From Carboxylicivirga caseinilyticus (lineage in GTDB: Bacteria > Bacteroidota > Bacteroidia > Bacteroidales > Marinilabiliaceae), in NCBI GenBank assembly GCA_025499705.1, contig JAFMVE010000015.1:1-64000 (forward strand): a DNA stretch of 64,000 nucleotides, in the 5' to 3' direction. The position numbers and the translations under genes were made by a program. Position 1 is the stretch's first letter; every line of letters starts with the position of its first letter. The notes beneath the pieces were generated by a model. The model was given only the letters and a program-made list of their open reading frames with translations. It was not told the origin of the DNA and did not search any database. Below are positions 1 to 64,000 of this stretch, piece after piece.

Positions 1-1
1 C

Positions 2-46
2 AATTCAAATCGTCACGCTATTAAAAATCGCTACAAGTACGACTAA
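2..46 (+). CDS. possible 3' end of an upstream gene (partial)
   Basis: An open frame enters from the left edge and stops with TAA at 44-46. It encodes 14 residues ending HAIKNRYKYD. The fragment is basic and reads like a real C-terminus, but it is too short to name. Another frame stops at 22-24, so the frame choice is uncertain. It would run convergently with the minus-strand gene that ends at 76. Confidence 0.3.
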   Translation, partial: NSNRHAIKNRYKYD

Positions 47-75
47 CAAAGAATTTCAAAGATCGTTTTTTAATC

Positions 76-792
76 TTAATCGCCCACTAGTGTCTTTTTA
101 TAAAGGTTTATTAATTCCTCTGAGTTGCCTAAAATCTCATCTATTTTGGCATTCTGCATGGCAGCATCTTGTTGGTTTTTAAACCTTGATAAAATAATTA
201 TTTTTAAATCTGTACCTAGGTATCCGGCATATGTTTCAAAAGGTGTCTGAATGTTATTTTTCTTATATAGGGCAACCCATTCTTTCGTTAAACTTTTTAA
301 CTCATCCATTTTGCCTGGGATAGCAAATAATTCCATGTATTCGATATAGTTGTTGCCTTCTTCTCCTTTTAATCCTTCTGGCCAATAAGAGAGTGATTTA
401 CTCCAGTAAATAATAAATGATTTGTTCCTCGAATAGGTATCGTCATAAAGTTTAAACATATTATCCCATCCTTCCTTGTCAGCCTCATAGACTTCATTAA
501 ATGCCTTGTTTATGCTGTCGACATAGGCTATTTTTTGTCCCATTGGTATGGAAAAGTATATGTTATACTCATCGTCACTAAACGTATGTATTGGATATTT
601 GAAGCTATGGTCCGCCAAAAACTGAACATTGGCTTTCACTGCATCCAGATATTCAAAATACATCGAAGGTTTTACCTGATCTTCCATTAGGAAAAAGGGA
701 CGATACTTCACCTCTTCTTTTTCCTGAGAGATGATGATGCAAGGCAGTGATAAAAACATTATCAACATTGCCGCACTAATCTTTTTAATCAT
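76..792 (-). CDS. secreted protein of unknown function, possibly two ferredoxin-like halves
   Basis: The protein has 238 residues from the ATG at 792. That start puts an ordinary signal peptide (MIKKISAAMLIMFLSLPCII) at the N-terminus; the longer open frame upstream would bury it. The mature part has no motif I recognise. The C-terminal half (YMELFAIPGKMDELKSLTKE, then a beta-rich stretch) has the beta-alpha-beta-beta rhythm of dimeric alpha/beta barrel (ABM-like) domains, and the N-terminal half may repeat it; that fold guess is inference. There is no lipobox, so it is probably periplasmic or exported. It is monocistronic, with a -33/-7 promoter at 830-860. Confidence 0.75.
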   Translation of the reverse strand: MIKKISAAMLIMFLSLPCIIISQEKEEVKYRPFFLMEDQVKPSMYFEYLDAVKANVQFLADHSFKYPIHTFSDDEYNIYFSIPMGQKIAYVDSINKAFNEVYEADKEGWDNMFKLYDDTYSRNKSFIIYWSKSLSYWPEGLKGEEGNNYIEYMELFAIPGKMDELKSLTKEWVALYKKNNIQTPFETYAGYLGTDLKIIILSRFKNQQDAAMQNAKIDEILGNSEELINLYKKTLVGD

Positions 793-829
793 AATGTAAT
801 GGTTTAAATTAATAATTAGGAAGTAACGC

Positions 830-860
830 TCAATATACACTGAAAGTAAAGTTGTGTCAA
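830..860 (-). promoter_or_regulatory. Bacteroidota-type promoter of the secreted protein gene
   Basis: Read on the minus strand there is a TTG at 858-860, a 20-base spacer and TATATTGA at 830-837. This is close to the -33 TTG / -7 TAnnTTTG consensus. It gives a 5' UTR of about 30 nt before the ATG at 792. Confidence 0.5.
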
Positions 861-955
861 TATAAAATTCTGATTATTAATTTGTTAAATATTTAAAGTG
901 GAGAAGTTGGATAAGCTTCACCTTGTTTAGATATTTTTAACCTTAGAATGTTTTA

Positions 956-983
956 TTGAGCCCGATTTGTTTTACTACTTTTG
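956..983 (+). promoter_or_regulatory. promoter of the corA leader transcript
   Basis: The -7 box TACTTTTG (976-983) matches TAnnTTTG exactly, and a TTG lies at 956-958 with a 17-base spacer. Transcription should start near 989-990, about 20 nt before the upstream ORF. The whole leader described at 1011-1110 would therefore be in the mRNA. Confidence 0.55.
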
Positions 984-1010
984 TGCCATTAATTTTTGAG
1001 CTGAATCATT

Positions 1011-1061
1011 ATGGACGAAGGCCCCGGAAATAGTACAATAAAAATATTAATCTTCCTGTAA
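1011..1061 (+). CDS. 16-codon leader peptide (uORF) of corA
   Basis: An ATG at 1011 opens a frame of 16 codons closed by TAA at 1059-1061. The peptide is MDEGPGNSTIKILIFL: two acidic residues and a proline directly after the start, then a hydrophobic tail. Acidic residues and prolines right after the start are the features linked to ribosome destabilisation at low Mg2+ in the E. coli mgtL leader peptide (known mechanism; its operation here is inference). The ORF spans segment 1 and enters segment 2 of the RNA structures in the next entry, so translating it would change leader folding. Whether it is translated cannot be told from sequence alone. Confidence 0.5.
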   Translation: MDEGPGNSTIKILIFL

Positions 1062-1110
1062 GGGGCTTTATCGGCTTCCTTGCAGGCTAATGATGTAAGG
1101 AGGCACTACA
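1011..1110 (+). promoter_or_regulatory. corA 5' leader with mutually exclusive hairpins, SD-sequestering
   Basis: Four segments can be read directly. Segment 1 (1018-1025, AAGGCCCC) pairs with segment 2 (1062-1069, GGGGCTTT), 8 pairs. Segment 3 (1074-1084) pairs with segment 4 (1094-1104), 11 pairs including two G-U, loop 1085-1093; segment 4 contains the Shine-Dalgarno AAGGAGG. Segment 3 can instead pair with 1057-1065, because TGTAAGG occurs both before it and after it. The 1:2 + 3:4 form hides the SD and the 2:3 form exposes it. Such a strong SD is itself unusual in Bacteroidota. I do not recognise it as an M-box or any other known riboswitch. Confidence 0.6.
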
Positions 1111-2040
1111 ATGCTAAAAATCTTCAAAACATTCGGAGGTTATGTTGAAATCAACGAGCCTAAAAATGAATGCTGGATTAATGCCAATAATCCAACTACC
1201 GATGAAATTAAAAGACTTACTGATGAGTTTGGTATGCCAATGGATATTGTTAACGATATTCTGGATCAGGATGAACGACCACGTATTGAATTTGATGATC
1301 AGTGGACATTAATAATAATGCGAATTCCGGTTAGAGCGCATGATCTGCGTGTTCCCTTTTATACCATACCTTTGGGGATATTCATTAAAGATAATTATAC
1401 ACTTACGCTTTGTTTGCAGGATAATGAAGTGTTACCTGCAGAAGGTCCATCGCCTTTTCGAGATCAGTATCAACAGATAACAGATGGAGTGAATTTTATT
1501 CTTCGTTTATTCTTGCGTTCCGGTTGGTTGTATTTGAAGTATTTAAAACAGATTAATCAGATTACTGCTTCTATTGAACAGGATCTGGAAAAATCGATTA
1601 AGAATAAAGAACTGAATAAGTTACTTTATATGGAAAAGTGCCTTGTGTATTTTATTACATCAATAAAAGGTAACGAAATGGTTCTGGCACGCTTGAGAAA
1701 TTCCAGAAAAATTACTTCCGAGATCAACGAAGATCTGCTTGAAGATGCCATGATTGAGAATAAGCAGGCCCTGGAAATTGCCCAAATATATTCCGATATT
1801 CAAAGTGGTATGATGGATGCATTTGCTTCCGTTATTTCAAATAACCTGAATGTGGTGATGAAACAATTGACGCTTATTTCAATTATTTTAATGATACCCA
1901 CTTTAATAGCAAGTTTTTATGGGATGAATGTTCCTAACTATATGGAAAATTGGCAATGGGCAATGCCTGCTATTTTGCTTGGATCACTGGTTCTTTCAAT
2001 TCTGGGAGTTCTTTTATTTCGCAAAAGGCAGTGGTTTTAA
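1111..2040 (+). CDS. corA: CorA-family Mg2+ transporter
   Basis: This 309-residue inner-membrane protein belongs to the CorA (MIT) family, homopentameric channels that import Mg2+ (and sometimes Co2+ or Ni2+). The signature Y-G-M-N is at residues 270-273, at the end of the first of two C-terminal transmembrane helices, and is followed by the usual short loop and second helix. The N-terminal 240 residues are the acidic, helical cytoplasmic funnel. The length is normal. The ATG at 1111 is preceded by TAAGGAGG, and a structured leader with a uORF lies directly upstream. A terminator follows at 2064-2094. The next gene is a CNNM/CorC-type protein, so the pair forms a likely Mg2+ homeostasis locus. 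Confidence 0.95.
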   Translation: MLKIFKTFGGYVEINEPKNECWINANNPTTDEIKRLTDEFGMPMDIVNDILDQDERPRIEFDDQWTLIIMRIPVRAHDLRVPFYTIPLGIFIKDNYTLTLCLQDNEVLPAEGPSPFRDQYQQITDGVNFILRLFLRSGWLYLKYLKQINQITASIEQDLEKSIKNKELNKLLYMEKCLVYFITSIKGNEMVLARLRNSRKITSEINEDLLEDAMIENKQALEIAQIYSDIQSGMMDAFASVISNNLNVVMKQLTLISIILMIPTLIASFYGMNVPNYMENWQWAMPAILLGSLVLSILGVLLFRKRQWF

Positions 2041-2063
2041 CACAATGTCACAATAAATAGAAG

Positions 2064-2094
2064 AGACGAGGGTAGCAATATCTTCGTCTTTTTT
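2064..2094 (+). terminator. intrinsic terminator after corA
   Basis: AGACGAGGGT (2064-2073) pairs with ATCTTCGTCT (2080-2089), 10 pairs with two G-U and a 6-base loop, followed by a run of T. It separates corA from the CNNM gene. Confidence 0.75.
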
Positions 2095-2138
2095 GCTTTA
2101 GCAAATTGTGTTAAAGTTTTTATCTTTAAAACAAAAAG

Positions 2139-3200
2139 ATGATTTTACTGCTGGCCTACCTTTTCTTAGCTCTTTTTGTTTCGTTTTTGTGTTCCATAAT
2201 GGAATCCGTTTTATTATCCACACCTCAGGCATTTCTGCTTGTAAAACAAGAAAAAGGAAATTCGTGGGCCGGGCAATTTATTGAATTTAAATCCAATGTT
2301 GATAAACCTTTGTCAGCAATTTTGTCATTAAATACTGTTGCTCATACTATTGGAGCTGCAGGTGTTGGTGCTCAGGCGGTAAAAGTTTTTGGTGAAGCTT
2401 CATTTGGAATTGTTTCGGCAATACTTACCATTTTGATTCTGATCGTTACTGAGATCATTCCCAAAACAATCGGAGCAAGGTATTGGAGGAATCTGGCCGG
2501 TTTTACTTCTTTTACTATCCGATTGATGATAATAGTTACTTATCCGTTGGTAATCATGTCAGCTTTTATCACCAAAATATTTTCTAAGAATTATAAAGAG
2601 AATGTAGTAAGCAGGGAAGAGATAGCTGCTCTGGCCAGTATTGGAGCAGATGAAGGTGTTTTTTCTGATAAGGAACATAAAATTATTCAAAATATTTTGC
2701 GGCTTAAAAATATTAAGGTAAAAGAAATAATGACTCCGCGTGTGGTAATTACATTGGCCAGCGAAGAAATGACTCTTGGTGAATTTTTTAAAAACAAAGA
2801 TTTTTTGAAGTTTTCAAGAATACCAGTCTATTCAGGTAATGATGAAAATATTACCGGTATTGTCTTTCTGCAAAACGTCTATGAAAAACTGGCTGATGAT
2901 AAGCATGATGTCAGGCTAAAAGAGATTAAAAAAGAAGTTCAGTTTTTCCCAAGTCATATGGAACTGTTCTCAATATGGGAGAATTTACTTGATAAGCATC
3001 AGCATATGGCAGTAATTGTCGATGAGTATGGCGGATTGGATGGTATTGTTACGATGGAAGATATTATTGAAACACTTCTTGGATTGGAAATTGTTGATGA
3101 AAACGATACCATTGTTGATATGCAGAAATATGCCAGGGAACGGTGGGCTAATCGCCAGACAAAATTTATCATGCTCGAAAACCTGGGAGATAAACAGTAA
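2139..3200 (+). CDS. CNNM/CorC-family (DUF21 + CBS) membrane protein
   Basis: The protein has 353 residues. The N-terminal 140 or so contain three to four hydrophobic helices of a DUF21/CNNM domain, including the polar stretch EIIPKTIGARYW typical of the family. A CBS pair follows from about residue 185 (VKEIMTPRVV; then VIVDEYGGLDGIVTMEDIIE). CNNM/CorC proteins take part in Mg2+ or Co2+ efflux, with the CBS pair binding ATP-Mg. It lacks the extra C-terminal CorC_HlyC domain of longer relatives, which is normal for this short type. It follows corA in the same direction but behind a terminator. TATCTTTA just upstream is a weak -7 box of its own. Confidence 0.9.
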   Translation: MILLLAYLFLALFVSFLCSIMESVLLSTPQAFLLVKQEKGNSWAGQFIEFKSNVDKPLSAILSLNTVAHTIGAAGVGAQAVKVFGEASFGIVSAILTILILIVTEIIPKTIGARYWRNLAGFTSFTIRLMIIVTYPLVIMSAFITKIFSKNYKENVVSREEIAALASIGADEGVFSDKEHKIIQNILRLKNIKVKEIMTPRVVITLASEEMTLGEFFKNKDFLKFSRIPVYSGNDENITGIVFLQNVYEKLADDKHDVRLKEIKKEVQFFPSHMELFSIWENLLDKHQHMAVIVDEYGGLDGIVTMEDIIETLLGLEIVDENDTIVDMQKYARERWANRQTKFIMLENLGDKQ

Positions 3201-3369
3201 GAATTCAGTTGATTAGAATAATAATGTAATAAATCGATAGAAGTTAAGATAAATGATTTTCCATAAATCTTAAATATTCCTACATCCATCAAAGCGAAAT
3301 GTTCATATCTGTAAAATATTGACATTGTAATATATTCAGTCGTACATTTGCTTAACAACAATCTGGAAT

Positions 3370-3849
3370 ATGAGAATAAGGAATATCATATTTATTTTAC
3401 TTCTGGTTTTAATCTGGAGTTGTGAGAAGGAGGAAATTGATCCTGGCTTCATGGGTATTACTGAAACCGATGATACAGGTATTATTCTTAAGTCTGACGA
3501 CAACGACTGGCAATTCTATGAGAGCTGGAGTAATAATATTGAATCCTTATTTAATAATGGTTTTGAAACAGATTGCAGTCTCGATAGTTATTTGTATCAG
3601 GTCTCAGCTTATCCAAATCCTTGTATAGATAACTGCTATCTTAAGATCAGTATGCCAATGGGGCACACATTTCATTATCGAATTGTTGATGAAGATTTAA
3701 ATGTGTTGTTAAGTGGTCAGACAGAAAGTACTTCCTTAAAAATAGACGTGTCGGAGTTGGGTAAAACAAGTGAAGTGGTGCGTATGTACTACAAAATTAT
3801 TAATCACTCTTGTGAATTAAGAGGACACGGTGATATTCTTATTCAGTAA
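3370..3849 (+). CDS. small lipoprotein with a T9SS-sorting-domain-like C-terminus
   Basis: The protein has 159 residues. The N-terminus is a lipoprotein signal: a hydrophobic stretch ending LIWSC, with Cys18 followed by E-K-E-E. The C-terminal 85 residues begin VSAYPNPC and run through IVDEDLNVLLSGQ and LKIDVSEL. This is the beta-sandwich pattern of T9SS C-terminal sorting domains (YPNP, D..G, then I-D-V-S-L). It lacks the usual final Q-K-V/I-x-K and carries extra cysteines. The function is unknown. A lipoprotein anchor together with a CTD-like fold is uncommon, and the domain may serve here as a structural module only. Confidence 0.7.
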   Translation: MRIRNIIFILLLVLIWSCEKEEIDPGFMGITETDDTGIILKSDDNDWQFYESWSNNIESLFNNGFETDCSLDSYLYQVSAYPNPCIDNCYLKISMPMGHTFHYRIVDEDLNVLLSGQTESTSLKIDVSELGKTSEVVRMYYKIINHSCELRGHGDILIQ

Positions 3850-4015
3850 GATTTAATTAATTGAAAGTTAAGAAATGTAGTTTGGTTACAAATATTAACT
3901 AAACTAATTCAATCACTAATACTTTTACGTTAATTTTCCGCATTAAATCCAATAAAACAAATTTCCTTATATTTGAAGCTTGTCAAATAGTCAGATAGCT
4001 TGATAAGAGATTATA

Positions 4016-5830
4016 ATGGAAATCAGAAGAACCTTTGATTTGCTTACCAACCTTAAGCACAATATTCAGAAGGATGATATATTGTGTGCCAAGCGCAATA
4101 AGGAGTGGGTAAAATTTAGTGTGAATGAGTACAGTGAGCAAGCTCGTCTTTTTAGTTACGGTTTGCTTGAGTTAGGGTTTAAAAAGGGCGATAAAATTGC
4201 CACGGTAACCAATAACCGGCCGGAGTGGAACTTTGTTGATATGGGAATGTCAATGATTGGAGTAGTACATGTTCCGATTTACCCTACGATATCTGATGAA
4301 GAATATAAATATATTTTGGAGCACAGTGATGCCAAAATATTAATTGTTTCAGATGTAACTCTTTATAACCGACTTAAAGAGGTTGCTGCAAACATCGAAA
4401 GCATTGAAGAGGTTTATACCTTTAATGATATACCTGAGGCAAAAAACTGGACTGAAATCACTCAACTGGGAGAGAAGCATCGTATCTCGTGGAAAGATAA
4501 ATTCAAAGAGATAAGAGATTCTATAAGTGATGAAGAATTAGTTTCTATCATTTATACTTCCGGCACAACAGGGAATCCTAAAGGAGTGATGTTGAGTCAT
4601 AAAAACTTCATGAGCAATATGAAGGATGCTTATCCACTCTTCCCTCTTTCTCCAAAGGATAATGTGTTAAGTTTCCTGCCCCTTTGTCATGTATATGAGC
4701 GGATGATTAATTATCTGTATCAATACAATGGATGTAGTATTTACTATGCCGAGAATCTGGGTACCATTGCTCAGAATCTGGTTGAAATAAAAGCTTCAGC
4801 TTTTGTAACAGTACCGCGTGTTATTGAAAGGATTTACGATAAATTGGTTGCAAAAGGAAATGATCTTTCGGGCTTAAAGAAGGTTTTGTTTTTCTGGGCA
4901 ATGCATTTAGGAGAACGATATAGGGCAAACGGGAAAAATTATCCTTTGTATGCTATAAAATTGAAAATCGCCCGTAAGCTAATCTTTTCGAAATGGCAAA
5001 AAGCATTCGGAGGGAATTTACGTTTTGTAGTTAGCGGTGGTGCAGCTTTGCAGCCACGTTTGAGTCGCCTGTTTTTTGCAGCCGGAATTCCATTGATGGA
5101 AGGTTATGGATTGACAGAAACAGCCCCGGTTATTGCGGCTAATTATATTGCGGAACCAGGCAATTTGAAGATTGGAACCGTAGGCCCCGTTTTTAAAAGT
5201 GTTCAGGTCAAGATAGATGATGATGGAGAGATTCTGGCCAAAGGTCCGAATATTATGATGGGTTACTATAAAGATCAGCAAAACACTGATGAGGTAATTG
5301 ATAATGATGGATGGTTTCATACTGGTGATATTGGTACTTTGCTTAATGATAAGTTTTTAAAGATAACCGATCGCAAAAAAGAGATGTTTAAGCTGTCGAA
5401 TGGTAAATATATAGCACCTCAGGCAATTGAAAATCTTCTGAAAGAATCAGATTTTATAGAGCAAGCCATCATTGTAGGGGAGAGCGAAAAGTTTGCCGGT
5501 TCAATCATTGCCCCTAATTTTGAGTTTTTGCATATGTGGGCACATGAGCATAAGATTCATTTTAGAGATAATAAAGAGTTGATTGCAGATGAGAAAGTAC
5601 TGGCCATCTTCAGAAAAGAAGTACACCGCTTTAACAAACAGTTGGGTACCCATGAGCAGATTAAACGTTTTCGAATGGTTTGTGATAACTGGTCAGCACC
5701 AACAGGTGAACTTTCTCCGACATTAAAGCTTCGCCGACGTGTTATCTATAAAAAGTATGCTGATATTCTGCGTCAAATGTATGATTATCATGAATCGGAA
5801 GAAAACCGCGGATCCATTAGTTTTAACTAA
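4016..5830 (+). CDS. long-chain acyl-CoA synthetase (AMP-forming)
   Basis: This 604-residue ANL-superfamily enzyme should activate fatty acids: fatty acid + ATP + CoA to acyl-CoA + AMP + PPi. The AMP-binding P-loop YTSGTTGNPKG is at residues 180-190, followed by the FLPLCHVYER motif of long-chain ligases. GYGLTETAP (motif A5) and WFHTGDIG with TDRKKEMFKLSNGKYIAP (hinge and A8) are all intact. It resembles FadD15/bubblegum-type ligases, so it is cytoplasmic or membrane-associated. It is monocistronic, with a -7 box TATATTTG at 3968-3975 and a terminator just after the stop. Confidence 0.93.
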   Translation: MEIRRTFDLLTNLKHNIQKDDILCAKRNKEWVKFSVNEYSEQARLFSYGLLELGFKKGDKIATVTNNRPEWNFVDMGMSMIGVVHVPIYPTISDEEYKYILEHSDAKILIVSDVTLYNRLKEVAANIESIEEVYTFNDIPEAKNWTEITQLGEKHRISWKDKFKEIRDSISDEELVSIIYTSGTTGNPKGVMLSHKNFMSNMKDAYPLFPLSPKDNVLSFLPLCHVYERMINYLYQYNGCSIYYAENLGTIAQNLVEIKASAFVTVPRVIERIYDKLVAKGNDLSGLKKVLFFWAMHLGERYRANGKNYPLYAIKLKIARKLIFSKWQKAFGGNLRFVVSGGAALQPRLSRLFFAAGIPLMEGYGLTETAPVIAANYIAEPGNLKIGTVGPVFKSVQVKIDDDGEILAKGPNIMMGYYKDQQNTDEVIDNDGWFHTGDIGTLLNDKFLKITDRKKEMFKLSNGKYIAPQAIENLLKESDFIEQAIIVGESEKFAGSIIAPNFEFLHMWAHEHKIHFRDNKELIADEKVLAIFRKEVHRFNKQLGTHEQIKRFRMVCDNWSAPTGELSPTLKLRRRVIYKKYADILRQMYDYHESEENRGSISFN

Positions 5831-5838
5831 TATATTTC

Positions 5839-5867
5839 AACTCCTCGTTATGAAACGGGGAGTTTTT
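5839..5867 (+). terminator. intrinsic terminator after the acyl-CoA synthetase gene
   Basis: AACTCCTCGTT (5839-5849) pairs with AACGGGGAGTT (5854-5864), 11 pairs with one G-U and an ATGA loop, followed by T's. It abuts the stop codon of the convergent symporter gene. Confidence 0.85.
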
Positions 5868-7314
5868 ATTTGTTTCTCCATCGGGTGATGATGAGTAATC
5901 CAAAGAATGTAATCAGTCCATTAAGGATTAGTTTTTCGAAACCCATTGGCGCTCCAAACCAGGCTTTTGAATTATAATCTACAATACCGATTAGAACAGG
6001 AGCAATTATTGCAATTAACGGAACCCAATAGTCTTTTACTTTTAGTTTTGTAAATAGTCCAAAGGAGTATAAGCCTAATAATGGCCCATAGGTATATCCT
6101 GCCAGATTAAAAATGGTACTGATGATACTATCGCTATTGAATATCCTGAAAAGTAGAATAACCAATGCCAATAAGAGACTAAAGCCAATATGAACGATAA
6201 AACGGATTTTTTTGGCTTGCTGTTCTGTTTTATTCTTTAGTCCAATTATATCAACCGAAAAGGATGTTGTTAATGAGGTAAGTGCCGAATCAGCACTTGA
6301 GTAGGCAGCTGCAACTAATCCTAAAATAAAAAATATCCCAACTATTTGCGGTAAATGACCACTTGTAGCAATGATGGGGAAAAGATCATCAGCATTTTTA
6401 GGAATGGCTATTCCCTGATTGTTTGCAAAAATGTAAAGTAAAACACCAAGTCCAAGAAATAATAAATTAACAGGTACAAAGGCAAATCCATACGAATGCA
6501 TATTTTTCTGAGCATCCTTCAGATTACGACAGGTAAGGTTCTTCTGCATCATATCCTGATCAAGTCCTGTCATCACAATAGTGATGAAGGCGCCTGAAAA
6601 GAATTGCTTTATGAAATGCTGTTTTGAACTCCAGTCGTCGAAAACAAAAATGGATGAATACTCGCTTTGAGAAATGGTGTTGATCATACTACCAAACGAT
6701 AGATTCATGCTTCTGGAGATGACAACAACAGTTATTCCAACGCTCAATAACATAAATAAAGTCTGCAAAGTATCTGTCCAGATGATGGTTTTGATACCTC
6801 CTTTAAATGTGTATAGCCAGATAAGCAGAATAGTAATTAATACAGTGGCTTCAAAAGGAACTTTAAAAGCTTCAAAAACGGTCAGTTGTAAAACGTTTGC
6901 AACCAGGTATAATCGAGCTGACGCACCAATGGTTCTTGATAAAAGAAACAAAAATGATCCTGATTTATACGACCAAAAACCAAAACGATCTTCGAGGTAT
7001 GAATAGATGGACGTAAGGTTTAATCGGTAATAGAGTGGAAGCAGGATGTGTGCAATAACCAGGTAACCCAGAAAATATCCCATAACCATTTGCATGTATG
7101 TCATGCCGGTAGAGCCAACCCATCCGGGCACCGAAATAAAGGTAACACCAGAAAGCGAGGCTCCAATCATTCCAATGGAAACAATGTACCAGGGTGACTG
7201 TTTGTTACCTCTGAAAAAAGTATCGTTATCGGCTTTTCGACCTGTTATTATTGAAATAGTAATTAAAACAGCAAAGTAGGCAGCTATGATTGAGGCTATC
7301 AGGATAGGATTCAT
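5866..7314 (-). CDS. sodium:solute symporter (SSS family)
   Basis: This 482-residue polytopic membrane protein has about 13 hydrophobic segments. SSS signatures are visible: the early GWVGSTGMTYMQM and GYFLGYL region, FKGGIKTIIWTDTLQTLFML, GLDQDMMQKNLTC, and AAYSSADSALTSLTTSFSVD in the sodium-site helix. The family couples uptake of sugars, amino acids, sialic acid or similar solutes to Na+. The substrate cannot be read from sequence, and no catabolic neighbour suggests one. A -7 box (TATATTTG on the minus strand) lies at 7332-7339, about 18 nt before the start. It is divergent from recR. Confidence 0.92.
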   Translation of the reverse strand: MNPILIASIIAAYFAVLITISIITGRKADNDTFFRGNKQSPWYIVSIGMIGASLSGVTFISVPGWVGSTGMTYMQMVMGYFLGYLVIAHILLPLYYRLNLTSIYSYLEDRFGFWSYKSGSFLFLLSRTIGASARLYLVANVLQLTVFEAFKVPFEATVLITILLIWLYTFKGGIKTIIWTDTLQTLFMLLSVGITVVVISRSMNLSFGSMINTISQSEYSSIFVFDDWSSKQHFIKQFFSGAFITIVMTGLDQDMMQKNLTCRNLKDAQKNMHSYGFAFVPVNLLFLGLGVLLYIFANNQGIAIPKNADDLFPIIATSGHLPQIVGIFFILGLVAAAYSSADSALTSLTTSFSVDIIGLKNKTEQQAKKIRFIVHIGFSLLLALVILLFRIFNSDSIISTIFNLAGYTYGPLLGLYSFGLFTKLKVKDYWVPLIAIIAPVLIGIVDYNSKAWFGAPMGFEKLILNGLITFFGLLIITRWRNK

Positions 7315-7424
7315 CTTTCTTAATTTGTATCCAAATATAATAGAATCTGTTTGATGTAAAAGAATCGACAGTTGATCTAAACAGGCAGTTCGATATCAGA
7401 AGCTGATTGCTGGTATCTTTTTAT

Positions 7425-7432
7425 TACCTTTG
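7425..7432 (+). promoter_or_regulatory. -7 box of the recR cluster
   Basis: TACCTTTG fits TAnnTTTG. Transcription should start near 7438-7440. The TTG at 7430 therefore lies inside the promoter and cannot be the recR start, which supports the ATG at 7454. Confidence 0.5.
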
Positions 7433-7453
7433 ACATCGAATCAAAAGAAGAAT

Positions 7454-8074
7454 ATGACCTCAGCCTCTTTTCCTTCAAAATTACTCGAATCGGCAGTTAA
7501 CGAATTTGCTAAATTGCCCGGTATAGGCCGAAAAACAGCCTTGCGTTTGGTTTTACACTTGCTTAAACAGGAAAGAGAAACTGTCTTTAAATTTTCTGAT
7601 TCTATCCGGTTGATGCGGGAAGAAATAATGTATTGTAAGAGTTGTCATAATATTTCGGATAGTGAAACTTGCCATATTTGTGCCAATACCAATCGAAATC
7701 ATGAATTGATATGTGTGGTGGAAAGTATCAGGGATGTGATGGCTATTGAAAATACACAGCAATTTGATGGAGTGTATCATGTTTTGGGAGGTGTAATTTC
7801 TCCAATGGATGGCATTGGTCCGGATGATTTGACGATAGGTCCACTTGAAGAAAAACTAAAAGCAGGGAATATAAGTGAGGTGGTTTTTGCACTAAGTACC
7901 ACCATGGAAGGAGATACAACCAATTTTTATTTATTTAAGAAGTTTGAAAAATACGGTGTAAGGATGACAACCATTGCCCGGGGAGTATCCATTGGCGATG
8001 AACTGGAATATACTGATGAGGTAACCTTGGGGAGGTCGTTGGTTAATCGATTACCGTTTGAAAATACTTTGTAA
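7454..8074 (+). CDS. recR: recombination mediator RecR
   Basis: The protein has 206 residues from the ATG at 7454. RecR acts with RecF/RecO to load RecA on SSB-coated single-stranded DNA at gaps. The order is canonical: helix-hairpin-helix ([20 protein letters not shown]), a four-cysteine zinc finger (C-K-S-C ... C-H-I-C), the Toprim domain starting [14 protein letters not shown], and [20 protein letters not shown] longer reading from TTG at 7430 would overlap the -7 box and is unlikely. It is first in a run of four same-strand genes: the next starts 2 bases after the stop. Confidence 0.97.
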
Positions 8075-8076
8075 TT

Positions 8077-8529
8077 ATGGAAAGCAATAAAACTATCAGG
8101 CAAATTCAAATAATATATTTTGCCATTGTCATTGTTCTGGCTGCCTTTGCAGGTTTTGCTTTTTATTTTGTTTTCGCTATTGGTAAAGTTAGCAGCTTTG
8201 ATTTGCAAATGGAGAACAATCTGAAATCTTTAAACGTTATTCTGGCTCTTGTTGGAATACCATCGTCTTACATGTTTTTTAAGCGAAAAGTGAGTCATAT
8301 TGACAGAAATATGTCGTTCGACCGTAAAGTAATACAATACCGAACAGCCTTTTTTATTAAGATGACAACGCTTGAGGGATTGTCGTTGATAAGTATTTTA
8401 ATCTATCTTTCAACAGGCGAGATAAACCAGTTGATAGTATTTGGATTACTCTATCTCTTTATGCTATTGAATTATCCTTCAGTAAATTCGATAAAGAAAG
8501 ATTTAGAAGAAATTGATAATGACCTTTAA
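8077..8529 (+). CDS. four-helix integral membrane protein, unknown function
   Basis: The protein has 150 residues and four predicted transmembrane helices, at about 10-35, 48-66, 90-110 and 115-138. A basic loop lies between helices 2 and 3 (FFKRKVSHIDRN) and the tail is acidic. I do not recognise a family. It starts 2 bases after recR and ends 11 bases before the HAD gene, so it is almost certainly co-transcribed with both. Nothing in it suggests a DNA-repair role. Confidence 0.8.
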   Translation: MESNKTIRQIQIIYFAIVIVLAAFAGFAFYFVFAIGKVSSFDLQMENNLKSLNVILALVGIPSSYMFFKRKVSHIDRNMSFDRKVIQYRTAFFIKMTTLEGLSLISILIYLSTGEINQLIVFGLLYLFMLLNYPSVNSIKKDLEEIDNDL

Positions 8530-8540
8530 ACCTATAATTT

Positions 8541-8978
8541 ATGCTTATAGCGGTTGATTTTGACGGAACCATTGTAGAACATAAATACCCAGCCATTGGG
8601 AAGGAGAAAATATTTGCCTTTCAAACATTAAAAGCTTTGCAAAAACAAGGTCATTTACTTGTTTTGTGGACCATACGATCCGGAAAATTATTGGATGAGG
8701 CAGTGGAATATTGCCGAAAGAATGGTGTGGAATTTTACGCGATTAACCGTACATACCCTGAAGAGGTGATTGATGAAACCATGAGCCGAAAAGTAAATGC
8801 CGATGTTTTTATTGATGATAGAAATGTTGGTGGTTTTCTGGGGTGGGGAGAAATATGGCAACAGCTAAATAAAGATGCTGATCAGGCTCAAAAAGATCAC
8901 TATCGCAATGAGTATAACAAAGCCAAAAGAAAGACACTTTGCGGTTTTTTCAGGTATTTGTTTTGTGGTGATGAGTAA
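8541..8978 (+). CDS. HAD-superfamily phosphatase-like protein (BT0820 type)
   Basis: The protein has 145 residues and is cytoplasmic. The HAD nucleophile motif is VDFDGTIVEH at residues 4-13, motif II is LWTIRSG, and the acidic motif IV is VFIDDRNVGG. It matches the small, capless Bacteroidota HAD proteins exemplified by BT0820 of Bacteroides thetaiotaomicron (recognised from memory). The family is presumed to be phosphatase; the substrate is unknown. It lies between a membrane protein and a glycosyltransferase, so a role in sugar-phosphate metabolism is possible but unproven. Confidence 0.85.
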   Translation: MLIAVDFDGTIVEHKYPAIGKEKIFAFQTLKALQKQGHLLVLWTIRSGKLLDEAVEYCRKNGVEFYAINRTYPEEVIDETMSRKVNADVFIDDRNVGGFLGWGEIWQQLNKDADQAQKDHYRNEYNKAKRKTLCGFFRYLFCGDE

Positions 8979-9005
8979 TTTGTATTTCCAGGAATATTGT
9001 AAGAA

Positions 9006-10175
9006 ATGAAACAACATAATCCGGATATCTCCATTATCATCGTCAGTTATAACTCCTGGGAGTTTCTGGATCTTACTCTTTTTTCTGTTTCCAAAGCAAT
9101 TGAAGATATATCGGCTGAAGTGATTGTAGTTGACAATGCTTCCTCAATAAATATCGTAGATCGTGTTAGGCAGTCTTATCCCTTCGTGATAACTGTTGGG
9201 AATAATGAAAACCTGGGCTTCTCCAAAGCCAATAATATTGGACTGAAAATGGCAAAAGGAAAAATTGCCGTCTTGGTTAATCCTGATATTATTGTTGGTG
9301 AAGATACGTTTAAGGTAGTCTTAAATCATTTCGATCAAGATCCAGTAGCGGGAGGCATTGGACTAAGAATGATTAATGGCGAAGGTAACTACTTAAAAGA
9401 GTCGATGAGAGGTTTACCTACTCCCTTTGCTTCTTTTTGTAAAATCACTGGATTAGTTTCACTATTTCCAAAATCAAAGCAAATAGCCCGTTATTATCAT
9501 GGCGATCTGGATGAGACCCAAAATCAAAAGGTTGATGTTCTTGCGGGAGCGTTTTTAGCTCAGCGTCGAGATGATAATGGTGAGTTTGAGTTGCTGGATG
9601 AGCAATATTTTATGTATGGCGAGGATATTGATTTGTCATATTGCCTGATGAATAAGTTTGGGTCTAATCATTTTCTTGGAGCCGCTCCTATCATACATTT
9701 TAAAGGAAAATCCACCGTTGCTAGCAAAGAAATCTATCAATATTTTTATCAATCAATGTGGATTTTTCATCGTAAGTATTTCTTTAAGAAAACGTTTTTT
9801 CTGGTTAATGCTTTGATTTGGGTAGCTATCAATGGAATTCAGGTACTGAAAACCGCAATGCTTGAGTTGCCCGTAAGAACAGCTAAGAATAAAACTTTTC
9901 GTCCTTCAAGAATACTGTTGATCAGTCATGATGAAAAACTCAAAGATAAACTAGGTGAAACCTATCATCCTGCTGAAATATTCATATCAGAGAAAATAGA
10001 TGAATCTCAAATGTCTGATATGATTGTGTTTGATATGGGCAGCATTTCTTTAAAAGATATAATTACGGGTATCGTGAAAAATGGCACGGGTGCATATGCA
10101 TATGCTTCACCGGATGGGAAATATATGATTGAAAACAGCCTTGTGGGAGGTAAAGGCCAGGTTGTTTATTTTTAA
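9006..10175 (+). CDS. family 2 glycosyltransferase (rhamnosyltransferase-like)
   Basis: The protein has 389 residues. The GT-A domain opens with ISIIIVSYNSWEFL, and VVDNASS and NLGFSKANNIGL follow. The metal-site motif is LVNPDI, in the place of the DxD, as in WbbL-like rhamnosyltransferases; GAFLAQRR and YFMYGEDIDLSY mark the acceptor and catalytic region. After about residue 270 there is one hydrophobic helix (FFLVNALIWVAINGIQVL), then a C-terminal extension of about 100 residues that I do not recognise (see findings). It is last in the recR cluster, 27 bases after the HAD gene, and probably adds sugar to an envelope polysaccharide or lipid. Confidence 0.9.
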   Translation: MKQHNPDISIIIVSYNSWEFLDLTLFSVSKAIEDISAEVIVVDNASSINIVDRVRQSYPFVITVGNNENLGFSKANNIGLKMAKGKIAVLVNPDIIVGEDTFKVVLNHFDQDPVAGGIGLRMINGEGNYLKESMRGLPTPFASFCKITGLVSLFPKSKQIARYYHGDLDETQNQKVDVLAGAFLAQRRDDNGEFELLDEQYFMYGEDIDLSYCLMNKFGSNHFLGAAPIIHFKGKSTVASKEIYQYFYQSMWIFHRKYFFKKTFFLVNALIWVAINGIQVLKTAMLELPVRTAKNKTFRPSRILLISHDEKLKDKLGETYHPAEIFISEKIDESQMSDMIVFDMGSISLKDIITGIVKNGTGAYAYASPDGKYMIENSLVGGKGQVVYF

Positions 10176-10316
10176 TAGAATCGTTTCAACTATTCTGTGC
10201 GGCTCTAAAAAGCCATAGTGACACTAATTTCAGTAAGAACCGACATTTTAAACTGAATTTATTTATTAACTTGTAGCACCATAAACAAGTAAAGTTAATC
10301 TAACTCATATCGTATA

Positions 10317-11942
10317 ATGCAGTGCCTAAACACACCAAAAGTTATTAGTATTCTATTTTTTATTTTTTGTGTTAATGTGGTTCTGACTGCTCAACCCAAG
10401 CTAAAAAAGAAGGAGTTGAATGCCATTACCGATGATATTAATCTGGAGAAGTTTGATGTAGCGGCACAAAAAATAAAGCATCTGATGATTAATCATCCTG
10501 AAGAGCCAATTCTGAACCTACAGATGGGGTTGTGTCTCCTGAATATTGATTATAAAACAGATGATGCGATACCTTTTTTAGAAAAAGCAAAAGAAAGTTA
10601 TCCGTTGGATAAAAATAAAAAAGAGAGAGCCATTGAAGCAAGATATTATCTGGCTCAGGCATATCACCTTAATCATCGATTCGATGAGGCATTAGCCGAA
10701 CTTATTGCATTAAAGGATAATATACCTGCCAAGCAAAAAGCTTTGCTGAAAGAGATAGAAAGAGAAACCACCTACAATGAGAATGCCATAAAATTGAAAA
10801 GTAATCCGGTTGATTTTCGTATCAGTAATCTGGGTCAGGCGATTAATAGTGAGAATGATGAACATAGTCCGGTAATTTCGGCAGATGAATCAATATTGAT
10901 CTTTACATCAAATCGTCAGGGAACAGGTAGTCTTACTACTTCAGACGGACAATACTACGAAGATATCCATAAAGCCATTTGGAGAGAGGGCAGATGGTTA
11001 CCCGCTATGAATATTGGTCAAACAATTAATACGGCTGGTAATGATGCAACCTGCAGTTTGAGTGCTGATGGACAAACAATGATTGTTTATCGGAATGATG
11101 GTATTTCCGGAGATTTGTTATATTCCAATCTTACCGATAAAGGATGGACTGAGCCGGTGAAATTTCCGAAACCCATCAATACAGATTACAACGAAACGCA
11201 TGGCTCTTTTTCATATGATGGAAATACGCTGGTTTTTGCCAGTGATCGCCCCGGAGGTTTTGGTGGTAAGGATTTGTACATGGTTACTAAATTACCTGAT
11301 GGAACCTGGGGTAAAATAATGAATCTGGGTCCTACCATAAATACCATTGAAGACGAAGAAAGCCCTTTCCTATCTCATGATGAGAAAACCTTGTATTTTG
11401 CTTCTATGGGGCATATGTCAATGGGAGGATTCGATATTTTTTCTACTCAAAAATTAGATGATAATGAGCAAAAATGGAGTGAACCACAAAATATTGGCTA
11501 TCCAATAAATACTCCTGGTGATGATTTGTTTTATTCTCCAACGCTTGATGGTCAAAGAGTCTATTATGCATCAGAACGCCCTGGTGGTTATGGAAGATCA
11601 GATATCTGGTTGATTGAATATCCTGAAAATGACGAAAGAACACTGGCAGTTGTGGCAGGTTTTATTTTTACACAGGAAGGAATTCCATCGTATGAATCGG
11701 AGATAACAGTAACAAAAAAAGAATCTGGAGAGAAGGTAGGAGTATATCGTCCGCATCCTGAAACCGGAAAGTATGTGATAATTGTTCCGACAGGAGTTGA
11801 ATATACAATGACGATTCGAACTTCTGGAAAAGCAACTTTTGTTAAGGATTTTACCATACCCGCACGATTGGATTTTCCAACCAGGGGAAATGCTTCTTAT
11901 CTTGATCCGATTGTAGTTGAAGACATGAAAGATGGTCAATAA
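10317..11942 (+). CDS. periplasmic TPR / PD40 beta-propeller protein
   Basis: The protein has 541 residues. A signal peptide covers about 1-25 (hydrophobic, ending LTAQ). TPR-like helices lie at about 30-150. From about 165 to 440 there are repeated PD40/WD40-like blades with the recurring pattern N-D-E-x-S-P-V-I-S-A-D-E, F-A-S-D-R-P-G-G-x-G-G-x-D-L/I-Y. A carboxypeptidase-regulatory-like beta domain ends the protein. This is the layout of the T9SS accessory lipoprotein PorE and its relatives, but without a lipobox or an OmpA domain. The next gene is a clear paralogue, so the two arose by tandem duplication. The role in envelope assembly is inferred from architecture only. Confidence 0.85.
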   Translation: MQCLNTPKVISILFFIFCVNVVLTAQPKLKKKELNAITDDINLEKFDVAAQKIKHLMINHPEEPILNLQMGLCLLNIDYKTDDAIPFLEKAKESYPLDKNKKERAIEARYYLAQAYHLNHRFDEALAELIALKDNIPAKQKALLKEIERETTYNENAIKLKSNPVDFRISNLGQAINSENDEHSPVISADESILIFTSNRQGTGSLTTSDGQYYEDIHKAIWREGRWLPAMNIGQTINTAGNDATCSLSADGQTMIVYRNDGISGDLLYSNLTDKGWTEPVKFPKPINTDYNETHGSFSYDGNTLVFASDRPGGFGGKDLYMVTKLPDGTWGKIMNLGPTINTIEDEESPFLSHDEKTLYFASMGHMSMGGFDIFSTQKLDDNEQKWSEPQNIGYPINTPGDDLFYSPTLDGQRVYYASERPGGYGRSDIWLIEYPENDERTLAVVAGFIFTQEGIPSYESEITVTKKESGEKVGVYRPHPETGKYVIIVPTGVEYTMTIRTSGKATFVKDFTIPARLDFPTRGNASYLDPIVVEDMKDGQ

Positions 11943-12057
11943 AGGAGATTATTGTACCTTTTATCAAAATTATTTCATTTTGATACATATTAACAGTTTG
12001 TAATTTCTTATTTTGCATTTGATTAATTAATTGATAATAAATTTAGCCAGCCCAAAT

Positions 12058-13965
12058 ATGATACATCGTTCTTTACTGGTAGTCATTGCCGTATTTTTGT
12101 CAGCTCAGTTGGTGAGTGCTCAAACTCGTGATAACAAGAAATTTAAAGATGCCGTTTATCTGATGGATAACAAAGCCTATGAGGAGGCAAAAGACCTTTT
12201 TGAGGAATTGTTAGCTGAAGATGCTGAGGATGTTGAGGTTTTGTATAATCTTGGATATTGCGAAATGAGTCTGGGAACTCATGAGGAGTCTATTAAAGTT
12301 TTTGAGAAATTATATTCCTTATTGCCTGAAGAAGAAAAAGCAGGTGATGTGGCAATTGATGTGCAAAGCTTTATTGGAATGAATTATCAATTGATGCTTC
12401 AACCTGAAAGGGCCATTGAATTATATGAAAAGGTACTTGCAACTGTTGATCCTTTAAAGAAAGATGTTATTACAAACCTTCGTCGTCAGATTGAATATTG
12501 TGAGAATGCGATTGCTTTAATGGCTGCTCCGGTAAAATTGGTTGTTAAAAATCTGGGTCCGGAAGTAAACTCCAAGTACGACGACCATAGTCCTCTTATC
12601 TCAGCGGATGAGTCATTATTACTTTTTACATCTCGTCGTGCTTCAAGCTATAGCGACTTATTACCTGATGGGCAATATGCTGAGCGTGTTTATTCATCTG
12701 ATAAGAAAGATGGAGCCTGGGATAAAGCCAAATCGTTGAAAGAGCTGTTTCGCAAGAAAGGACATGAAGCTGGTGTTTGTCTTTCAATTGATGGAACAGA
12801 GCTTTATATCTACAGAAATGATATTGATGGTGCCAATATTTATCACAGTACCTTTGATGGTGAGGATTGGACTGAGCCAGTTAAGTTACCGGAGCCGATA
12901 AACTCAAGATATGTTGAGACGCATGCCTCAATTTCACCTGATAACTCAACGTTGTATTTTACCAGTAACCGTGAAGGTGGTGTTGGAGGATTGGATATTT
13001 ATAGAGTGCGTCGCTTACCTAACGGAGAGTGGGCAAAGCCTGAGAATATGTCGATTTTAAATACACCATATGATGAGGAAACACCTATTATTCATCCTGA
13101 TGGAAGAACTTTATACTTCAGTTCTGAAGGTCATAACAGTATGGGTAAATTCGATATTTTCTATTCTCAACTACAGGAAGATGGTGAATGGAGTGCACCA
13201 AAGAACATAGGTTATCCGATTAATACACCTGATGATGACTTTTTCTTTGTGCCAACTGCAACTCAAAATATTGCCTATTACGCTTCATCAAGATACGAAG
13301 GTAGTTTAGGAGGGTCAGATATCTATTTGATCGAATACGAAGAGCCTGAGATTAATCGCCTGGCTGTATTTAAAGGAAAAGTAGTTAGTGGAGATGCTCC
13401 ATTGGAAAATGTGCGTATTTATGTGAGTGATGCTGAGACTGATGAAGAGGTTGGTGCTTACAAACCACATCCTGGAACCGGAAAATATGTGTTAATTCTT
13501 GAAGCAGAGAAAAAATATAAGATTACATATGCCGGAGATGGATATGAAGAAGTTAATGCAATAGTTGATGTTGAAAGGGAAATGGCCTATAAGAAAAGCT
13601 CTCAGACATTAACATTGGAAGATACTGAAATGAAGTATCTGATTGCAGAAAAACCAAAAGATGAGGCAGTGACAGAAGTAATGGATGATTCAGATGGAAT
13701 ACCTTATTACACTGTTCAGTTTGTTTCTTTGAAAAAGCCTGAAATAACCAACGATTTATTTACGAAGCATGGTCTGGATGCCAGTTTAATTAAAGTATAT
13801 GAGTGTAAAGACGGTTGGTTCCGCTATGCTTATGGTGCTTATAAAGGTTATAAGGCTACTTTAAAAGTAAAAAGCACTGTCTTTGGCAATGTTAAAATAT
13901 GGGATGATGCATTTGTTCGGGAAATCAAACAATTGAATAGTTTAGCTAAAGAAAAAACAGAATAA
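12058..13965 (+). CDS. periplasmic TPR / PD40 protein with C-terminal SPOR-like domain
   Basis: The protein has 635 residues from the ATG at 12058, which begins a good signal peptide (MIHRSLLVVIAVFLSAQL). A TTG-started extension from 12031 would spoil it. The order is signal peptide, TPR helices (about 30-150), PD40 propeller (160-430, with YDDHSPLISADESLLLFTS closely matching the upstream paralogue), a carboxypeptidase-regulatory-like domain (440-540), and a tail of about 80 residues. The tail begins YYTVQFVSL and ends DDAFVREI, the spacing of SPOR peptidoglycan-binding domains. SPOR would take the place of the OmpA domain of PorE. The stop overlaps the next start (TAATG). Confidence 0.85.
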   Translation: MIHRSLLVVIAVFLSAQLVSAQTRDNKKFKDAVYLMDNKAYEEAKDLFEELLAEDAEDVEVLYNLGYCEMSLGTHEESIKVFEKLYSLLPEEEKAGDVAIDVQSFIGMNYQLMLQPERAIELYEKVLATVDPLKKDVITNLRRQIEYCENAIALMAAPVKLVVKNLGPEVNSKYDDHSPLISADESLLLFTSRRASSYSDLLPDGQYAERVYSSDKKDGAWDKAKSLKELFRKKGHEAGVCLSIDGTELYIYRNDIDGANIYHSTFDGEDWTEPVKLPEPINSRYVETHASISPDNSTLYFTSNREGGVGGLDIYRVRRLPNGEWAKPENMSILNTPYDEETPIIHPDGRTLYFSSEGHNSMGKFDIFYSQLQEDGEWSAPKNIGYPINTPDDDFFFVPTATQNIAYYASSRYEGSLGGSDIYLIEYEEPEINRLAVFKGKVVSGDAPLENVRIYVSDAETDEEVGAYKPHPGTGKYVLILEAEKKYKITYAGDGYEEVNAIVDVEREMAYKKSSQTLTLEDTEMKYLIAEKPKDEAVTEVMDDSDGIPYYTVQFVSLKKPEITNDLFTKHGLDASLIKVYECKDGWFRYAYGAYKGYKATLKVKSTVFGNVKIWDDAFVREIKQLNSLAKEKTE

Positions 13966-14480
13966 TGAAACAAGAAGAGCTGGTTCTTAGAGCTCTTGAG
14001 CCCACAGATGTTGATTTACTTTACAAGTGGGAAAATGATATGAAGATATGGGAGGTGAGCAATACGCTCACCCCTTTTTCAAAGCACCAATTAAAATTGT
14101 ATGTTGAGCAGGCTCAGCTTGATATATACCAAACCAAACAACTTCGTTTAATTCTTGAACTGGAACCAACCAATATCCCGGTTGGTATGATTGATCTATT
14201 TGATTTTGATGGTTTTCACCAGCGAGGTGGAGTTGGAATTATTATTCACGAAGATTACAGGGAAAAAGGCTATGCTTATGAAGCGTTGGAAATGTTTTTG
14301 GCTTACTGTTTTGATACACTCGGTTTGAAACAGGTTTATGCCAATATCTCAGCGGATAATAATGCCAGTATCAGATTGTTTGAAAAAGCCGGATTTTCAT
14401 TGATTGGAACAAAAAAACAATGGTTGAAAACCAAAGGTGGTTTTGTTGATGAATTAATGTATCAGAAAATCAATGCTTAA
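13965..14480 (+). CDS. GNAT-family N-acetyltransferase (RimJ/RimL type)
   Basis: The protein has 171 residues. The acetyl-CoA-binding core is at about 90-145: GVGIIIHEDYREKGYAYEAL (motif A), then the asparagine- and serine-containing YANISADNNASIRLFEKAGF, as in RimJ/RimL proteins that acetylate protein N-termini or polyamines (SpeG-like). The ATG overlaps the stop of the SPOR-like gene by one base, so it is translationally coupled. The substrate is unknown, and coupling to an envelope protein may only reflect shared expression. Confidence 0.9.
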   Translation: MKQEELVLRALEPTDVDLLYKWENDMKIWEVSNTLTPFSKHQLKLYVEQAQLDIYQTKQLRLILELEPTNIPVGMIDLFDFDGFHQRGGVGIIIHEDYREKGYAYEALEMFLAYCFDTLGLKQVYANISADNNASIRLFEKAGFSLIGTKKQWLKTKGGFVDELMYQKINA

Positions 14481-14482
14481 TA

Positions 14483-14791
14483 GTGAAAAAGATTTACTTC
14501 TATTTCGGTTTTATAATAACTATCTATTTACTTCTTATTGCATCAGAAATAGCAAATCTAAAGCAATACACGCCGGTTTATACAGTTTCATTTTCTACAA
14601 TATCTGAACTTGAACCAAAGGCTTTCTTTTTACGAGTATATTATTTTATTAATATCGTTGAATTGATGGGTTTTGTATTGTTGTTAAAAGGAATGCTGAT
14701 AATTAAAAATGGAAGACACGCGAATAAGCCATATTTCCTCTCAGGCTTACTAATATTGCCTATTATTTATTTCATATTACGGATACAATAA
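14483..14791 (+). CDS. small membrane protein, unknown function
   Basis: The protein has 102 residues and three hydrophobic helices, at about 5-22, 48-72 and 82-100. The start is GTG at 14483, 2 bases after the acetyltransferase stop, and no ATG gives a better frame. It is likely the last gene of the cluster that begins at 10317 or 12058. I do not recognise it. A hairpin terminator starts at its stop codon. Confidence 0.65.
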   Translation: MKKIYFYFGFIITIYLLLIASEIANLKQYTPVYTVSFSTISELEPKAFFLRVYYFINIVELMGFVLLLKGMLIIKNGRHANKPYFLSGLLILPIIYFILRIQ

Positions 14792-14817
14792 AGCCCGACT
14801 CATGGCCGGGCTTAATA
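14791..14817. terminator. hairpin terminator between convergent genes
   Basis: AAGCCCG (14791-14797) pairs with CGGGCTT (14807-14813). The minus-strand side is followed by TTATTG and probably ends alaS transcription; the plus-strand tail is poorer in T. Confidence 0.6.
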
Positions 14818-14840
14818 TATCGGATGAATATCCTGTGAGG

Positions 14841-17480
14841 TTATGCTTCCAGTTTGTTTTTGATTAATGCAACCGCTTCTTCAATGGCAGTATCTAATCC
14901 ATCAAGATTTTTACCACCTGCAGTTGCAAAAAATGGTTGGCCACCGCCGCCACCTTGCATGCGTTTGGCAGCTTCACGAACGATAGTGCCTGCATTTAGG
15001 TCATATTCTTTAACTAATTTCTCACCAATTAAAATTGCCAGCTGAGGCTTGCCTGCTACTTCTCCGCCAAGGACTACTACAACATTGTCATCAGACTCGT
15101 TTTTAATCATATGAGCCAGATCTTTTAGCTGATCAGCAATAACTGGTTTAACCTTCGCGGCCATCAGACTAACACCGTTAAAATCCTTGGCAGAATCCAT
15201 GATATTGCGTTTTTCAATGGTTAAAGCACTTTTCTTCATGCTTTGAACCTCTTTACTCATCACAACATTCTCTTCCATCAGACTTTCGATATTTTTCTTA
15301 AGATTAGCAGGATTCTTAAACATGTTCTGCAATTCCTTAATCAAACCAAACTGTTGGTTGATGAATTCTTCTGCTTTTGAACCTGTAACAGCTTCAATTC
15401 GTCGAATGCCAGCAGCAATGGATGATTCACTGATGATTTTGAAGAATCCTAACTCCCCTGTTGCTTTAACGTGTGTGCCACCACACAGCTCAACTGATTC
15501 ACCAAATTTAATGGTACGAACCAAATCACCGTATTTCTCACCGAAAAGAGCCATGGCTCCCATTTCTAATGCTTTTGGATATGGAATCTCACGATTCTCT
15601 TCCAGATTAATATTTTGTCTGATTTTACTATTTACAATGGCTGCCACCTGATCCAGTTCTTCTTCAGAAACCTTTTGGAAATGTGCAAAGTCGAAGCGTA
15701 AATATTCTGGGTGTACCAACGATCCTTTTTGTTCAACATGTGTTCCTAATACTTCGCGCAGAGCACTATGCAGAAGGTGTGTAGCAGTATGGTTATTGGC
15801 TGTACTCTGGCGAGCACTTGTGTTGACTATAGCTTTAAAATTACCATTTAAATTACTTGGTAACTGTTTTGCCAGATGTACAATAAGGTTGTTCTCTTTT
15901 TTGGTATCGATGATTGAAATTTTCTCATCGCCCTGCTGGATGTAACCAGAATCTCCAACCTGTCCTCCGCTCTCAGCATAAAAAGGAGTGATGTTGAATA
16001 CAAGCTGGTAAAGCTCCTTGTTTTTAGCTTTTATTTTACGATATCGGGTGATGAAAACTTCAGTTTCGAGATAATCGTATCCGATAAATTCTTCGCGATC
16101 GTCTTGCTGTAAAACCTGCCAGTCGTCAGTTTCGATAGCTGTTGCGTTGCGAGCACGTTCCTTTTGTTTATCCATCTCAATCTGGAATTCTTCGCGATTA
16201 ACAACCAATCCGTTTTCTTTTAGGATCAGTTCCGTTAGATCTAATGGAAATCCAAATGTGTCGTATAATTCAAATGCCACAGCTCCATGTACAACATTGA
16301 AGTTCTTCTCTTTGGTGTCGGCAATGATTTTATCCAGCATATTGATACCTGTAGACAGCGTTCTTAAGAAAGATTCTTCCTCTTCTTTGATAACTTTTTC
16401 TACAAGTGTTTTTTGTGCCTGCAACTCAGGGTATGCTTCGCCCATTGTGGCGATAAGTGTATCAATAAGTTTATAAATAAAGGCTTCCTTACTATTCAGG
16501 AAGGTATAACTGTAACGAACTGCACGACGAAGAATTCGACGAATTACATAACCAGCTTTGTTGTTAGAAGGCAACTGACCATCAGTGATAGAAAATGCAA
16601 TGGTTCTGACGTGATCAGAAACAACACGCATGGCGATATCTATCTCTTCTACTTTACCATATTCAAAACCTGAAAGTTCGGCTATTTTATTAAGTAATGG
16701 CTGGAAAATATCAGTGTCGTAGTTTGATGTTTTTCCCTGTATGGCACGACACAAACGTTCGAATCCCATACCTGTATCCACGTGTTTATTAGGAAGAGGT
16801 ACCAACTCGCCGTTTGCTTTTCTGTTGAATTGGATAAATACAAGGTTCCAGATTTCTATTACCTGCGGGTGGTCTTTATTAACCAATGATTTGCCGTCAA
16901 CTTTAGCACGCTCATCATCTGAACGCATGTCGATATGTATTTCAGAGCAAGGACCACAAGGACCTGTATCTCCCATTTCCCAGAAATTATCCTTTTTATT
17001 CCCGTTGATAATACGGTCGGCCGAAATCCATTCTTTCCAGTTATCTGCAGCTTCATTATCACGTTCAACGTTATCTTCTTTGCTGCCTTCAAAAACAGTT
17101 ACATATAATCTGTCTTTGTCTATTTTTAATACTTCAGTAAGGTATTCCCAGGCCCATTCAATAGCTTCTTTCTTAAAGTAATCGCCAAAGGACCAGTTGC
17201 CTAGCATTTCAAACATAGTGTGATGATAGGTATCATGCCCAACTTCTTCCAGGTCATTGTGCTTACCTGATACCCGCAGACATTTTTGAGAATTGGCAAC
17301 CCTTGGACTAACGGGTTCGTTATTTCCCAAAAAAATGTCTTTAAACTGGTTCATACCAGCATTTGTGAACATCAAAGTAGGATCGTTCTTTACAACCATT
17401 GGTGCTGAAGGAACGATTTTGTGTTGTTTTGATCTGAAAAAATCCCAAAAACTCTTCCTGATTTCAGATGCCGTCATCAT
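14841..17480 (-). CDS. alaS: alanyl-tRNA synthetase
   Basis: This 879-residue enzyme charges tRNA-Ala. All domains are present: the class II aminoacylation core starting [23 protein letters not shown] (quoted in part), the tRNA-recognition region, the editing domain with zinc-site motifs HTATHLLH and [13 protein letters not shown], and the C-terminal DHHA1 glycine-rich segment [17 protein letters not shown]. The length is typical. Two ATGs lie in tandem at the start (17480, 17477). It is divergent from the M23 peptidase gene. No TAnnTTTG box stands out in its upstream region. Confidence 0.98.
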
Positions 17481-17620
17481 GTTTTGCTAATTTATAATGT
17501 CTGTTATTTATTTTTCAGTACTAAAAAAGGCTCAAACAAAAGAATAGAGCCTGATTTTTTGATTTTAAGTTCATTAAATACCTAAATAGTATTCAAACCT
17601 TTACTAAACAAAAAAATTTC

Positions 17621-17650
17621 TTGCAAAGTTAGATTATTTACCTAATTTTG
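17621..17650 (+). promoter_or_regulatory. promoter of the M23 peptidase gene
   Basis: TTG at 17621-17623, a 19-base spacer and TAATTTTG at 17643-17650 match the Bacteroidota -33/-7 consensus. Transcription should start near 17656, about 43 nt before the ATG. Confidence 0.65.
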
Positions 17651-17698
17651 GACGATTCGTGGATAATTTTTTAATTTTAAAATAAAACTGATCAAGAC

Positions 17699-18673
17699 AT
17701 GTCTAAGGTCAAATACAGATACAATCCTGAAACACTTAGTTATGATCGTATTCAGAAAGGATTTAATTACTATTTTACCCGAATTTCAATCTACCTTACT
17801 TCTTTTCTGATTCTAGGTGTAATTCTATACTTTGTATATCCCTACATTTTTGAAAGTCCCAAAGAAAAGCGTCAGGCCAGAGAAATTCAGCAGCTTCTGT
17901 CACAGTATGATATTATGAACAAAAAGCTGGATCAGGTTGAATCGGTATTAGAGGATATTGAACTTCGGGATGAAAATATTTACAGATCCATTTTTCAGGC
18001 TGATAGTATTCCAAAGACTATTCGCCGTGCTGGTTTTGGTGGTGTAAACCGTTATGAGCACCTTGAAGATATGGATAATAAAGAACTCGTTACAAAGACT
18101 GCCCGTAGATTGGATATTGTAATGAAGCAATTATATGTCCAATCAACTTCATTTGATGAAGTTATTGAACTGGCTAAGCAAAAAGACGAAATGATTCGTT
18201 CAATTCCAGCCATCATGCCTATTTCAAATAACGATCTGCGAAGAACTGCCTCTGGGTGGGGATATAGGATACATCCAATTTATAAGGTTCGTAAGTTTCA
18301 TTATGGAATGGATTTTACGGCTCCAACCGGTACCGAAGTATATGCTACAGGTGATGGGGTTGTTTCGAAAATCACAAATGAAGTACGAGGGTATGGTAAG
18401 CGTGTTGAAATAGATCACGGTTTTGGTTACACTACCTTGTATGCTCATATGAACGAATTTAACGTAAAAATGGGGCAAAAGGTGAAACGTGGCGAAGTGA
18501 TTGGCTACGTTGGAAATACCGGTACAAGTACTGCTTCACATTTACATTACGAAGTGATTGAGAAAGGTCGAAAAGTTAATCCTCAGCATTATTATTTCAA
18601 AGAGGAGCTTACTGCTGAGCAATATGACCGAATGATTCAGATTTCTTCGAACTCGAACCAAACATTTGATTAA
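17699..18673 (+). CDS. M23/LytM-type peptidoglycan endopeptidase, membrane-anchored
   Basis: The protein has 324 residues. One transmembrane helix lies at about 30-50 (IYLTSFLILGVILYFVYPYI), followed by a coiled-coil stretch (about 58-90). The C-terminal LytM domain has HYGMDFTAPTG (His and Asp zinc ligands), HGFGYTTLYAHM and HLHYEV with the remaining histidines, so the zinc site is complete. It is probably an active DD-endopeptidase, or an amidase activator, facing the periplasm. It is divergent from alaS with a clear promoter and ends in a strong terminator. Confidence 0.93.
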   Translation: MSKVKYRYNPETLSYDRIQKGFNYYFTRISIYLTSFLILGVILYFVYPYIFESPKEKRQAREIQQLLSQYDIMNKKLDQVESVLEDIELRDENIYRSIFQADSIPKTIRRAGFGGVNRYEHLEDMDNKELVTKTARRLDIVMKQLYVQSTSFDEVIELAKQKDEMIRSIPAIMPISNNDLRRTASGWGYRIHPIYKVRKFHYGMDFTAPTGTEVYATGDGVVSKITNEVRGYGKRVEIDHGFGYTTLYAHMNEFNVKMGQKVKRGEVIGYVGNTGTSTASHLHYEVIEKGRKVNPQHYYFKEELTAEQYDRMIQISSNSNQTFD

Positions 18674-18692
18674 AATCAATTCAAAATAAAGT

Positions 18693-18720
18693 AAAAAAGC
18701 CGCGTAAAGCGGCTTTTTTT
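18693..18720. terminator. bidirectional terminator
   Basis: AAAAAGCCGC (18694-18703) and GCGGCTTTTT (18709-18718) form a 10-bp stem with a GTAAA loop and T-runs on both strands. It serves the M23 gene and the convergent CapA-like gene. Confidence 0.9.
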
Positions 18721-18742
18721 GTATGACTGTTGTATCAGTTTG

Positions 18743-19882
18743 TTAACTGATGGGTTTAAGCGTCTGAGCTGATATTGTTGTTGCTTTAGGAGAACTGATA
18801 CCCATGCTTTTAATTGGTTTTTCAAAAGGCATATAAAAATCACCATCGCCATCTATTACCAATCGATCCTTTAGTTCCGGAAAATCAATTCGGGTTAGAT
18901 CTTTTATTTTATGCAAAACCTGCTTTGAAGGATCGGGAAAGGTACCTGCACCTTTAATTTGGTGAAAGGAATGAATTTTTCCTCTGACAAAAGAGCCGTC
19001 TGTTTCAGTCCATATTTGGATTACAGGAGTTAAGGCATTAGCTCCACTTAAATTAAAACGGCTGTAGGTGCAGAAATTACCCAGGCTATAAGCAATGAAG
19101 CGATCTTTATAGATTTCAATGGAGCGAGGAACATGAGGGCCATGACCAAAAACAATGTCGGCTCCGGCTTCAATCATCGCATGGGCAAATTCATAAACAT
19201 TACCTCTGTTTTCTCCATAAAAGATTTCTGTTTGTCGGGTCACATGTTGGTGATCCTTACCTTCGGCGCCACCGTGAAAGGAGACTACAACGTAATCACA
19301 TTTTTCTTTTAATTCTTTTACTATTCTAACAGCATTGTCTATGTCGCCAATCTGAACTGTACCAGTATTGGGAGCAAACCCACAAAGACCAATTTTGTAG
19401 TTTTCGAATTCAAGAATATCAGTAGGCTTTGATTCAAGACCAGCAAAGGGTATTTCCAGACTGTCGAGTATTGCAGTTGTTTTTCTTAAGCCGGCAGGGC
19501 CAAAGTCTCTGATATGGTTATTAGCCAGGTTTAATAAGTTAAAACCAACCTTTTTTAATGTCGGTGCAAATGAAGTGGGGGTTTTAAATGCATAACATTT
19601 AGTGGTATCCTTGCATCTTTTGAAAACAGCTCCTTCATCGAGAAAAGCTCCTTCAAGGTTGCCAAAAACGATATCTGCCTCAGCAAAAACAGGCTGAACT
19701 TCTTTCAATAGTGGCCAGGGATCATTGTTAGGAGGTAAATATTGAGTGGAAGGAAAATGAGTGCCAAGCATCATATCACCAACTCCAATAAATGACAGTC
19801 CACTTTTGGTTTGATTTGTTTGTGCGATTGCAAAGGTAAAGGATAAGATAGTGCATATAAATATCCCAAAGCTTCTCTTCAT
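18743..19882 (-). CDS. CapA-like poly-gamma-glutamate/capsule metallophosphatase-fold protein
   Basis: The protein has 379 residues with a signal peptide (MKRSFGIFICTILSFTFAIA). The PGA_cap domain fills the rest: GVGDMMLG, GNLEGAF, NLANNHIRDFG, VVSFHGGAEGKD, GADIVFGHGPHVPRSIEIY and SLGNF are the calcineurin-like metal-binding and substrate motifs in order. CapA proteins take part in poly-gamma-glutamate capsule export, but most Bacteroidota members stand alone and have unknown substrates, as here: no capBC lies nearby. A -7 box (TATCTTTG on the minus strand) is at 19899-19906. Confidence 0.88.
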   Translation of the reverse strand: MKRSFGIFICTILSFTFAIAQTNQTKSGLSFIGVGDMMLGTHFPSTQYLPPNNDPWPLLKEVQPVFAEADIVFGNLEGAFLDEGAVFKRCKDTTKCYAFKTPTSFAPTLKKVGFNLLNLANNHIRDFGPAGLRKTTAILDSLEIPFAGLESKPTDILEFENYKIGLCGFAPNTGTVQIGDIDNAVRIVKELKEKCDYVVVSFHGGAEGKDHQHVTRQTEIFYGENRGNVYEFAHAMIEAGADIVFGHGPHVPRSIEIYKDRFIAYSLGNFCTYSRFNLSGANALTPVIQIWTETDGSFVRGKIHSFHQIKGAGTFPDPSKQVLHKIKDLTRIDFPELKDRLVIDGDGDFYMPFEKPIKSMGISSPKATTISAQTLKPIS

Positions 19883-20142
19883 AATAAGTTGTTTTGTTCA
19901 AAGATAATACTATTCGAGAAGGCAAGGCGCGAGCTGTTATGGTTTTTATGGTAGATTGAGTTAAATGTTCGAATTTACTGAATAGCAGATGTATCTTATT
20001 TATCAGTATTGACAGTTCGAGTTTATGGTTTGGCAATTAGTTAAATTACTACTAATATTGTAATACTATCGTTTACTTGATTTAAAGGTGTAGTTGAGCA
20101 GTGGATTATTGCTGTATTCAACTAGTTAACAAATAAAGATAC

Positions 20143-20484
20143 ATGCCTTATAAAGAAAAGAAAGTCGAAAAGTTATATTACTCAATCGGCGAAGTTGCTG
20201 AGATGTTTGATGTTAATACTTCCTTAATTCGTTTTTGGGAGAAGGAGTTTGATGTGATTAAACCTCATAAGAACAAAAAGGGAAATCGCATGTTTACTCC
20301 TACTGATGTTGAGAACTTTCATCTTATTTTCCATCTGGTTAAAGAAAAAGGAATGACATTGAAAGGGGCTCAGAAAAAGTTGAAAGAAAACAGGGATGAT
20401 ACTATTCATGATTTTGAGGTAGTGTCGAAGTTGAAAGAGATCAGAGAACTGTTGATTGAGGTGCGGGATAATATCGATAATTAA
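20143..20484 (+). CDS. MerR-family transcriptional regulator (short form)
   Basis: The protein has 113 residues. The winged helix-turn-helix is at about 11-80 (YYSIGEVAEMFDVNTSLIRF), followed by a short helix. There is no effector-binding domain. This short MerR type is widespread in Bacteroidota next to Nif3 and zinc-ribbon genes, and the ligand and targets are unknown. It begins an operon: the Nif3-like gene starts 2 bases after its stop. Confidence 0.9.
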   Translation: MPYKEKKVEKLYYSIGEVAEMFDVNTSLIRFWEKEFDVIKPHKNKKGNRMFTPTDVENFHLIFHLVKEKGMTLKGAQKKLKENRDDTIHDFEVVSKLKEIRELLIEVRDNIDN

Positions 20485-20486
20485 AC

Positions 20487-21584
20487 ATGAGCAGAGTAAG
20501 GGATGTAATGAATGTGATGGAGCAGTTTGCGCCATCGGCTTTAAAAGAAGATTTCGACAATGTTGGGTTAATATTGGGAGATGCTGATGAAGAGGTAAGA
20601 GGAGTGCTGGTAACCCTTGATATTACTGAAAAAGTAATTGATGAAGCCATAGCAAATAATTGTAATATGGTTGTTTCGCATCATCCAATTATGTTATCTG
20701 GTTTAAAAAAGATCACCGGAAAAAATGACATGGAGCGGGTGGTTTTAAAATCAATCAAAAATAATATTGCAATTTATGCCTCGCATACCAATGCTGATTC
20801 AGTAATGGATGGTGTGAGTGGAAAAATGTGTGATAAGCTAGGTTTAAAAAAACGTAAGATATTATCGCCTATAAAAGAGAGCCTTGTAAAGTTGGTTGTG
20901 TTTGTTCCTGTTGATCATGCAGAGAATGTTAGAAAGGCGATTTTTAAAGCAGGTGCAGGAGTTATTGGAGAATATGGTTCGTGCAGTTTTAGCCAGGAAG
21001 GTCAAGGAACTTTCAGAGCAAGTGAAAATACCAATCCATTTGTGGGAGAAAGGGGAGAGCTTCATTTTGAGAAAGAAGTGCGAATAGAGACCATTCTGCC
21101 TTCATACCTTAAAGGTAAAGTAGTTAATGAGATGGTTAACGCTCATCCTTATGAAGAAGTTGCCTATGATATTTATCCTTTAAAAAATGATTGGGAAAAA
21201 GCAGGGATTGGAATGATTGGAGAATTGGATGAGGCCTGTGATGAGATAGATTTTCTAAAAGAAGTAAAAAATATATTTAATGTTGGTTGTGTACGTCATA
21301 CCCAGCTATTAAATAAAAAAGTAAAAAAGGTGGCGGTTTGCGGTGGTTCCGGAAGTTTTTTATTGAGCAAAGCAATTGCTGAAAAAGCCGATGTTTTTAT
21401 TACGGGAGACTTTAAGTATCACCAGTTTTTTGATGCTGAAGAGCGAATTGTTATTGCAGATATTGGACATTTTGAAAGCGAACAATTCACTAAAGAAGTT
21501 TTTTTTGAGTTACTTACAAAAAAATTCTCTAATTTTGCAGTCCGTTTATCATTAGAGAATACCAATCCAGTAAATTATTTATAA
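20487..21584 (+). CDS. Nif3-like dinuclear metal centre protein (GTP cyclohydrolase I type 2 family)
   Basis: The protein has 365 residues, the long form with a CutA/PII-like insert in the middle (about 130-230). Metal ligands are visible in VVSHHPIMLSG, IYASHTNAD and DIGHFESEQFTKE. Proteins of this family form toroidal hexamers with two metals per subunit. The biochemical role is debated (it was once annotated as GTP cyclohydrolase). It lies between MerR (2 bases) and the zinc-ribbon gene (3 bases), a conserved Bacteroidota arrangement. Confidence 0.93.
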   Translation: MSRVRDVMNVMEQFAPSALKEDFDNVGLILGDADEEVRGVLVTLDITEKVIDEAIANNCNMVVSHHPIMLSGLKKITGKNDMERVVLKSIKNNIAIYASHTNADSVMDGVSGKMCDKLGLKKRKILSPIKESLVKLVVFVPVDHAENVRKAIFKAGAGVIGEYGSCSFSQEGQGTFRASENTNPFVGERGELHFEKEVRIETILPSYLKGKVVNEMVNAHPYEEVAYDIYPLKNDWEKAGIGMIGELDEACDEIDFLKEVKNIFNVGCVRHTQLLNKKVKKVAVCGGSGSFLLSKAIAEKADVFITGDFKYHQFFDAEERIVIADIGHFESEQFTKEVFFELLTKKFSNFAVRLSLENTNPVNYL

Positions 21585-21587
21585 AGA

Positions 21588-22361
21588 ATGGCAACAATAG
21601 ATCCGAAAGCAAAAGAAAAAGAGATGTCAGTAGAAGAAAGACTGAAAGCTCTTTACGACCTTCAAACAGTGGAGTCTTCGATTGACAAGATTCGTACGCT
21701 TAGAGGTGAGCTTCCTTTGGAGGTTCAGGATTTGGAAGATGAGATTGAAGGGTTGGATACCCGTATGGCTAACCTTGACGGGGAGATTAAAAGTTTGAAT
21801 GACGCCATCCTGGGTAAAAAGAACGAAATTAAAGAATCAGGTTTGCTGATAAAAAAATACGAAGCGCAACAAATGAATGTGCGTAACAATCGTGAATTCG
21901 ATTCTTTATCTAAAGAGATTGAGTTTCAGAAACTGGAAATCGAATTATGCGAGAAACGTATTAAAGAGTTCACGGCTGAGTTGAAAAACAAGAAAGAAGT
22001 TGGCGAATCTTCAAAACAATTGTTAGAAGATAGAAAAGCTGACCTTGCAGCCAAAAAGAAAGAACTTGACGAGATCGTTGGAGAAACTCAGGTTGAGGAA
22101 GAGCGAATGATGCAAAAATCAGAAGAAATTGCAACAAGTGTTCCTGAACGTCTGTTAACTGCTTTCAGAAGAATTCGCAAAAATGCCAGAAATGGATTAG
22201 CAGTAGTTACCGTTGAACGTGATGCTTGTGGTGGTTGTTTTAATAAAATTCCACCTCAGCGCCAGTTAGATATCGCTTCACACAAAAAAGTAATTGTTTG
22301 TGAGTATTGCGGTCGAATTTTGGTTGACAGAGCGATTGGTGGTGAAGAAGCTGCAGAGTAA
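21588..22361 (+). CDS. coiled-coil protein with C4-type zinc ribbon (zf-RING_7)
   Basis: The protein has 257 residues. A long charged coiled coil spans about 25-180 and ends in a zinc ribbon at 210-245 with C-G-G-C and C-E-Y-C pairs. Relatives (Helicobacter HP0958/FlgZ-like, many bacteria) have been linked to RNA or sigma-factor binding, but the role in Bacteroidota is not established. It is the last gene of the MerR - Nif3 - zinc-ribbon operon, followed by a strong terminator. Confidence 0.88.
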   Translation: MATIDPKAKEKEMSVEERLKALYDLQTVESSIDKIRTLRGELPLEVQDLEDEIEGLDTRMANLDGEIKSLNDAILGKKNEIKESGLLIKKYEAQQMNVRNNREFDSLSKEIEFQKLEIELCEKRIKEFTAELKNKKEVGESSKQLLEDRKADLAAKKKELDEIVGETQVEEERMMQKSEEIATSVPERLLTAFRRIRKNARNGLAVVTVERDACGGCFNKIPPQRQLDIASHKKVIVCEYCGRILVDRAIGGEEAAE

Positions 22362-22388
22362 TTTCTGCCAGTAAAAAATATTAAATTG

Positions 22389-22416
22389 CAGCCGGACATT
22401 TGTCCGGCTGTTTTTG
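22389..22416 (+). terminator. intrinsic terminator after the zinc-ribbon gene
   Basis: CAGCCGGA (22389-22396) pairs with TCCGGCTG (22403-22410) around a short loop, followed by TTTTTG. It ends the MerR - Nif3 - zinc-ribbon operon. Confidence 0.85.
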
Positions 22417-22430
22417 TTTAGTTGATATTG

Positions 22431-23861
22431 ATGAAGATTGTATTATCTGTATTTCTGTTTCTCGTTTCATTTTCTCTCCATTCTCAAAGTAATGAATGGT
22501 TGAGTTCCAAAGCACAGCTGTGTTTGAGCGATGAGTATCAGTATAACTTTTCTGATTTCGGATCTCTGAACGAAGATGAAACCTACTATTTAAGTGCCTA
22601 CAGATGCTTTTTGCAATTTGTGAACTATGAAGATGAGGATTGGGTTAAGTCTTTTGAGAAAGAACAAAACAGACTCCTTAAAATAACAAAAACGGAAAAT
22701 CAGAAAGTAAATATGATGCTTATTAATCTTGATGTTCAATTGGGATTGATGCAGGTAATGAAAGGTGATGAAATAACTGGAGTTTATAATATTTATAAAG
22801 CTTATAAGTCGTTTGAAGGATTAGATAAAAACCAATGTGATGCCCTGGAATATCAAAAACTACATGGTTTGTTTTTGATTTTTGCTGATCAGGTTGAAAA
22901 TCAATATGGTTTCTTGTCCTGGTTGTTTGGAATTGAAGGAGATAGTGAACTGGGTTTTCAGTTATTACGATCGTACATAAGTCAAACAAAATACAAGGAC
23001 GGTTTGCATACGGAAGGCTTATTGTTATTGGCCTACAGTAGTCTGCAGTTTTCAAATATTGAAAGAACGGAGTTAGAGTGGCTTCTGGAGGAAGCTGAAA
23101 GATATGGATCCCCTGTACTTTCTTTTGTTGTTGCCTTAAATGCGGTTAAGATTAATGAGTCTAAACTGGTTTTTGACTGGATTCACGATTGGAAAGGACA
23201 TCAGATTCACAAGTTTCCTTTGCTTGGCTATATAAAAGGCAGGTTTTTGCTAAATGAACTGAAGGAGGAAGGAATTGCCTATTTGGAACAATATTGTAAT
23301 GATGGCAATAGAAATCGGTATTATGCTGATGCAATTTATAGAATTGCCAGATTCTGTCATGTTAAAGAAGAGGGGATTAAAAGAAATGCCTGGCTAAGTT
23401 TGATTGATGAAACTGATAATCTCACAACCAGTCTGGATCGGCAGGCAAAGTCTGAATACGGGATGTTAAAAGATTGTCCTGTTGCATTAGTTAAAGCACG
23501 GTTTTTAATAGACGGAGGAGATTACCTGACTGCCATTAGTGTTTTAAATACCGATTCAATAAACAAATATTCTTCTTTTTATGAGATTGAATGGTGGTAT
23601 CGTTTGGCAAGGGCAGAGCACCTGCTGAATAATTATAAACAAGCCTTAATGGCCTATGATAAGGTCATCTCTTTGTCTGGTGATGATAGTCGTTATTTTG
23701 GACCTTATTCAGCCTTGTTTGCATCAGAGATTATGGTTGAACAAAAAAGCTTTGAAAAAGCCCATCAATATTTGCAATGGGCATCAGATTTAAACACAGG
23801 AGAATATCAAAAAGAAATAACGATTAAGATTGATGCTGCATTAAAAAAGGGGGCTAGCTAA
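22431..23861 (+). CDS. secreted helical-repeat (TPR-like) protein, unknown function
   Basis: The protein has 476 residues from the ATG at 22431, which starts a signal peptide (MKIVLSVFLFLVSFSLHSQ). A TTG start 9 bases upstream would add three residues and is not needed. The rest is alpha-helical; the last 120 residues fit two or three TPR units (WWYRLARAEHLLNNYKQALM and MVEQKSFEKAHQYLQWA). There is no enzymatic motif. It follows the terminator of the previous operon closely, so its promoter must lie within about 20 bases or it depends on readthrough. Confidence 0.75.
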   Translation: MKIVLSVFLFLVSFSLHSQSNEWLSSKAQLCLSDEYQYNFSDFGSLNEDETYYLSAYRCFLQFVNYEDEDWVKSFEKEQNRLLKITKTENQKVNMMLINLDVQLGLMQVMKGDEITGVYNIYKAYKSFEGLDKNQCDALEYQKLHGLFLIFADQVENQYGFLSWLFGIEGDSELGFQLLRSYISQTKYKDGLHTEGLLLLAYSSLQFSNIERTELEWLLEEAERYGSPVLSFVVALNAVKINESKLVFDWIHDWKGHQIHKFPLLGYIKGRFLLNELKEEGIAYLEQYCNDGNRNRYYADAIYRIARFCHVKEEGIKRNAWLSLIDETDNLTTSLDRQAKSEYGMLKDCPVALVKARFLIDGGDYLTAISVLNTDSINKYSSFYEIEWWYRLARAEHLLNNYKQALMAYDKVISLSGDDSRYFGPYSALFASEIMVEQKSFEKAHQYLQWASDLNTGEYQKEITIKIDAALKKGAS

Positions 23862-24018
23862 TTTTATACTGCATTATTGAGCTTCTTTATGCTACCGACC
23901 GTACGGTTTAGATTAAATTTACAACTATTTAAAATTTAGATAGCCTAAATATCTAATGTATCTACTATTTTTGTGTAAATTGTGAATCTAAAATTATTAA
24001 TTACTTAACCGTTTTATT

Positions 24019-25611
24019 ATGAAAAATAGTTTACTTTTTTCTTTTCTTTTATTATTTGCTGTTTTTACTGGTGTGAATGGACAAATATTAATAAATGAGT
24101 TTGATGCAGATCAAGCAGGAACAGATACTGAAGAGTTTATAGAGTTATATAATACTTCATCTTCATCTGTATCATTAGATGGATATGTTTTGGTTTTGTT
24201 TAATGGAAGTGGAGACACATCCTATGATGCAATTGACCTTGATGGTTATACAATTGAAGCTAATGGATTCTTTGTAATTGGCAATGTTTCTCAAGCTACT
24301 TTGGCAATATCATCTATTCAAAATGGTGCAGATGCAATTGCTTTGTATTCTGGGAGTGCAACTGATTTTCCAAATGGAACTCCTGTAACATCAAATAATT
24401 TGGTGGATGCAGTTGTTTACGGAACAAATGACGCTGATGATACTGGTTTGATTGATGTTTTAACTCCAAGCCAGGTGCAGCTTAATGATGATACAGAGAA
24501 CTCTTTGCAACGTAATACTGATGGTGCAGGAGGAGCATTAAATACATCTGAATTTTATGCTCGAACTCCAACGCCAGGTGCTACGAATGAACTTGTTGCT
24601 GGTACCCTAGAGTTAACATCACCTAATGGCGACGTTGATTATACCGCAGGCCAGTCTATTCAATTTAGTTGGAACTCTACTAATGTTGCGAATGTTTATT
24701 TTGAAGTTTGGACGGATGAATCTATTTGGGAACAAATTACTGGTGAGATTGCCTCTGTTGATGGAACAAACACTTATGATTTTACTATCCCATTAAATGC
24801 CTGGTCATGGGATGCTTATAAAATTAGAGTAGTTGATGCATTAAATTCAGCAGTTTCTGATGAGTCAGATGCAATATTTGCCATTGATGGGCATGATACA
24901 GAGGTTTTTTACGAAGATTTTAGTAGTGGAACTTTAGGTAATTTTGAAGCAATTTCTACTAGTGGAGATGCTGTATGGGAATACGGAGTATATAGTGGAA
25001 CTACCTTTGCTCAGATTGATGGAAGTTCTGCAGATAATGAAGATTGGTTAATTACTCCAGTAATTAATCTTGATAATACTGAAAATGAAACTATTGAATT
25101 CAAAACAGCAGTTAATACTTTGCAAGATAATTTAGAAGTTATGTATTCTCTAAATTATGATGGAGGTGGAAATCCTGCTGGTGCAAACTGGACTGGTCTT
25201 CCATCTTATGAATTATCACCAGGAAATTGGGAGTTTAAAACTACTATAGTTGATATAAGTTCTTTAACTGGTAATGTTTACTTTGCATTTGTTTATACTT
25301 CAAGTGCAAGTATATCAAATAAATGGGAAGTGACCGGAATATATATTTCAGGTAAAGATACCGCTACAGGTCTTGACAAAAAAGAAACAAAGACAGTGAA
25401 AGTCGTTCCAAATCCATTCTCAACTGAATTTAAGGTTGAGGGAGCTGATGTTACAGGTGTTACTTTATACAATGCTGCCGGTCAGTTGGTGAAAAATGTT
25501 CCTGCTATTTCAGGTGTTGTTTCAACTTCAGATTTGAGCAAAGGAATGTATATCCTTCAGATTAAAATGGCTGATGGAACCGTAACAACTCAAAAAGTGA
25601 TTAAGAAATAA
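24019..25611 (+). CDS. T9SS-exported lamin-tail-domain cell-surface protein
   Basis: The protein has 530 residues. A signal peptide (about 1-21) is followed by a lamin-tail domain (22-170, INEFDADQAGTDTEEFIELY, then GYVLVLFNGSGDTSYDAIDL). Next come an Ig-like Kre9/KNH-type domain (about 195-290), a choice-of-anchor/cleaved-adhesin beta domain (295-455), and a type A T9SS C-terminal domain (VVPNPFSTEF ... LYNAAGQLVKNV ... GMYILQIKMADGTVTTQKVI). It should be secreted by the T9SS, its CTD removed, and the protein released or attached at the surface. The function is probably adhesive or nucleic-acid-related (inference). A -7 box TATTTTTG is at 23966-23973. Confidence 0.9.
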   Translation: MKNSLLFSFLLLFAVFTGVNGQILINEFDADQAGTDTEEFIELYNTSSSSVSLDGYVLVLFNGSGDTSYDAIDLDGYTIEANGFFVIGNVSQATLAISSIQNGADAIALYSGSATDFPNGTPVTSNNLVDAVVYGTNDADDTGLIDVLTPSQVQLNDDTENSLQRNTDGAGGALNTSEFYARTPTPGATNELVAGTLELTSPNGDVDYTAGQSIQFSWNSTNVANVYFEVWTDESIWEQITGEIASVDGTNTYDFTIPLNAWSWDAYKIRVVDALNSAVSDESDAIFAIDGHDTEVFYEDFSSGTLGNFEAISTSGDAVWEYGVYSGTTFAQIDGSSADNEDWLITPVINLDNTENETIEFKTAVNTLQDNLEVMYSLNYDGGGNPAGANWTGLPSYELSPGNWEFKTTIVDISSLTGNVYFAFVYTSSASISNKWEVTGIYISGKDTATGLDKKETKTVKVVPNPFSTEFKVEGADVTGVTLYNAAGQLVKNVPAISGVVSTSDLSKGMYILQIKMADGTVTTQKVIKK

Positions 25612-25632
25612 GTATTAAAATCATTTATATGT

Positions 25633-25663
25633 AACCGCAGTTCTGTTTGAGCTGCGGTTTTTT
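25633..25663 (+). terminator. intrinsic terminator after the T9SS cargo gene
   Basis: AACCGCAG (25633-25640) pairs with CTGCGGTT (25652-25659), followed by TTTT. Confidence 0.85.
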
Positions 25664-25813
25664 ATTGGTGTTTCGGATCGCATCTACTTTGAAAGATTGC
25701 ATTTCAGAGAGATTTACCTCAATGTAATGTCATTTCTATCCCAATTGTAAACGACAGGGCAGGGATAAAGAAGTATATCCAATCATTAGACCTTTCAAGG
25801 TTAATATAGCAGC

Positions 25814-25854
25814 AATAAAAAAGCACCGTGATCAATAATATACCACGATGCTTT
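25814..25854 (-). terminator. intrinsic terminator after hutU
   Basis: AAAGCACCGTG (25820-25830) and CACGATGCTTT (25844-25854) form an 11-bp stem with one G-U pair; on the minus strand a T-run follows. It lies 30 bases beyond the hutU stop. Confidence 0.85.
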
Positions 25855-25884
25855 GCTTTGTATTTGTTGATGGGATATGAAGGG

Positions 25885-27894
25885 TTAACGAAACAGTTTG
25901 TCAATCATATCAGTATTGGTCATATTCGGTATTGTAACTTTTAAATTGGGATTAGCTTTCATAGCTCTTTTAATGGCAAAAACAGCGCCTTCGTTACGTG
26001 CCCAGCTTCTACGTGTTATTCCATTGTTTACGTCCCAAAAAAGCATGTTTTGTAATCGTTTATTAGCTTCTTCTGTACCATCCAATAACATGCCGAAACC
26101 ACCGTTGATTACTTCGCCCCAGCCGACACCGCCGCCATTATGGATGCTTACCCAGGTTGCTCCACGGAACGAATCACCGATAACATTCTGAATTGCCATA
26201 TCGGCAGTATAACGTGAGCCATCATAAATATTGGATGTTTCGCGATATGGACTGTCCGTGCCCGACACATCATGATGGTCGCGACCTAATATAACCGGAG
26301 CTGAAAGTGTGCCATTGGCTATGGCTTTATTAAAAGCTTCAGCAATGCGAATACGACCTTCGGCATCGGCATATAGAATACGGGCTTGAGATCCAACTAC
26401 CAATTTATTTCTTCCGGCTTCTTTTATCCAATGTATATTATCTGCCATTTGCTGTTGTATCTCAACAGGGGATTCCTGTCGCAATTCTTCCAGCACTTCT
26501 GTTGCAATTCTATCAGTCTCGGCAAGATCATTGGGATCGTTGCTGCTGCATACCCAGCGGAACGGGCCAAACCCATAATCGAAACACATGGGTCCCATAA
26601 TATCCTGAACATATGATGGATATTTAAAGTCACCATTTTCTTTTAATATATCAGCACCGGCACGACTCGATTCCAACAGAAATGCGTTTCCGTAGTCGAA
26701 GAAATACATGCCTTGAGCAGTCAGTTTATTGATTGCGGCAACATGGCGACATAGACTTTCCCTAACTTTTTCTTTGAACAATTCAGGTTGAGTAGCCATC
26801 ATATCATTCGCTTCGTCGAATGATAAACCTACTGGGTAATAGCCTCCAGCCCATGGATTATGTAATGATGTTTGATCTGATCCTAAATCAACGTGAATAT
26901 TTTCCCTGGCAAATTTCTCCCAGACATCCACTATGTTGCCATGGTAAGCTATCGAGATTACTTCGTGGTTTACTTTGGCAATCATTACTCTTTCGCAGAG
27001 TTCATCAAGATCCTCAATCACTTCATCAACCCAGCCCTGAGTGTATCGTGTATGTATTGCTTTGCCATTGACTTCGGCTATCACACTGATGCATCCGGCT
27101 ATATTTCCGGCTTTAGGTTGAGCGCCAGACATGCCTCCCAATCCTGCTGAGACGAATAATTTACCTGCCAGATCAGCTTTGCCATTCGATATTTTTCTGC
27201 CTGCGTTCATGATGGTAATCGTTGTTCCATGTACGATTCCCTGTGGACCAATGTACATATAGGAACCGGCTGTCATCTGACCGTATTGCGTTACCCCCAA
27301 AGCATTGAATCGCTCCCAGTCGTCAGGTTTTGAATAGTTAGGAATCATCATGCCATTGGTAACAACAACACGTGGGGCATCCTTGTGTGATGGATACAAG
27401 CCCATGGGATGGCCCGAATACATTGTCAATGTTTGCTCATCGGTCATCTCGGCAAGATATTTCATTGTTAGGCGGTATTGAGCCCAGTTTTGAAATACAG
27501 CTCCATTTCCACCATAGGTAATCAATTCATGTGGATGTTGAGCTACTGCATAATCAAGGTTGTTTTGAATCATCAGCATAATAGCTGCCGCCTGTTTTGA
27601 TTTGTGTGGAAATTCATCAATGTGACGAGCTTTCAACTCATAATCCGGGCGGTACCGGTACATGTATATCCGGCCAAAAGTATTTAGCTCATACAAAAAC
27701 TCGATAGCCAGTTCGGCATGATGCTCTGTTGGAAAATAACGTAAAGCATTCTGAAGAGCTAGTTTTTTCTCTTCCTGTGTTAATATATCCTTTCGTTTTG
27801 GAGCATGATTAATATTAGGATCATATTCCTTTTTTGGAGGAACGGATGATGGTATTCCTTCTAAAATTGCTGCTTTAAACTGTTCAGGGGTCAT
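25885..27894 (-). CDS. hutU: urocanate hydratase
   Basis: This 669-residue cytoplasmic enzyme adds water to urocanate to give imidazolonepropionate, step 2 of histidine degradation, using tightly bound NAD+. Recognised stretches are TYGGNGAVFQNWAQYRLTMK, YSGHPMGLYPSH, GIVHGTTITI, SAGLGGMSGAQPKA, QTSLHNPWAGGYYPVG, GPFRWVCSS and HNGGGVGWGE. It is longer than the classic 550-residue enzyme and matches the long urocanase type found in Bacteroidota. No hutH, hutI or formiminotransferase gene is in this window, so the pathway is not clustered here. TACTTTG about 30 bases upstream is a possible -7 box. Confidence 0.96.
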   Translation of the reverse strand: MTPEQFKAAILEGIPSSVPPKKEYDPNINHAPKRKDILTQEEKKLALQNALRYFPTEHHAELAIEFLYELNTFGRIYMYRYRPDYELKARHIDEFPHKSKQAAAIMLMIQNNLDYAVAQHPHELITYGGNGAVFQNWAQYRLTMKYLAEMTDEQTLTMYSGHPMGLYPSHKDAPRVVVTNGMMIPNYSKPDDWERFNALGVTQYGQMTAGSYMYIGPQGIVHGTTITIMNAGRKISNGKADLAGKLFVSAGLGGMSGAQPKAGNIAGCISVIAEVNGKAIHTRYTQGWVDEVIEDLDELCERVMIAKVNHEVISIAYHGNIVDVWEKFARENIHVDLGSDQTSLHNPWAGGYYPVGLSFDEANDMMATQPELFKEKVRESLCRHVAAINKLTAQGMYFFDYGNAFLLESSRAGADILKENGDFKYPSYVQDIMGPMCFDYGFGPFRWVCSSNDPNDLAETDRIATEVLEELRQESPVEIQQQMADNIHWIKEAGRNKLVVGSQARILYADAEGRIRIAEAFNKAIANGTLSAPVILGRDHHDVSGTDSPYRETSNIYDGSRYTADMAIQNVIGDSFRGATWVSIHNGGGVGWGEVINGGFGMLLDGTEEANKRLQNMLFWDVNNGITRRSWARNEGAVFAIKRAMKANPNLKVTIPNMTNTDMIDKLFR

Positions 27895-28013
27895 TTGTTT
27901 TTAATTTGTCAATGTTCTTGTTCTGCTAAATACAAAGTACCGGCTTTTTACAAACAAGTTTTATGACATAGCGCAATTGGAAGAGTTGTAAAAAGGTGAG
28001 ATTCGTCAATTGA

Positions 28014-28634
28014 TCAGATCATTCCGTTATCAATTAGCAGGATAATATGCTCAATCATCACATCATCACCATCACTGTCAAATTCTGATTTTAGGTTGGA
28101 ACCAAATAAACGGGCTATTCCCTGCCAAAATACTGCTGAAACACCTCCTTTATATTCTTTAATTAATTCATAGGTAGTATCGCCAGTCTCACGATTAATG
28201 AGCTTAATTAATAGCTTGCCTTGTGAGAAGGTTAGTTTTTTTAACGGTGTCTCAAATTCTTCAAAAAGCTCCTTTTCTCTCTGTTTAAGATATTTCTTAC
28301 GTTCCTTTGGTTCTGTAATCAGGGCAAGATTAGAATTGATGTCGTTAATAGTATAACTTGCTCTACGGGCGTAGGGCAGTGTAATCTTTACATTGTGTAC
28401 CAGTTTGGAATATCGCCGTTTTTGTCTTTTGCTTTTAAATTTAAAAGGAGGCATTACGGGAACCTCTTTTAGAGTAATATGAGGGATTGTATCATTATCG
28501 ATTATCTGATGGTTTAAAATAATATCCTTAATTCTAACCGTGTCTTTTTGTGCCAATACGGTATAGCTGCTTCCTGTAAAGAATAAGATAAGAAGCAATA
28601 TTACCGAATAACTATATGGCTTAACAAGCATCAT
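28014..28634 (-). CDS. DUF4294-domain protein, exported, unknown function
   Basis: The protein has 206 residues from the ATG pair at 28634/28631; a TTG at 28652 would only lengthen the n-region. A signal peptide or N-terminal anchor (about residues 7-29) is followed by the DUF4294 domain: VPVMPPFKFKSKRQKRRYSK, KITLPYARRASYTIND, and LTFSQGKLLIKLINRETGDT. The domain is basic and typical of Bacteroidota, with no known activity. It lies between hutU and the M16 peptidase on the same strand, and a terminator separates it from the M16 gene. Confidence 0.85.
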   Translation of the reverse strand: MMLVKPYSYSVILLLILFFTGSSYTVLAQKDTVRIKDIILNHQIIDNDTIPHITLKEVPVMPPFKFKSKRQKRRYSKLVHNVKITLPYARRASYTINDINSNLALITEPKERKKYLKQREKELFEEFETPLKKLTFSQGKLLIKLINRETGDTTYELIKEYKGGVSAVFWQGIARLFGSNLKSEFDSDGDDVMIEHIILLIDNGMI

Positions 28635-28706
28635 TTTTTTATACCAGAACAATCAAATGGTTGTTTCGTTGAAAGAAACTAAATTACTTTCAGCAAAATT
28701 ACAAAC

Positions 28707-28737
28707 AAAAAAACGGAGTAGCGATAGCTGCTCCGTT
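28707..28737 (-). terminator. intrinsic terminator after the M16 peptidase gene
   Basis: AACGGAGTAGC (28712-28722) and GCTGCTCCGTT (28727-28737) form an 11-bp stem with one G-U pair and a GATA loop; on the minus strand it is followed by a long T-run. Confidence 0.9.
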
Positions 28738-28756
28738 AAATCATTTTATCAATTTT

Positions 28757-31570
28757 TTACTCTTCTTTGTCGTTGACAAAAACAAGTTCCATTTTATCAG
28801 CTTTTTTAAAGAATGTTTTAGCCAGTTTTTGTAATTGTTTTGAAGTCATATTTTCAATAATGGTCTCATAATTTTCAGGAAGATCGTTATTGATTCCCTG
28901 GATATAATATGTTCGGAGGATATTCATCCAATAACCGTTGTTTTCCTTTTGTTCTTTGCGGTTTTTAAGCATGTTTAAGCGGGTTTTATTCAAGTCTTCC
29001 TGAGTAACACCATTCTTAATAATCTTATCGATTTCGGCATGTATTAAAGGAATCAATGTTTCGTATTTGCCCGGATCGGTATCAAAACCGATGCTAATTA
29101 CAGCATCCTGTTTGGGAATGCGATTACTACCTGCTCTTACACCAACACCATAGGTGCCACCTTCTTTCTCTCTGATTTCTTCTGTATATCGCAAAGTCAG
29201 AATTTTTTCAATAAACGATAATCCTATGCGGTTCTCAGGGGTATACTCTAATTCATTATCGAAATAGATTTTAACTGTGGCCTTAGGATCAGCAAAATTA
29301 ATAGGGATGCGTTTAATGGTTTCACCTTTAGGAGCTGACACATTATTATCTACCCAATTTTCTTTTGTATCATTGCTTCTGATGGCTCCCAGGTATTTGG
29401 CTGATATTTCTTTTGCTGTCTCTTTGTCAATATCACCCACGATAAAAAAGGTGAAATCAGCAGCATTATTAAAACGCTCCTTGTATATATCCTTCATTCG
29501 TTCAAAGGAAACCTTATTCAGAAAATCCTCGCCAAATAATAATGTTCGCTCATTATAGTCAGATCTCAATAGAACCAGACTATCATTAAGTATTTTGTTG
29601 GGATTATCACCAATGTTGGCAATATATGCAAGGTTACGTTGCATAAAAGTATTATAGGCTTCCTCATCAAAGCGAGGCTTCTCAAATTTCATATAGGCCA
29701 ACTGCATCATTGTTTCAAAATCCTCCGGACGACAATGTCCACTAATAGATTCGGAAAGATCGCTGACAGAAAAGCCTACAGAAGCTGTTTTTCCTGTTAA
29801 AGCCTTTTTTAAGTCTGATGCACTTAAATCTCCAATGCCAAACAACGACATAAAATCAGACATTACACCAATGGTTGCCAGATCTTTTGTTTCATACAAC
29901 GAAGAACCACCTTTGCTGAAACTTTGCAGTGAAACCTGATTTTTATTATAATCGGCAAAACGATAAATAACTTTGGTGTTGTTGTTTAATGTCCATTCAA
30001 CAGCATCAAATTCTGGCAATTCTTTTTCTGCTATTACTTTGCCTTCAACTGGTAACGAACTAATCAGATTATCATCAACTTGTTCATCTACATAAGGCTC
30101 AATGTCTTTTTGCTTTACTTTTTCAATAATCGAAAAACTTTCATCTTTGTTTAAATGATTGATACCTTCTTTATCCGGACCGGTAATAATGATGACTGCA
30201 TTCTCGGTTGTATAGCCTTCTCTGAATAGCTCTGTCAGTTCATCAACCGTTACGGATGGAATAACGCTTTTTGCAAATTCATACTCATACTCAATTCCGG
30301 GCATAGGAGTGTTATTCAGGTAAAGCTCTTTAAATTCGCGACAATAGCTATCGTGCGATATTTTATCTCTACCTTTATAATAGTTCTCATAACCTAGAAG
30401 GAATGAAGCTTTGGCTCTTTCCAGCTCAGTTTCAGTAAAGCCGTATCTTTTTATTCTCTCAACCTCAGTCAATATTGCTTCAAAAGCAATGTCTTCCTCA
30501 TTGTCTTTGGCAGTGGCTGAAATATAAAATAAATCGCTTGTTTTGGTTAAACTTGAAAAACCGATACTTCCGGTTATAAAAGGAGGTGTGCCTGTTTCCA
30601 ATAGTTCAGAAATGCGTGATCGGATCATACTGGAAACTAAGGATTCCAAATATGACTTTCTGAAAGTTGCATGTGTTTTGTGTTCCGGTAAAACAGCATC
30701 ATGACGAATATAAAGCGATATACTTGATTGATTAGCTTCTTTATCTGTAGCTAACACATAATCCATCTCTTTTTTTGGATCAATGGTTATATAATAACGC
30801 TCTTTGGGATTTTCAACAGCTGGAATTTTTGAAAATAATGCTTTTACTTTTTCTTCAATTTCATCAACATCAATATCACCAACTATAGCAATTGCCTGAA
30901 GATCGGTACGGTACCAGTCGTGATAGAAACGACGAAGCTCTTCATAATCAAAGCCATTTATTACTTCATAGTCACCAATAACATCTCTTTTGCCGTATTT
31001 TGAACCATTGTAAAGAACCGGAGAGAATTGAGCTCTCAGTCTAAAGCCAGCATTTCTGCGGGTTCGCCATTCTTCTGAGATTACACCTCTTTCATCATCA
31101 ATTTCTTTGGCGTCCAGTGTAAGATTATCCGACCAATCATGAAGAATAAGTAAACAGGTATCTATCAAACCTTCCGGACCAACCGGAACATTACTTAGGT
31201 TGTAAACAGTTTCATCTTTTGCAGTATATGCATTTATATTTCTGCCAAAAGCAACGCCATGTCTTTCTAATGTGTTGATAATGCCTTTGTCAGGAAAATT
31301 CTTAGTGCCATTAAAAGCCATGTGCTCTAGAAAGTGAGCTAAACCATTTTGGTTATCATCTTCCAGTATTGCACCTACATTCTGGATAATATAAAAACTT
31401 GCTCTTTCTTTGGGTTCTTCGTTGTGTCTGATGTAATACGTTAAACCATTTTTTAACACTCCCGTTCGGATTGCTGAATCCATGGGAACCGGGGTGTTTA
31501 AATCAAATTGAGCTAAGGCTGGTATAAGTATTGCGAATAGCAAAAGAGTACTTAATAATATATGTTTCAT
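28757..31570 (-). CDS. M16-family zinc metallopeptidase, exported
   Basis: The protein has 937 residues with a signal peptide (MKHILLSTLLLFAILIPALA). The inverted zinc motif H-F-L-E-H lies at about 80 (HFLEHMAFNGTKNFP), with the downstream acidic ligand region (DERGVISEEWRTR). Four M16 repeats follow, the C-terminal ones inactive as is usual (the RYTEEIREKEGGTYGVGVRA motif is present). It resembles PqqL/pitrilysin-like periplasmic proteases of Bacteroidota and probably degrades peptides. It has its own -7 box (TAGATTTG on the minus strand, 31585-31592), about 15 bases before the start, so the mRNA leader is very short. Confidence 0.93.
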   Translation of the reverse strand: MKHILLSTLLLFAILIPALAQFDLNTPVPMDSAIRTGVLKNGLTYYIRHNEEPKERASFYIIQNVGAILEDDNQNGLAHFLEHMAFNGTKNFPDKGIINTLERHGVAFGRNINAYTAKDETVYNLSNVPVGPEGLIDTCLLILHDWSDNLTLDAKEIDDERGVISEEWRTRRNAGFRLRAQFSPVLYNGSKYGKRDVIGDYEVINGFDYEELRRFYHDWYRTDLQAIAIVGDIDVDEIEEKVKALFSKIPAVENPKERYYITIDPKKEMDYVLATDKEANQSSISLYIRHDAVLPEHKTHATFRKSYLESLVSSMIRSRISELLETGTPPFITGSIGFSSLTKTSDLFYISATAKDNEEDIAFEAILTEVERIKRYGFTETELERAKASFLLGYENYYKGRDKISHDSYCREFKELYLNNTPMPGIEYEYEFAKSVIPSVTVDELTELFREGYTTENAVIIITGPDKEGINHLNKDESFSIIEKVKQKDIEPYVDEQVDDNLISSLPVEGKVIAEKELPEFDAVEWTLNNNTKVIYRFADYNKNQVSLQSFSKGGSSLYETKDLATIGVMSDFMSLFGIGDLSASDLKKALTGKTASVGFSVSDLSESISGHCRPEDFETMMQLAYMKFEKPRFDEEAYNTFMQRNLAYIANIGDNPNKILNDSLVLLRSDYNERTLLFGEDFLNKVSFERMKDIYKERFNNAADFTFFIVGDIDKETAKEISAKYLGAIRSNDTKENWVDNNVSAPKGETIKRIPINFADPKATVKIYFDNELEYTPENRIGLSFIEKILTLRYTEEIREKEGGTYGVGVRAGSNRIPKQDAVISIGFDTDPGKYETLIPLIHAEIDKIIKNGVTQEDLNKTRLNMLKNRKEQKENNGYWMNILRTYYIQGINNDLPENYETIIENMTSKQLQKLAKTFFKKADKMELVFVNDKEE

Positions 31571-31824
31571 TCTTATCGTTTTTTCAAATCTAGTAATTAA
31601 TGAATTTTATAAAATATATTATACATAGTTTAACAACTGACAATTAAGGTTTACTGGACTAGTTATTTTTTTTATGTCGATTACTCGAAGTTTTATTGGA
31701 TAAACCAATTAGCTGTGTAAAAGTAAGAGTTCGTATTATTAGAATTATTAAATGATTTTTCAACTCTATTGACCATGGTTTGTTATGAAATTAGACATGA
31801 TAACAAAATGAATAATCTTAAAAT

Positions 31825-33045
31825 ATGAATAGTAAGAAATATCCTATTGTTGTTATTGGGGGTAGTATAGCCTCAATAAGTTTTATAAGAACTCTAAGGG
31901 AAACGGGAAATAATGATTCGGTTTTATTGATTTACGGAGAAGATCGTTTACCATACAAAAGAACCAAAATTAATAAAAACATGGTTCGCGGTTTTGATAA
32001 AGATGATTTTATCATTGCAGATAAAGCTTGGTATCAAAACAATAATGTAGAATTATTAAATATCTGGGCAACATCAATTGATGCTCAGAATAAACAAATA
32101 TTTTTCGAAGAAACAGAACCCATTGAATACAATAAGCTTTTATTGGCAACAGGTGCAGGTTCGGTTATCCCGCGTATTGCAGGTATTGAGCCTGCAGAAA
32201 TGCATTCGGTTCAGAATGCTGCAGATGTTGAGCGATTATTGGAAGTTGCCAGTAATAAACAAAGATTTCTAATTGTAGGAGGTGGTGTTGAGGGTATCGA
32301 AACAGCTGATCAGCTCATTAGAAAAGGGAAAGAAGTGATTCTTGCAAGTCGTATGAAGTATCCGCTTCAGAAATTGTTTCCGCATGAATTTATCCAACCT
32401 TTGGAGGAAGCAATGTTAAAAAGAGGTGTTCAATTGTACTCAGGTGTCTCAGTCAATTCTGTTGAAAGGGTAGGAGATCATTTTGCAACCAAGTTAAGAG
32501 GTGATACAATTGAATTTGATGAAATAGTAAGCAGTACAGGAACATTACCAAATATACAGCTAGCAAAAAGTGCTGGATTGAATACTGAGAAAGGAATTGT
32601 TGTAGATGAATGGATGCATACTTCCAATGAAGATATTCTGGCAGCAGGTGATGTTGCTCAGCATCATAATGGTATCATTACAGGTCTGTGGCACGCAGCC
32701 GAGCATCAGGGTAAACTGGCAGCATTAAATCTTTTTGATAAGAAAGAGAAGCATACTTTGCCACCATATCGTCTAAAAACAGAGGTATTTAATTTATTTT
32801 TATTCTCAGCTGAATATGAGAAGTTAGTTCCTAATGAGTACGAAATTGTGAAGGAGGATGAAAAAGGGGTGAAGCGTTGGTTGTATTTTAAAGATGATAA
32901 ATTGAAAGCTGCCTTAATGCTTAATGATGGATTAAGGGCCAAACAATATCAGCAAGCGTTGATGGAAGAATGGAGTAAAAAAAGATTTAAAGAAGAGCTA
33001 CCTTTACAGGCTCCTTTATCTTTTAATTTTTCGCCTTCTTTCTAA
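31825..33045 (+). CDS. FAD/NAD(P)-dependent pyridine-nucleotide-disulfide oxidoreductase
   Basis: The protein has 406 residues. An FAD-binding Rossmann motif opens the protein (VVIGGSIASISFI), a second NAD(P)-binding motif is LIVGGGVEGIETADQL (about 150), and the FAD-contacting ATGAGSVIPRIAG and ILAAGDVAQ are present. It resembles rubredoxin reductases and the N-terminal part of NirB-type reductases. There are no redox-active cysteines, so it is an electron-transfer type rather than a disulfide reductase. The partner is unknown: no rubredoxin is adjacent. It is followed after 11 bases by a 24-codon microORF and then arginine deiminase. Confidence 0.88.
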   Translation: MNSKKYPIVVIGGSIASISFIRTLRETGNNDSVLLIYGEDRLPYKRTKINKNMVRGFDKDDFIIADKAWYQNNNVELLNIWATSIDAQNKQIFFEETEPIEYNKLLLATGAGSVIPRIAGIEPAEMHSVQNAADVERLLEVASNKQRFLIVGGGVEGIETADQLIRKGKEVILASRMKYPLQKLFPHEFIQPLEEAMLKRGVQLYSGVSVNSVERVGDHFATKLRGDTIEFDEIVSSTGTLPNIQLAKSAGLNTEKGIVVDEWMHTSNEDILAAGDVAQHHNGIITGLWHAAEHQGKLAALNLFDKKEKHTLPPYRLKTEVFNLFLFSAEYEKLVPNEYEIVKEDEKGVKRWLYFKDDKLKAALMLNDGLRAKQYQQALMEEWSKKRFKEELPLQAPLSFNFSPSF

Positions 33046-33056
33046 TGATTTAAAAC

Positions 33057-33131
33057 ATGAAGTTAATCACTATCGTTTTTATTCTGAGTTATGGTTTATA
33101 TTTTTGTTGTAGAAGAAGAAACAAATACTAA
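33057..33131 (+). CDS. 24-residue putative membrane microprotein
   Basis: A small open frame starts with ATG at 33057, 11 bases after the oxidoreductase stop, and ends with TAA at 33129-33131, 18 bases before the arginine deiminase start. It encodes MKLITIVFILSYGLYFCC followed by a basic tail R-R-R-N-K-Y. One hydrophobic helix plus a C-terminal basic tail is the usual look of a small bitopic membrane protein, and the two cysteines sit at the membrane edge. There is no similarity I can name, and it may be untranslated. Confidence 0.35.
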   Translation: MKLITIVFILSYGLYFCCRRRNKY

Positions 33132-33149
33132 AAATTAAACTGTTTTGCC

Positions 33150-34412
33150 ATGACGAAGACCATTGAAACGGGTGTTTATTCAGAAATAGGCGAATTAGAA
33201 GGTGTTATATTGCATACCCCTGGAAAAGAGGTTGAAAATATGACTCCTACAAATGCAGAAAGAGCTCTTTATAGTGATATCTTAAACCTGTCAGTTGCCG
33301 TAGAAGAATATAAGCAGTTGGCGGGTGTTTTAGAGAAGGTAACACAAACATTTCAGGTTAAAGACTTATTGGCAGACATACTTGATCAACCTAAAATAAG
33401 ATTGGGATTGATTGAAAAGATATGTACTTATGAACAGGTACTCAATATGAAGGAGTTCTTGTTGGATTTGCCTACTCCCGAATTGGCAAGGCAATTAATA
33501 GAAGGTGTTGATTTGCAAAAAAACTCCCTCACTACTTTCTTGTCTGATGAACGTTATGCATTGCGTCCTTTGCATAATTTCTTTTTTACCCGTGATGCCA
33601 GTGTCAGTATTTACAATAAAGTTCTGATTTCTAAAATGGCAAATAAAGTAAGAGAGCGTGAGGCTATTTTGATGGAGGCCATTTTTAATCATTCGAATCA
33701 GATTAAGGCAGAGTCAGTCAACCCTAATAGTTATTATAATATCGGTGCTGAAACAACCATTGAAGGGGGAGATGTGCTTATTGCTAGAGAAGATATACTA
33801 ATTATTGGAAACAGTGCACGAACGTCATCTCAGGGGATTGATTTTATTGTCAATCAAATGAAGCAAAAAAAGGACAAAAGATACATAGTAGTGCAACAGC
33901 TTCCGGGTGAACCTGAATCGTTTATACACCTCGATATGGTTTTTACCCTTCTGGATAAAGATGCTTGTATGGTTTATGAACCGCTGATTATGAAATTAAA
34001 CCGATATGGCACAATCTTAATTAGTTTAGACAACGGGGAAGTAGTATCGATCGAAAAGAAAGATAACCTGCTTTCGTGCCTTAAAGAATTGGGAATGGAT
34101 TTGAAGCCCATTTCCTGCGGAGGTTCTTCAGATATGTGGATTCAGGAACGTGAACAATGGCACAGTGGAGCTAATTTCTTCGCTATTGCTCCGGGAAAAG
34201 TTATGGGATATGCCCGTAATGTTTATACGATGGAAGAAATGAATAAAAATGGCTATGAAATTATTAATGCTATTGATGTAATTGATAATAAGATTAACCT
34301 GTCTGATTACGAAAAATATGTGGTCACCATTGGAGGTTCAGAGTTGGCACGAGGAGGAGGAGGTGCCAGGTGTATGACGATGCCTGTAAGAAGGAAGTTT
34401 GTAAACTGGTAA
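33150..34412 (+). CDS. arcA: arginine deiminase
   Basis: This 420-residue cytoplasmic enzyme hydrolyses arginine to citrulline and ammonia. Guanidino-group hydrolase motifs are intact: LHNFFFTRDAS, TIEGGDVLI, CGGSSDMWIQEREQWHSGAN (substrate-binding and catalytic His region), and the catalytic cysteine in GGGGARCMTMPVRR at the C-terminus. No ornithine carbamoyltransferase (arcB), carbamate kinase (arcC) or antiporter (arcD) gene is next to it, so the usual ATP-yielding ADI operon is not present here. It follows a microORF and an FAD oxidoreductase on the same strand and ends at a bidirectional terminator. Confidence 0.95.
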   Translation: MTKTIETGVYSEIGELEGVILHTPGKEVENMTPTNAERALYSDILNLSVAVEEYKQLAGVLEKVTQTFQVKDLLADILDQPKIRLGLIEKICTYEQVLNMKEFLLDLPTPELARQLIEGVDLQKNSLTTFLSDERYALRPLHNFFFTRDASVSIYNKVLISKMANKVREREAILMEAIFNHSNQIKAESVNPNSYYNIGAETTIEGGDVLIAREDILIIGNSARTSSQGIDFIVNQMKQKKDKRYIVVQQLPGEPESFIHLDMVFTLLDKDACMVYEPLIMKLNRYGTILISLDNGEVVSIEKKDNLLSCLKELGMDLKPISCGGSSDMWIQEREQWHSGANFFAIAPGKVMGYARNVYTMEEMNKNGYEIINAIDVIDNKINLSDYEKYVVTIGGSELARGGGGARCMTMPVRRKFVNW

Positions 34413-34446
34413 AGAACAATTAAGCTTATTTAAAAGTATAGAAAAT

Positions 34447-34484
34447 AAAAAGGCTGTCCCCATTGTTGATGACAGCCTTTCTTG
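34447..34484. terminator. bidirectional terminator between arcA and sucC
   Basis: AAAGGCTGTC (34449-34458) pairs with GACAGCCTTT (34471-34480). The plus side runs into TTCTT and the minus side into TTTTATTTT, so it can end both convergent genes. Confidence 0.85.
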
Positions 34485-34499
34485 TAGTATGAAAGTGTA

Positions 34500-35690
34500 T
34501 TATGACATTATTTCCTGTACCAGATCAGATGCTTCTTTCAGGGTAATTGCTGAGAATACTTTTAAGCCTGATTCATCAATTATTTTTTTACCTCCTTCGG
34601 CATTGGTACCCTGCAATCGTACAATGATAGGTACATTGATTTCTCCAATTTTTTTATAGGCTTCAACTACACCTTGGGCCACACGGTCACAACGAACAAT
34701 TCCTCCAAAGATGTTAATTAAAATAGCCTTTACATTAGGATCATTTAAAATGATTTTTAAACCGGCTTCAACAGTTTCTGCATTGGCACCTCCTCCAACA
34801 TCAAGGAAATTGGCAGGTTCACCACCTGAAAGTTTAATGATATCCATGGTTGCCATGGCCAATCCGGCACCGTTAACCATACAGCCAACATTGCCATCTA
34901 ATTTTACAAAATTAAGATTGCTTTTAGACGCTTCTGTTTCTGCGGGGTCTTCTTCATTTAAATCGCGCATTGCTTCATAATCAGGGTGACGGAATAAAGC
35001 ATTGTCATCCAGATTTACTTTGGCATCAACAGCCAGAATTAAATTATCTGATGTTTTTAATACAGGATTTATTTCAAACATAGAGGAATCTGTTCCAACA
35101 TAGGCACTATAAAGGGCTGTAACAAACTTTGTCATTTCCTTGAAAGCTTTGCCCGATAGACCCAGGTTAAAAGCAATTTTTCGGGCTTGAAAAGCCTGTA
35201 AACCTAATCCCGGATCAATCTCTTCCTTAAAAATAAGTTCGGGAGTTTTAGCAGCTACTTCTTCAATATCCATACCGCCTTCGGTGGAATACATGATTAT
35301 GTTTTTTCCTGTTTGACGGTTAAGCAAAACACTCATATAAAATTCAGCGGTATCACTCTCACCTGGGTAATATACATCCTGGGCAATTAGTACTTTATGT
35401 ACAGTTTTACCTTCTGGGCCTGTTTGGTGTGTTACCAGATTCATACCCAGAATATCTTCCGCTTTGTTTTTAACTTCATCCAGCGTCTTAGCCAGTTTAA
35501 CACCGCCGCCTTTTCCGCGTCCCCCAGCATGTATCTGGGCTTTTACTACCCACCATCCGGTTCCTGTTTTAGCTTGTAATTCTTTTGCGGCTTCAACAGC
35601 CTGATCTGGGGTTAAGGCAACAATACCTTCCTGAATAGTAACTCCAAATGATTTTAAGATTTCTTTTCCTTGGTATTCGTGAATGTTCAT
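34500..35690 (-). CDS. sucC: succinyl-CoA synthetase beta subunit
   Basis: This 396-residue subunit, with the alpha subunit, converts succinyl-CoA + NDP + Pi to succinate + CoA + NTP in the TCA cycle. ATP-grasp motifs are visible: [59 protein letters not shown] and [13 protein letters not shown] (CoA-ligase domain). The length is typical. The alpha subunit gene sucD is not adjacent on either side, unlike in many bacteria, so the two subunits are encoded apart. No clear TAnnTTTG box precedes it. Confidence 0.97.
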
Positions 35691-35802
35691 ATAAAGGGAT
35701 TTAGTATCTGTATTAAAAATCTATAATTAATTATCGCTGATATTTTTGCGATTACTATTAAAAACAGGAATAGTACTATTTTTGTTGTCAAAATTCTGAT
35801 TA

Positions 35803-36336
35803 ATGAGAAAATTAAAGAATATAGAGCTTAACAGATTAAGTATAGAAGAGTATAAAAAGGCCGATAAATTGCCGGTAGTAGTGGTATTGGATAATATCAG
35901 AAGTCTAAATAATGTTGGGTCGGTTTTTAGAACTTCTGATGCATTAAAAGTGGATAAGATTATACTATGTGGCATTACTGCAACACCTCCTCATAACGAT
36001 ATTCATAAAACAGCTCTGGGCGCAGAAGATGCAGTTGATTGGGAATATTATGAAGATACATTAGAAGCCATCAATAAATTAAGAGACGAAGGTTTTATGA
36101 TCTGCAGTATTGAACAGGTTGAAAACAGTGTTTCGTTGCCTGATTTTAATACGGAGGTTAATGAAAAATATGCTTTGATACTTGGAAATGAAGTGAAGGG
36201 AGTTCAACAACAAGTTGTCGATGCCAGTGATGTTTGTATTGAAATTCCTCAATATGGTACTAAACACTCTTTTAATGTTTCGGTAACAACCGGTATTGTT
36301 TTATGGGAATTCTTTCGCAAGATAGAACTGGAATAG
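35803..36336 (+). CDS. SpoU/TrmH-family RNA 2'-O-methyltransferase
   Basis: This 177-residue protein has the SPOUT knotted fold: motif 1 LDNIRSLNNVGSVFRTSDA, motif 2 ALILGNEVKGV and motif 3 IEIPQYGTKHSFNVSVTTGI are all present. It is a short, SpoU-only protein without an extra RNA-binding domain. The target is probably a tRNA or rRNA ribose, but which one cannot be read. It is divergent from sucC; a -7 box TATTTTTG lies at 35777-35784, giving a leader of about 12 nt. A terminator follows. Confidence 0.92.
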   Translation: MRKLKNIELNRLSIEEYKKADKLPVVVVLDNIRSLNNVGSVFRTSDALKVDKIILCGITATPPHNDIHKTALGAEDAVDWEYYEDTLEAINKLRDEGFMICSIEQVENSVSLPDFNTEVNEKYALILGNEVKGVQQQVVDASDVCIEIPQYGTKHSFNVSVTTGIVLWEFFRKIELE

Positions 36337-36352
36337 ACTAAAGAATACGGCA

Positions 36353-36386
36353 AAAAAAAAGGGAGACTCACTGTCTCCCTTTCTTG
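36353..36386. terminator. bidirectional terminator
   Basis: AAAGGGAGAC (36358-36367) and GTCTCCCTTT (36373-36382) pair around a 5-base loop. The minus strand then has a run of nine T's. It serves the SpoU gene and the highly expressed OmpA/TPR lipoprotein. Confidence 0.9.
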
Positions 36387-36404
36387 TATATTGTAATTTA
36401 TTAA

Positions 36405-38129
36405 TTACTGTACAATTGATTTGAATGTAGCATCTTCGAAGAATTTAGCGAATTCAAGATCTTTCACTGCATATTCTTTGAATTTACCGTCCAACTCAGT
36501 AGCCTTACGCAATGCATCAAACATTAAGTCGTTTTGACCTGTTCTGGCACCAACGATAGCTTTTAAGTAATATTTGAAACCAACTTCCATTGTATTAGCA
36601 TTGATAGTTGACAAAGCAGCATCGTAGTTTTTAGCTAAGATTTTAGCTAAAGCAGCGTTGCAGCTTGTGCTGTTACCAAAGTAACGGATTGCATTGTCAT
36701 ATTCACCTTTATGGATAGCAACAATACCTAAGTTGTTATCAAGCTCAGCACCAGCACCAGCAGCAGCTCCGAAGAACTCTTCAGCTTTAGCTAAGTCACC
36801 TTCGCGAAGAGCGATAACTCCTAAGTTGTTGTTTACTTCAGCAACACCGCCTTTAATGTTGTTAGCTTTTTCGAAAGCAGATTTAGCACCAGCTAAGTCA
36901 CCTTTAGCATAAAGAGTAACTCCAATATTGTTAGCAGCTCTCCAACATTTTGGATATTTATCAGCAGCAGCTTTGTAAATTGCTAGTTGAGCATCTACGT
37001 CTTCAGTTAAAGTAGCAGCGTAAAGCAACTCTTCGATATTTAATTCAGCAGGAGTGCTAGCAGCTAGTTCAGAAATTTCTGCATCTGATTTACCGATAAC
37101 GTCAACGTTAACAGACATTTTAGAACGACGAAGTTTAGGAAGAATCTCGTCAGCAACTACTTTGAAAGTTTCAGACATGTTCTTGATTTCACGCTCACGT
37201 ACTTCAGGATCGCTGTACATAGAAAGAACACGTAAGATTAATTCTTTATCCTGGATGTCTGATTTTTCCATTAAAGCTTTAAAGCCTTCCCAGTCTTCTG
37301 GAGTATTTTTTAATGTAAAGAAGTCAGCTTCTTTAGCACCGTCAACTTTTGCTTTTTTCAACTCACGAGCTAAGTAATCTTTAGCCACTTTTTCACGCTT
37401 AGAAGCTAAGCTTGTGTTTAAGTCAGCTGGTCCGTCTGGAGAAGCATAAGCAGAAATTTGTACGCCTTTGAATTCTTTGTTTTCAGCAGCCTGAGCTTCT
37501 TTGATGAAGTCTTTCAATGCAGCAATTTCTTCTTTGCGTAATTCAGTTCCACGAATGCTGGCTTGTTGAATCAAGAAATAGATGTCAGCCAATTTTTCTT
37601 CAGGAATAATACGTTGGAAGTTATCAGCACCGATAGCAGCCTGAGCTCCCTGGTCAGCAACCAAAGTAGCAGTAGCAATAACACCATCAGCAATTTTGTA
37701 ATCATCAAATTCTGAAGTGCTTCCACCTTTAGTAGCTTTGATACGAACAACAAGGTCAGAAACTTTCATGTTGTCGTTATACTCAACAGAGTTGGTATAA
37801 GTGAAAGAACCACCATTTGTGTAAGAAATAACTTTTTCGTTACCCTCAACGCTTTCTCCTTGCAGTTTGTATGATGGGAATGCAGTTTCGCCACCTTCAT
37901 AGACCAAAACAGGAGTAGCTTCCAATGCTACTTTCTTGTCGAAATATTTTTCAGGAATCTGAACTTTAATTTCAACATCAACTTTACCTGCATGAGCTTC
38001 CAAAACTTCAGGAGTTACGGTATACTTAACTTCAGGTGCGCCTTTTTTCATCTTATCCAACCCAGCACAGCTAGCTAAAAGTGCTGCAAGAGCTAGAGTT
38101 GCAAATAGGTTGATTCTTGTTTTTTTCAT
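36405..38129 (-). CDS. OmpA-like / TPR outer-membrane lipoprotein, probably abundant
   Basis: The protein has 574 residues. The lipoprotein signal ends LAALLASC with Cys21. A beta-rich region (30-160) is followed by an OmpA-like peptidoglycan-binding segment (about 165-330; ISAYASPDGPADLNTSLASK and KVAKDYLARELK) and then TPR repeats (about 370-550; YPKCWRAANNIGVTLYAKGD and VAEVNNNLGVIALREGDLAK). It probably links the outer membrane to peptidoglycan. Codon use is strongly biased to a few codons (GCT/GCA, AAA), unlike its neighbours, suggesting very high expression (inference). A near-perfect promoter sits at 38230-38260 with a leader of about 95 nt. Confidence 0.85.
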   Translation of the reverse strand: MKKTRINLFATLALAALLASCAGLDKMKKGAPEVKYTVTPEVLEAHAGKVDVEIKVQIPEKYFDKKVALEATPVLVYEGGETAFPSYKLQGESVEGNEKVISYTNGGSFTYTNSVEYNDNMKVSDLVVRIKATKGGSTSEFDDYKIADGVIATATLVADQGAQAAIGADNFQRIIPEEKLADIYFLIQQASIRGTELRKEEIAALKDFIKEAQAAENKEFKGVQISAYASPDGPADLNTSLASKREKVAKDYLARELKKAKVDGAKEADFFTLKNTPEDWEGFKALMEKSDIQDKELILRVLSMYSDPEVREREIKNMSETFKVVADEILPKLRRSKMSVNVDVIGKSDAEISELAASTPAELNIEELLYAATLTEDVDAQLAIYKAAADKYPKCWRAANNIGVTLYAKGDLAGAKSAFEKANNIKGGVAEVNNNLGVIALREGDLAKAEEFFGAAAGAGAELDNNLGIVAIHKGEYDNAIRYFGNSTSCNAALAKILAKNYDAALSTINANTMEVGFKYYLKAIVGARTGQNDLMFDALRKATELDGKFKEYAVKDLEFAKFFEDATFKSIVQ

Positions 38130-38229
38130 AATGTTTACCCAATTATTTGTTTTTGAACTTAATTCATAGATGAACTCTACAAATTTAAGAATGTTTTTAA
38201 AATATAAAAGATCAGTGTAAGATTTATTG

Positions 38230-38260
38230 CAAATATAGATATTATCTGAATTTAATACAA
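38230..38260 (-). promoter_or_regulatory. strong promoter of the OmpA/TPR lipoprotein
   Basis: On the minus strand there is TTG at 38258-38260, a 20-base spacer and TATATTTG at 38230-38237. Transcription should start near 38224, leaving a leader of about 95 nt, long for this window and AT-rich. Confidence 0.65.
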
Positions 38261-38324
38261 TTCAATAAAGTTTCCAAATTGGTTTTAATTCCAACAAAAG
38301 TATGTTATATGCATGCTTTTGTCT

Positions 38325-38981
38325 TTAACCTAATAATGTCATTAAGTTAATGCGGGTTATGCCTTTTTGATAATCATTCCCTATGAGATTGATGAGTGTG
38401 TTATAAACCTGTTCGTCTGTCTCAAAATTCAGATCTTCCAGGTTAACTACTAGCACCGGAAGTTCAGGATGCTCTTTAAAGAATTGAAAATAACCATTCT
38501 GTAGGTTTTTTAAATACTCGCCATTTATGCTTTTTTCATAAATACGACCGCGTTTTTCAATCTGCTTCAGTAAGATATCGATGGGGCGATGTAGATAAAT
38601 ATACAAATCAGGAATAGGAGTCATGCTATAGATTATATCAAATATCTGACGGTATAATCTGTATTCATCCTCAGGTAATGTTTTGGCAGCAAAAATTAAC
38701 GATTTAAAAAAGTGATAATCAGCAATGGTCATTTCATGAAATAAATCACCTGTATCAAAGTCCTTTTTTAACTGTTTATATCTTTCAGCCAGAAAAGATA
38801 GCTCCAACGGAAAGGCATAACGTTCCTGATCATCGTAAAATTTTGGTAAAAATGGATTATCAGCAAAGGTTTCCATAACAAGACGTGCATCAACATCTTT
38901 ACTAATCATTTTAGCAAGAGTTGATTTGCCGGTTCCTATATTACCTTCTATTACCAGGTATTTTTTATTCAGCTTATTCAT
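38325..38981 (-). CDS. deoxynucleoside kinase
   Basis: This 218-residue cytoplasmic enzyme of the dNK family phosphorylates deoxyribonucleosides in salvage. The P-loop is at about 11-20 (EGNIGTGKSTLAKMI), followed by the family's aromatic substrate pocket and the arginine-rich LID (YLHRPIDILLKQIEKRGRIY). Substrate preference (dG/dA/dC) is not readable. The ATG lies only 11 bases after a long hairpin plus T-run (38987-39038), so its expression may depend on readthrough or on a promoter inside the preceding gene. Confidence 0.93.
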   Translation of the reverse strand: MNKLNKKYLVIEGNIGTGKSTLAKMISKDVDARLVMETFADNPFLPKFYDDQERYAFPLELSFLAERYKQLKKDFDTGDLFHEMTIADYHFFKSLIFAAKTLPEDEYRLYRQIFDIIYSMTPIPDLYIYLHRPIDILLKQIEKRGRIYEKSINGEYLKNLQNGYFQFFKEHPELPVLVVNLEDLNFETDEQVYNTLINLIGNDYQKGITRINLMTLLG

Positions 38982-38986
38982 CTTTT

Positions 38987-39038
38987 AAAAATGCCTTAAG
39001 AAGAATGCATCAATAAAAAATGCATATATCTTAAGGCA
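38987..39038 (-). terminator. long terminator-like hairpin directly before the dNK start
   Basis: TGCCTTAAGA (38992-39001) pairs perfectly with TCTTAAGGCA (39029-39038). Inside, ATGCAT (39005-39010) pairs with ATGCAT (39020-39025). On the minus strand the stem is followed by TTTTT and then, 11 bases after the stem, the dNK ATG. It can end the prolyl oligopeptidase transcript, and its position also suits an attenuator for dNK. Confidence 0.75.
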
Positions 39039-39061
39039 CAAATGATTTTTATTTTTAATTA

Positions 39062-41185
39062 TTAATAGACCGGATTTATACTCATTTGATCAAATGCAAA
39101 GGTATATAAGTCTGTCCATTCTTCAATCGTTTTTGAAGTAGGTTTACCAGCACCATGTCCGGCATCAGTTTCAATTCGAATAAGAACAGGGCGATTACCT
39201 TTGTAAGCAGCCTGTAAAGTAGCGATGTATTTAAAAGAGTGTGCCGGAACCACTCTGTCATCATGGTCAGCTGTTGTAACCATTACTGATGGATATTTCA
39301 GATTACCATCAATATTGTGTACGGGAGAATAATTATATAAATATTCAAACATTTCCTTATTATCCTCGCTTGTTCCATAATCAGTTGCCCAATATCTTCC
39401 GATAGTGAATTTTTGGTAACGAAGCATATCCATCACACCCACTTGTGGATAAGCCACCCTGAATAATTCAGGCGCCTGGTTGATAACTGCTCCAATTAAC
39501 AATCCTCCGTTTGAGCCACCTTGTGCAGCCAGCAATTCAGGATTGGTATATCCCTGGTCCACCAGATAATGACCCGCGGCGATAAAGTCATCAAAAACAT
39601 TTTGTTTGTTCATGAGAGTACCGGCTTGATGCCATTCTTCTCCATACTCACCACCTCCGCGTAAATTAGCTACAGCAAAAACACCACCATTTTCTAACCA
39701 TACTAAACGACGTATATCAAAACGTGGATTAAGGCTTACATTAAAACCTCCGTAACCGTATAACCAAGTCGGATTTTTACCGTTTAATTCCAAACCTTTT
39801 TTGTGTACAATAAACATTGGAATTTGTGTTCCATCTTTACTTTCATAAAAAATCTGTTTCGTCTCGTACTGATCAATAGCAAAATCTATCTCAGTCTTAT
39901 GATATAGTTCTGAAATGTTCTTTTCAATATCATATTTGTATATAACAGATGGATAAGTGTAAGAGGAGAAGGTATAAAAAGTAATGTTGTCTTCTTTCTT
40001 TCCAGAGAATCCACTTACTGTTCCAATTGAAGGCAATTCAACATCATAAAGATATTCACCATTCATAGAGTAAACCTTTACTATAGAATGGGCATCTTGT
40101 TGGTAATTGGCAAATATTTTACCACCAACTACAGAAATGCTTTGTAATACATTTTTGTCATCTTCCGGAATGAGATCGGTCCAGTTTTCTTTACCTGGTT
40201 TGTTGACATCAATCTTAATGACTTTGTATTTTGGTGCCTCATCGTTGGTCATAACCCAAAGTGATCCATCATAATGATCGATGACATTGTAATCTTTGTC
40301 AAACGTTTCAATTGCTTTATTAAGTTCACTATCTGAACTTTCAAGGCTTTTAAAGTAGAGAGCATTACCACTGGTTGATTCTGTAACGCTGATGATCATA
40401 TATTTCTCATCATCCGTAACCCCTGCGTAAAAGCCCCAGTCTGGATGTTCGGTGTCTTCGTATATCAATTGATCTTCATCCTGAGTTGTACCAACTTTAT
40501 GGTAGTAAATTTTACTGTTACTGTTTTGACCTTTGAATTCATCTCCTTCTTCAGGGGTAGGATAACGGCTATAAAAGAAACCGTCTTTATACCATGATAT
40601 ACCGGAGAATTTTATCCATTTAAGATGATCATTCAGTTTTTCACCTGTAGCTATATCTTTTACATAGAATTCGCGCCAGTCGGAGCCACCGGTTGATGTA
40701 CCATAGCCAAGATATTTTCCATCATCAGAAACAGAGAAATTGGCAAGTGCCACAGTGCCATCTTCTGATAATTTATTGGGATCCATAAAAAGAACAGGTT
40801 CATCGTCAAGTGTTTTTTGCATATAATATACACTCTGATTCTGTAATCCGTCGTTTTTAGAGAAGAAATACATACCACCTTCTTTCCAGGGAGCAGAACG
40901 ACGCGGATAATTCCAAATTTCAGTGAGTCGGTTTTTTATTTTCTCTCTGAAAGGAATGGATTCAAGATACGAGAAAGTAACCTGATTTTCTGCCTTAACC
41001 CATTGGGCTGTCTCTTCAGAACGATCGTCTTCAAGCCAGCGATAGGGATCTGCTACATCCGTACCAAAATAATTATCAACAACATCTCCTTTTGGGGTTT
41101 CAGGATAGTTGAATTGTTTTTGAGCAGTTTCGCATGAGAATAACAAAAGCAATGCGAACAAGCTGATTAAATTCAGATGTTTCAT
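39062..41185 (-). CDS. prolyl oligopeptidase (S9A), lipoprotein
   Basis: This 707-residue serine peptidase cleaves short peptides after proline. A lipoprotein signal ends LLLFSC. A seven-bladed beta-propeller (about 75-420) precedes the alpha/beta-hydrolase domain. The nucleophile Ser558 is in GGSNGG, an Asp near 642 lies in DHDDRVVP, and His677 is in AGHGAG, so the triad is complete. YGYGGFNVSLNP is the usual oxyanion-region motif. It probably works in the periplasm or at the outer membrane. It starts 12 bases after the stop of the small membrane protein gene, so they are co-transcribed. Confidence 0.95.
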   Translation of the reverse strand: MKHLNLISLFALLLLFSCETAQKQFNYPETPKGDVVDNYFGTDVADPYRWLEDDRSEETAQWVKAENQVTFSYLESIPFREKIKNRLTEIWNYPRRSAPWKEGGMYFFSKNDGLQNQSVYYMQKTLDDEPVLFMDPNKLSEDGTVALANFSVSDDGKYLGYGTSTGGSDWREFYVKDIATGEKLNDHLKWIKFSGISWYKDGFFYSRYPTPEEGDEFKGQNSNSKIYYHKVGTTQDEDQLIYEDTEHPDWGFYAGVTDDEKYMIISVTESTSGNALYFKSLESSDSELNKAIETFDKDYNVIDHYDGSLWVMTNDEAPKYKVIKIDVNKPGKENWTDLIPEDDKNVLQSISVVGGKIFANYQQDAHSIVKVYSMNGEYLYDVELPSIGTVSGFSGKKEDNITFYTFSSYTYPSVIYKYDIEKNISELYHKTEIDFAIDQYETKQIFYESKDGTQIPMFIVHKKGLELNGKNPTWLYGYGGFNVSLNPRFDIRRLVWLENGGVFAVANLRGGGEYGEEWHQAGTLMNKQNVFDDFIAAGHYLVDQGYTNPELLAAQGGSNGGLLIGAVINQAPELFRVAYPQVGVMDMLRYQKFTIGRYWATDYGTSEDNKEMFEYLYNYSPVHNIDGNLKYPSVMVTTADHDDRVVPAHSFKYIATLQAAYKGNRPVLIRIETDAGHGAGKPTSKTIEEWTDLYTFAFDQMSINPVY

Positions 41186-41196
41186 AATTGTGGGTG

Positions 41197-41673
41197 TTAG
41201 TAAAGGTTATTGTTTTTGTTTAATCGGTTTTCAATAACTTTTCCGGAAATATATCCTCCCAGCATACCAAGGAGCCAACCAAGACTTATAAAAGCAAGGT
41301 AATTGGTTTCAATACTTAACCAGACATAAGAAGCACCTATGATTATGCCTGCCAACATACCCATTGTAGCGTAAGTTGCCGAAATACGACCTCTAACGTG
41401 CAATTGGTGTTCTGCTTTCAGATGTTTTTGTGATTGTTCCACCCAATCTTCAAAGGGACCAAGTGCTTTGGGATCGTTGAATAGCTGTTGAATATTATGA
41501 ACGAATACCTCTCCTTCATCATTAAATTTTTTGCAGTGATGACAGGTATCGGTCTGATTATGAATAGCACCCATTAATCGGGGAAGTACAGCAAGACTTA
41601 ATGATCGTATTTGGGCTTTAGGAATTTTGTCAAGTTGTTGATTTAGCGTATCAAATGTTGTTTTCCTGTCCAT
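41197..41673 (-). CDS. small membrane protein with CxxC motif and glycine-rich helices
   Basis: The protein has 158 residues. The N-terminal cytoplasmic part carries T-C-H-H-C-K-K at about 43-49, a possible metal or redox site. Two C-terminal transmembrane helices are rich in small residues (GMLAGIIIGASYVW and GWLLGMLGGYISGK), a glycine-zipper pattern suited to tight packing. The function is unknown. It is the first gene before the prolyl oligopeptidase (12 bases), with pnp further upstream behind a terminator. Confidence 0.75.
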   Translation of the reverse strand: MDRKTTFDTLNQQLDKIPKAQIRSLSLAVLPRLMGAIHNQTDTCHHCKKFNDEGEVFVHNIQQLFNDPKALGPFEDWVEQSQKHLKAEHQLHVRGRISATYATMGMLAGIIIGASYVWLSIETNYLAFISLGWLLGMLGGYISGKVIENRLNKNNNLY

Positions 41674-41730
41674 ATTGGTTTTGTTTCGAAGGGTGTATAA
41701 ACTTTGAAATTAGCAAAAGTTTTACTGGCA

Positions 41731-41761
41731 TCAAAAAAGGCCAACTCATTGAGTCGGCCTT
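41731..41761 (-). terminator. intrinsic terminator after pnp
   Basis: AAGGCC (41737-41742) pairs with GGCCTT (41756-41761), with inner ACTC/GAGT pairs; on the minus strand TTTTTT follows. Confidence 0.8.
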
Positions 41762-41782
41762 AATATAATAAGGTGAATTTAT

Positions 41783-43918
41783 TTATTCAGCTTTTGGTTT
41801 ACGTTCAGGACGTGGTAAAAGAGCCTTTCTTGAAAGTTTTAATTTACCGGAACGCTGATCTATTTCGATAAGCTTAACTTCAACTTCCTGACCTTCTTTC
41901 AGAGCATCTTCTACTTTTTCAAGACGTTTCCACTCAATTTCAGAAATGTGAAGTAATCCATCTTTACCAGGAAGAATTTCAACAAAAGCTCCAAAAGGAA
42001 CAATTGATTTTACTTTTCCTTTGTAAACTTCTCCAACTTCAGGTACAGCTACGATAGCTTTCACTCGGGCAACAGCAGCATCGATCGAATCTTTGTTGCT
42101 GGCTGAAATAGCTACTTTACCAAGATTACCAATTTCTTCGATAGTAATAACAGTTTCAGTTGTAGCCTGAATTTCCTGAATAATCTTACCACCCGGTCCG
42201 ATAACAGAACCAATCATATCCTTAGGAATGTTGAATGCAACGATTCGAGGAGCATGTGGTTTGTAATCTTCACGTGGTTCAGTGATAGTTTCTGCAATTT
42301 TATCCAGAATATGCATACGACCAGCTTTAGCCTGATTCAATGCCTGTTCAAGAATTTCGTATGAAAGACCATCAACTTTAATATCCATCTGAGTGGCTGT
42401 GATACCGTCTCTTGTTCCGGTTACTTTGAAGTCCATATCTCCTAAGTGGTCTTCGTCGCCTAAGATATCAGATAATACAGCAAACTTACCTGATTTGGTA
42501 TCAGTAATCAATCCCATTGCAATACCCGAAACAGGTTTTTTAATAGGAATACCTGCATCCATTAAAGCCAGTGTTCCTGCACAAACAGTTGCCATTGAAG
42601 ATGAACCGTTTGACTCAAGAATATCAGAAACAATACGTACAGTGTATGCATAGTCGGTTGGAATCATTCCTTTTAATGCACGGAATGCAAGGTTACCATG
42701 ACCAATCTCGCGACGGCTGATACCACGTGCAGGACGAGCATCTCCAGTTGAGAAAGGAGGGAAGTTGTAATGTAACAAGAAGCGGTCATAGCCCTGTGTC
42801 ATTACATCATCAATCAATTTCTCATCCATTTTTGTACCCAATGTAACAGTAGTTAACGATTGAGTTTCTCCGCGAGTGAAAATTGCTGATCCGTGAGGTC
42901 CTGGTAAATAGTCGATTTCACTCCAGATATGTCTGATTTCGTCTGTTTTACGTCCGTCCAAACGAACTTTCTCGTCAAGTACTACCTTGCGAACAGCTTC
43001 TTTTTCAACGTCGTGATAGTATTTTTTGATTAATCCTGTTGGGATTTCATCTTCTTCGGTATAGTTTTCTGCAATAAATTCATCACAGATAGCTTCGAAA
43101 GCTTCAATTCGCTCGTGTTTATTTGGGTTAGCTGATTTTGCAACTGCATATGCTTTATCATAAGTAGCTTTCCAAACTTTTTCGCGTAACTCCTCGTCAT
43201 TTTCTTCGTGACAGTATTCGCGCTTAACGGTTTTTCCTAAAGCTTCCATCATTTCGATCTGAGCCTGGCATTGTACCCTGATAGCGTCGTGAGCCACTTT
43301 CATGCCTTCCAACAATTCAGCTTCAGAGATTTCATCCATCTCACCTTCTACCATCATAATGTTATCCATGGTAGCAGCAACGATGATGTCCATATCTGAA
43401 TTTTTCATTTCAGATACAGTTGGGTTGATTTTCATTTCTCCGTTAATACGGCCAACACGAACTTCTGAGATTGGACCGTGGAATGGAATATCAGAGACAG
43501 CTAATGCTGCTGAAGCAGCTAAACCTGCCAATGCATCCGGAGCAACTTCTGCATCACCCGAAATTAAGTTAACGGTAACAAAAGTATCAGCATGATAATC
43601 CTCAGGGAAAAGAGGACGTAATGCACGGTCGATCAATCGAGATACTAATATTTCATAATCTGACGGACGAGCTTCTCTTTTCTGGAAACCTCCAGGGAAA
43701 CGTCCAACAGCAGCGTATTTTTCTTTGTATTCAACTGTTAGCGGCATAAAATCCACATCGGGTTTTGCATCTTTAGCAGAGGTAACTGCCGCCAATAAAT
43801 AGGTATTTCCCATTTTAACGACTACCGAGCCGTCTGCTTGTTTAGCTAATTTACCAGTTTCAATGGTAATTGTTCTGCCATCACCTAGTTCAATAACTTT
43901 TTCAAATGGTTTAATCAT
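41783..43918 (-). CDS. pnp: polyribonucleotide nucleotidyltransferase (PNPase)
   Basis: This 711-residue enzyme degrades RNA 3' to 5' by phosphorolysis and is part of the RNA degradosome. Two RNase PH domains (the second with the active site [20 protein letters not shown]), a KH domain ([15 protein letters not shown]) and an S1 domain ([20 protein letters not shown]) are in the standard order. The length is typical, with a short basic tail RPERKPKAE. It lies downstream of rpsO, the classic neighbour, but with its own terminator and promoter in between. The pnp leader (about 35 nt) could carry autoregulation as in E. coli, though I see no strong hairpin. Confidence 0.98.
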
Positions 43919-43959
43919 GACAATTTTCTTATTCTTTTTTTATCCTTCTATATTACTGC

Positions 43960-43967
43960 CAAAGATA
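43960..43967 (-). promoter_or_regulatory. -7 box of pnp
   Basis: TATCTTTG on the minus strand fits the -7 consensus; the -33 region is weak (TTACAC about 19 bases upstream). The leader would be about 35 nt. Confidence 0.5.
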
Positions 43968-44071
43968 TGCAATATCCTAAGATAATGTGTAAAAACTGTT
44001 TATTTTTTAACTTATGGTTAATTGTTACAATAAATTCCTGTATAAAAACAAATAATCGAGAAATAAGAGCA

Positions 44072-44104
44072 TAAAAAAAGCAGCTTTCTTTCGAAAACTG
44101 CTTT
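44072..44104 (-). terminator. intrinsic terminator after rpsO
   Basis: AAAGCAG (44077-44083) pairs with CTGCTTT (44098-44104), with inner TTTC/GAAA complementarity, followed on the minus strand by seven T's. It separates rpsO from pnp. Confidence 0.85.
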
Positions 44105-44124
44105 CTGTTCGCTTTGCCGTTTGC

Positions 44125-44394
44125 TTACTTACGAATTCCAAGTTCTGCAATGATGGCACGATATCTTTCGATATCATTTTTCTTTAAGTAGTCTAACAAG
44201 CTACGACGCTTACCTACTAATTTTTTTAAAGCATGCTCTGTGCTATAATCTTTACGATTTGACTTTAAGTGCTCAGTCAAATGCGAGATACGGAAAGAAA
44301 ATAATGCTATCTGGCTTTCTGGAGAACCAGTGTCAGTATTCGATTTTCCGTACTTCTCGAAGATCTCTTGCTTCTTTTCTGCTGTCAAGTACAT
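44125..44394 (-). CDS. rpsO: 30S ribosomal protein S15
   Basis: This 89-residue protein binds the 16S rRNA central domain early in 30S assembly. The family pattern is intact: GSPESQIALFSFRISHLTEHLKSNRKDYSTEHAL (quoted in halves as GSPESQIALFSFRISHLTEH and LKSNRKDYSTEHAL), then VGKRRSLLDYLKKNDIERY. The length is exactly typical. A strong promoter sits at 44429-44458, and the gene is followed by a terminator, then pnp. Confidence 0.99.
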   Translation of the reverse strand: MYLTAEKKQEIFEKYGKSNTDTGSPESQIALFSFRISHLTEHLKSNRKDYSTEHALKKLVGKRRSLLDYLKKNDIERYRAIIAELGIRK

Positions 44395-44428
44395 AATAAA
44401 ATATGTTTAAATATATAATTTGAGGGTG

Positions 44429-44458
44429 CAAAGATAGGTAATAAATTCAACAAGACAA
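44429..44458 (-). promoter_or_regulatory. rpsO promoter
   Basis: On the minus strand there is TTG at 44456-44458, a 19-base spacer and TATCTTTG at 44429-44436, a full match to the Bacteroidota consensus. The leader is about 28 nt. Confidence 0.7.
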
Positions 44459-44510
44459 GTTGTTTGTAACTAAAATTTTATCGTTCAGATCAAAGGTAAT
44501 AATTAAGGAT

Positions 44511-44550
44511 AAAAAAAAGTCCCGAAACTATAATTAAGTTCGGGACTTTT
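44511..44550 (-). terminator. intrinsic terminator after the LPP20-like lipoprotein gene
   Basis: AAAGTCCCGAA (44516-44526) pairs perfectly with TTCGGGACTTT (44539-44549), followed on the minus strand by a T-run. It lies 18 bases beyond the stop. Confidence 0.9.
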
Positions 44551-44568
44551 GTAAATATTTTTCGAGGA

Positions 44569-45156
44569 TTAGTATCCTTGTTCTTCAGCCAGTTTTTGCA
44601 TTTCCTGGTTAAAAATTTCTTCGAATTTCTTTTTGTCGTAATCAACCTGAAGTTTTTGATTACTTGATAATTTATTGTCGATACCATTCATGATATCTTC
44701 TTTGCTAACTTCAATGGCAACAAATCCACGGTATTTACCATTGTCAAGAACACTGGCTTTTTCACAGGCTACAACAATGTTTGAAATAGTTTCATCTGCT
44801 ACCTCACGAGTAAGGTTTTCAAATTTTTGCTCGAATTCAGAAGCATCACCAAATTCACGTTCATTTACATAACGATCGGTAACTGATTTTGTGTTTGAGT
44901 TGATAAGGGTTACCAAACGTTGTTTAGCATTTAATAAAGCTTTTTCTTTTGCCAGACTTAAGTCAGAGCTGGTTGCCATGGCACTTGCACGGAAATAATT
45001 TTTGTCTGAACGACCTTTATCTTCGCAAGGCATATTTTCCAATATGGTTCCTACTTCACTATTTGTGCTAACTTTCTCTTTAGATTTACAGCTAACCATA
45101 CTTGCTGCTAAAGCAAGAGTGAAGATTCCTATTCCTAAAAGTTTTTTTGCATTCAT
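44569..45156 (-). CDS. LPP20-like lipoprotein
   Basis: The protein has 195 residues. The lipoprotein signal ends LAASMVSC with Cys23. The mature part has the LPP20-family pattern: FRASAMATSSDLSLAKEKAL, a helix rich in alanine and lysine where the family has its A-x-x-A-x-x-x-A motif, then a beta strand (YRGFVAIEVSKEDI). LPP20 was first described as a Helicobacter outer-membrane lipoprotein; its role in Bacteroidota is unknown. It is probably anchored in the outer membrane facing the periplasm. It is monocistronic with a strong terminator. Confidence 0.8.
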   Translation of the reverse strand: MNAKKLLGIGIFTLALAASMVSCKSKEKVSTNSEVGTILENMPCEDKGRSDKNYFRASAMATSSDLSLAKEKALLNAKQRLVTLINSNTKSVTDRYVNEREFGDASEFEQKFENLTREVADETISNIVVACEKASVLDNGKYRGFVAIEVSKEDIMNGIDNKLSSNQKLQVDYDKKKFEEIFNQEMQKLAEEQGY

Positions 45157-45317
45157 GTTTTAAGTATTTGGGTTTTAAAACTGGTTATCATCTATCAAAA
45201 AGCGAACCAAAAATTAAATTGTATTCACAGTTATTTAGATTTTCCAACACTGGTGCTTATACTAAGGCTATGTAAAAAGGTTTGGTTAAAGGCAAAAAAT
45301 ATATTTCAAAAATAACA

Positions 45318-46385
45318 CTAAAGCAATTTGTCAACAGTACTACTTTCGATATGCTCTGTGTCATTTAATAATAGCTCAAACTTGGTTAATTGTCCGGGAG
45401 CTCCCAAAACAAAAAGTTTATCGGCAGGAGTGATTTCAATATCCGGGGAAGGATTAAAAATATATGTTCCTTCACCTGTTTTAATGCCGACAAGGTTGGC
45501 TCCTGATTTTTCTCTTAACTTTAATTCCCTGATCGTTTTTTTATAATTGGCTACAGCTAATTTAGAGCAACTGATTTCTTTTAGTTGCACATCTTTTGAT
45601 CTTTGTAAAAGAATATATTCAACAAATTCAACCACATCTGGTTGTGTTACCAACTTGGCCATTCGTTGACCTCCAATACGATCGGGCATAATAACATTGG
45701 TGGCACCGGCACGTCGGAGTTTGGTGTCAGATCTGAAATCACTTGCTCTGCTGATGATTTTTAAAGTTGGATTCATCTCACTGGCTGTAAGAACCACAAA
45801 CATGTTATCAGCGTCGTTTGGTAAGGCTGTAATTAATGCTTTTGCTTTCCTGATTTGTGCTGCATCCAGCACTTCTTCAGAACTGGCATCTCCCTGAACG
45901 TATAAATTGTCAGGATCTTCCAGGATTCGCGTTACTACATGATCACGTTTCTCGATAATCACAAACTGTTCACCATGCTCAGCCAGTTCAACACAGGCCT
46001 GATATCCATTTCTACCGTATCCGCATACAATAATGTGATCTTCTAATTTTATTATTTTCTTTCTCAACTGGTACGCTTTATATGATTGATGTAAAACGCC
46101 TTCGAAAATAACACGGGTTATTTGGGTGATGACGTAACCGAAAATTCCTAAGCTAAAAATAATAAGAAAAATGGTAAAAATCTTACCCGTATCCGACAAA
46201 GGAACAACTTCACTGAATCCAACGGTGGCCATTGTAATGACTGTCATGTAGATAGCATCCAGTAGTCGATAGCCTTCAAGTAAAGCAAAACCGGCAGAAC
46301 CAGCCGAAATGGTTAAAACAAGAAGCCCGGCTGAAATGAGCAGGGCTCTGATAGTTTCGTGATATAAGGATGTTTGTTTTTTCAC
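45318..46385 (-). CDS. two-TM potassium channel with RCK/TrkA-N and TrkA-C domains
   Basis: The protein has 355 residues. Two transmembrane helices flank a pore loop whose selectivity filter reads TMATVGFSEV (about 52-61; F and S replace the Y and G of the canonical TVGYG). A RCK_N domain follows from about 115 (IIVCGYGRNGYQACVELAEH, a Rossmann nucleotide-binding fold), then TrkA_C (about 270-340). The layout is that of MthK/KCH-type channels gated by nucleotides or Ca2+. The start is GTG at 46385, and the four-base GTGA overlap with the DUF2851 stop shows translational coupling. The filter variant may alter ion selectivity. Confidence 0.92.
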   Translation of the reverse strand: MKKQTSLYHETIRALLISAGLLVLTISAGSAGFALLEGYRLLDAIYMTVITMATVGFSEVVPLSDTGKIFTIFLIIFSLGIFGYVITQITRVIFEGVLHQSYKAYQLRKKIIKLEDHIIVCGYGRNGYQACVELAEHGEQFVIIEKRDHVVTRILEDPDNLYVQGDASSEEVLDAAQIRKAKALITALPNDADNMFVVLTASEMNPTLKIISRASDFRSDTKLRRAGATNVIMPDRIGGQRMAKLVTQPDVVEFVEYILLQRSKDVQLKEISCSKLAVANYKKTIRELKLREKSGANLVGIKTGEGTYIFNPSPDIEITPADKLFVLGAPGQLTKFELLLNDTEHIESSTVDKLL

Positions 46386-47656
46386 GTTTTGCTTAATACT
46401 TTATGTCCGATGCGGCAATTTAAGCACTTTTTATGATTACAGTAGTGGTTTTTCAGAAAAATCAATGCCTGAGCTTGTGCTTCATTGTCGATTTTTATGC
46501 CTCTTTTTTCCCAGTTTGATAAAATTGAGTTTCTTTCAGGTGCTTGTTTATAAAGTAATTCTAATAAATTTTCCTTTTTATGTTGGTAATTGTTTTTATC
46601 AAAATACACAAATAAATAGGGATATATGGTATTGTATAAAATTCGTTGAGCAGATGCTTTACCCAGGTGTTTTACTATGTCTTTCTCACTTGTTTTGCCT
46701 AATTGATAATGATTGTTCCAATAATCTGAGGCTCGAATATTTAAAAGATTAATAAAAGACTTTGAATCTACAGATGAAAGTAAGGATTCGAAAGTTCCTT
46801 TTAACTGATGAATTAATCTGGCTAGCTGAGCTAATCTAATTGTTGGAAAATTTGAAGGTCTAAGTTTTGCAAATTTCCAGATATGTGGTTCAATTGCCTT
46901 GAGCTGATATTTATAGGCTAGAAAGTCATATTCTTTTTTTAGTATTTTTGTATAGCCATCTTCAGACTTGGAGAATTGTAAAAATCCGGCCTGACCAAAT
47001 AACAAGGCTTCTGTTTGTGTAATGTTATCAGAATGCTTCAGTAAAATCTTTAAGGGTGTTTGTTTTGCCATCATTTCAAAAGGGAGGCCATTTAATCCAA
47101 AACCAAAACTTCGAGAAAGTAAAATGAAAAATACCTGGTCCCAGTCATTTTTAAATGATGACAATAGTTGATGGATTAACTCACTTTTTTCTTCTAATCT
47201 TTCAATTAGAATTCGATCTAACCATTGTAATAAAACAGTTGGTTCAAGTGATGTGAGGTTGTCTTCACAAGCAATCCATTTACTATTAAAAAATAGTTTT
47301 TGATAGTTTTCCATCAATTGATCCGACAATGTCATTTCCCATGCAGGAACTTCTCTGCCTGATTGAGTGAAGGTATTTTGGCCAAACTTATTGACCACAT
47401 GCAATATAACATTGTTGTAGGCTTCGTCGTTCTGATGACCATGGTTGAACCAATCGGTTTCATCAATATGAATTTCAACATTGCCAGCCCATAATGTATT
47501 GTCGAGTTTGATTTTGGCATTAAAAAAATCGGGCCCGGAATCGGTGTTTTTGATACCCGGATGAATTATTTCCAGTTTCTGGCCATCCTTTGTTTTTATA
47601 TTTTGTGGATGAAAGAGCCTGTTTTGCCAGATAAAGTGCAGAAAATCTTCATTCAT
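46382..47656 (-). CDS. DUF2851 protein, unknown function
   Basis: The protein has 424 residues and no signal peptide or membrane segment, so it is cytoplasmic. The conserved N-terminal block is KNTDSGPDFFNAKIKLDNTL and WAGNVEIHIDETDWFNHGHQ, followed by NVILHVVNKFG. The rest is helical and ends in a short cysteine-rich segment (HKKCLNCRIGHK). GPDF ... VE-I-H on adjacent strands recalls the PD-(D/E)xK nuclease core (inference, see findings). The stop overlaps the K+ channel start (GTGA), so they form an operon. It is divergent from the LolC/E-type gene. Confidence 0.85.
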   Translation of the reverse strand: MNEDFLHFIWQNRLFHPQNIKTKDGQKLEIIHPGIKNTDSGPDFFNAKIKLDNTLWAGNVEIHIDETDWFNHGHQNDEAYNNVILHVVNKFGQNTFTQSGREVPAWEMTLSDQLMENYQKLFFNSKWIACEDNLTSLEPTVLLQWLDRILIERLEEKSELIHQLLSSFKNDWDQVFFILLSRSFGFGLNGLPFEMMAKQTPLKILLKHSDNITQTEALLFGQAGFLQFSKSEDGYTKILKKEYDFLAYKYQLKAIEPHIWKFAKLRPSNFPTIRLAQLARLIHQLKGTFESLLSSVDSKSFINLLNIRASDYWNNHYQLGKTSEKDIVKHLGKASAQRILYNTIYPYLFVYFDKNNYQHKKENLLELLYKQAPERNSILSNWEKRGIKIDNEAQAQALIFLKNHYCNHKKCLNCRIGHKVLSKT

Positions 47657-47769
47657 ATCGGTGATGGTTTGGATAGATAATATAACTTATTTATTAAATA
47701 AATTCAAGAAGTACAACTTTAATGAAGATCGAAAAATATTTTATTATGTGGTAGTTCTGTTGCTTTTTC

Positions 47770-47777
47770 TACCTTTG
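47770..47777 (+). promoter_or_regulatory. -7 box of the LolC/E-type permease gene
   Basis: TACCTTTG fits the -7 consensus and would place the transcription start about 10 bases before the TTG start at 47794. This is a very short leader. It supports the TTG as the true start, since no room is left for an upstream codon. Confidence 0.45.
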
Positions 47778-47793
47778 CTCAAAATCTTACACC

Positions 47794-49038
47794 TTGAATT
47801 TCGAATTATTTGTAGCACGTAAAATAAAGTCAGGAGGAATTACCGGTAAGAAACTTTCTGGTCCGGTGATTAAGGTTGCCACTTTGGGTGTGATACTCGG
47901 AATGGTTGTAATGATATTGTCCCTTTCAATAGGTTTGGGATTTAAACGTGAAGTTCGTCAGAAAATAATAGGATTCGGTTCGCATCTGCAGGTGATAAGT
48001 TATGATTACAATAATTCCTACGAAAGTAATCCAATCACCAATGATAGTATACTGGCATCTGAACTTAAAGCTATAGATGGTGTAAATCAGGTTCAGGTAT
48101 TTGCTACAAAGCCTGGTTTAATAAAAACTACAGAAGCTATTCAAGGGATAATTCTGAAAGGCGTCGGGACTGATTTTGACTGGAGCTTTATGGAAGAAGT
48201 TTGTGTGGAGGGGCATATTCCAGATTTTAAAGATTCAATCCGGTCTGATCAAATCTATATCTCAGAGGAAATTTCCAAAATGTTACGACTGAATGTAGGT
48301 GATCCTTTGAGAATGTATTTTGTACAGGATCAGGTTCGGATGAGGAAATTTACAATATGCGGTATTTATAATTCTCATTTTCCTGAGTTTGATAAGGTGT
48401 TTGCTCTGGTTGATATTCGCCATATTCAGAAGTTGAATAATTGGGATAACAATAAAATTTCAGGTTATGAAATCATCATTGATGATTTTAATAACATTGA
48501 TGAAATCCATCAGGAAGTTTACTATGTGACCAGTTCAAAAATTGAAGAGGATGGAACCATGTTACGAGCTAAATCAATCAAGCAAGTTCAGCCACAGATT
48601 TTCACATGGCTCGATATGCTGGATATGAATCTGCTTGTAATATTAGTTCTTATTTTACTGGTTGCCGGATTTAATATGGTAAGTGGTTTGCTGATTCTGA
48701 TAATTGAACGAACCAATATGATTGGAATATTTAAAGCTTTGGGTGCAGAAAACTGGAGCCTCCGTAAAGTATTTCTTTATCTAGCCATTTATATTGTAGG
48801 AAAAGGCCTGATTTGGGGTAATCTGATAGGTGTTGGAATAGCTTTGTTACAGAAATATACTCATCTAATAAAATTAGATGCAACAAATTATTATCTCGAA
48901 ACGGTTCCTATCTATCTTCAGGCAAGTCATTTGGTAATGCTGAATGTTGGAGTTGGGATAATAACCTTACTTATGCTTTTGGGACCATCCTACCTGGTAG
49001 CACGTATATTACCGGTTAAGTCAATTCGGTTTAATTAA
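47794..49038 (+). CDS. FtsX-like ABC permease (LolC/LolE type)
   Basis: The protein has 414 residues. The topology is one N-terminal transmembrane helix (about 25-50, VATLGVILGMVVMILSLSIG), a large periplasmic MacB-type domain (60-265) and three C-terminal helices, as in LolC/LolE, which extract lipoproteins from the inner membrane. The C-terminal NMIGIFKALGAENWSLRKVF is the typical FtsX coupling segment. The start is TTG (MNFELFVARKIKSGGITGKK); homologues start at the same place and there is no better ATG. No lolD ATPase gene is adjacent. Confidence 0.9.
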   Translation: MNFELFVARKIKSGGITGKKLSGPVIKVATLGVILGMVVMILSLSIGLGFKREVRQKIIGFGSHLQVISYDYNNSYESNPITNDSILASELKAIDGVNQVQVFATKPGLIKTTEAIQGIILKGVGTDFDWSFMEEVCVEGHIPDFKDSIRSDQIYISEEISKMLRLNVGDPLRMYFVQDQVRMRKFTICGIYNSHFPEFDKVFALVDIRHIQKLNNWDNNKISGYEIIIDDFNNIDEIHQEVYYVTSSKIEEDGTMLRAKSIKQVQPQIFTWLDMLDMNLLVILVLILLVAGFNMVSGLLILIIERTNMIGIFKALGAENWSLRKVFLYLAIYIVGKGLIWGNLIGVGIALLQKYTHLIKLDATNYYLETVPIYLQASHLVMLNVGVGIITLLMLLGPSYLVARILPVKSIRFN

Positions 49039-49077
49039 ATTCTATTATAAACGTACAGCGACTGTTCGAAACCGAAC

Positions 49078-49118
49078 ATTTAAATTTACGTATAATCAAA
49101 CGTTATTTAAATTTAAAT
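49078..49118. repeat. AT-rich inverted repeat
   Basis: ATTTAAATTTACG at 49078-49090 is mirrored by CGTTATTTAAATTTAAAT at 49101-49118, an imperfect palindrome centred near 49097. Just before it, TGTTCG/CGAACA form a 6-bp hairpin with an AAAC loop. It may be a binding site for a dimeric regulator or a 3'-end structure of the upstream gene. Nothing else was recognised in the gap 49039-49168. Confidence 0.4.
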
Positions 49119-49168
49119 GGAAGCTAGATTGTTGATATGTAGGTATATGTGAATATAAAAGTGGTTAA

Positions 49169-49240
49169 ATGACCAATGTCTTATTTTTTGGTATAGTGTT
49201 TGTTTTATTACAAGCACAAATCTTAAAAGGTTTAAGTTAA
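49169..49240 (+). CDS. 23-codon putative small ORF within an orphan transcript
   Basis: ATG at 49169 opens 23 codons ending in TAA at 49238-49240. The peptide starts MTNVLFFGIVFVLLQAQILK and then has G-L-S: one hydrophobic helix. A strong terminator at 49255-49279 follows 15 bases later. The 342-base gap between the LolC/E-type gene and the NUDIX gene has no other coding sequence. It could also be an untranslated small RNA or only the 3' UTR of the preceding gene. Confidence 0.35.
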   Translation: MTNVLFFGIVFVLLQAQILKGLS

Positions 49241-49254
49241 TAAATGGGACATAT

Positions 49255-49279
49255 GGTCGGGAACGCCCGACCTTTTTTT
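49255..49279 (+). terminator. intrinsic terminator of the orphan transcript
   Basis: GGTCGGG (49255-49261) and CCCGACC (49266-49272) form a 7-bp GC-rich stem with an AACG loop, followed by seven T's. It lies 216 bases beyond the LolC/E-type stop and 100 bases before the NUDIX start. Confidence 0.9.
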
Positions 49280-49380
49280 ATGTTTGTATTTCAAGTTCAG
49301 ATCAAGATTTATCAAAACAATTTCTTAACTTATAAAAGAAACAAAAAAACTTTACAGGAGTTATATTTGAAAGAAACTGA

Positions 49381-50055
49381 ATGAGCAATCAAACACAAAT
49401 ATTACTGGAGGCTTTTCGTAAACCTTTGCCTGGTAAGAAGGCACAGTCATTAATGGCGCCATCCGTTAGGTTTACCGGTAAAGTTTTGCCTGAGCCAAAT
49501 AAAGCGAGGGAAAGTAGTGTGTTGATTTTATTGTATGTGAAGGAAGGTAATTGGTACTTGCCTTTGATGAAACGTTCAGTTTATAAAGGAGCCCATAGTG
49601 GACAGGTGAGTTTTCCAGGTGGCAAAACCGAAGATGGTGACACCTGTTATTTTAATACTGCCATAAGGGAAGCGGAAGAAGAAATTGGCATTGTAGGAAA
49701 AGATGTTTCATATGTTGGTGAATTGACATCGCTTTATATCCCCAATTCCAATTTTGTTGTTTATCCTCAGGTTGGTGTATTACCATATGCACCTGAATTT
49801 AAACCCGATCCACGTGAGGTGGATGTATTGATTGAAGCTCCTTTATCTCAATTGGCTAATCCCCAAAATATTAAGTGCTTTTCACGAAAAATTAATGATA
49901 TAGTTGTTGAGGCTCCATTTTTTTCATTAAATGATTTTGAAATTTGGGGAGCCACAGCAATGATTTTAAGTGAATTTCTTCAGGTATTGAAAGAAAATCA
50001 GCTTAATCCATTATTACATTCTTATAGTGATTATAACGCTCAAGGATATCAGTAA
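49381..50055 (+). CDS. NUDIX hydrolase, CoA pyrophosphatase (NudL) type
   Basis: This 224-residue enzyme should cleave CoA or its derivatives to phosphopantetheine + 3',5'-ADP. The Nudix box is PGGKTEDGDTCYF followed by NTAIREAEEEIGI; the acidic residue after the second glycine is Asp rather than Glu, as is usual in the CoA branch. SFPGGKTEDGD with the downstream YVGELTS also fits the family. A -7 box TATATTTG is at 49362-49369, so the mRNA leader is only about 6 nt. The last 53 bases overlap the 3' end of the convergent MltF-like gene. Confidence 0.9.
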   Translation: MSNQTQILLEAFRKPLPGKKAQSLMAPSVRFTGKVLPEPNKARESSVLILLYVKEGNWYLPLMKRSVYKGAHSGQVSFPGGKTEDGDTCYFNTAIREAEEEIGIVGKDVSYVGELTSLYIPNSNFVVYPQVGVLPYAPEFKPDPREVDVLIEAPLSQLANPQNIKCFSRKINDIVVEAPFFSLNDFEIWGATAMILSEFLQVLKENQLNPLLHSYSDYNAQGYQ

Positions 50056-51427
50056 CATAGTGATAAGGTTCTTCACCCCGGCAATAACCGTATTTTACAA
50101 CTGGATCGTTATAGAACTCTGGCTTCGATTTATTTAAAAGATAATAATCCACATTATTTTCCCAGATTAATGGGTTCTTTCCATTTTTCTCAGCCAGACG
50201 CATGGCATCCTGCACGTGACCTAATCCTACATTATAAGCAGCCAGTACAAATTTTATTCTTTCATCAGGATCTTCAATCGTTTTGCTTAATCTGCCATCC
50301 AACCAGGTTAAAAACTTTAATCCACCTTTAATATTATCGGTTGGAGAAGTTATTTCCTTAACCCCAAAATAATCGGCTGTTTCAGGCATAAGCTGCATAA
50401 GTCCTTTGGCTCCGGCCCAGCTTTCAATCTCAGGAAGGAACCTTGATTCCTGGTAAATTAATGAGGCAATCAGGCGCCAGTCTAAATCGTATTTTTTACT
50501 TTCTTTTTTAATGATGGCGTCATATATAGATACCTTTCCTCCTCTAATGGAATGGAAGCCAGCATCTACTAAATGATTCGATCTTTCGTTGATAAAGTAT
50601 TTTCGATAAATTCTTTGGTATTGCTGTGTTTTCTTAAAGTTGATAAGCCAGTTATTAACAACATCTAATAAATCCCTTGAATTTGGGCGAACAGCCCAGG
50701 CAATTTTTTGAGGAAAACTGATGGCAGTCTCAATATCCAGATTGTCGTAAAAATTTAAATTGATACGAGCCATGTTTTCATCACATACAGTATATGGAAT
50801 TTCACCATTGGCAACCAACCCAATCAGTTGCTCTACTTCGTAATCAGGAATTTCAACAATGTTGATACTGTCTCCAATTTCATTACTTAAATTACGTAAA
50901 CGTTCAACAAACGAAGAATTTTCCTGTACATAAATGGTTTTACCAGCTAAATCAAGCTGGTTGCGAATTATTTCATTAAAAACACCGGGATTTGATCCGT
51001 TTGTTTTAGAATATTTTTGTTGTACCAATACCTGACGTGTTACGCAATGAGGTTCGGTAAAAGTAATTATGTCGCCCCTTTCGCGAGTGACTGTGAAGTT
51101 GGTGGCAATCAGATCGATGTCGCCATTAAGTAAGTCGCTGATATTTTTTTCTACGTTATTGGATACTGTAATTTCAAGCTTTAAACCCAACTGGTTACCC
51201 ATGGCTTTTAACAACTCAAACTGATAGCCCAGTGGACGACCTTTATAAACAAAGTAGTTAGTAGAATTATAATCGGTTACCACTTTTATCTTTCCGCGCT
51301 TGACAATATCGTCAAGATCTATGTCAACTTCTTCTTCAGAGTGGTTGAATAGAGTCGGCTTATTACCTGAATTGCACGCTGCAAATAAAGTGGCAATAAC
51401 CAGTAATAATATATAGCTGTATCGCAT
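50003..51427 (-). CDS. MltF-like membrane-bound lytic transglycosylase, lipoprotein
   Basis: The protein has 474 residues. The lipoprotein signal ends IATLFAAC. A periplasmic substrate-binding-like domain (about 40-275, DYNSTNYFVYKGRPLGYQFE) precedes a C-terminal SLT domain with the catalytic glutamate in IYQESRFLPEIES and GAKGLMQLMPETADYFG and AAYNVGLGHV as family landmarks. This is the MltF layout, which cleaves glycan strands of peptidoglycan and leaves anhydro-muramyl ends. It is anchored in the outer membrane. Its stop lies inside the convergent NUDIX gene. The porin gene follows on the same strand behind a short gap. Confidence 0.93.
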   Translation of the reverse strand: MRYSYILLLVIATLFAACNSGNKPTLFNHSEEEVDIDLDDIVKRGKIKVVTDYNSTNYFVYKGRPLGYQFELLKAMGNQLGLKLEITVSNNVEKNISDLLNGDIDLIATNFTVTRERGDIITFTEPHCVTRQVLVQQKYSKTNGSNPGVFNEIIRNQLDLAGKTIYVQENSSFVERLRNLSNEIGDSINIVEIPDYEVEQLIGLVANGEIPYTVCDENMARINLNFYDNLDIETAISFPQKIAWAVRPNSRDLLDVVNNWLINFKKTQQYQRIYRKYFINERSNHLVDAGFHSIRGGKVSIYDAIIKKESKKYDLDWRLIASLIYQESRFLPEIESWAGAKGLMQLMPETADYFGVKEITSPTDNIKGGLKFLTWLDGRLSKTIEDPDERIKFVLAAYNVGLGHVQDAMRLAEKNGKNPLIWENNVDYYLLNKSKPEFYNDPVVKYGYCRGEEPYHYVTDILERYNHYKNVIMD

Positions 51428-51496
51428 AATACCTTCTCGTTAGTTCGTGGCAAAGATAATTAAAATGTATTCTGCCAGCAATTTACACCATTGACG

Positions 51497-53500
51497 TTAG
51501 TCATAGAAATTCCACGATACGCCAAACTTCATCACTCGTGGATTTCCCGGATAGTTGTACGTGGTATAATATGGTTTGTTTGGATAGCCTTGATTTACAT
51601 GATCGTATTTGATATAAACACGTGCTCTTTTCAGCTGGAAATTCAGGAATGCATCCACCCATGGATAGTCACCAACTTTCTCATCGTTTTGTATGGTAAA
51701 CTGACCTGTTGCAGGCATGTAAAAAGGAGCATAGTATTGTGTAAAGTATCTTAAGTCAAAACCAAGCTGAAAATGTAATACCTTGAAAAGAGTATTTTGG
51801 TAATAGGTTGAGTTATAAATGGCAACAGTTGGTAATGGAATGATATTCTCATTACTGCTGTATTGAAGCGCAAGGTCATTATCGATTCTGATATTACCCA
51901 GTTTAAAAAGCTTCTTAATATTCCCATGAAAAACCTGAATGACTCCGTCACTCTGGCTGGGTGTGCCATCTGAATTCCAATAAATATAGTTGTTCATCAA
52001 AAATCCACCTGCACTTAGTTCCAATTGTTTGGTTGGGATACGAATCCCTCCTTTAAACTGAATCGTTTTTTTCTTTCCAAAGTCTTTATCCCATTCCAAA
52101 TGGTTAGAATAATATCTGGTTTCAAATAATTCCGGTTCAGTAAGGAAAATTCCACCATTGGCAAAAAATCCTGCTGTATCTTTTAAAACTCTGAAGCTGG
52201 AATTCATTTCTCCTGTTATTTCTGAATCCCCAGCCCTATAACCTTGGAAATATAATTTTAAGCCAGCATTCCACCAGAAATTTTTTCCGAGATTTTTAAA
52301 GATCTGACCACCTAATGCTGTTGTAACTAATGTTGTGTCGGTATTAATATATTCCGGAATATAATCGGAGTCGTCAATTGTGTAATCGGTTGGTTTTTTA
52401 GGGAATCGATAAAATGATATGTCATTTGTAATAAATGCTCTTAGTCCGAATTTAAATAATGAGTTTGCTTCTTCGTTAAACTTAATCTGGAAAATGTTTC
52501 GAATGGAATTAATTCTAACACTATCCTTAGTTTGAAGTGTGTCGCTATTTATATTTGGGTAAAAAGGATTTGTTATGGAATAGTAATTTTCCAGATCAGG
52601 AATGCTATACTCCATTTTATTCTGCTCAAATTCAAAGGTGTGAAAAGCAGTTCCGACAGGTAGAATGGTTTGAACAGAATCTTTATCGGTTAAAGTGATT
52701 TTACCAATATCAAAAGATTGATTAAAAAATATCTTCTTTTTAGTCAGGTTTTTTTCTGCAGTAGTAAATCGTGTAATAACTGACGATGCATCTATTTCGT
52801 TAAAATCTCCGTTTTGGGCTTCTTTGTCAATACCACCACTTTCTAAGGTTTTAAGTTTAGAGTATATATATGCTCCTTGAAAACTATATTTCTCACCATC
52901 ATAACTCGTAAAGAACTTGGCGTTATCAACCTCTGCTTTTTGAGCGGAATATTGACCAATAGATGAGGATAATGAATAGCTGGCACCAACATTTAGTGCT
53001 TTATTTACATTTTGGGTGTACATAGCTTTTACTCGTTCTTCAGAACGTCGCTTTGGACCTCCAAAATTATAAGTGATATTGATGTATGGAGTTTTAGTAT
53101 TGTAAAAATACATCTCATCAACATCGGGCATGTAGGCCAGAAATGAGTTGAAAAATAAATTTCCATATTTATACTCCCGGTCCTCAAATATCATCGATTG
53201 ATAGGCTGTATTCATATTGCCTAAATGAGCATTGGCTATGCTTTTTTGATATATTGGATTGAATATTTGAAAGCCAGTGGTAAGTGTATCAACGGCAGTT
53301 GTGTCAGCAAAAGTGTAATCATCTGTCAGATGCCATGCTCTTATATCTGGTTCGATGGAGCTTGTATTTTGCTGTTGTTGATCAGGGTCTATCTGGCCAC
53401 CCATCTGAGGTCTGCCTTCTGGTCTCTCTTGAGCATAAGATGAAAAAACAACCAACAGTAATAAAATCAGAAGCGGGTATTTCAGTTGAATACGATGCAT
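51497..53500 (-). CDS. putative outer-membrane porin (Porin_10 type)
   Basis: The protein has 667 residues from the ATG at 53500, which begins a signal peptide (MHRIQLKYPLLILLLLVVFS); an earlier ATG at 53542 would bury it. The mature protein starts with a Q/P/G-rich linker and then consists of alternating beta strands ending in an aromatic residue (VMKFGVSWNFYD at the C-terminus), the signature of an outer-membrane beta-barrel. It resembles the Bacteroidota putative porin family Porin_10. A 12-bp inverted repeat lies just upstream (53549-53596). It precedes the MltF-like gene on the same strand. Confidence 0.85.
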   Translation of the reverse strand: MHRIQLKYPLLILLLLVVFSSYAQERPEGRPQMGGQIDPDQQQQNTSSIEPDIRAWHLTDDYTFADTTAVDTLTTGFQIFNPIYQKSIANAHLGNMNTAYQSMIFEDREYKYGNLFFNSFLAYMPDVDEMYFYNTKTPYINITYNFGGPKRRSEERVKAMYTQNVNKALNVGASYSLSSSIGQYSAQKAEVDNAKFFTSYDGEKYSFQGAYIYSKLKTLESGGIDKEAQNGDFNEIDASSVITRFTTAEKNLTKKKIFFNQSFDIGKITLTDKDSVQTILPVGTAFHTFEFEQNKMEYSIPDLENYYSITNPFYPNINSDTLQTKDSVRINSIRNIFQIKFNEEANSLFKFGLRAFITNDISFYRFPKKPTDYTIDDSDYIPEYINTDTTLVTTALGGQIFKNLGKNFWWNAGLKLYFQGYRAGDSEITGEMNSSFRVLKDTAGFFANGGIFLTEPELFETRYYSNHLEWDKDFGKKKTIQFKGGIRIPTKQLELSAGGFLMNNYIYWNSDGTPSQSDGVIQVFHGNIKKLFKLGNIRIDNDLALQYSSNENIIPLPTVAIYNSTYYQNTLFKVLHFQLGFDLRYFTQYYAPFYMPATGQFTIQNDEKVGDYPWVDAFLNFQLKRARVYIKYDHVNQGYPNKPYYTTYNYPGNPRVMKFGVSWNFYD

Positions 53501-53548
53501 ATTAAGATGTGTGATAATGGGCTTTACTATCAAAATGGTCAAGTTGGA

Positions 53549-53596
53549 ACAAAAGCAAATATATACAAATCTTTTAATGAGCCTATTTGCTTTTGT
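53549..53596. repeat. 12-bp perfect inverted repeat between der and the porin gene
   Basis: ACAAAAGCAAAT (53549-53560) is repeated inverted as ATTTGCTTTTGT (53585-53596), with 24 bases between. The left arm holds a minus-strand -7-like box for the porin gene. It may be an operator or a long-loop terminator of der. Confidence 0.55.
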
Positions 53597-53626
53597 ATGC
53601 CAATGTATAAGATTTCAAGCTGAAGC

Positions 53627-54934
53627 CTATTTTTTACGCATGAAAATCTGAACCTGTAATCCATTAAAATTCCAGTACTGTCTTATCTTATTTTCAAGAA
53701 AACGTTTGTACGGTTCTTTCACATACTGCGGTAAGTTACAGAAGAAAGCAAACGCAGGTGATTGTGTTGGTAGCTGTGTAATATACTTGATTTTAATGAA
53801 TTTTCCTTTGGTTGATGGAGGTGGGTTCTTCTCAATCTCGGCAAGTAAAATCTCGTTTAGTTGTGAAGTTGGAATCTTAAGATTTCTGTTATTGTATACT
53901 TCAATAGCTTTCTCAATAGCTTTGTGGATTCGCTGTTTTGTAAGGGCTGAAGTAAATACAATTGGAAAATCGGTGAAAGGAGCCATCTCGTTTCTGATCT
54001 GCTCTTCAAACTTTTTCGTTGTATGTGTATCTTTTTCAACCAGATCCCATTTGTTAACCAATACAACAATTCCTTTTCGGTTACGCTGTATCAAATGGAA
54101 TATTTTTTGATCCTGCCCCTCGAAACCACGTGTAGCATCAATCATTAACATACATACATCTGAGTTTTCGATAGCTCGGATGGCACGCATCACAGAATAA
54201 AATTCCAGATCTTCATGTACACGGTTTTTCTTACGTACACCGGCCGTATCAACCAAATAAAAGTCGTGACCGAATTTATTGTAACGCGTGTAAATCGAAT
54301 CACGTGTAGTTCCGGATATTGGTGTTACAATGTTGCGTTCTTCACCAATAAAAGCATTCAGAATAGAGGATTTTCCCGCATTCGGGCGACCAACAATGGT
54401 AAAACGTGGCAGGTCTAACTCTTCTTCCTGAGTGTTTTCTTTTGGGAAAACTTCAATTAATCGATCCAGAAATTCACCTGTTCCGGCGCCGTTAACGGAC
54501 GAAATAGGGAATAGTTCTTCCAGACCTAAAGAATAAAAATAACTCGATTCGGCAATGCGATCGTGGTTGTCAACTTTATTAACAACAACTAGGACAGGTT
54601 TTTGAGTTCGTCGCAATATTTCAGCAACACCTTCGTCATAATCGGTAACTCCGGTTAGTACATCCACCACAAAAACGATAACATCTGCTTCGTCGATGGC
54701 AATTAATACCTGTTTGCGTATTTCTTCTTCAAAAATATCATCGGAATTGGTAGCAAATCCACCAGTATCAATTACTGAAAATTCCACACCGTTCCAGATG
54801 GCTTTGCCATATAAACGGTCGCGGGTAACTCCGGCTTCTTCGTTAACGATAGCCTGGCGTGTACCTGTTAATCTATTGAATAGCGTTGATTTACCTACGT
54901 TTGGTCTTCCAACAATTGCAACTATATTTCCCAT
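53627..54934 (-). CDS. der: GTPase Der (EngA)
   Basis: This 435-residue double GTPase assists 50S ribosome assembly. Two G domains are complete: [14 protein letters not shown] ... DTGGF ... NKVD and [14 protein letters not shown] ... DTAGV ... NKWD. The KH-like C-terminal domain ends in a basic tail. The length is typical. Its promoter is separate from that of era, which lies upstream on the same strand, an arrangement common in Bacteroidota. Confidence 0.98.
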
Positions 54935-54964
54935 GGTATTTTTGTTTTAATCAAATTGGGGCTG

Positions 54965-54995
54965 CAAAAGTAGTGAAAATCAGCACACACACCAA
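54965..54995 (-). promoter_or_regulatory. der promoter
   Basis: On the minus strand there is TTG at 54993-54995, a 20-base spacer and TACTTTTG at 54965-54972, matching the Bacteroidota consensus. The leader is about 24 nt. Confidence 0.65.
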
Positions 54996-55025
54996 TTAAA
55001 TTAAGAAAGCTTAAGGATTTTGATT

Positions 55026-55910
55026 TTACTTTAAATCGTATCCGTGTCCTCTTAAGAAAGTTTCTTTATCCCTCCAGTCCTTTGATACTTTAACATAGGT
55101 TGTTAGCATTACTTTCTTTTTCAAAAATGCCTCTATGTCTTTACGAGCTTCAATGCCCACCCATTTTAGCTTAACTCCCTTGTGTCCAATGATGATTCCT
55201 TTCTGTGAATCTCGTGCCACATGTATCACAGCGCGAATGTCAACTCTGTCCGGCCCTTCTTTGAATTCTTCCACTTCTACTTCCACAGAGTATGGAATCT
55301 CTTTTTTGTATTGAATCAATATTTTTTCACGAATGATCTCGGTGACAAAAAATTTCTCAGGTTTATCTGTCAGTGATTCCTTGTCGAAGAAAGGAGGTGA
55401 ATCGGGTAACAATTCTATGATACGATCTTTAAGATTCTGAATATTGAATTTATGTAATGCCGACATTGGAAAGATCTCTGCGCTGGGTAGTTGTTCTTTC
55501 CAGAAATCAACAATACTATCCAATTTTTCCTGATCAACCAGATCAATTTTATTGACTACCAATAAGACAGGGATATTTGTTTTTTGTACAGCACCCAAAA
55601 AGTCATCATTCTTATCCGGTTTTTCAAACGTATCGGTTACATAAAGAATCACATCAGCATCAGCCAGTGCTGATTTTGAAAAACGCAGCATCGACTCCTG
55701 TAACTTATAGTTGGGTTTCAGTACTCCCGGAGTATCAGAAAATACAATTTGATATTCGGGTTGATTCACAATTCCAAATATTCGATGACGAGTGGTTTGT
55801 GCTTTAGATGTGATAATCGACAAGCGTTCTCCAACCAACTCATTCGACAATGTAGATTTTCCAACATTCGGGTTTCCAACAATATTTACAAAGCCTGCCT
55901 TATGTGTCAT
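55026..55910 (-). CDS. era: GTPase Era
   Basis: This 294-residue GTPase assists 16S rRNA 3'-end maturation and 30S assembly. The G domain has [20 protein letters not shown] and NKID; the C-terminal KH domain has IIGHKGVKLKWVGIEARKDI. The length is typical. The -7 box TATCTTCG is at 55934-55941 on the minus strand. It is followed 91 bases on by der, which has its own promoter, and is divergent from the GH20 gene. Confidence 0.98.
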   Translation of the reverse strand: MTHKAGFVNIVGNPNVGKSTLSNELVGERLSIITSKAQTTRHRIFGIVNQPEYQIVFSDTPGVLKPNYKLQESMLRFSKSALADADVILYVTDTFEKPDKNDDFLGAVQKTNIPVLLVVNKIDLVDQEKLDSIVDFWKEQLPSAEIFPMSALHKFNIQNLKDRIIELLPDSPPFFDKESLTDKPEKFFVTEIIREKILIQYKKEIPYSVEVEVEEFKEGPDRVDIRAVIHVARDSQKGIIIGHKGVKLKWVGIEARKDIEAFLKKKVMLTTYVKVSKDWRDKETFLRGHGYDLK

Positions 55911-56050
55911 ATTACTTAAATTGAAATTTGCTGCGAAGATACGACAATTTATAACAGTATACTCAATAAGCTATTAAGTTAAAGGCTGGTTATTGATAGT
56001 CTTTTGTTACATTTGATAAGAGAATGGATATAAACCCTAAAAATGGCCTT

Positions 56051-58330
56051 ATGCTAAAGAATACATTAGTTCTGTTTCTGATTTCAATTGGTTTGCTTTC
56101 CTGCACAGAAAAAGATATCAATGAATTGAAGATCATTCCGCTTCCGCAACAGGTGGAACAATTAGAGGGTGAATTTGAAATAACAAAAGAAACACAATTG
56201 TATGTCAGTGATTCAAGTTTGAATTCCATTGCACAAATTCTTATTGATAAAATTGAAAGTACTTCGCAGTTTAAATTAGCTATATCTAAAAAATATCCTG
56301 AAAAGGATTATGTAGCTTTTGTTATCGATTCCAACATTGACAGTGAAGAAAAAGGTTATTTTCTGGAGGTAAATTCAACCGGAGCGCAGATTAAAGCAAA
56401 AACCGCAGAGGGTGTTTTCTATGGAATGCAGACACTTTTACAGTTATTGCCGGCTGAAGTTGAAAGTCAGAAGTTTGTACAACATATGAAGTGGATTGTG
56501 CCTTCAGTGAAGATAAAAGATGCTCCACGGTTTAAATGGCGTGGAATGCATTTGGATGTTTGTCGTCATTTTATTCCGGTTGAAAATATTAAGAAGCACC
56601 TGGATATGATGGCTATGGTAAAACTGAATACCTTTCACTGGCATCTGACCGAAGATCAGGGGTGGCGAATTGAAATTAAGCAATATCCGAAACTGACAGA
56701 AATCGGTTCAAAAAGAATAGAAGGAGAAGGGTATGAATATGGAGGTTTTTATACTCAGGACGAGATAAAGGAGATTGTTGCTTATGCGGCAGAACGTTTC
56801 ATTACAGTTGTGCCTGAGATTGAGCTTCCTGGTCATGCATTGGCTGCTTTAACTGCTTATCCGGAGTATTCGTGTACAGGCGGACCTTTTAAGGTGCGCA
56901 ATGTCTGGGGTGTTGAGCCCGATGTGTATTGTGCCGGAAAAGAAGAGACTTTTGCCTTTCTCGAAAATATCATCAATGAAGTTGTTGAACTTTTCCCGTC
57001 ACCTTATTTCCATATTGGGGGAGATGAATGTCCAAAGGATAAATGGAAAGAGTGTGCTCTTTGTCAGAAACGTATTAATGCAGAAGGTTTAAAGGATGAG
57101 CATGAGTTACAAAGTTATTTTGTCAAACGCATTGAGAAAATTCTTTTAAAACATGGTAAGAAAATGATTGGCTGGGACGAGATTCTTGAAGGAGGACTGG
57201 CTGAATCAGCTGCAGTAATGTCGTGGAGAGGTGAAGAAGGTGGTATTGAAGCAGCTAATCAGGGACATGATGTAGTGATGACACCGGGTAACTGGTGTTA
57301 CCTCGACCATTACCAGGGTGATAACAGGGTTGAACCGGTGGCTATTGGCGGTTATACTTCACTGGAAGAAGTGTATGGCTATGATCCGGTTCCAAAAGAT
57401 ATAGCTGAAGATAAAAAACATCATATTTTAGGTGCACAGGGCAATGTATGGACGGAATATATGTATACTCCTGAATTGGCAGAATACAGAGTATATCCTC
57501 GAATTATTGCTTTGGCCGAAGTGAACTGGAGTGCAAAAGAACAGCGAAACTATGATAGTTTCCTTCTGCGGTTGGACAACCTGCACCAGAGAATGGATAT
57601 GCATGATATTAATTATCATATTCCATTACCTGAAGGACCGGTCGATAAAATGGTGTTTACTGATAATATAAAAGTTGAGTTCTCGAATACCCGGGATTTG
57701 GATATGGTTTATACAACAAATGGATCAGATCCACAGGTACATTCAAATGTGTATATGAAGCCACTGATCTTTGCCGATAGTAAAACAATAAAGATCGCGA
57801 CAGTATTGAAGACAGGAAAAATGAGTCGGGTCAGAGCCATTCATCTAGAGAAAACAAATTACGTGCAGGCTGTTGAGCCGGAGTCAACCGATTCAGGATT
57901 GGTTGAGAAATACACAAAAGGATATTTCTTAAATACGGAAGAGTTGGATAGTATTGTAAGTTGGGATGAAAGCATCAACTTGATGAAACCTGTAAAGGGC
58001 TATAAGCGTGATGGCCATGATGAAGCTTATGCTTCTGTTTTTACTGGTTATATAGAAGTGCCAGAAGATGGAATATATGAGTTTGCTAGCAATCTTGATC
58101 AGTTTTTTATCGCCGGAGAATTATTGATTGATAATAATGGAGAAGTAAAACGATTTTCACGAAATAACTCAACTATTGCATTACGCAAGGGCAAACATCC
58201 GGTGAAATTGGTTTACCTGAATAATATAATGGGTGGTTGGCCCCAAGCCTGGAATGGACCCAAAGTGCAGTTTCGTTTATGGGGTGAAAAAGAATTTATT
58301 ACTGCATCAGGCGAAATTTATAGTCATTAA
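56051..58330 (+). CDS. GH20 beta-N-acetylhexosaminidase, lipoprotein
   Basis: The protein has 759 residues from the ATG at 56051, which starts a lipoprotein signal (MLKNTLVLFLISIGLLSC). The ATG at 56024 would leave almost no leader behind the -7 box TACATTTG (56008-56015), so the later start is preferred. An N-terminal GH20b domain precedes the GH20 barrel: RGMHLDVCRHFI, FHWHLTEDQGWRIEI, and the catalytic Asp-Glu pair in HIGGDECPKDKW. A chitobiase C-terminal-like module and a PA14-like domain (about 615-755) follow. It removes terminal GlcNAc/GalNAc from glycans in the periplasm or at the surface. It stands alone, not in a polysaccharide-utilisation locus. Confidence 0.94.
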   Translation: MLKNTLVLFLISIGLLSCTEKDINELKIIPLPQQVEQLEGEFEITKETQLYVSDSSLNSIAQILIDKIESTSQFKLAISKKYPEKDYVAFVIDSNIDSEEKGYFLEVNSTGAQIKAKTAEGVFYGMQTLLQLLPAEVESQKFVQHMKWIVPSVKIKDAPRFKWRGMHLDVCRHFIPVENIKKHLDMMAMVKLNTFHWHLTEDQGWRIEIKQYPKLTEIGSKRIEGEGYEYGGFYTQDEIKEIVAYAAERFITVVPEIELPGHALAALTAYPEYSCTGGPFKVRNVWGVEPDVYCAGKEETFAFLENIINEVVELFPSPYFHIGGDECPKDKWKECALCQKRINAEGLKDEHELQSYFVKRIEKILLKHGKKMIGWDEILEGGLAESAAVMSWRGEEGGIEAANQGHDVVMTPGNWCYLDHYQGDNRVEPVAIGGYTSLEEVYGYDPVPKDIAEDKKHHILGAQGNVWTEYMYTPELAEYRVYPRIIALAEVNWSAKEQRNYDSFLLRLDNLHQRMDMHDINYHIPLPEGPVDKMVFTDNIKVEFSNTRDLDMVYTTNGSDPQVHSNVYMKPLIFADSKTIKIATVLKTGKMSRVRAIHLEKTNYVQAVEPESTDSGLVEKYTKGYFLNTEELDSIVSWDESINLMKPVKGYKRDGHDEAYASVFTGYIEVPEDGIYEFASNLDQFFIAGELLIDNNGEVKRFSRNNSTIALRKGKHPVKLVYLNNIMGGWPQAWNGPKVQFRLWGEKEFITASGEIYSH

Positions 58331-58446
58331 TTTTTTAGTCTTTAAGAAGTAGTCTGTTGAGTATAGATTTTAGTAGTTTAATATGATATAGCCGTCTGGA
58401 AGGAGCATTGGTAAGTTCAGTTTAAGCTTTATAATGATAGAAGCAT

Positions 58447-58711
58447 ATGATAGTCCCGAAGGGACGTCTGTAAAAGGTCAGCACTCAAGTGCTGTGTAAT
58501 CAGTAAAGCAGAAGTTAATCCCAAATGAACAATCGGTATTGTATCCTATATATTATACAACCTAATATATTAGTAGATGCTTAATTTGAAGAATATACTA
58601 TAAATAGTTTCTGCTTTTTTCTAAATAATGATAGTCCCGTCAGGGACGTTTGTAACAGCATTGTACGTAAGTGCTATGCAAGTGGTAAATGATAAAGAGT
58701 TCCGAAGGGAC
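58447..58711. repeat. REP-like cluster of GTCCC/GGGAC hairpins
   Basis: The 390-base gap 58331-58720 has no coding sequence. It holds a repeated unit of two hairpins: GTCCC-GAA-GGGAC (58453-58465) followed by CAGCAC/GTGCTG (58479-58494), and again GTCCC-GTCA-GGGAC (58634-58647) followed by AGCATT/AGTGCT (58657-58675). Both units share the flank ATGATAGTCCC and G-T-Y-T-G-T-A-A after the first hairpin. A third, isolated hairpin is GTTCC-GAA-GGGAC (58699-58711), where a C-G pair has become T-G. Variation in loops with stems kept suggests a structured mobile repeat. The perfect palindrome CTAATATATTAG lies between the units (58562-58573). Confidence 0.7.
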
Positions 58712-58720
58712 AAGTGTATA

Positions 58721-60328
58721 CTACTTATTATAACTCAATATTTTCTGATGTCTTAGGTCCGATTCTCTGGAGATGGAAAAAGCTTCTTCAATAATTGATT
58801 TGGGATAATTGTTAATTTCCAGTATCCTAATAGCGTTTCTGTTTTGTAATGGACCTTGCTTTAGTTGATAATCAAAATGAATCGAACCATTATCTATGGA
58901 CTCACAAAAATGATATAATTCGTATTCGTCCTTTAAAAGATCAGCTAATTCAATATCATGCGTAGAAACAAATACCAAATTATTATTTGAGGCCAGATAT
59001 GATAATACAGCTTTCCCGGATGCAATGCGTTCAACGGTATTTGTGCCTTTAAATATCTCATCAAGTAAAAATAAATTGTGCCCCAATGTACTTTTATTAA
59101 TCATTGAATGAATGGTTTGAACTTCTTCGTAGTAATAACTTTTACTATTCAGAAGATCATCACTTATTCGAATTGCTGAATGTATTTGGAATTGTGGGAA
59201 GCAGGCTTTCTTCGCAAAACATGTATTAATTGTTAAACCTGTCAATACATTTATTCCTATCGAACGAATAAAAGTAGTTTTTCCTGACATATTGGAGCCT
59301 GTTAAAAGGACAGAACTGTTTTTTACATCAATGTTATTAGAAATGCATTGATTTATCAAAGGATGATAAATATTTTCTGCAACCAGATTAGAATTATTTT
59401 CAATTTGTGGTTTGCAAAAAGATTCCAACCCATAACGTAATGAAGAAATAGAGATTAGTGAATCTACCTTGCCAACAAAATCAAATATCTTTTTAATATC
59501 CTTTCTTTTTGATTTCAGTTGCTTTGAAACGTTGAATAAAATAATTGGTTCAAGTAGGAAGCAGATCTTAAAAATTTCAATAATGAACCAGAATAGGGCT
59601 TGAAACTCTCCTTGTATTTTGGTTTCCAATTGAAAAAGAAACATCTGTTTATTTATGTTGTTTATTACCTTGACTGACTCTAGTATGTCATTGTTAATGT
59701 TTTTTAGTGCCGGATAACTATACAACAATGTAGCACATTCTTTTAGCTTTATTAGTTGTGGGATGGAAGCTGAATAGTGAATCAAATTCTTTTTATTCCA
59801 ATAGTGTATAACGAAATTCGAAATTATTATAGTAAAAAGTATGAATAAGAAAACTGGAATAAATGGAAAGAGAATCAAACAAACAATCACAACTAAGGGC
59901 GAGAATTGAGCAATCTTAAACCAGGAGGGGGCCTGCGGTTGTTTATCATGAAAAAGCGAAGCTATATGATAAGCATCGTCATTCGCTAATTTTGATAATT
60001 CATATTGCATTTCAAATATTGAATTATTCCCTGTTAATTCATCGATTATTTCTTCGTCTTGCGTGAAACTAATATTGGATGGGGTGGAGCGCAATTGGTT
60101 GTATAAAAACTGTTGGCCTGGCTTTGAAGTTGTTCTGTCGAGAAACATGAATAACTCTTCAAAGTCTAAATCTTGACAGGTTCGTTCAGATATTGTATCA
60201 TTAAGATTTTTGTCATCATTATTTTTAAAATATAAATTGATTAAATCAAAAACATATTCTGCATCCTTTATCTTACCAAATAATTCTTTGAATTGGTTTA
60301 AGGATTTCTTTTTAAATCGAAAAATCAT
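58721..60328 (-). CDS. membrane-anchored MutS-family ATPase
   Basis: The protein has 535 residues. The C-terminal MutS ATPase domain is complete: Walker A TGSNMSGKTTFI (343-354), HSAIRISDDLLNSKSYYYEE, Walker B LFLLDEIFKGTN (419-430) and THDIELA. The N-terminal part has only a piece of the MutS core (FLDRTTSKPGQQFLYNQLR, about 63-81); the mismatch-recognition domain I and connector domain II are absent. Instead a strongly hydrophobic segment (about 143-176, probably two helices) is inserted in the core, with a second hydrophobic patch at 245-267. Bacteroidota encode such proteins widely, with no known role. It is probably not a mismatch-repair enzyme. Confidence 0.88.
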   Translation of the reverse strand: MIFRFKKKSLNQFKELFGKIKDAEYVFDLINLYFKNNDDKNLNDTISERTCQDLDFEELFMFLDRTTSKPGQQFLYNQLRSTPSNISFTQDEEIIDELTGNNSIFEMQYELSKLANDDAYHIASLFHDKQPQAPSWFKIAQFSPLVVIVCLILFPFIPVFLFILFTIIISNFVIHYWNKKNLIHYSASIPQLIKLKECATLLYSYPALKNINNDILESVKVINNINKQMFLFQLETKIQGEFQALFWFIIEIFKICFLLEPIILFNVSKQLKSKRKDIKKIFDFVGKVDSLISISSLRYGLESFCKPQIENNSNLVAENIYHPLINQCISNNIDVKNSSVLLTGSNMSGKTTFIRSIGINVLTGLTINTCFAKKACFPQFQIHSAIRISDDLLNSKSYYYEEVQTIHSMINKSTLGHNLFLLDEIFKGTNTVERIASGKAVLSYLASNNNLVFVSTHDIELADLLKDEYELYHFCESIDNGSIHFDYQLKQGPLQNRNAIRILEINNYPKSIIEEAFSISRESDLRHQKILSYNK

Positions 60329-60526
60329 TTAATAGGGATGTGTATTTAACTTTAATTTGTTTGTAAAAATAAGAGGTTTATTATTCTGAAGTTTTTTTAA
60401 TAGCAATTTCTGATCTATAATTTATTTTTTCAGACTCAATTTTTATGTTTTAACACAATCCTTTATTATAACCAATCCATCACAAGGTTAAAGTTAAGTT
60501 AAAACCAGATATCGCTTTAGTATGGT

Positions 60527-60556
60527 TTTGATTATAATGGTAAAAATGTAATTTCG
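60527..60556 (+). promoter_or_regulatory. promoter of the FKBP gene
   Basis: TTTG (60527-60530), an 18-base spacer and TAATTTCG (60549-60556) give a Bacteroidota -33/-7 pair with one mismatch. The leader is about 25 nt. Confidence 0.6.
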
Positions 60557-60588
60557 TGGCTTGTTTACAAATCGATAAGATATTTTAA

Positions 60589-61173
60589 ATGGAAAAAGTA
60601 AGTTATGCATTAGGTGTAAGCCTGGCAAAAAATTTCAAGTCATCGGGTATTGAGAGTTTAGACTATGCACAATTAGCAAAAGGATTGGAAGCAGCTTTTG
60701 AAGGTAAAGCAACTGAAATGACTGAGGCTGAAGCAAACGATATATTGCAAAAATTCTTTGGAGAATTACAACAAAAGCAACATGCTGCCACTATTCAGGC
60801 AGGTAAAGACTTTTTAGCAGAAAATGCCAAGAAAGAAGGCGTGGTAACTTTGGATAGTGGTCTTCAATACGAAGTTATTACTGAAGGTAATGGTTCTAAA
60901 CCATCCGCTGCTGATCAGGTTGAATGTCATTATCATGGTACTTTAATTGACGGTACAGTATTCGATAGTTCAGTGCAACGCGGTACACCTGCAACCTTTC
61001 CGGTAAGCGGAGTTATTCAGGGGTGGGTTGAAGCACTTCAGTTGATGCCTGTGGGAAGTAAATGGCGTTTGTTTATTCCATCTGAATTAGCTTATGGTGA
61101 GCGAGGTGCTGGTCAGCATATCGGTCCTCATACAACACTTGTTTTTGAAGTTGAGCTTTTAGGAATTAAATAA
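60589..61173 (+). CDS. FKBP-type peptidyl-prolyl isomerase, cytoplasmic
   Basis: The protein has 194 residues. An N-terminal dimerisation helix region (about 1-80, SYALGVSLAKNFKSSGIESL) precedes the FKBP domain (about 85-194): VECHYHGTLIDGTVFDSS, FPVSGVIQGWVEAL, and WRLFIPSELAYGERGAG hold the conserved active-site aromatic residues. This is the FklB/Mip layout without a signal peptide, so it is a cytoplasmic foldase. The next gene is a lipoprotein paralogue, so one isomerase is kept on each side of the inner membrane. Confidence 0.95.
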   Translation: MEKVSYALGVSLAKNFKSSGIESLDYAQLAKGLEAAFEGKATEMTEAEANDILQKFFGELQQKQHAATIQAGKDFLAENAKKEGVVTLDSGLQYEVITEGNGSKPSAADQVECHYHGTLIDGTVFDSSVQRGTPATFPVSGVIQGWVEALQLMPVGSKWRLFIPSELAYGERGAGQHIGPHTTLVFEVELLGIK

Positions 61174-61239
61174 TTAATAGTAATCATTGTTGACTGTAGA
61201 TACTTTAGGCTATGGTCTTTTATCAGTAAATTTTTAAGT

Positions 61240-62061
61240 ATGAAATTATCAAATCTACTTGTTGCAGCACTTGCAGTAGTGGTGGTGCTTTCATCATGTT
61301 CCAGAGTGCCACGTACCGGAAAAATGGATTTTAAAAACGAAACGGACAGCGTGAGTTATGCTTTAGGTTACATTATGGCTAATAACATGAAAAAGGAGTG
61401 GGAACGTCTTCCTTTTGAAATGGACTCGCTGGCATTTGTTGATATGGCTAAAGCGATATCAAAACGTAAGTTGACAGAAAGTTTTAAAGAGTATCAAATC
61501 AATCAGTTTGAAGAACTCAATGAAGATGCCTTTTTTAAAGGATTTTTAAATCAATTGGCTTACGGGAAATCTTATTTTACTGATTTAAGTGCCGACATGA
61601 TGCTTCGTAAGAAATTTGAAAGTATCAAAGAAAAGAAAAATGAGGAGCAAAAAGCCATAGCTGCAAAAAACCTTGAAGACGGACAGAAGTTCCTGGAAGA
61701 GAACAAACAACGTTCTGAGGTTAATGTTACAGAGAGTGGGTTGCAGTACGAGATTATTCATCAAGGTAACGGACCATTTCCAGAAAAATCGGATAAGGTA
61801 AAATGTACTTATCATGGTACCTTACTCGACGGAACGGTATTTGACAGTTCAGTTGAGCGAGGCGATACAACAGAATTCAGAGTGACAGGTGTTATTAAAG
61901 GATGGACTGAGGCTTTACAAATGATGCCTGAAGGTTCGAAATGGCGTTTGTATGTTCCTGCTGATCTTGCTTATGGTGAAAGAGGTTCCGGACAAAAAAT
62001 TGGACCTAACTCAACGCTTATTTTCGATATCGAATTGGTTGAGGTAGAGAAAAAGAAATAA
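61240..62061 (+). CDS. FKBP-type peptidyl-prolyl isomerase, lipoprotein
   Basis: The protein has 273 residues. A lipoprotein signal ends VVVLSSC with Cys20, followed by an FKBP_N helical region with a longer linker (about 30-165) and an FKBP domain (170-270; VKCTYHGTLLDGTVFDSS and WRLYVPADLAYGERGSG). It is clearly paralogous to the preceding gene, sharing SDKVKCTYHGTLLDGTVFDS-type residues, with 66 bases between them. It probably helps fold envelope proteins. The shared terminator is at 62082-62113. Confidence 0.94.
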   Translation: MKLSNLLVAALAVVVVLSSCSRVPRTGKMDFKNETDSVSYALGYIMANNMKKEWERLPFEMDSLAFVDMAKAISKRKLTESFKEYQINQFEELNEDAFFKGFLNQLAYGKSYFTDLSADMMLRKKFESIKEKKNEEQKAIAAKNLEDGQKFLEENKQRSEVNVTESGLQYEIIHQGNGPFPEKSDKVKCTYHGTLLDGTVFDSSVERGDTTEFRVTGVIKGWTEALQMMPEGSKWRLYVPADLAYGERGSGQKIGPNSTLIFDIELVEVEKKK

Positions 62062-62081
62062 GAGAGTATGCATTATATCTA

Positions 62082-62113
62082 AAAGCTGTTATCAATTTGA
62101 TAGCAGCTTTTTT
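62082..62113. terminator. intrinsic terminator between the FKBP genes and mnmD
   Basis: AAAGCTGTTATC (62082-62093) and GATAGCAGCTTT (62099-62110) form a 12-bp stem with one G-U pair and a 5-base loop, with a T-run on the plus strand; the minus side has TTTTAG and may also serve mnmD. Confidence 0.9.
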
Positions 62114-62150
62114 GTATCCAGAAGTTTCTATTAGGATATGAATCTATATT

Positions 62151-62813
62151 CTATTTGATTGCTCTTAACATTTCTCTTTTGCCTTTAGGGCCGGGTAAAC
62201 GTTCAACAGCAAAACCACAAGTTTGCATGGTTCGTCGGACAGCTCCTTTGGCACAATAAGTGGTTAGGATTCCTCCATCATTCATTGCATCGTAGATCTT
62301 CTGAAAAATTTGCGGTTCCCACATCTCAGGTTGCTTTTCCGGAGCAAAAGCATCAAAATAAACAAGGTCGTATTTTCTTTTAAATGTTGCTGAAATTAAA
62401 TCGACTTCATCTTTAAGCAGAGTAAAGTTTTGAGTTATTTCTGATTCCTTCTGCCAGGCTGCTAAATGCATTTTTTCAAAAAAAAGTTGTTCCTCGGGAT
62501 TAGCGCAATAGTTCAGTTTTAGAGCAAGTTCTTCAGCAATTGGATATTTTTCCAATGAATGGTAAAAAATACTTTTATTGCCTTGATTCAATGCAGTTAA
62601 AAATGCATTCAGACCGGTGCCGAAACCAATCTCTAAGACCGATACTTCCTCTTTGGTACTATAGCGAAGGTTGGGTTCGATAAAAACATGCATCGATTCG
62701 TTAATAGCTCCGTTTACCGAGTGATAATGTTCTTCCAATTCAGGAACATAAAGTGTATGCGAACCATCGGCCGATACTTTTAACTCTATTTTTCGATCGC
62801 TATTTTTTAGCAT
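62151..62813 (-). CDS. mnmD: tRNA 5-methylaminomethyl-2-thiouridine methyltransferase, MnmD-like
   Basis: This 220-residue SAM-dependent enzyme should carry out the last step of mnm5s2U34 formation in tRNA. The SAM-binding motif is VLEIGFGTGLNAFL, with DLVYFDAFAPEKQPEMW and the C-terminal TYCAKGAVRRTMQTCGF as family landmarks. It corresponds to the methyltransferase half of E. coli MnmC, here without the FAD-dependent oxidase half, which must be elsewhere or absent. The start overlaps the MATE gene stop by 14 bases, so the two are coupled. Confidence 0.92.
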   Translation of the reverse strand: MLKNSDRKIELKVSADGSHTLYVPELEEHYHSVNGAINESMHVFIEPNLRYSTKEEVSVLEIGFGTGLNAFLTALNQGNKSIFYHSLEKYPIAEELALKLNYCANPEEQLFFEKMHLAAWQKESEITQNFTLLKDEVDLISATFKRKYDLVYFDAFAPEKQPEMWEPQIFQKIYDAMNDGGILTTYCAKGAVRRTMQTCGFAVERLPGPKGKREMLRAIK

Positions 62814-64000
62814 TATTTTGGTTATTTCTTACCCAGATATTTTGTCTGATCCTGCTGGGTATAAAAGTTAATAATTTTGATTTGGTTTCGATAGAATCAG
62901 GTTTGTCATGTTTTCGGATAGTGAAAATATACCAAATTGATAAGATGGTGCCTTTAACCACACTTGAAAGGCTGATAGCCCACCATATACCAAACATTCC
63001 GAGTACACTCTCAGCAGATAAGATCATAGCAGCCGGAACACGGGCTCCGGTAAATATTATGCCTGTCACGGATGGAGGAATAGTCCGCCCAATACCATTA
63101 AAGGCTCCCCGGGTGACAATTTCAATTATCATAAAAATCTGCGATACGGCAAGTATTTTCAAATAGATGATTCCCATTCCAAGGGCTTCGGGTTCATTTA
63201 AAAATACCGAGAATATCGCTTCTCCAAAAACAATAAAACAAACAGTCACAATGCTTCCTAAAAATATGCCTATACCCAGGGTGGTAAAATAACCCTGGCG
63301 AATGCGCGACCAGTTTTTTGCACCATAGTTTTGGCCTGTAAAACTTCCTAAAGCAGTTGCAAATCCCGATGAGGTCATCCATGATATTGCTTCAATCTGT
63401 GCACCCACACTTTGCACGGCAATCGGAATATCACCCCATTTGGTAATCATTCGCGCCAATATAAGGGCAAAAACTGCAAATAAACCACTCTCAGTTGCTA
63501 CCGGGGTACCCAATTTAAAAATCTTGATTGAGATTTCTTTACTTAAGCGAAATCTCTTAAAATCGGGATCCATTATTTCTTTCATCCATACAAAGCGGAT
63601 AATGAAAATCAGGAATACGACCAGCTGTGAAGTAAAGGTCGCCCATGCTGCGCCGTTTACTCCCAATGCAGGGATAAAGCCTACCCCGAAGATCAATATC
63701 GGATCGAGAAGCATATTTAATCCTAAGCCAACCAGTAAGTAATAGAACGGAAGTTTGCTATTTCCCATACCATTATAAATACCCTGAAAGGTTGGATTGG
63801 TAAAACTGAAGATGAATCCCAATGATACGATTCTTAGGTATGAGATAGCTCCGGATTCAACTATATCTTTTGATAATCGAAAAGTACCAATTAATTGAGG
63901 CGTTAAAAGCAGAACAATGGTTGCAATGATAACAGATAAAACGATGGCCCAGAACAAAGAATGACGGGCAAATCGTGCAGCGGTTTCATTTTCTTTACGT
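62800..64000 (-). CDS. MATE-family multidrug/Na+ antiporter (partial, cut by window edge)
   Basis: About 400 residues are present and the frame stays open to the right edge, so the N-terminus lies outside the window. The visible part holds about ten hydrophobic helices of a MATE transporter, with NPTFQGIYNGMGNSKLPFYY, NMLLDPILIFGVG and NGAAWATF in the first lobe and GQNYGAKNWSRIRQGYF, FTGARVPAAMILS and FGIWWAISLSSVVKG in the second. MATE proteins expel drugs or metabolites using Na+ or H+. The stop overlaps the mnmD start by 14 bases. Confidence 0.93.
   Translation of the reverse strand, partial: RKENETAARFARHSLFWAIVLSVIIATIVLLLTPQLIGTFRLSKDIVESGAISYLRIVSLGFIFSFTNPTFQGIYNGMGNSKLPFYYLLVGLGLNMLLDPILIFGVGFIPALGVNGAAWATFTSQLVVFLIFIIRFVWMKEIMDPDFKRFRLSKEISIKIFKLGTPVATESGLFAVFALILARMITKWGDIPIAVQSVGAQIEAISWMTSSGFATALGSFTGQNYGAKNWSRIRQGYFTTLGIGIFLGSIVTVCFIVFGEAIFSVFLNEPEALGMGIIYLKILAVSQIFMIIEIVTRGAFNGIGRTIPPSVTGIIFTGARVPAAMILSAESVLGMFGIWWAISLSSVVKGTILSIWYIFTIRKHDKPDSIETKSKLLTFIPSRIRQNIWVRNNQNNAKK

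Follow-up and report, generated by a model that had tools for sequence, protein, structure and literature searches.

A short leader with an early-acidic uORF and two competing helices precedes Mg2+ importer genes in Bacteroidota and is a likely translational attenuator

We analysed the region in front of corA in a 64,000-nucleotide stretch of DNA from Carboxylicivirga caseinilyticus (contig JAFMVE010000015.1, positions 1 to 64,000), hereafter the window. The leader and the gene contain the following features:

976..983, + strand: promoter -7 box TACTTTTG, a pattern match at 976 to the Bacteroidota -7 motif TAnnTTTG
1011..1061, + strand: uORF encoding the leader peptide MDEGPGNSTIKILIFL, by translation from ATG at 1011 to the stop codon TAA at 1059-1061
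1014..1019, + strand: acidic codons Asp2-Glu3 (GAC GAA), where conservation of the peptide is highest
1023-1025, + strand: Pro5 codon of the uORF, kept in close relatives
1018..1025, + strand: segment 1 (AAGGCCCC), able to pair with 1062-1069; relatives give no support for it as a working element
1055..1065, + strand: segment 2 (CCTGTAAGGGG), overlapping the uORF stop codon; partner, segment 3
1074..1086, + strand: segment 3 (GCTTCCTTGCAGG); partner, segment 2 or segment 4
1094..1104, + strand: segment 4 (TGTAAGGAGGC), containing the SD-like AAGGAGG at 1097-1103; partner, segment 3
1111..2040, + strand: corA, encoding a CorA-family Mg2+ transporter of 309 aa (Pfam CorA, E 4.8e-50)

The window corA scored under the curated cut-off of the NCBIfam corA equivalog, and its product was 90% identical to the CorA of Carboxylicivirga linearis, the nearest named relative among 26 loci. 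Downstream of corA, positions 2139-3200 encode a CNNM/CorC-type protein (Pfam CNNM + CBS); this adjacency was seen in 1 of the 26 relatives' loci (L008), counting the fetched flanks only. An initial annotation had described a 16-codon uORF before corA, which was borne out, and four segments folding either as 1:2 + 3:4 or as 2:3. All four segments are present in the window leader, and only 2:3 and 3:4 stand out. Hairpin 2:3 folded at -17.0 kcal/mol (z -4.4) and hairpin 3:4 at -16.6 kcal/mol (z -3.9), each better than 200 of 200 shuffles, whereas the fold of the 1:2 region was weak (-13.0 kcal/mol, z -1.8). The predicted fold of the entire leader was 1:2 + 3:4, at -34.9 kcal/mol (z -2.3). Since hairpins 2:3 and 3:4 share segment 3, they are mutually exclusive. 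No terminator-like site was found in 940-1160, which points to translational control rather than intrinsic termination, and the predicted promoter at 976-983 makes a transcription start downstream of 1061 unlikely.

CorA relatives were collected from 71 family, 198 order and 395 phylum genomes (overlapping sets) and from named contigs. A uORF was scored as early-acidic when it began M[DE] and held at least two acidic residues at positions 2-5. Of 125 distinct upstream regions, 78 contained such a uORF; 50 rounds of dinucleotide shuffling of the 125 regions yielded 5.4 on average and never more than 9. The working set comprised 79 leaders: two (L067 and L130) were added by eye despite missing the criterion, one (L113) was removed as chance, and at two loci (L110 and L017) one uORF was picked by eye from two candidates each. 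After these two additions and one removal, 46 of the 125 regions were without a leader. In this by-eye-adjusted set, the leader was present in 25 of 27 relatives whose CorA was at least 63% identical to that of the window, in 52 of 79 at 39-55% identity, and in 2 of 19 at 34-38%. Within the window, 2 of 38 genes matched the uORF criterion, one of them corA; the second CorA of the same genome (L001) had no such uORF near its start, and an acidic 21-codon frame 280 nt upstream of it was judged chance. A control on other genes (276 genes, 75 matches) was set aside because corA genes were included in it. By these comparisons, the early-acidic uORF is conserved in corA leaders beyond chance.

Residue 2 was D or E in 79 of 79 leaders and residue 3 in 76 of 79, although, two rows aside, leaders had been selected on these very residues. 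Among the 25 close relatives, residue 2 was Asp or Glu throughout and Pro5 was present in every one, encoded by CCG, CCC, CCT or CCA, with all four letters at the third base. The acidic and proline-containing start that the initial annotation had singled out in the peptide was thus retained. Leader peptides fell into the types MDEGP-, MDDYH-, MDDYY- and MDDS/MDDP-. The 12 uORFs of a second alignment (A2) carried DD and lacked Pro, and showed whole-codon indels in a Tyr run. Codon 2 was GAC in 71 of 79 leaders and in 11 of the 12 A2 rows, which hints at a constraint at the codon or nucleotide level, while codon 3 varied freely among GAT, GAC and GAA; GAA, GAC and GAT were all found at codons 2-3 of the 79 leaders.

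On a CorA tree of 95 rows (FastTree, some long branches flagged), the presence and absence of the leader needed 10 changes. Leaders were scattered across most of the Bacteroidota part of the tree, with leaderless groups nested inside. The 15 loci of family code f136, whose CorA was 47-49% identical to that of the window, were without a leader, and the tree, which held 12 of the 15, placed the group among leader-bearing CorA. The uORF of L113, an f136 locus, was judged chance, as was the 40-codon frame of L053, the sole criterion match among the 16 CorA relatives L044-L059 (Bacilli, Clostridia or unnamed).

The competing helices were assessed with a swap test, in which the pairing of a segment with its own partner was compared with its pairing with partners from other species. 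Three groups were used: the 25 close relatives, the 12 A2 leaders (family code f124, assignment tentative) and 29 MDDYH-like leaders. Both 2:3 and 3:4 were better with their own partner in each of the three groups (p 0.0005, the floor). For 1:2, the values were p 0.016, 0.997 and 0.63 in the close relatives, A2 and the MDDYH-like group, respectively, and the control pairing 1:3 gave p 0.028, 0.92 and 0.62. A further control pairing, 2:4, beat swapped partners in A2 (p 0.005) and in neither of the other groups, which indicates that relatedness inflates the swap test in A2.

Alignment A1, which comprises the 25 close relatives with a few divergent rows poorly aligned, was scored against 500 shuffles. 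For 3:4, 90.6% of cells were paired, and 9 cells in 4 pairs had changed on both sides; shuffles scored as high in 0 of 500 for doubly changed cells, 16 of 500 for doubly changed pairs and 10 of 500 for further pair types. For 2:3, 92.9% of cells were paired, 3 pairs showed double changes (5 cells), and the corresponding shuffle counts were 1, 40 and 147 of 500. Sliding 3:4 by one column gave 10 double-change cells in 5 pairs, but far fewer paired cells. For 1:2, 63.5% of cells were paired, compared with 63.9% in shuffles. The A1 and swap-test figures are indicative, the sequences being related and not independent; on A1, support is good for 3:4, weaker for 2:3 and lacking for 1:2. Conservation and covariation, by which the initial annotation had proposed to judge the leader, were accordingly seen for the uORF, for 3:4 and less clearly for 2:3, but not for 1:2.

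In a further test, the switch formed by segments 2, 3 and 4 was compared with 100 shuffles per leader, with 7 of the 79 leaders omitted for unusual spacing. Of the 72 leaders tested, 55 had a shared-segment switch at p <=0.05: 24 of 25 among the close relatives, 9 of 12 in A2 and 22 of 35 elsewhere. The window leader gave p 0.01, the lowest attainable value; 17 of the 72 leaders exceeded 0.05, one of which has no switch.

These results bear on a reading like that of Salmonella mgtQ, close to the one in the initial annotation, which had made the 1:2 arm inside the uORF a working part. A slow or stalled early ribosome would mask segment 1, block 1:2 and let 2:3 free the start, and finished or absent translation would leave corA OFF. 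The window leader does fold as 1:2 + 3:4, none of the 25 close relatives departs from the CCC of segment 1, not even at the third base of codon 4, although the second base of that codon varies, and mgtQ itself operates with a 1:2 arm (PMC8092293). However, 1:2 did about as well as its 1:3 control in the close relatives (p 0.016 against 0.028) and failed in the other two groups, its A1 pairing was at shuffle level, and its fold in the window was weak. We therefore consider a working 1:2 arm unlikely, and the arm in the uORF did not survive comparison with the controls, whereas the exclusive pair 2:3 and 3:4 did.

The SD-like sequence in segment 4 was then compared with other gene starts. GGAGG or AGGAG preceded the start in 1 of the 46 window ORFs of at least 150 aa, that of corA alone, and was present in 42 of the 79 corA leaders. 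Ribosomes of Bacteroidia reportedly do not read SDs, except at rpsU and, in some orders, at rpsR (PMC9976891; PMC3155529). The AAGGAGG that the initial annotation had called a strong SD is present, but it is unusual in a phylum reported to ignore SDs and is not to be taken without more ado for an ordinary SD. Two readings of segment 4 are possible: conservation for the sake of pairing, or a further regulated SD. The A2 leaders differ in sequence, and their segment 4 is ATTTTGAAATG, which lies across the start codon and contains no SD. The corA leaders are candidates for further genes, beyond rpsU and rpsR, in which an SD-like sequence may matter.

We next considered the position of the uORF relative to the promoter and to segment 2. 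A promoter box lay 19-32 nt before the uORF ATG in 66 of the 79 corA leaders, whereas shuffled controls gave a mean of 4.2 and a maximum of 8 (20 rounds, 79 leaders). Relative to the base that follows the uORF stop, a free search placed the first base of segment 2 within the range from 12 nt upstream to 9 nt downstream for 59 of 72 leaders. In 64 of the 72, segment 2 overlapped the stretch that a terminating ribosome would occupy on a generous estimate, a count that has no null model for position and in which gaps of about 50 nt force some overlap of stop and segment 2. Because the uORF stop abuts or sits inside segment 2, a terminating ribosome would cover segment 2. Equilibrium folding with a ribosome mask was run on 75 leaders (4 of the 79 were omitted for unusual spacing), and the mean openness of the start region was 0.36 without a ribosome, 0.41 when the ribosome was early and 0.34 when it was at the stop. 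Compared with the early ribosome, a ribosome at the stop lowered openness in 23 leaders of the 75, raised it in 9 and left it unchanged in 43 (Wilcoxon p 0.009). For the window leader, the values were 0.46, 0.64 and 0.54, respectively. In this model, the folding weakly backs a switch.

To look beyond corA, we used a covariance model (R1) built from alignment A1, that is, from corA leaders only. In the 71 genomes, under Infernal's stricter filters, R1 gave two strong matches besides corA, both before MgtE genes (Pfam MgtE_N, CBS, MgtE), with E-values of 9.2e-17 and 1.4e-10; matches of 3.7e-4 or weaker were taken as chance (L161-L170 inspected). The MgtE survey covered 30 of the 91 MgtE places in the order and the two R1-found loci. 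In the nearer MgtE clade (at least 54% identical to P0002, plus L157 and L160), 10 of 13 loci had the leader, with R1 E of 4.7e-18 to 4.3e-5. None of the 19 more distant MgtE loci scored below R1 E 0.5, and one uORF among them was judged chance. A promoter box lay within 75 nt in 9 of the 10 MgtE leaders, at 24-28 nt in five.

A search of the 198 genomes for the promoter-plus-uORF pattern returned 17 places in 16 genomes and 1 control match. Nine places lay before corA and three before mgtE loci, all of them known already; the others lay before an MgtA-type ATPase (L271), before MgtE_N-CBS/Nramp genes (L270 and L272) and before an OprB-type porin (L261), and one, L259, 11 nt before an ORF that by eye resembles RibD, was judged chance. 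The L271 product matched the NCBIfam magnesium-translocating P-type ATPase at E 5.5e-192, as a partial protein scoring under the curated cut-off. At L270 and L272, an MgtE_N-CBS protein is followed by an Nramp-family transporter, for which Mg2+ transport is putative. With R1, L270-L272 had E-values from 1.6e-4 to 3.4e-6, and the porin locus 0.006. In the switch test, L271, L272 and all 10 MgtE leaders reached p 0.02 or lower, and the porin locus gave p 0.36; L270, whose likely start is about 60 nt 3' of the uORF, was left out of these p values. Of the five MgtA-type loci in the 198 genomes, one carried the leader, the already known one in genome G252. The promoter-uORF start before the porin is MDEGPATRLLTVSMER, in a genome (G133:C2) that also has a leader before an Nramp operon; it is possibly an outer-membrane Mg2+ route, or chance.

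Other patterns were less selective. The pattern TANNTTTG...ATGGAYGANNANNN matched in 149 of the 198 genomes, too loose a result and mostly chance. The pattern ending in ATGGAYGAYTAYYA found 16 places in the 395 genomes, with 3 control matches; 14 lay before corA loci already listed, and L254 and L255, before unrelated ORFs, were judged chance.

CorA, MgtE, MgtA/B and Nramp-related proteins are named as the four classes of bacterial Mg2+ importer in PMC4072509, and the leader was found before members of all four. On sequence grounds, the same leader recurs before unrelated Mg2+ importers across the phylum, probably switching uptake on when low Mg2+ fails ribosomes. The initial annotation's reading of an Mg2+-responsive attenuator thus kept its leader peptide, its exclusive 2:3 and 3:4 and its link to Mg2+, and lost the 1:2 arm; occurrence before MgtE, MgtA-type and Nramp-type genes makes the Mg2+ link stronger than that annotation could know. 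The response to Mg2+ itself is our inference.

A location before Mg2+ importers and alternative folds would also be expected of a riboswitch that senses Mg2+ by direct binding to the RNA, with the uORF there by coincidence. Against this, none of 4227 Rfam families, presumably including the M-box, matched at gathering score in the window, and at a relaxed threshold the best match in 940-1140 was irrelevant (E 3.5). Outside the helices, conservation is strongest in the first uORF codons, and the stems differ freely in sequence between leader groups. A riboswitch is therefore very improbable here. The M-box (ykoK) riboswitch precedes corA, mgtE, mgtA and mgtE-nramp operons (PMC4072509), so the classes of importer downstream are the same as for the present leader; the M-box is a metal-binding aptamer, whereas the leader is about 110 nt long, has a conserved uORF and gave no aptamer match.

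The uORF could instead sense another early-elongation input, such as Asp-tRNA supply, the initiation rate or a factor such as EttA or bL31, with Mg2+ as one of several inputs. The near-constant GAC at codon 2 (71 of 79 leaders, 11 of 12 A2 rows) would suit this, and EttA acts on E. coli mgtL (PMC11282234). However, codons 2-3 can be GAA, GAC or GAT, and the target genes, bar the one doubtful porin, belong to Mg2+-importer classes, which fits Mg2+ rather than amino-acid supply. We regard this explanation as improbable, though less so than a riboswitch.

The reading we prefer, and consider reasonably likely from the sequence evidence, is a translational attenuator in which the fate of the ribosome on the short acidic uORF controls translation of Mg2+ importers. 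When Mg2+ is sufficient, the ribosome would read the full uORF, halt on or just before segment 2 and cover it; segment 3 would then pair with segment 4 and close the region before the corA start (OFF). At low Mg2+, the ribosome would be lost or stalled at the early Asp/Glu(/Pro) codons, segment 2 could pair with segment 3, leaving the corA start exposed, and CorA would be made (ON). We infer uORF translation, abortion at the acidic codons, the role of Mg2+ as signal and which way the switch acts. Acidic N-termini are reported to destabilise ribosomes at low Mg2+ in E. coli mgtL (intrinsic ribosome destabilisation; PMC11282234), and a role of acidic codons is reported for Salmonella mgtQ (PMC8092293); if low Mg2+ aborts such N-termini here, an ON state at low Mg2+ is sensible for an Mg2+ importer. 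The same source reports that in E. coli two acidic residues alone are insufficient for unstable translation (PMC11282234).

The attenuator resembles several known systems. Salmonella mgtQ is an 8-codon uORF with Asp2, Pro4 and Glu5 in the mgtC-mgtB intergenic region; its RNA folds as 1:2 + 3:4 or as 2:3, 3:4 hides the RBS of the Mg2+ transporter, control is translational and the acidic codons are required (PMC8092293). According to that account, mgtQ and the corA leader share an early-acidic uORF, the 2:3 versus 3:4 design and a 3:4 helix over the start region. The segment 1:segment 2 pairing of mgtQ is possible in the window but unsupported by relatives of the corA leader. Moreover, mgtQ is intergenic, lies before mgtB in the mgtC operon and belongs to another phylum, whereas the present leader is 5', stands before corA, MgtE, MgtA-type and MgtE_N-CBS/Nramp genes, in most cases downstream of a promoter box, and has a Bacteroidota start region (SD-like or SD-less). 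Convergence between the two seems likely.

In the mgtL leader of E. coli and Salmonella mgtA, early EPDP codons that fail at low Mg2+ likewise turn an importer on (PMC11282234). It is reported to act through Rho-dependent termination, which is disputed for E. coli (PMC11552253), whereas the present leader is predicted to sequester a translation start and had no terminator-like site in 940-1160. In corL, a uORF in the corA leader, efficient uORF translation similarly lowers corA (PMC11552253, PMC6429828). These two papers confine the corA motif to Gammaproteobacteria and place Rho termination near position 220 of the Salmonella corA leader; the window leader had no match among the 4227 Rfam families, which may include that motif. 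No Mg2+-responsive leader in Bacteroidota was found described in the open-access literature, as the initial annotation had held, while gammaproteobacterial functional relatives were found, including Salmonella mgtQ, a described counterpart that it had left unnamed. We class the leader as a variant of uORF-controlled Mg2+-importer leaders and not as a member of the mgtQ or mgtL families.

We lean, with slightly less assurance than for the attenuator at corA, towards a phylum-wide Mg2+-sensing leader of Bacteroidota that is unrelated to riboswitches, in which failure at acidic codons 2-3 opens a CorA, MgtE, MgtA or Nramp-type importer. It would be a counterpart of the M-box in function and a second invention of the mgtQ/mgtL trick, as a module that has passed from one unrelated gene to another, and SD-like starts may be part of how it works. 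If this is true, ribosome stability at low Mg2+ serves as an Mg2+ sensor in two distant phyla, and acidic codons 2-3 are a directly testable sensor. The leader would then also offer a short portable element for Mg2+-regulated expression in Bacteroidota and a ready flag for Mg2+ importers there.

Several individual loci showed variations of the leader. At L014 (same region as L039), the CorA was 76% identical to that of the window and the uORF was absent; remnants of segments 2-4 were visible by eye, so the leader looks decayed. At L069 and L070, a long insertion separated a uORF of the leader type from corA, 253-265 nt further on; at L069 the insertion held the start of a small ORF (MFNRNFLKSF...). 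Genome G647 carried two corA copies (L089 and L130), each with its own leader, MDEGPNKNNLKY and MDAGPKYFNLTN, respectively.
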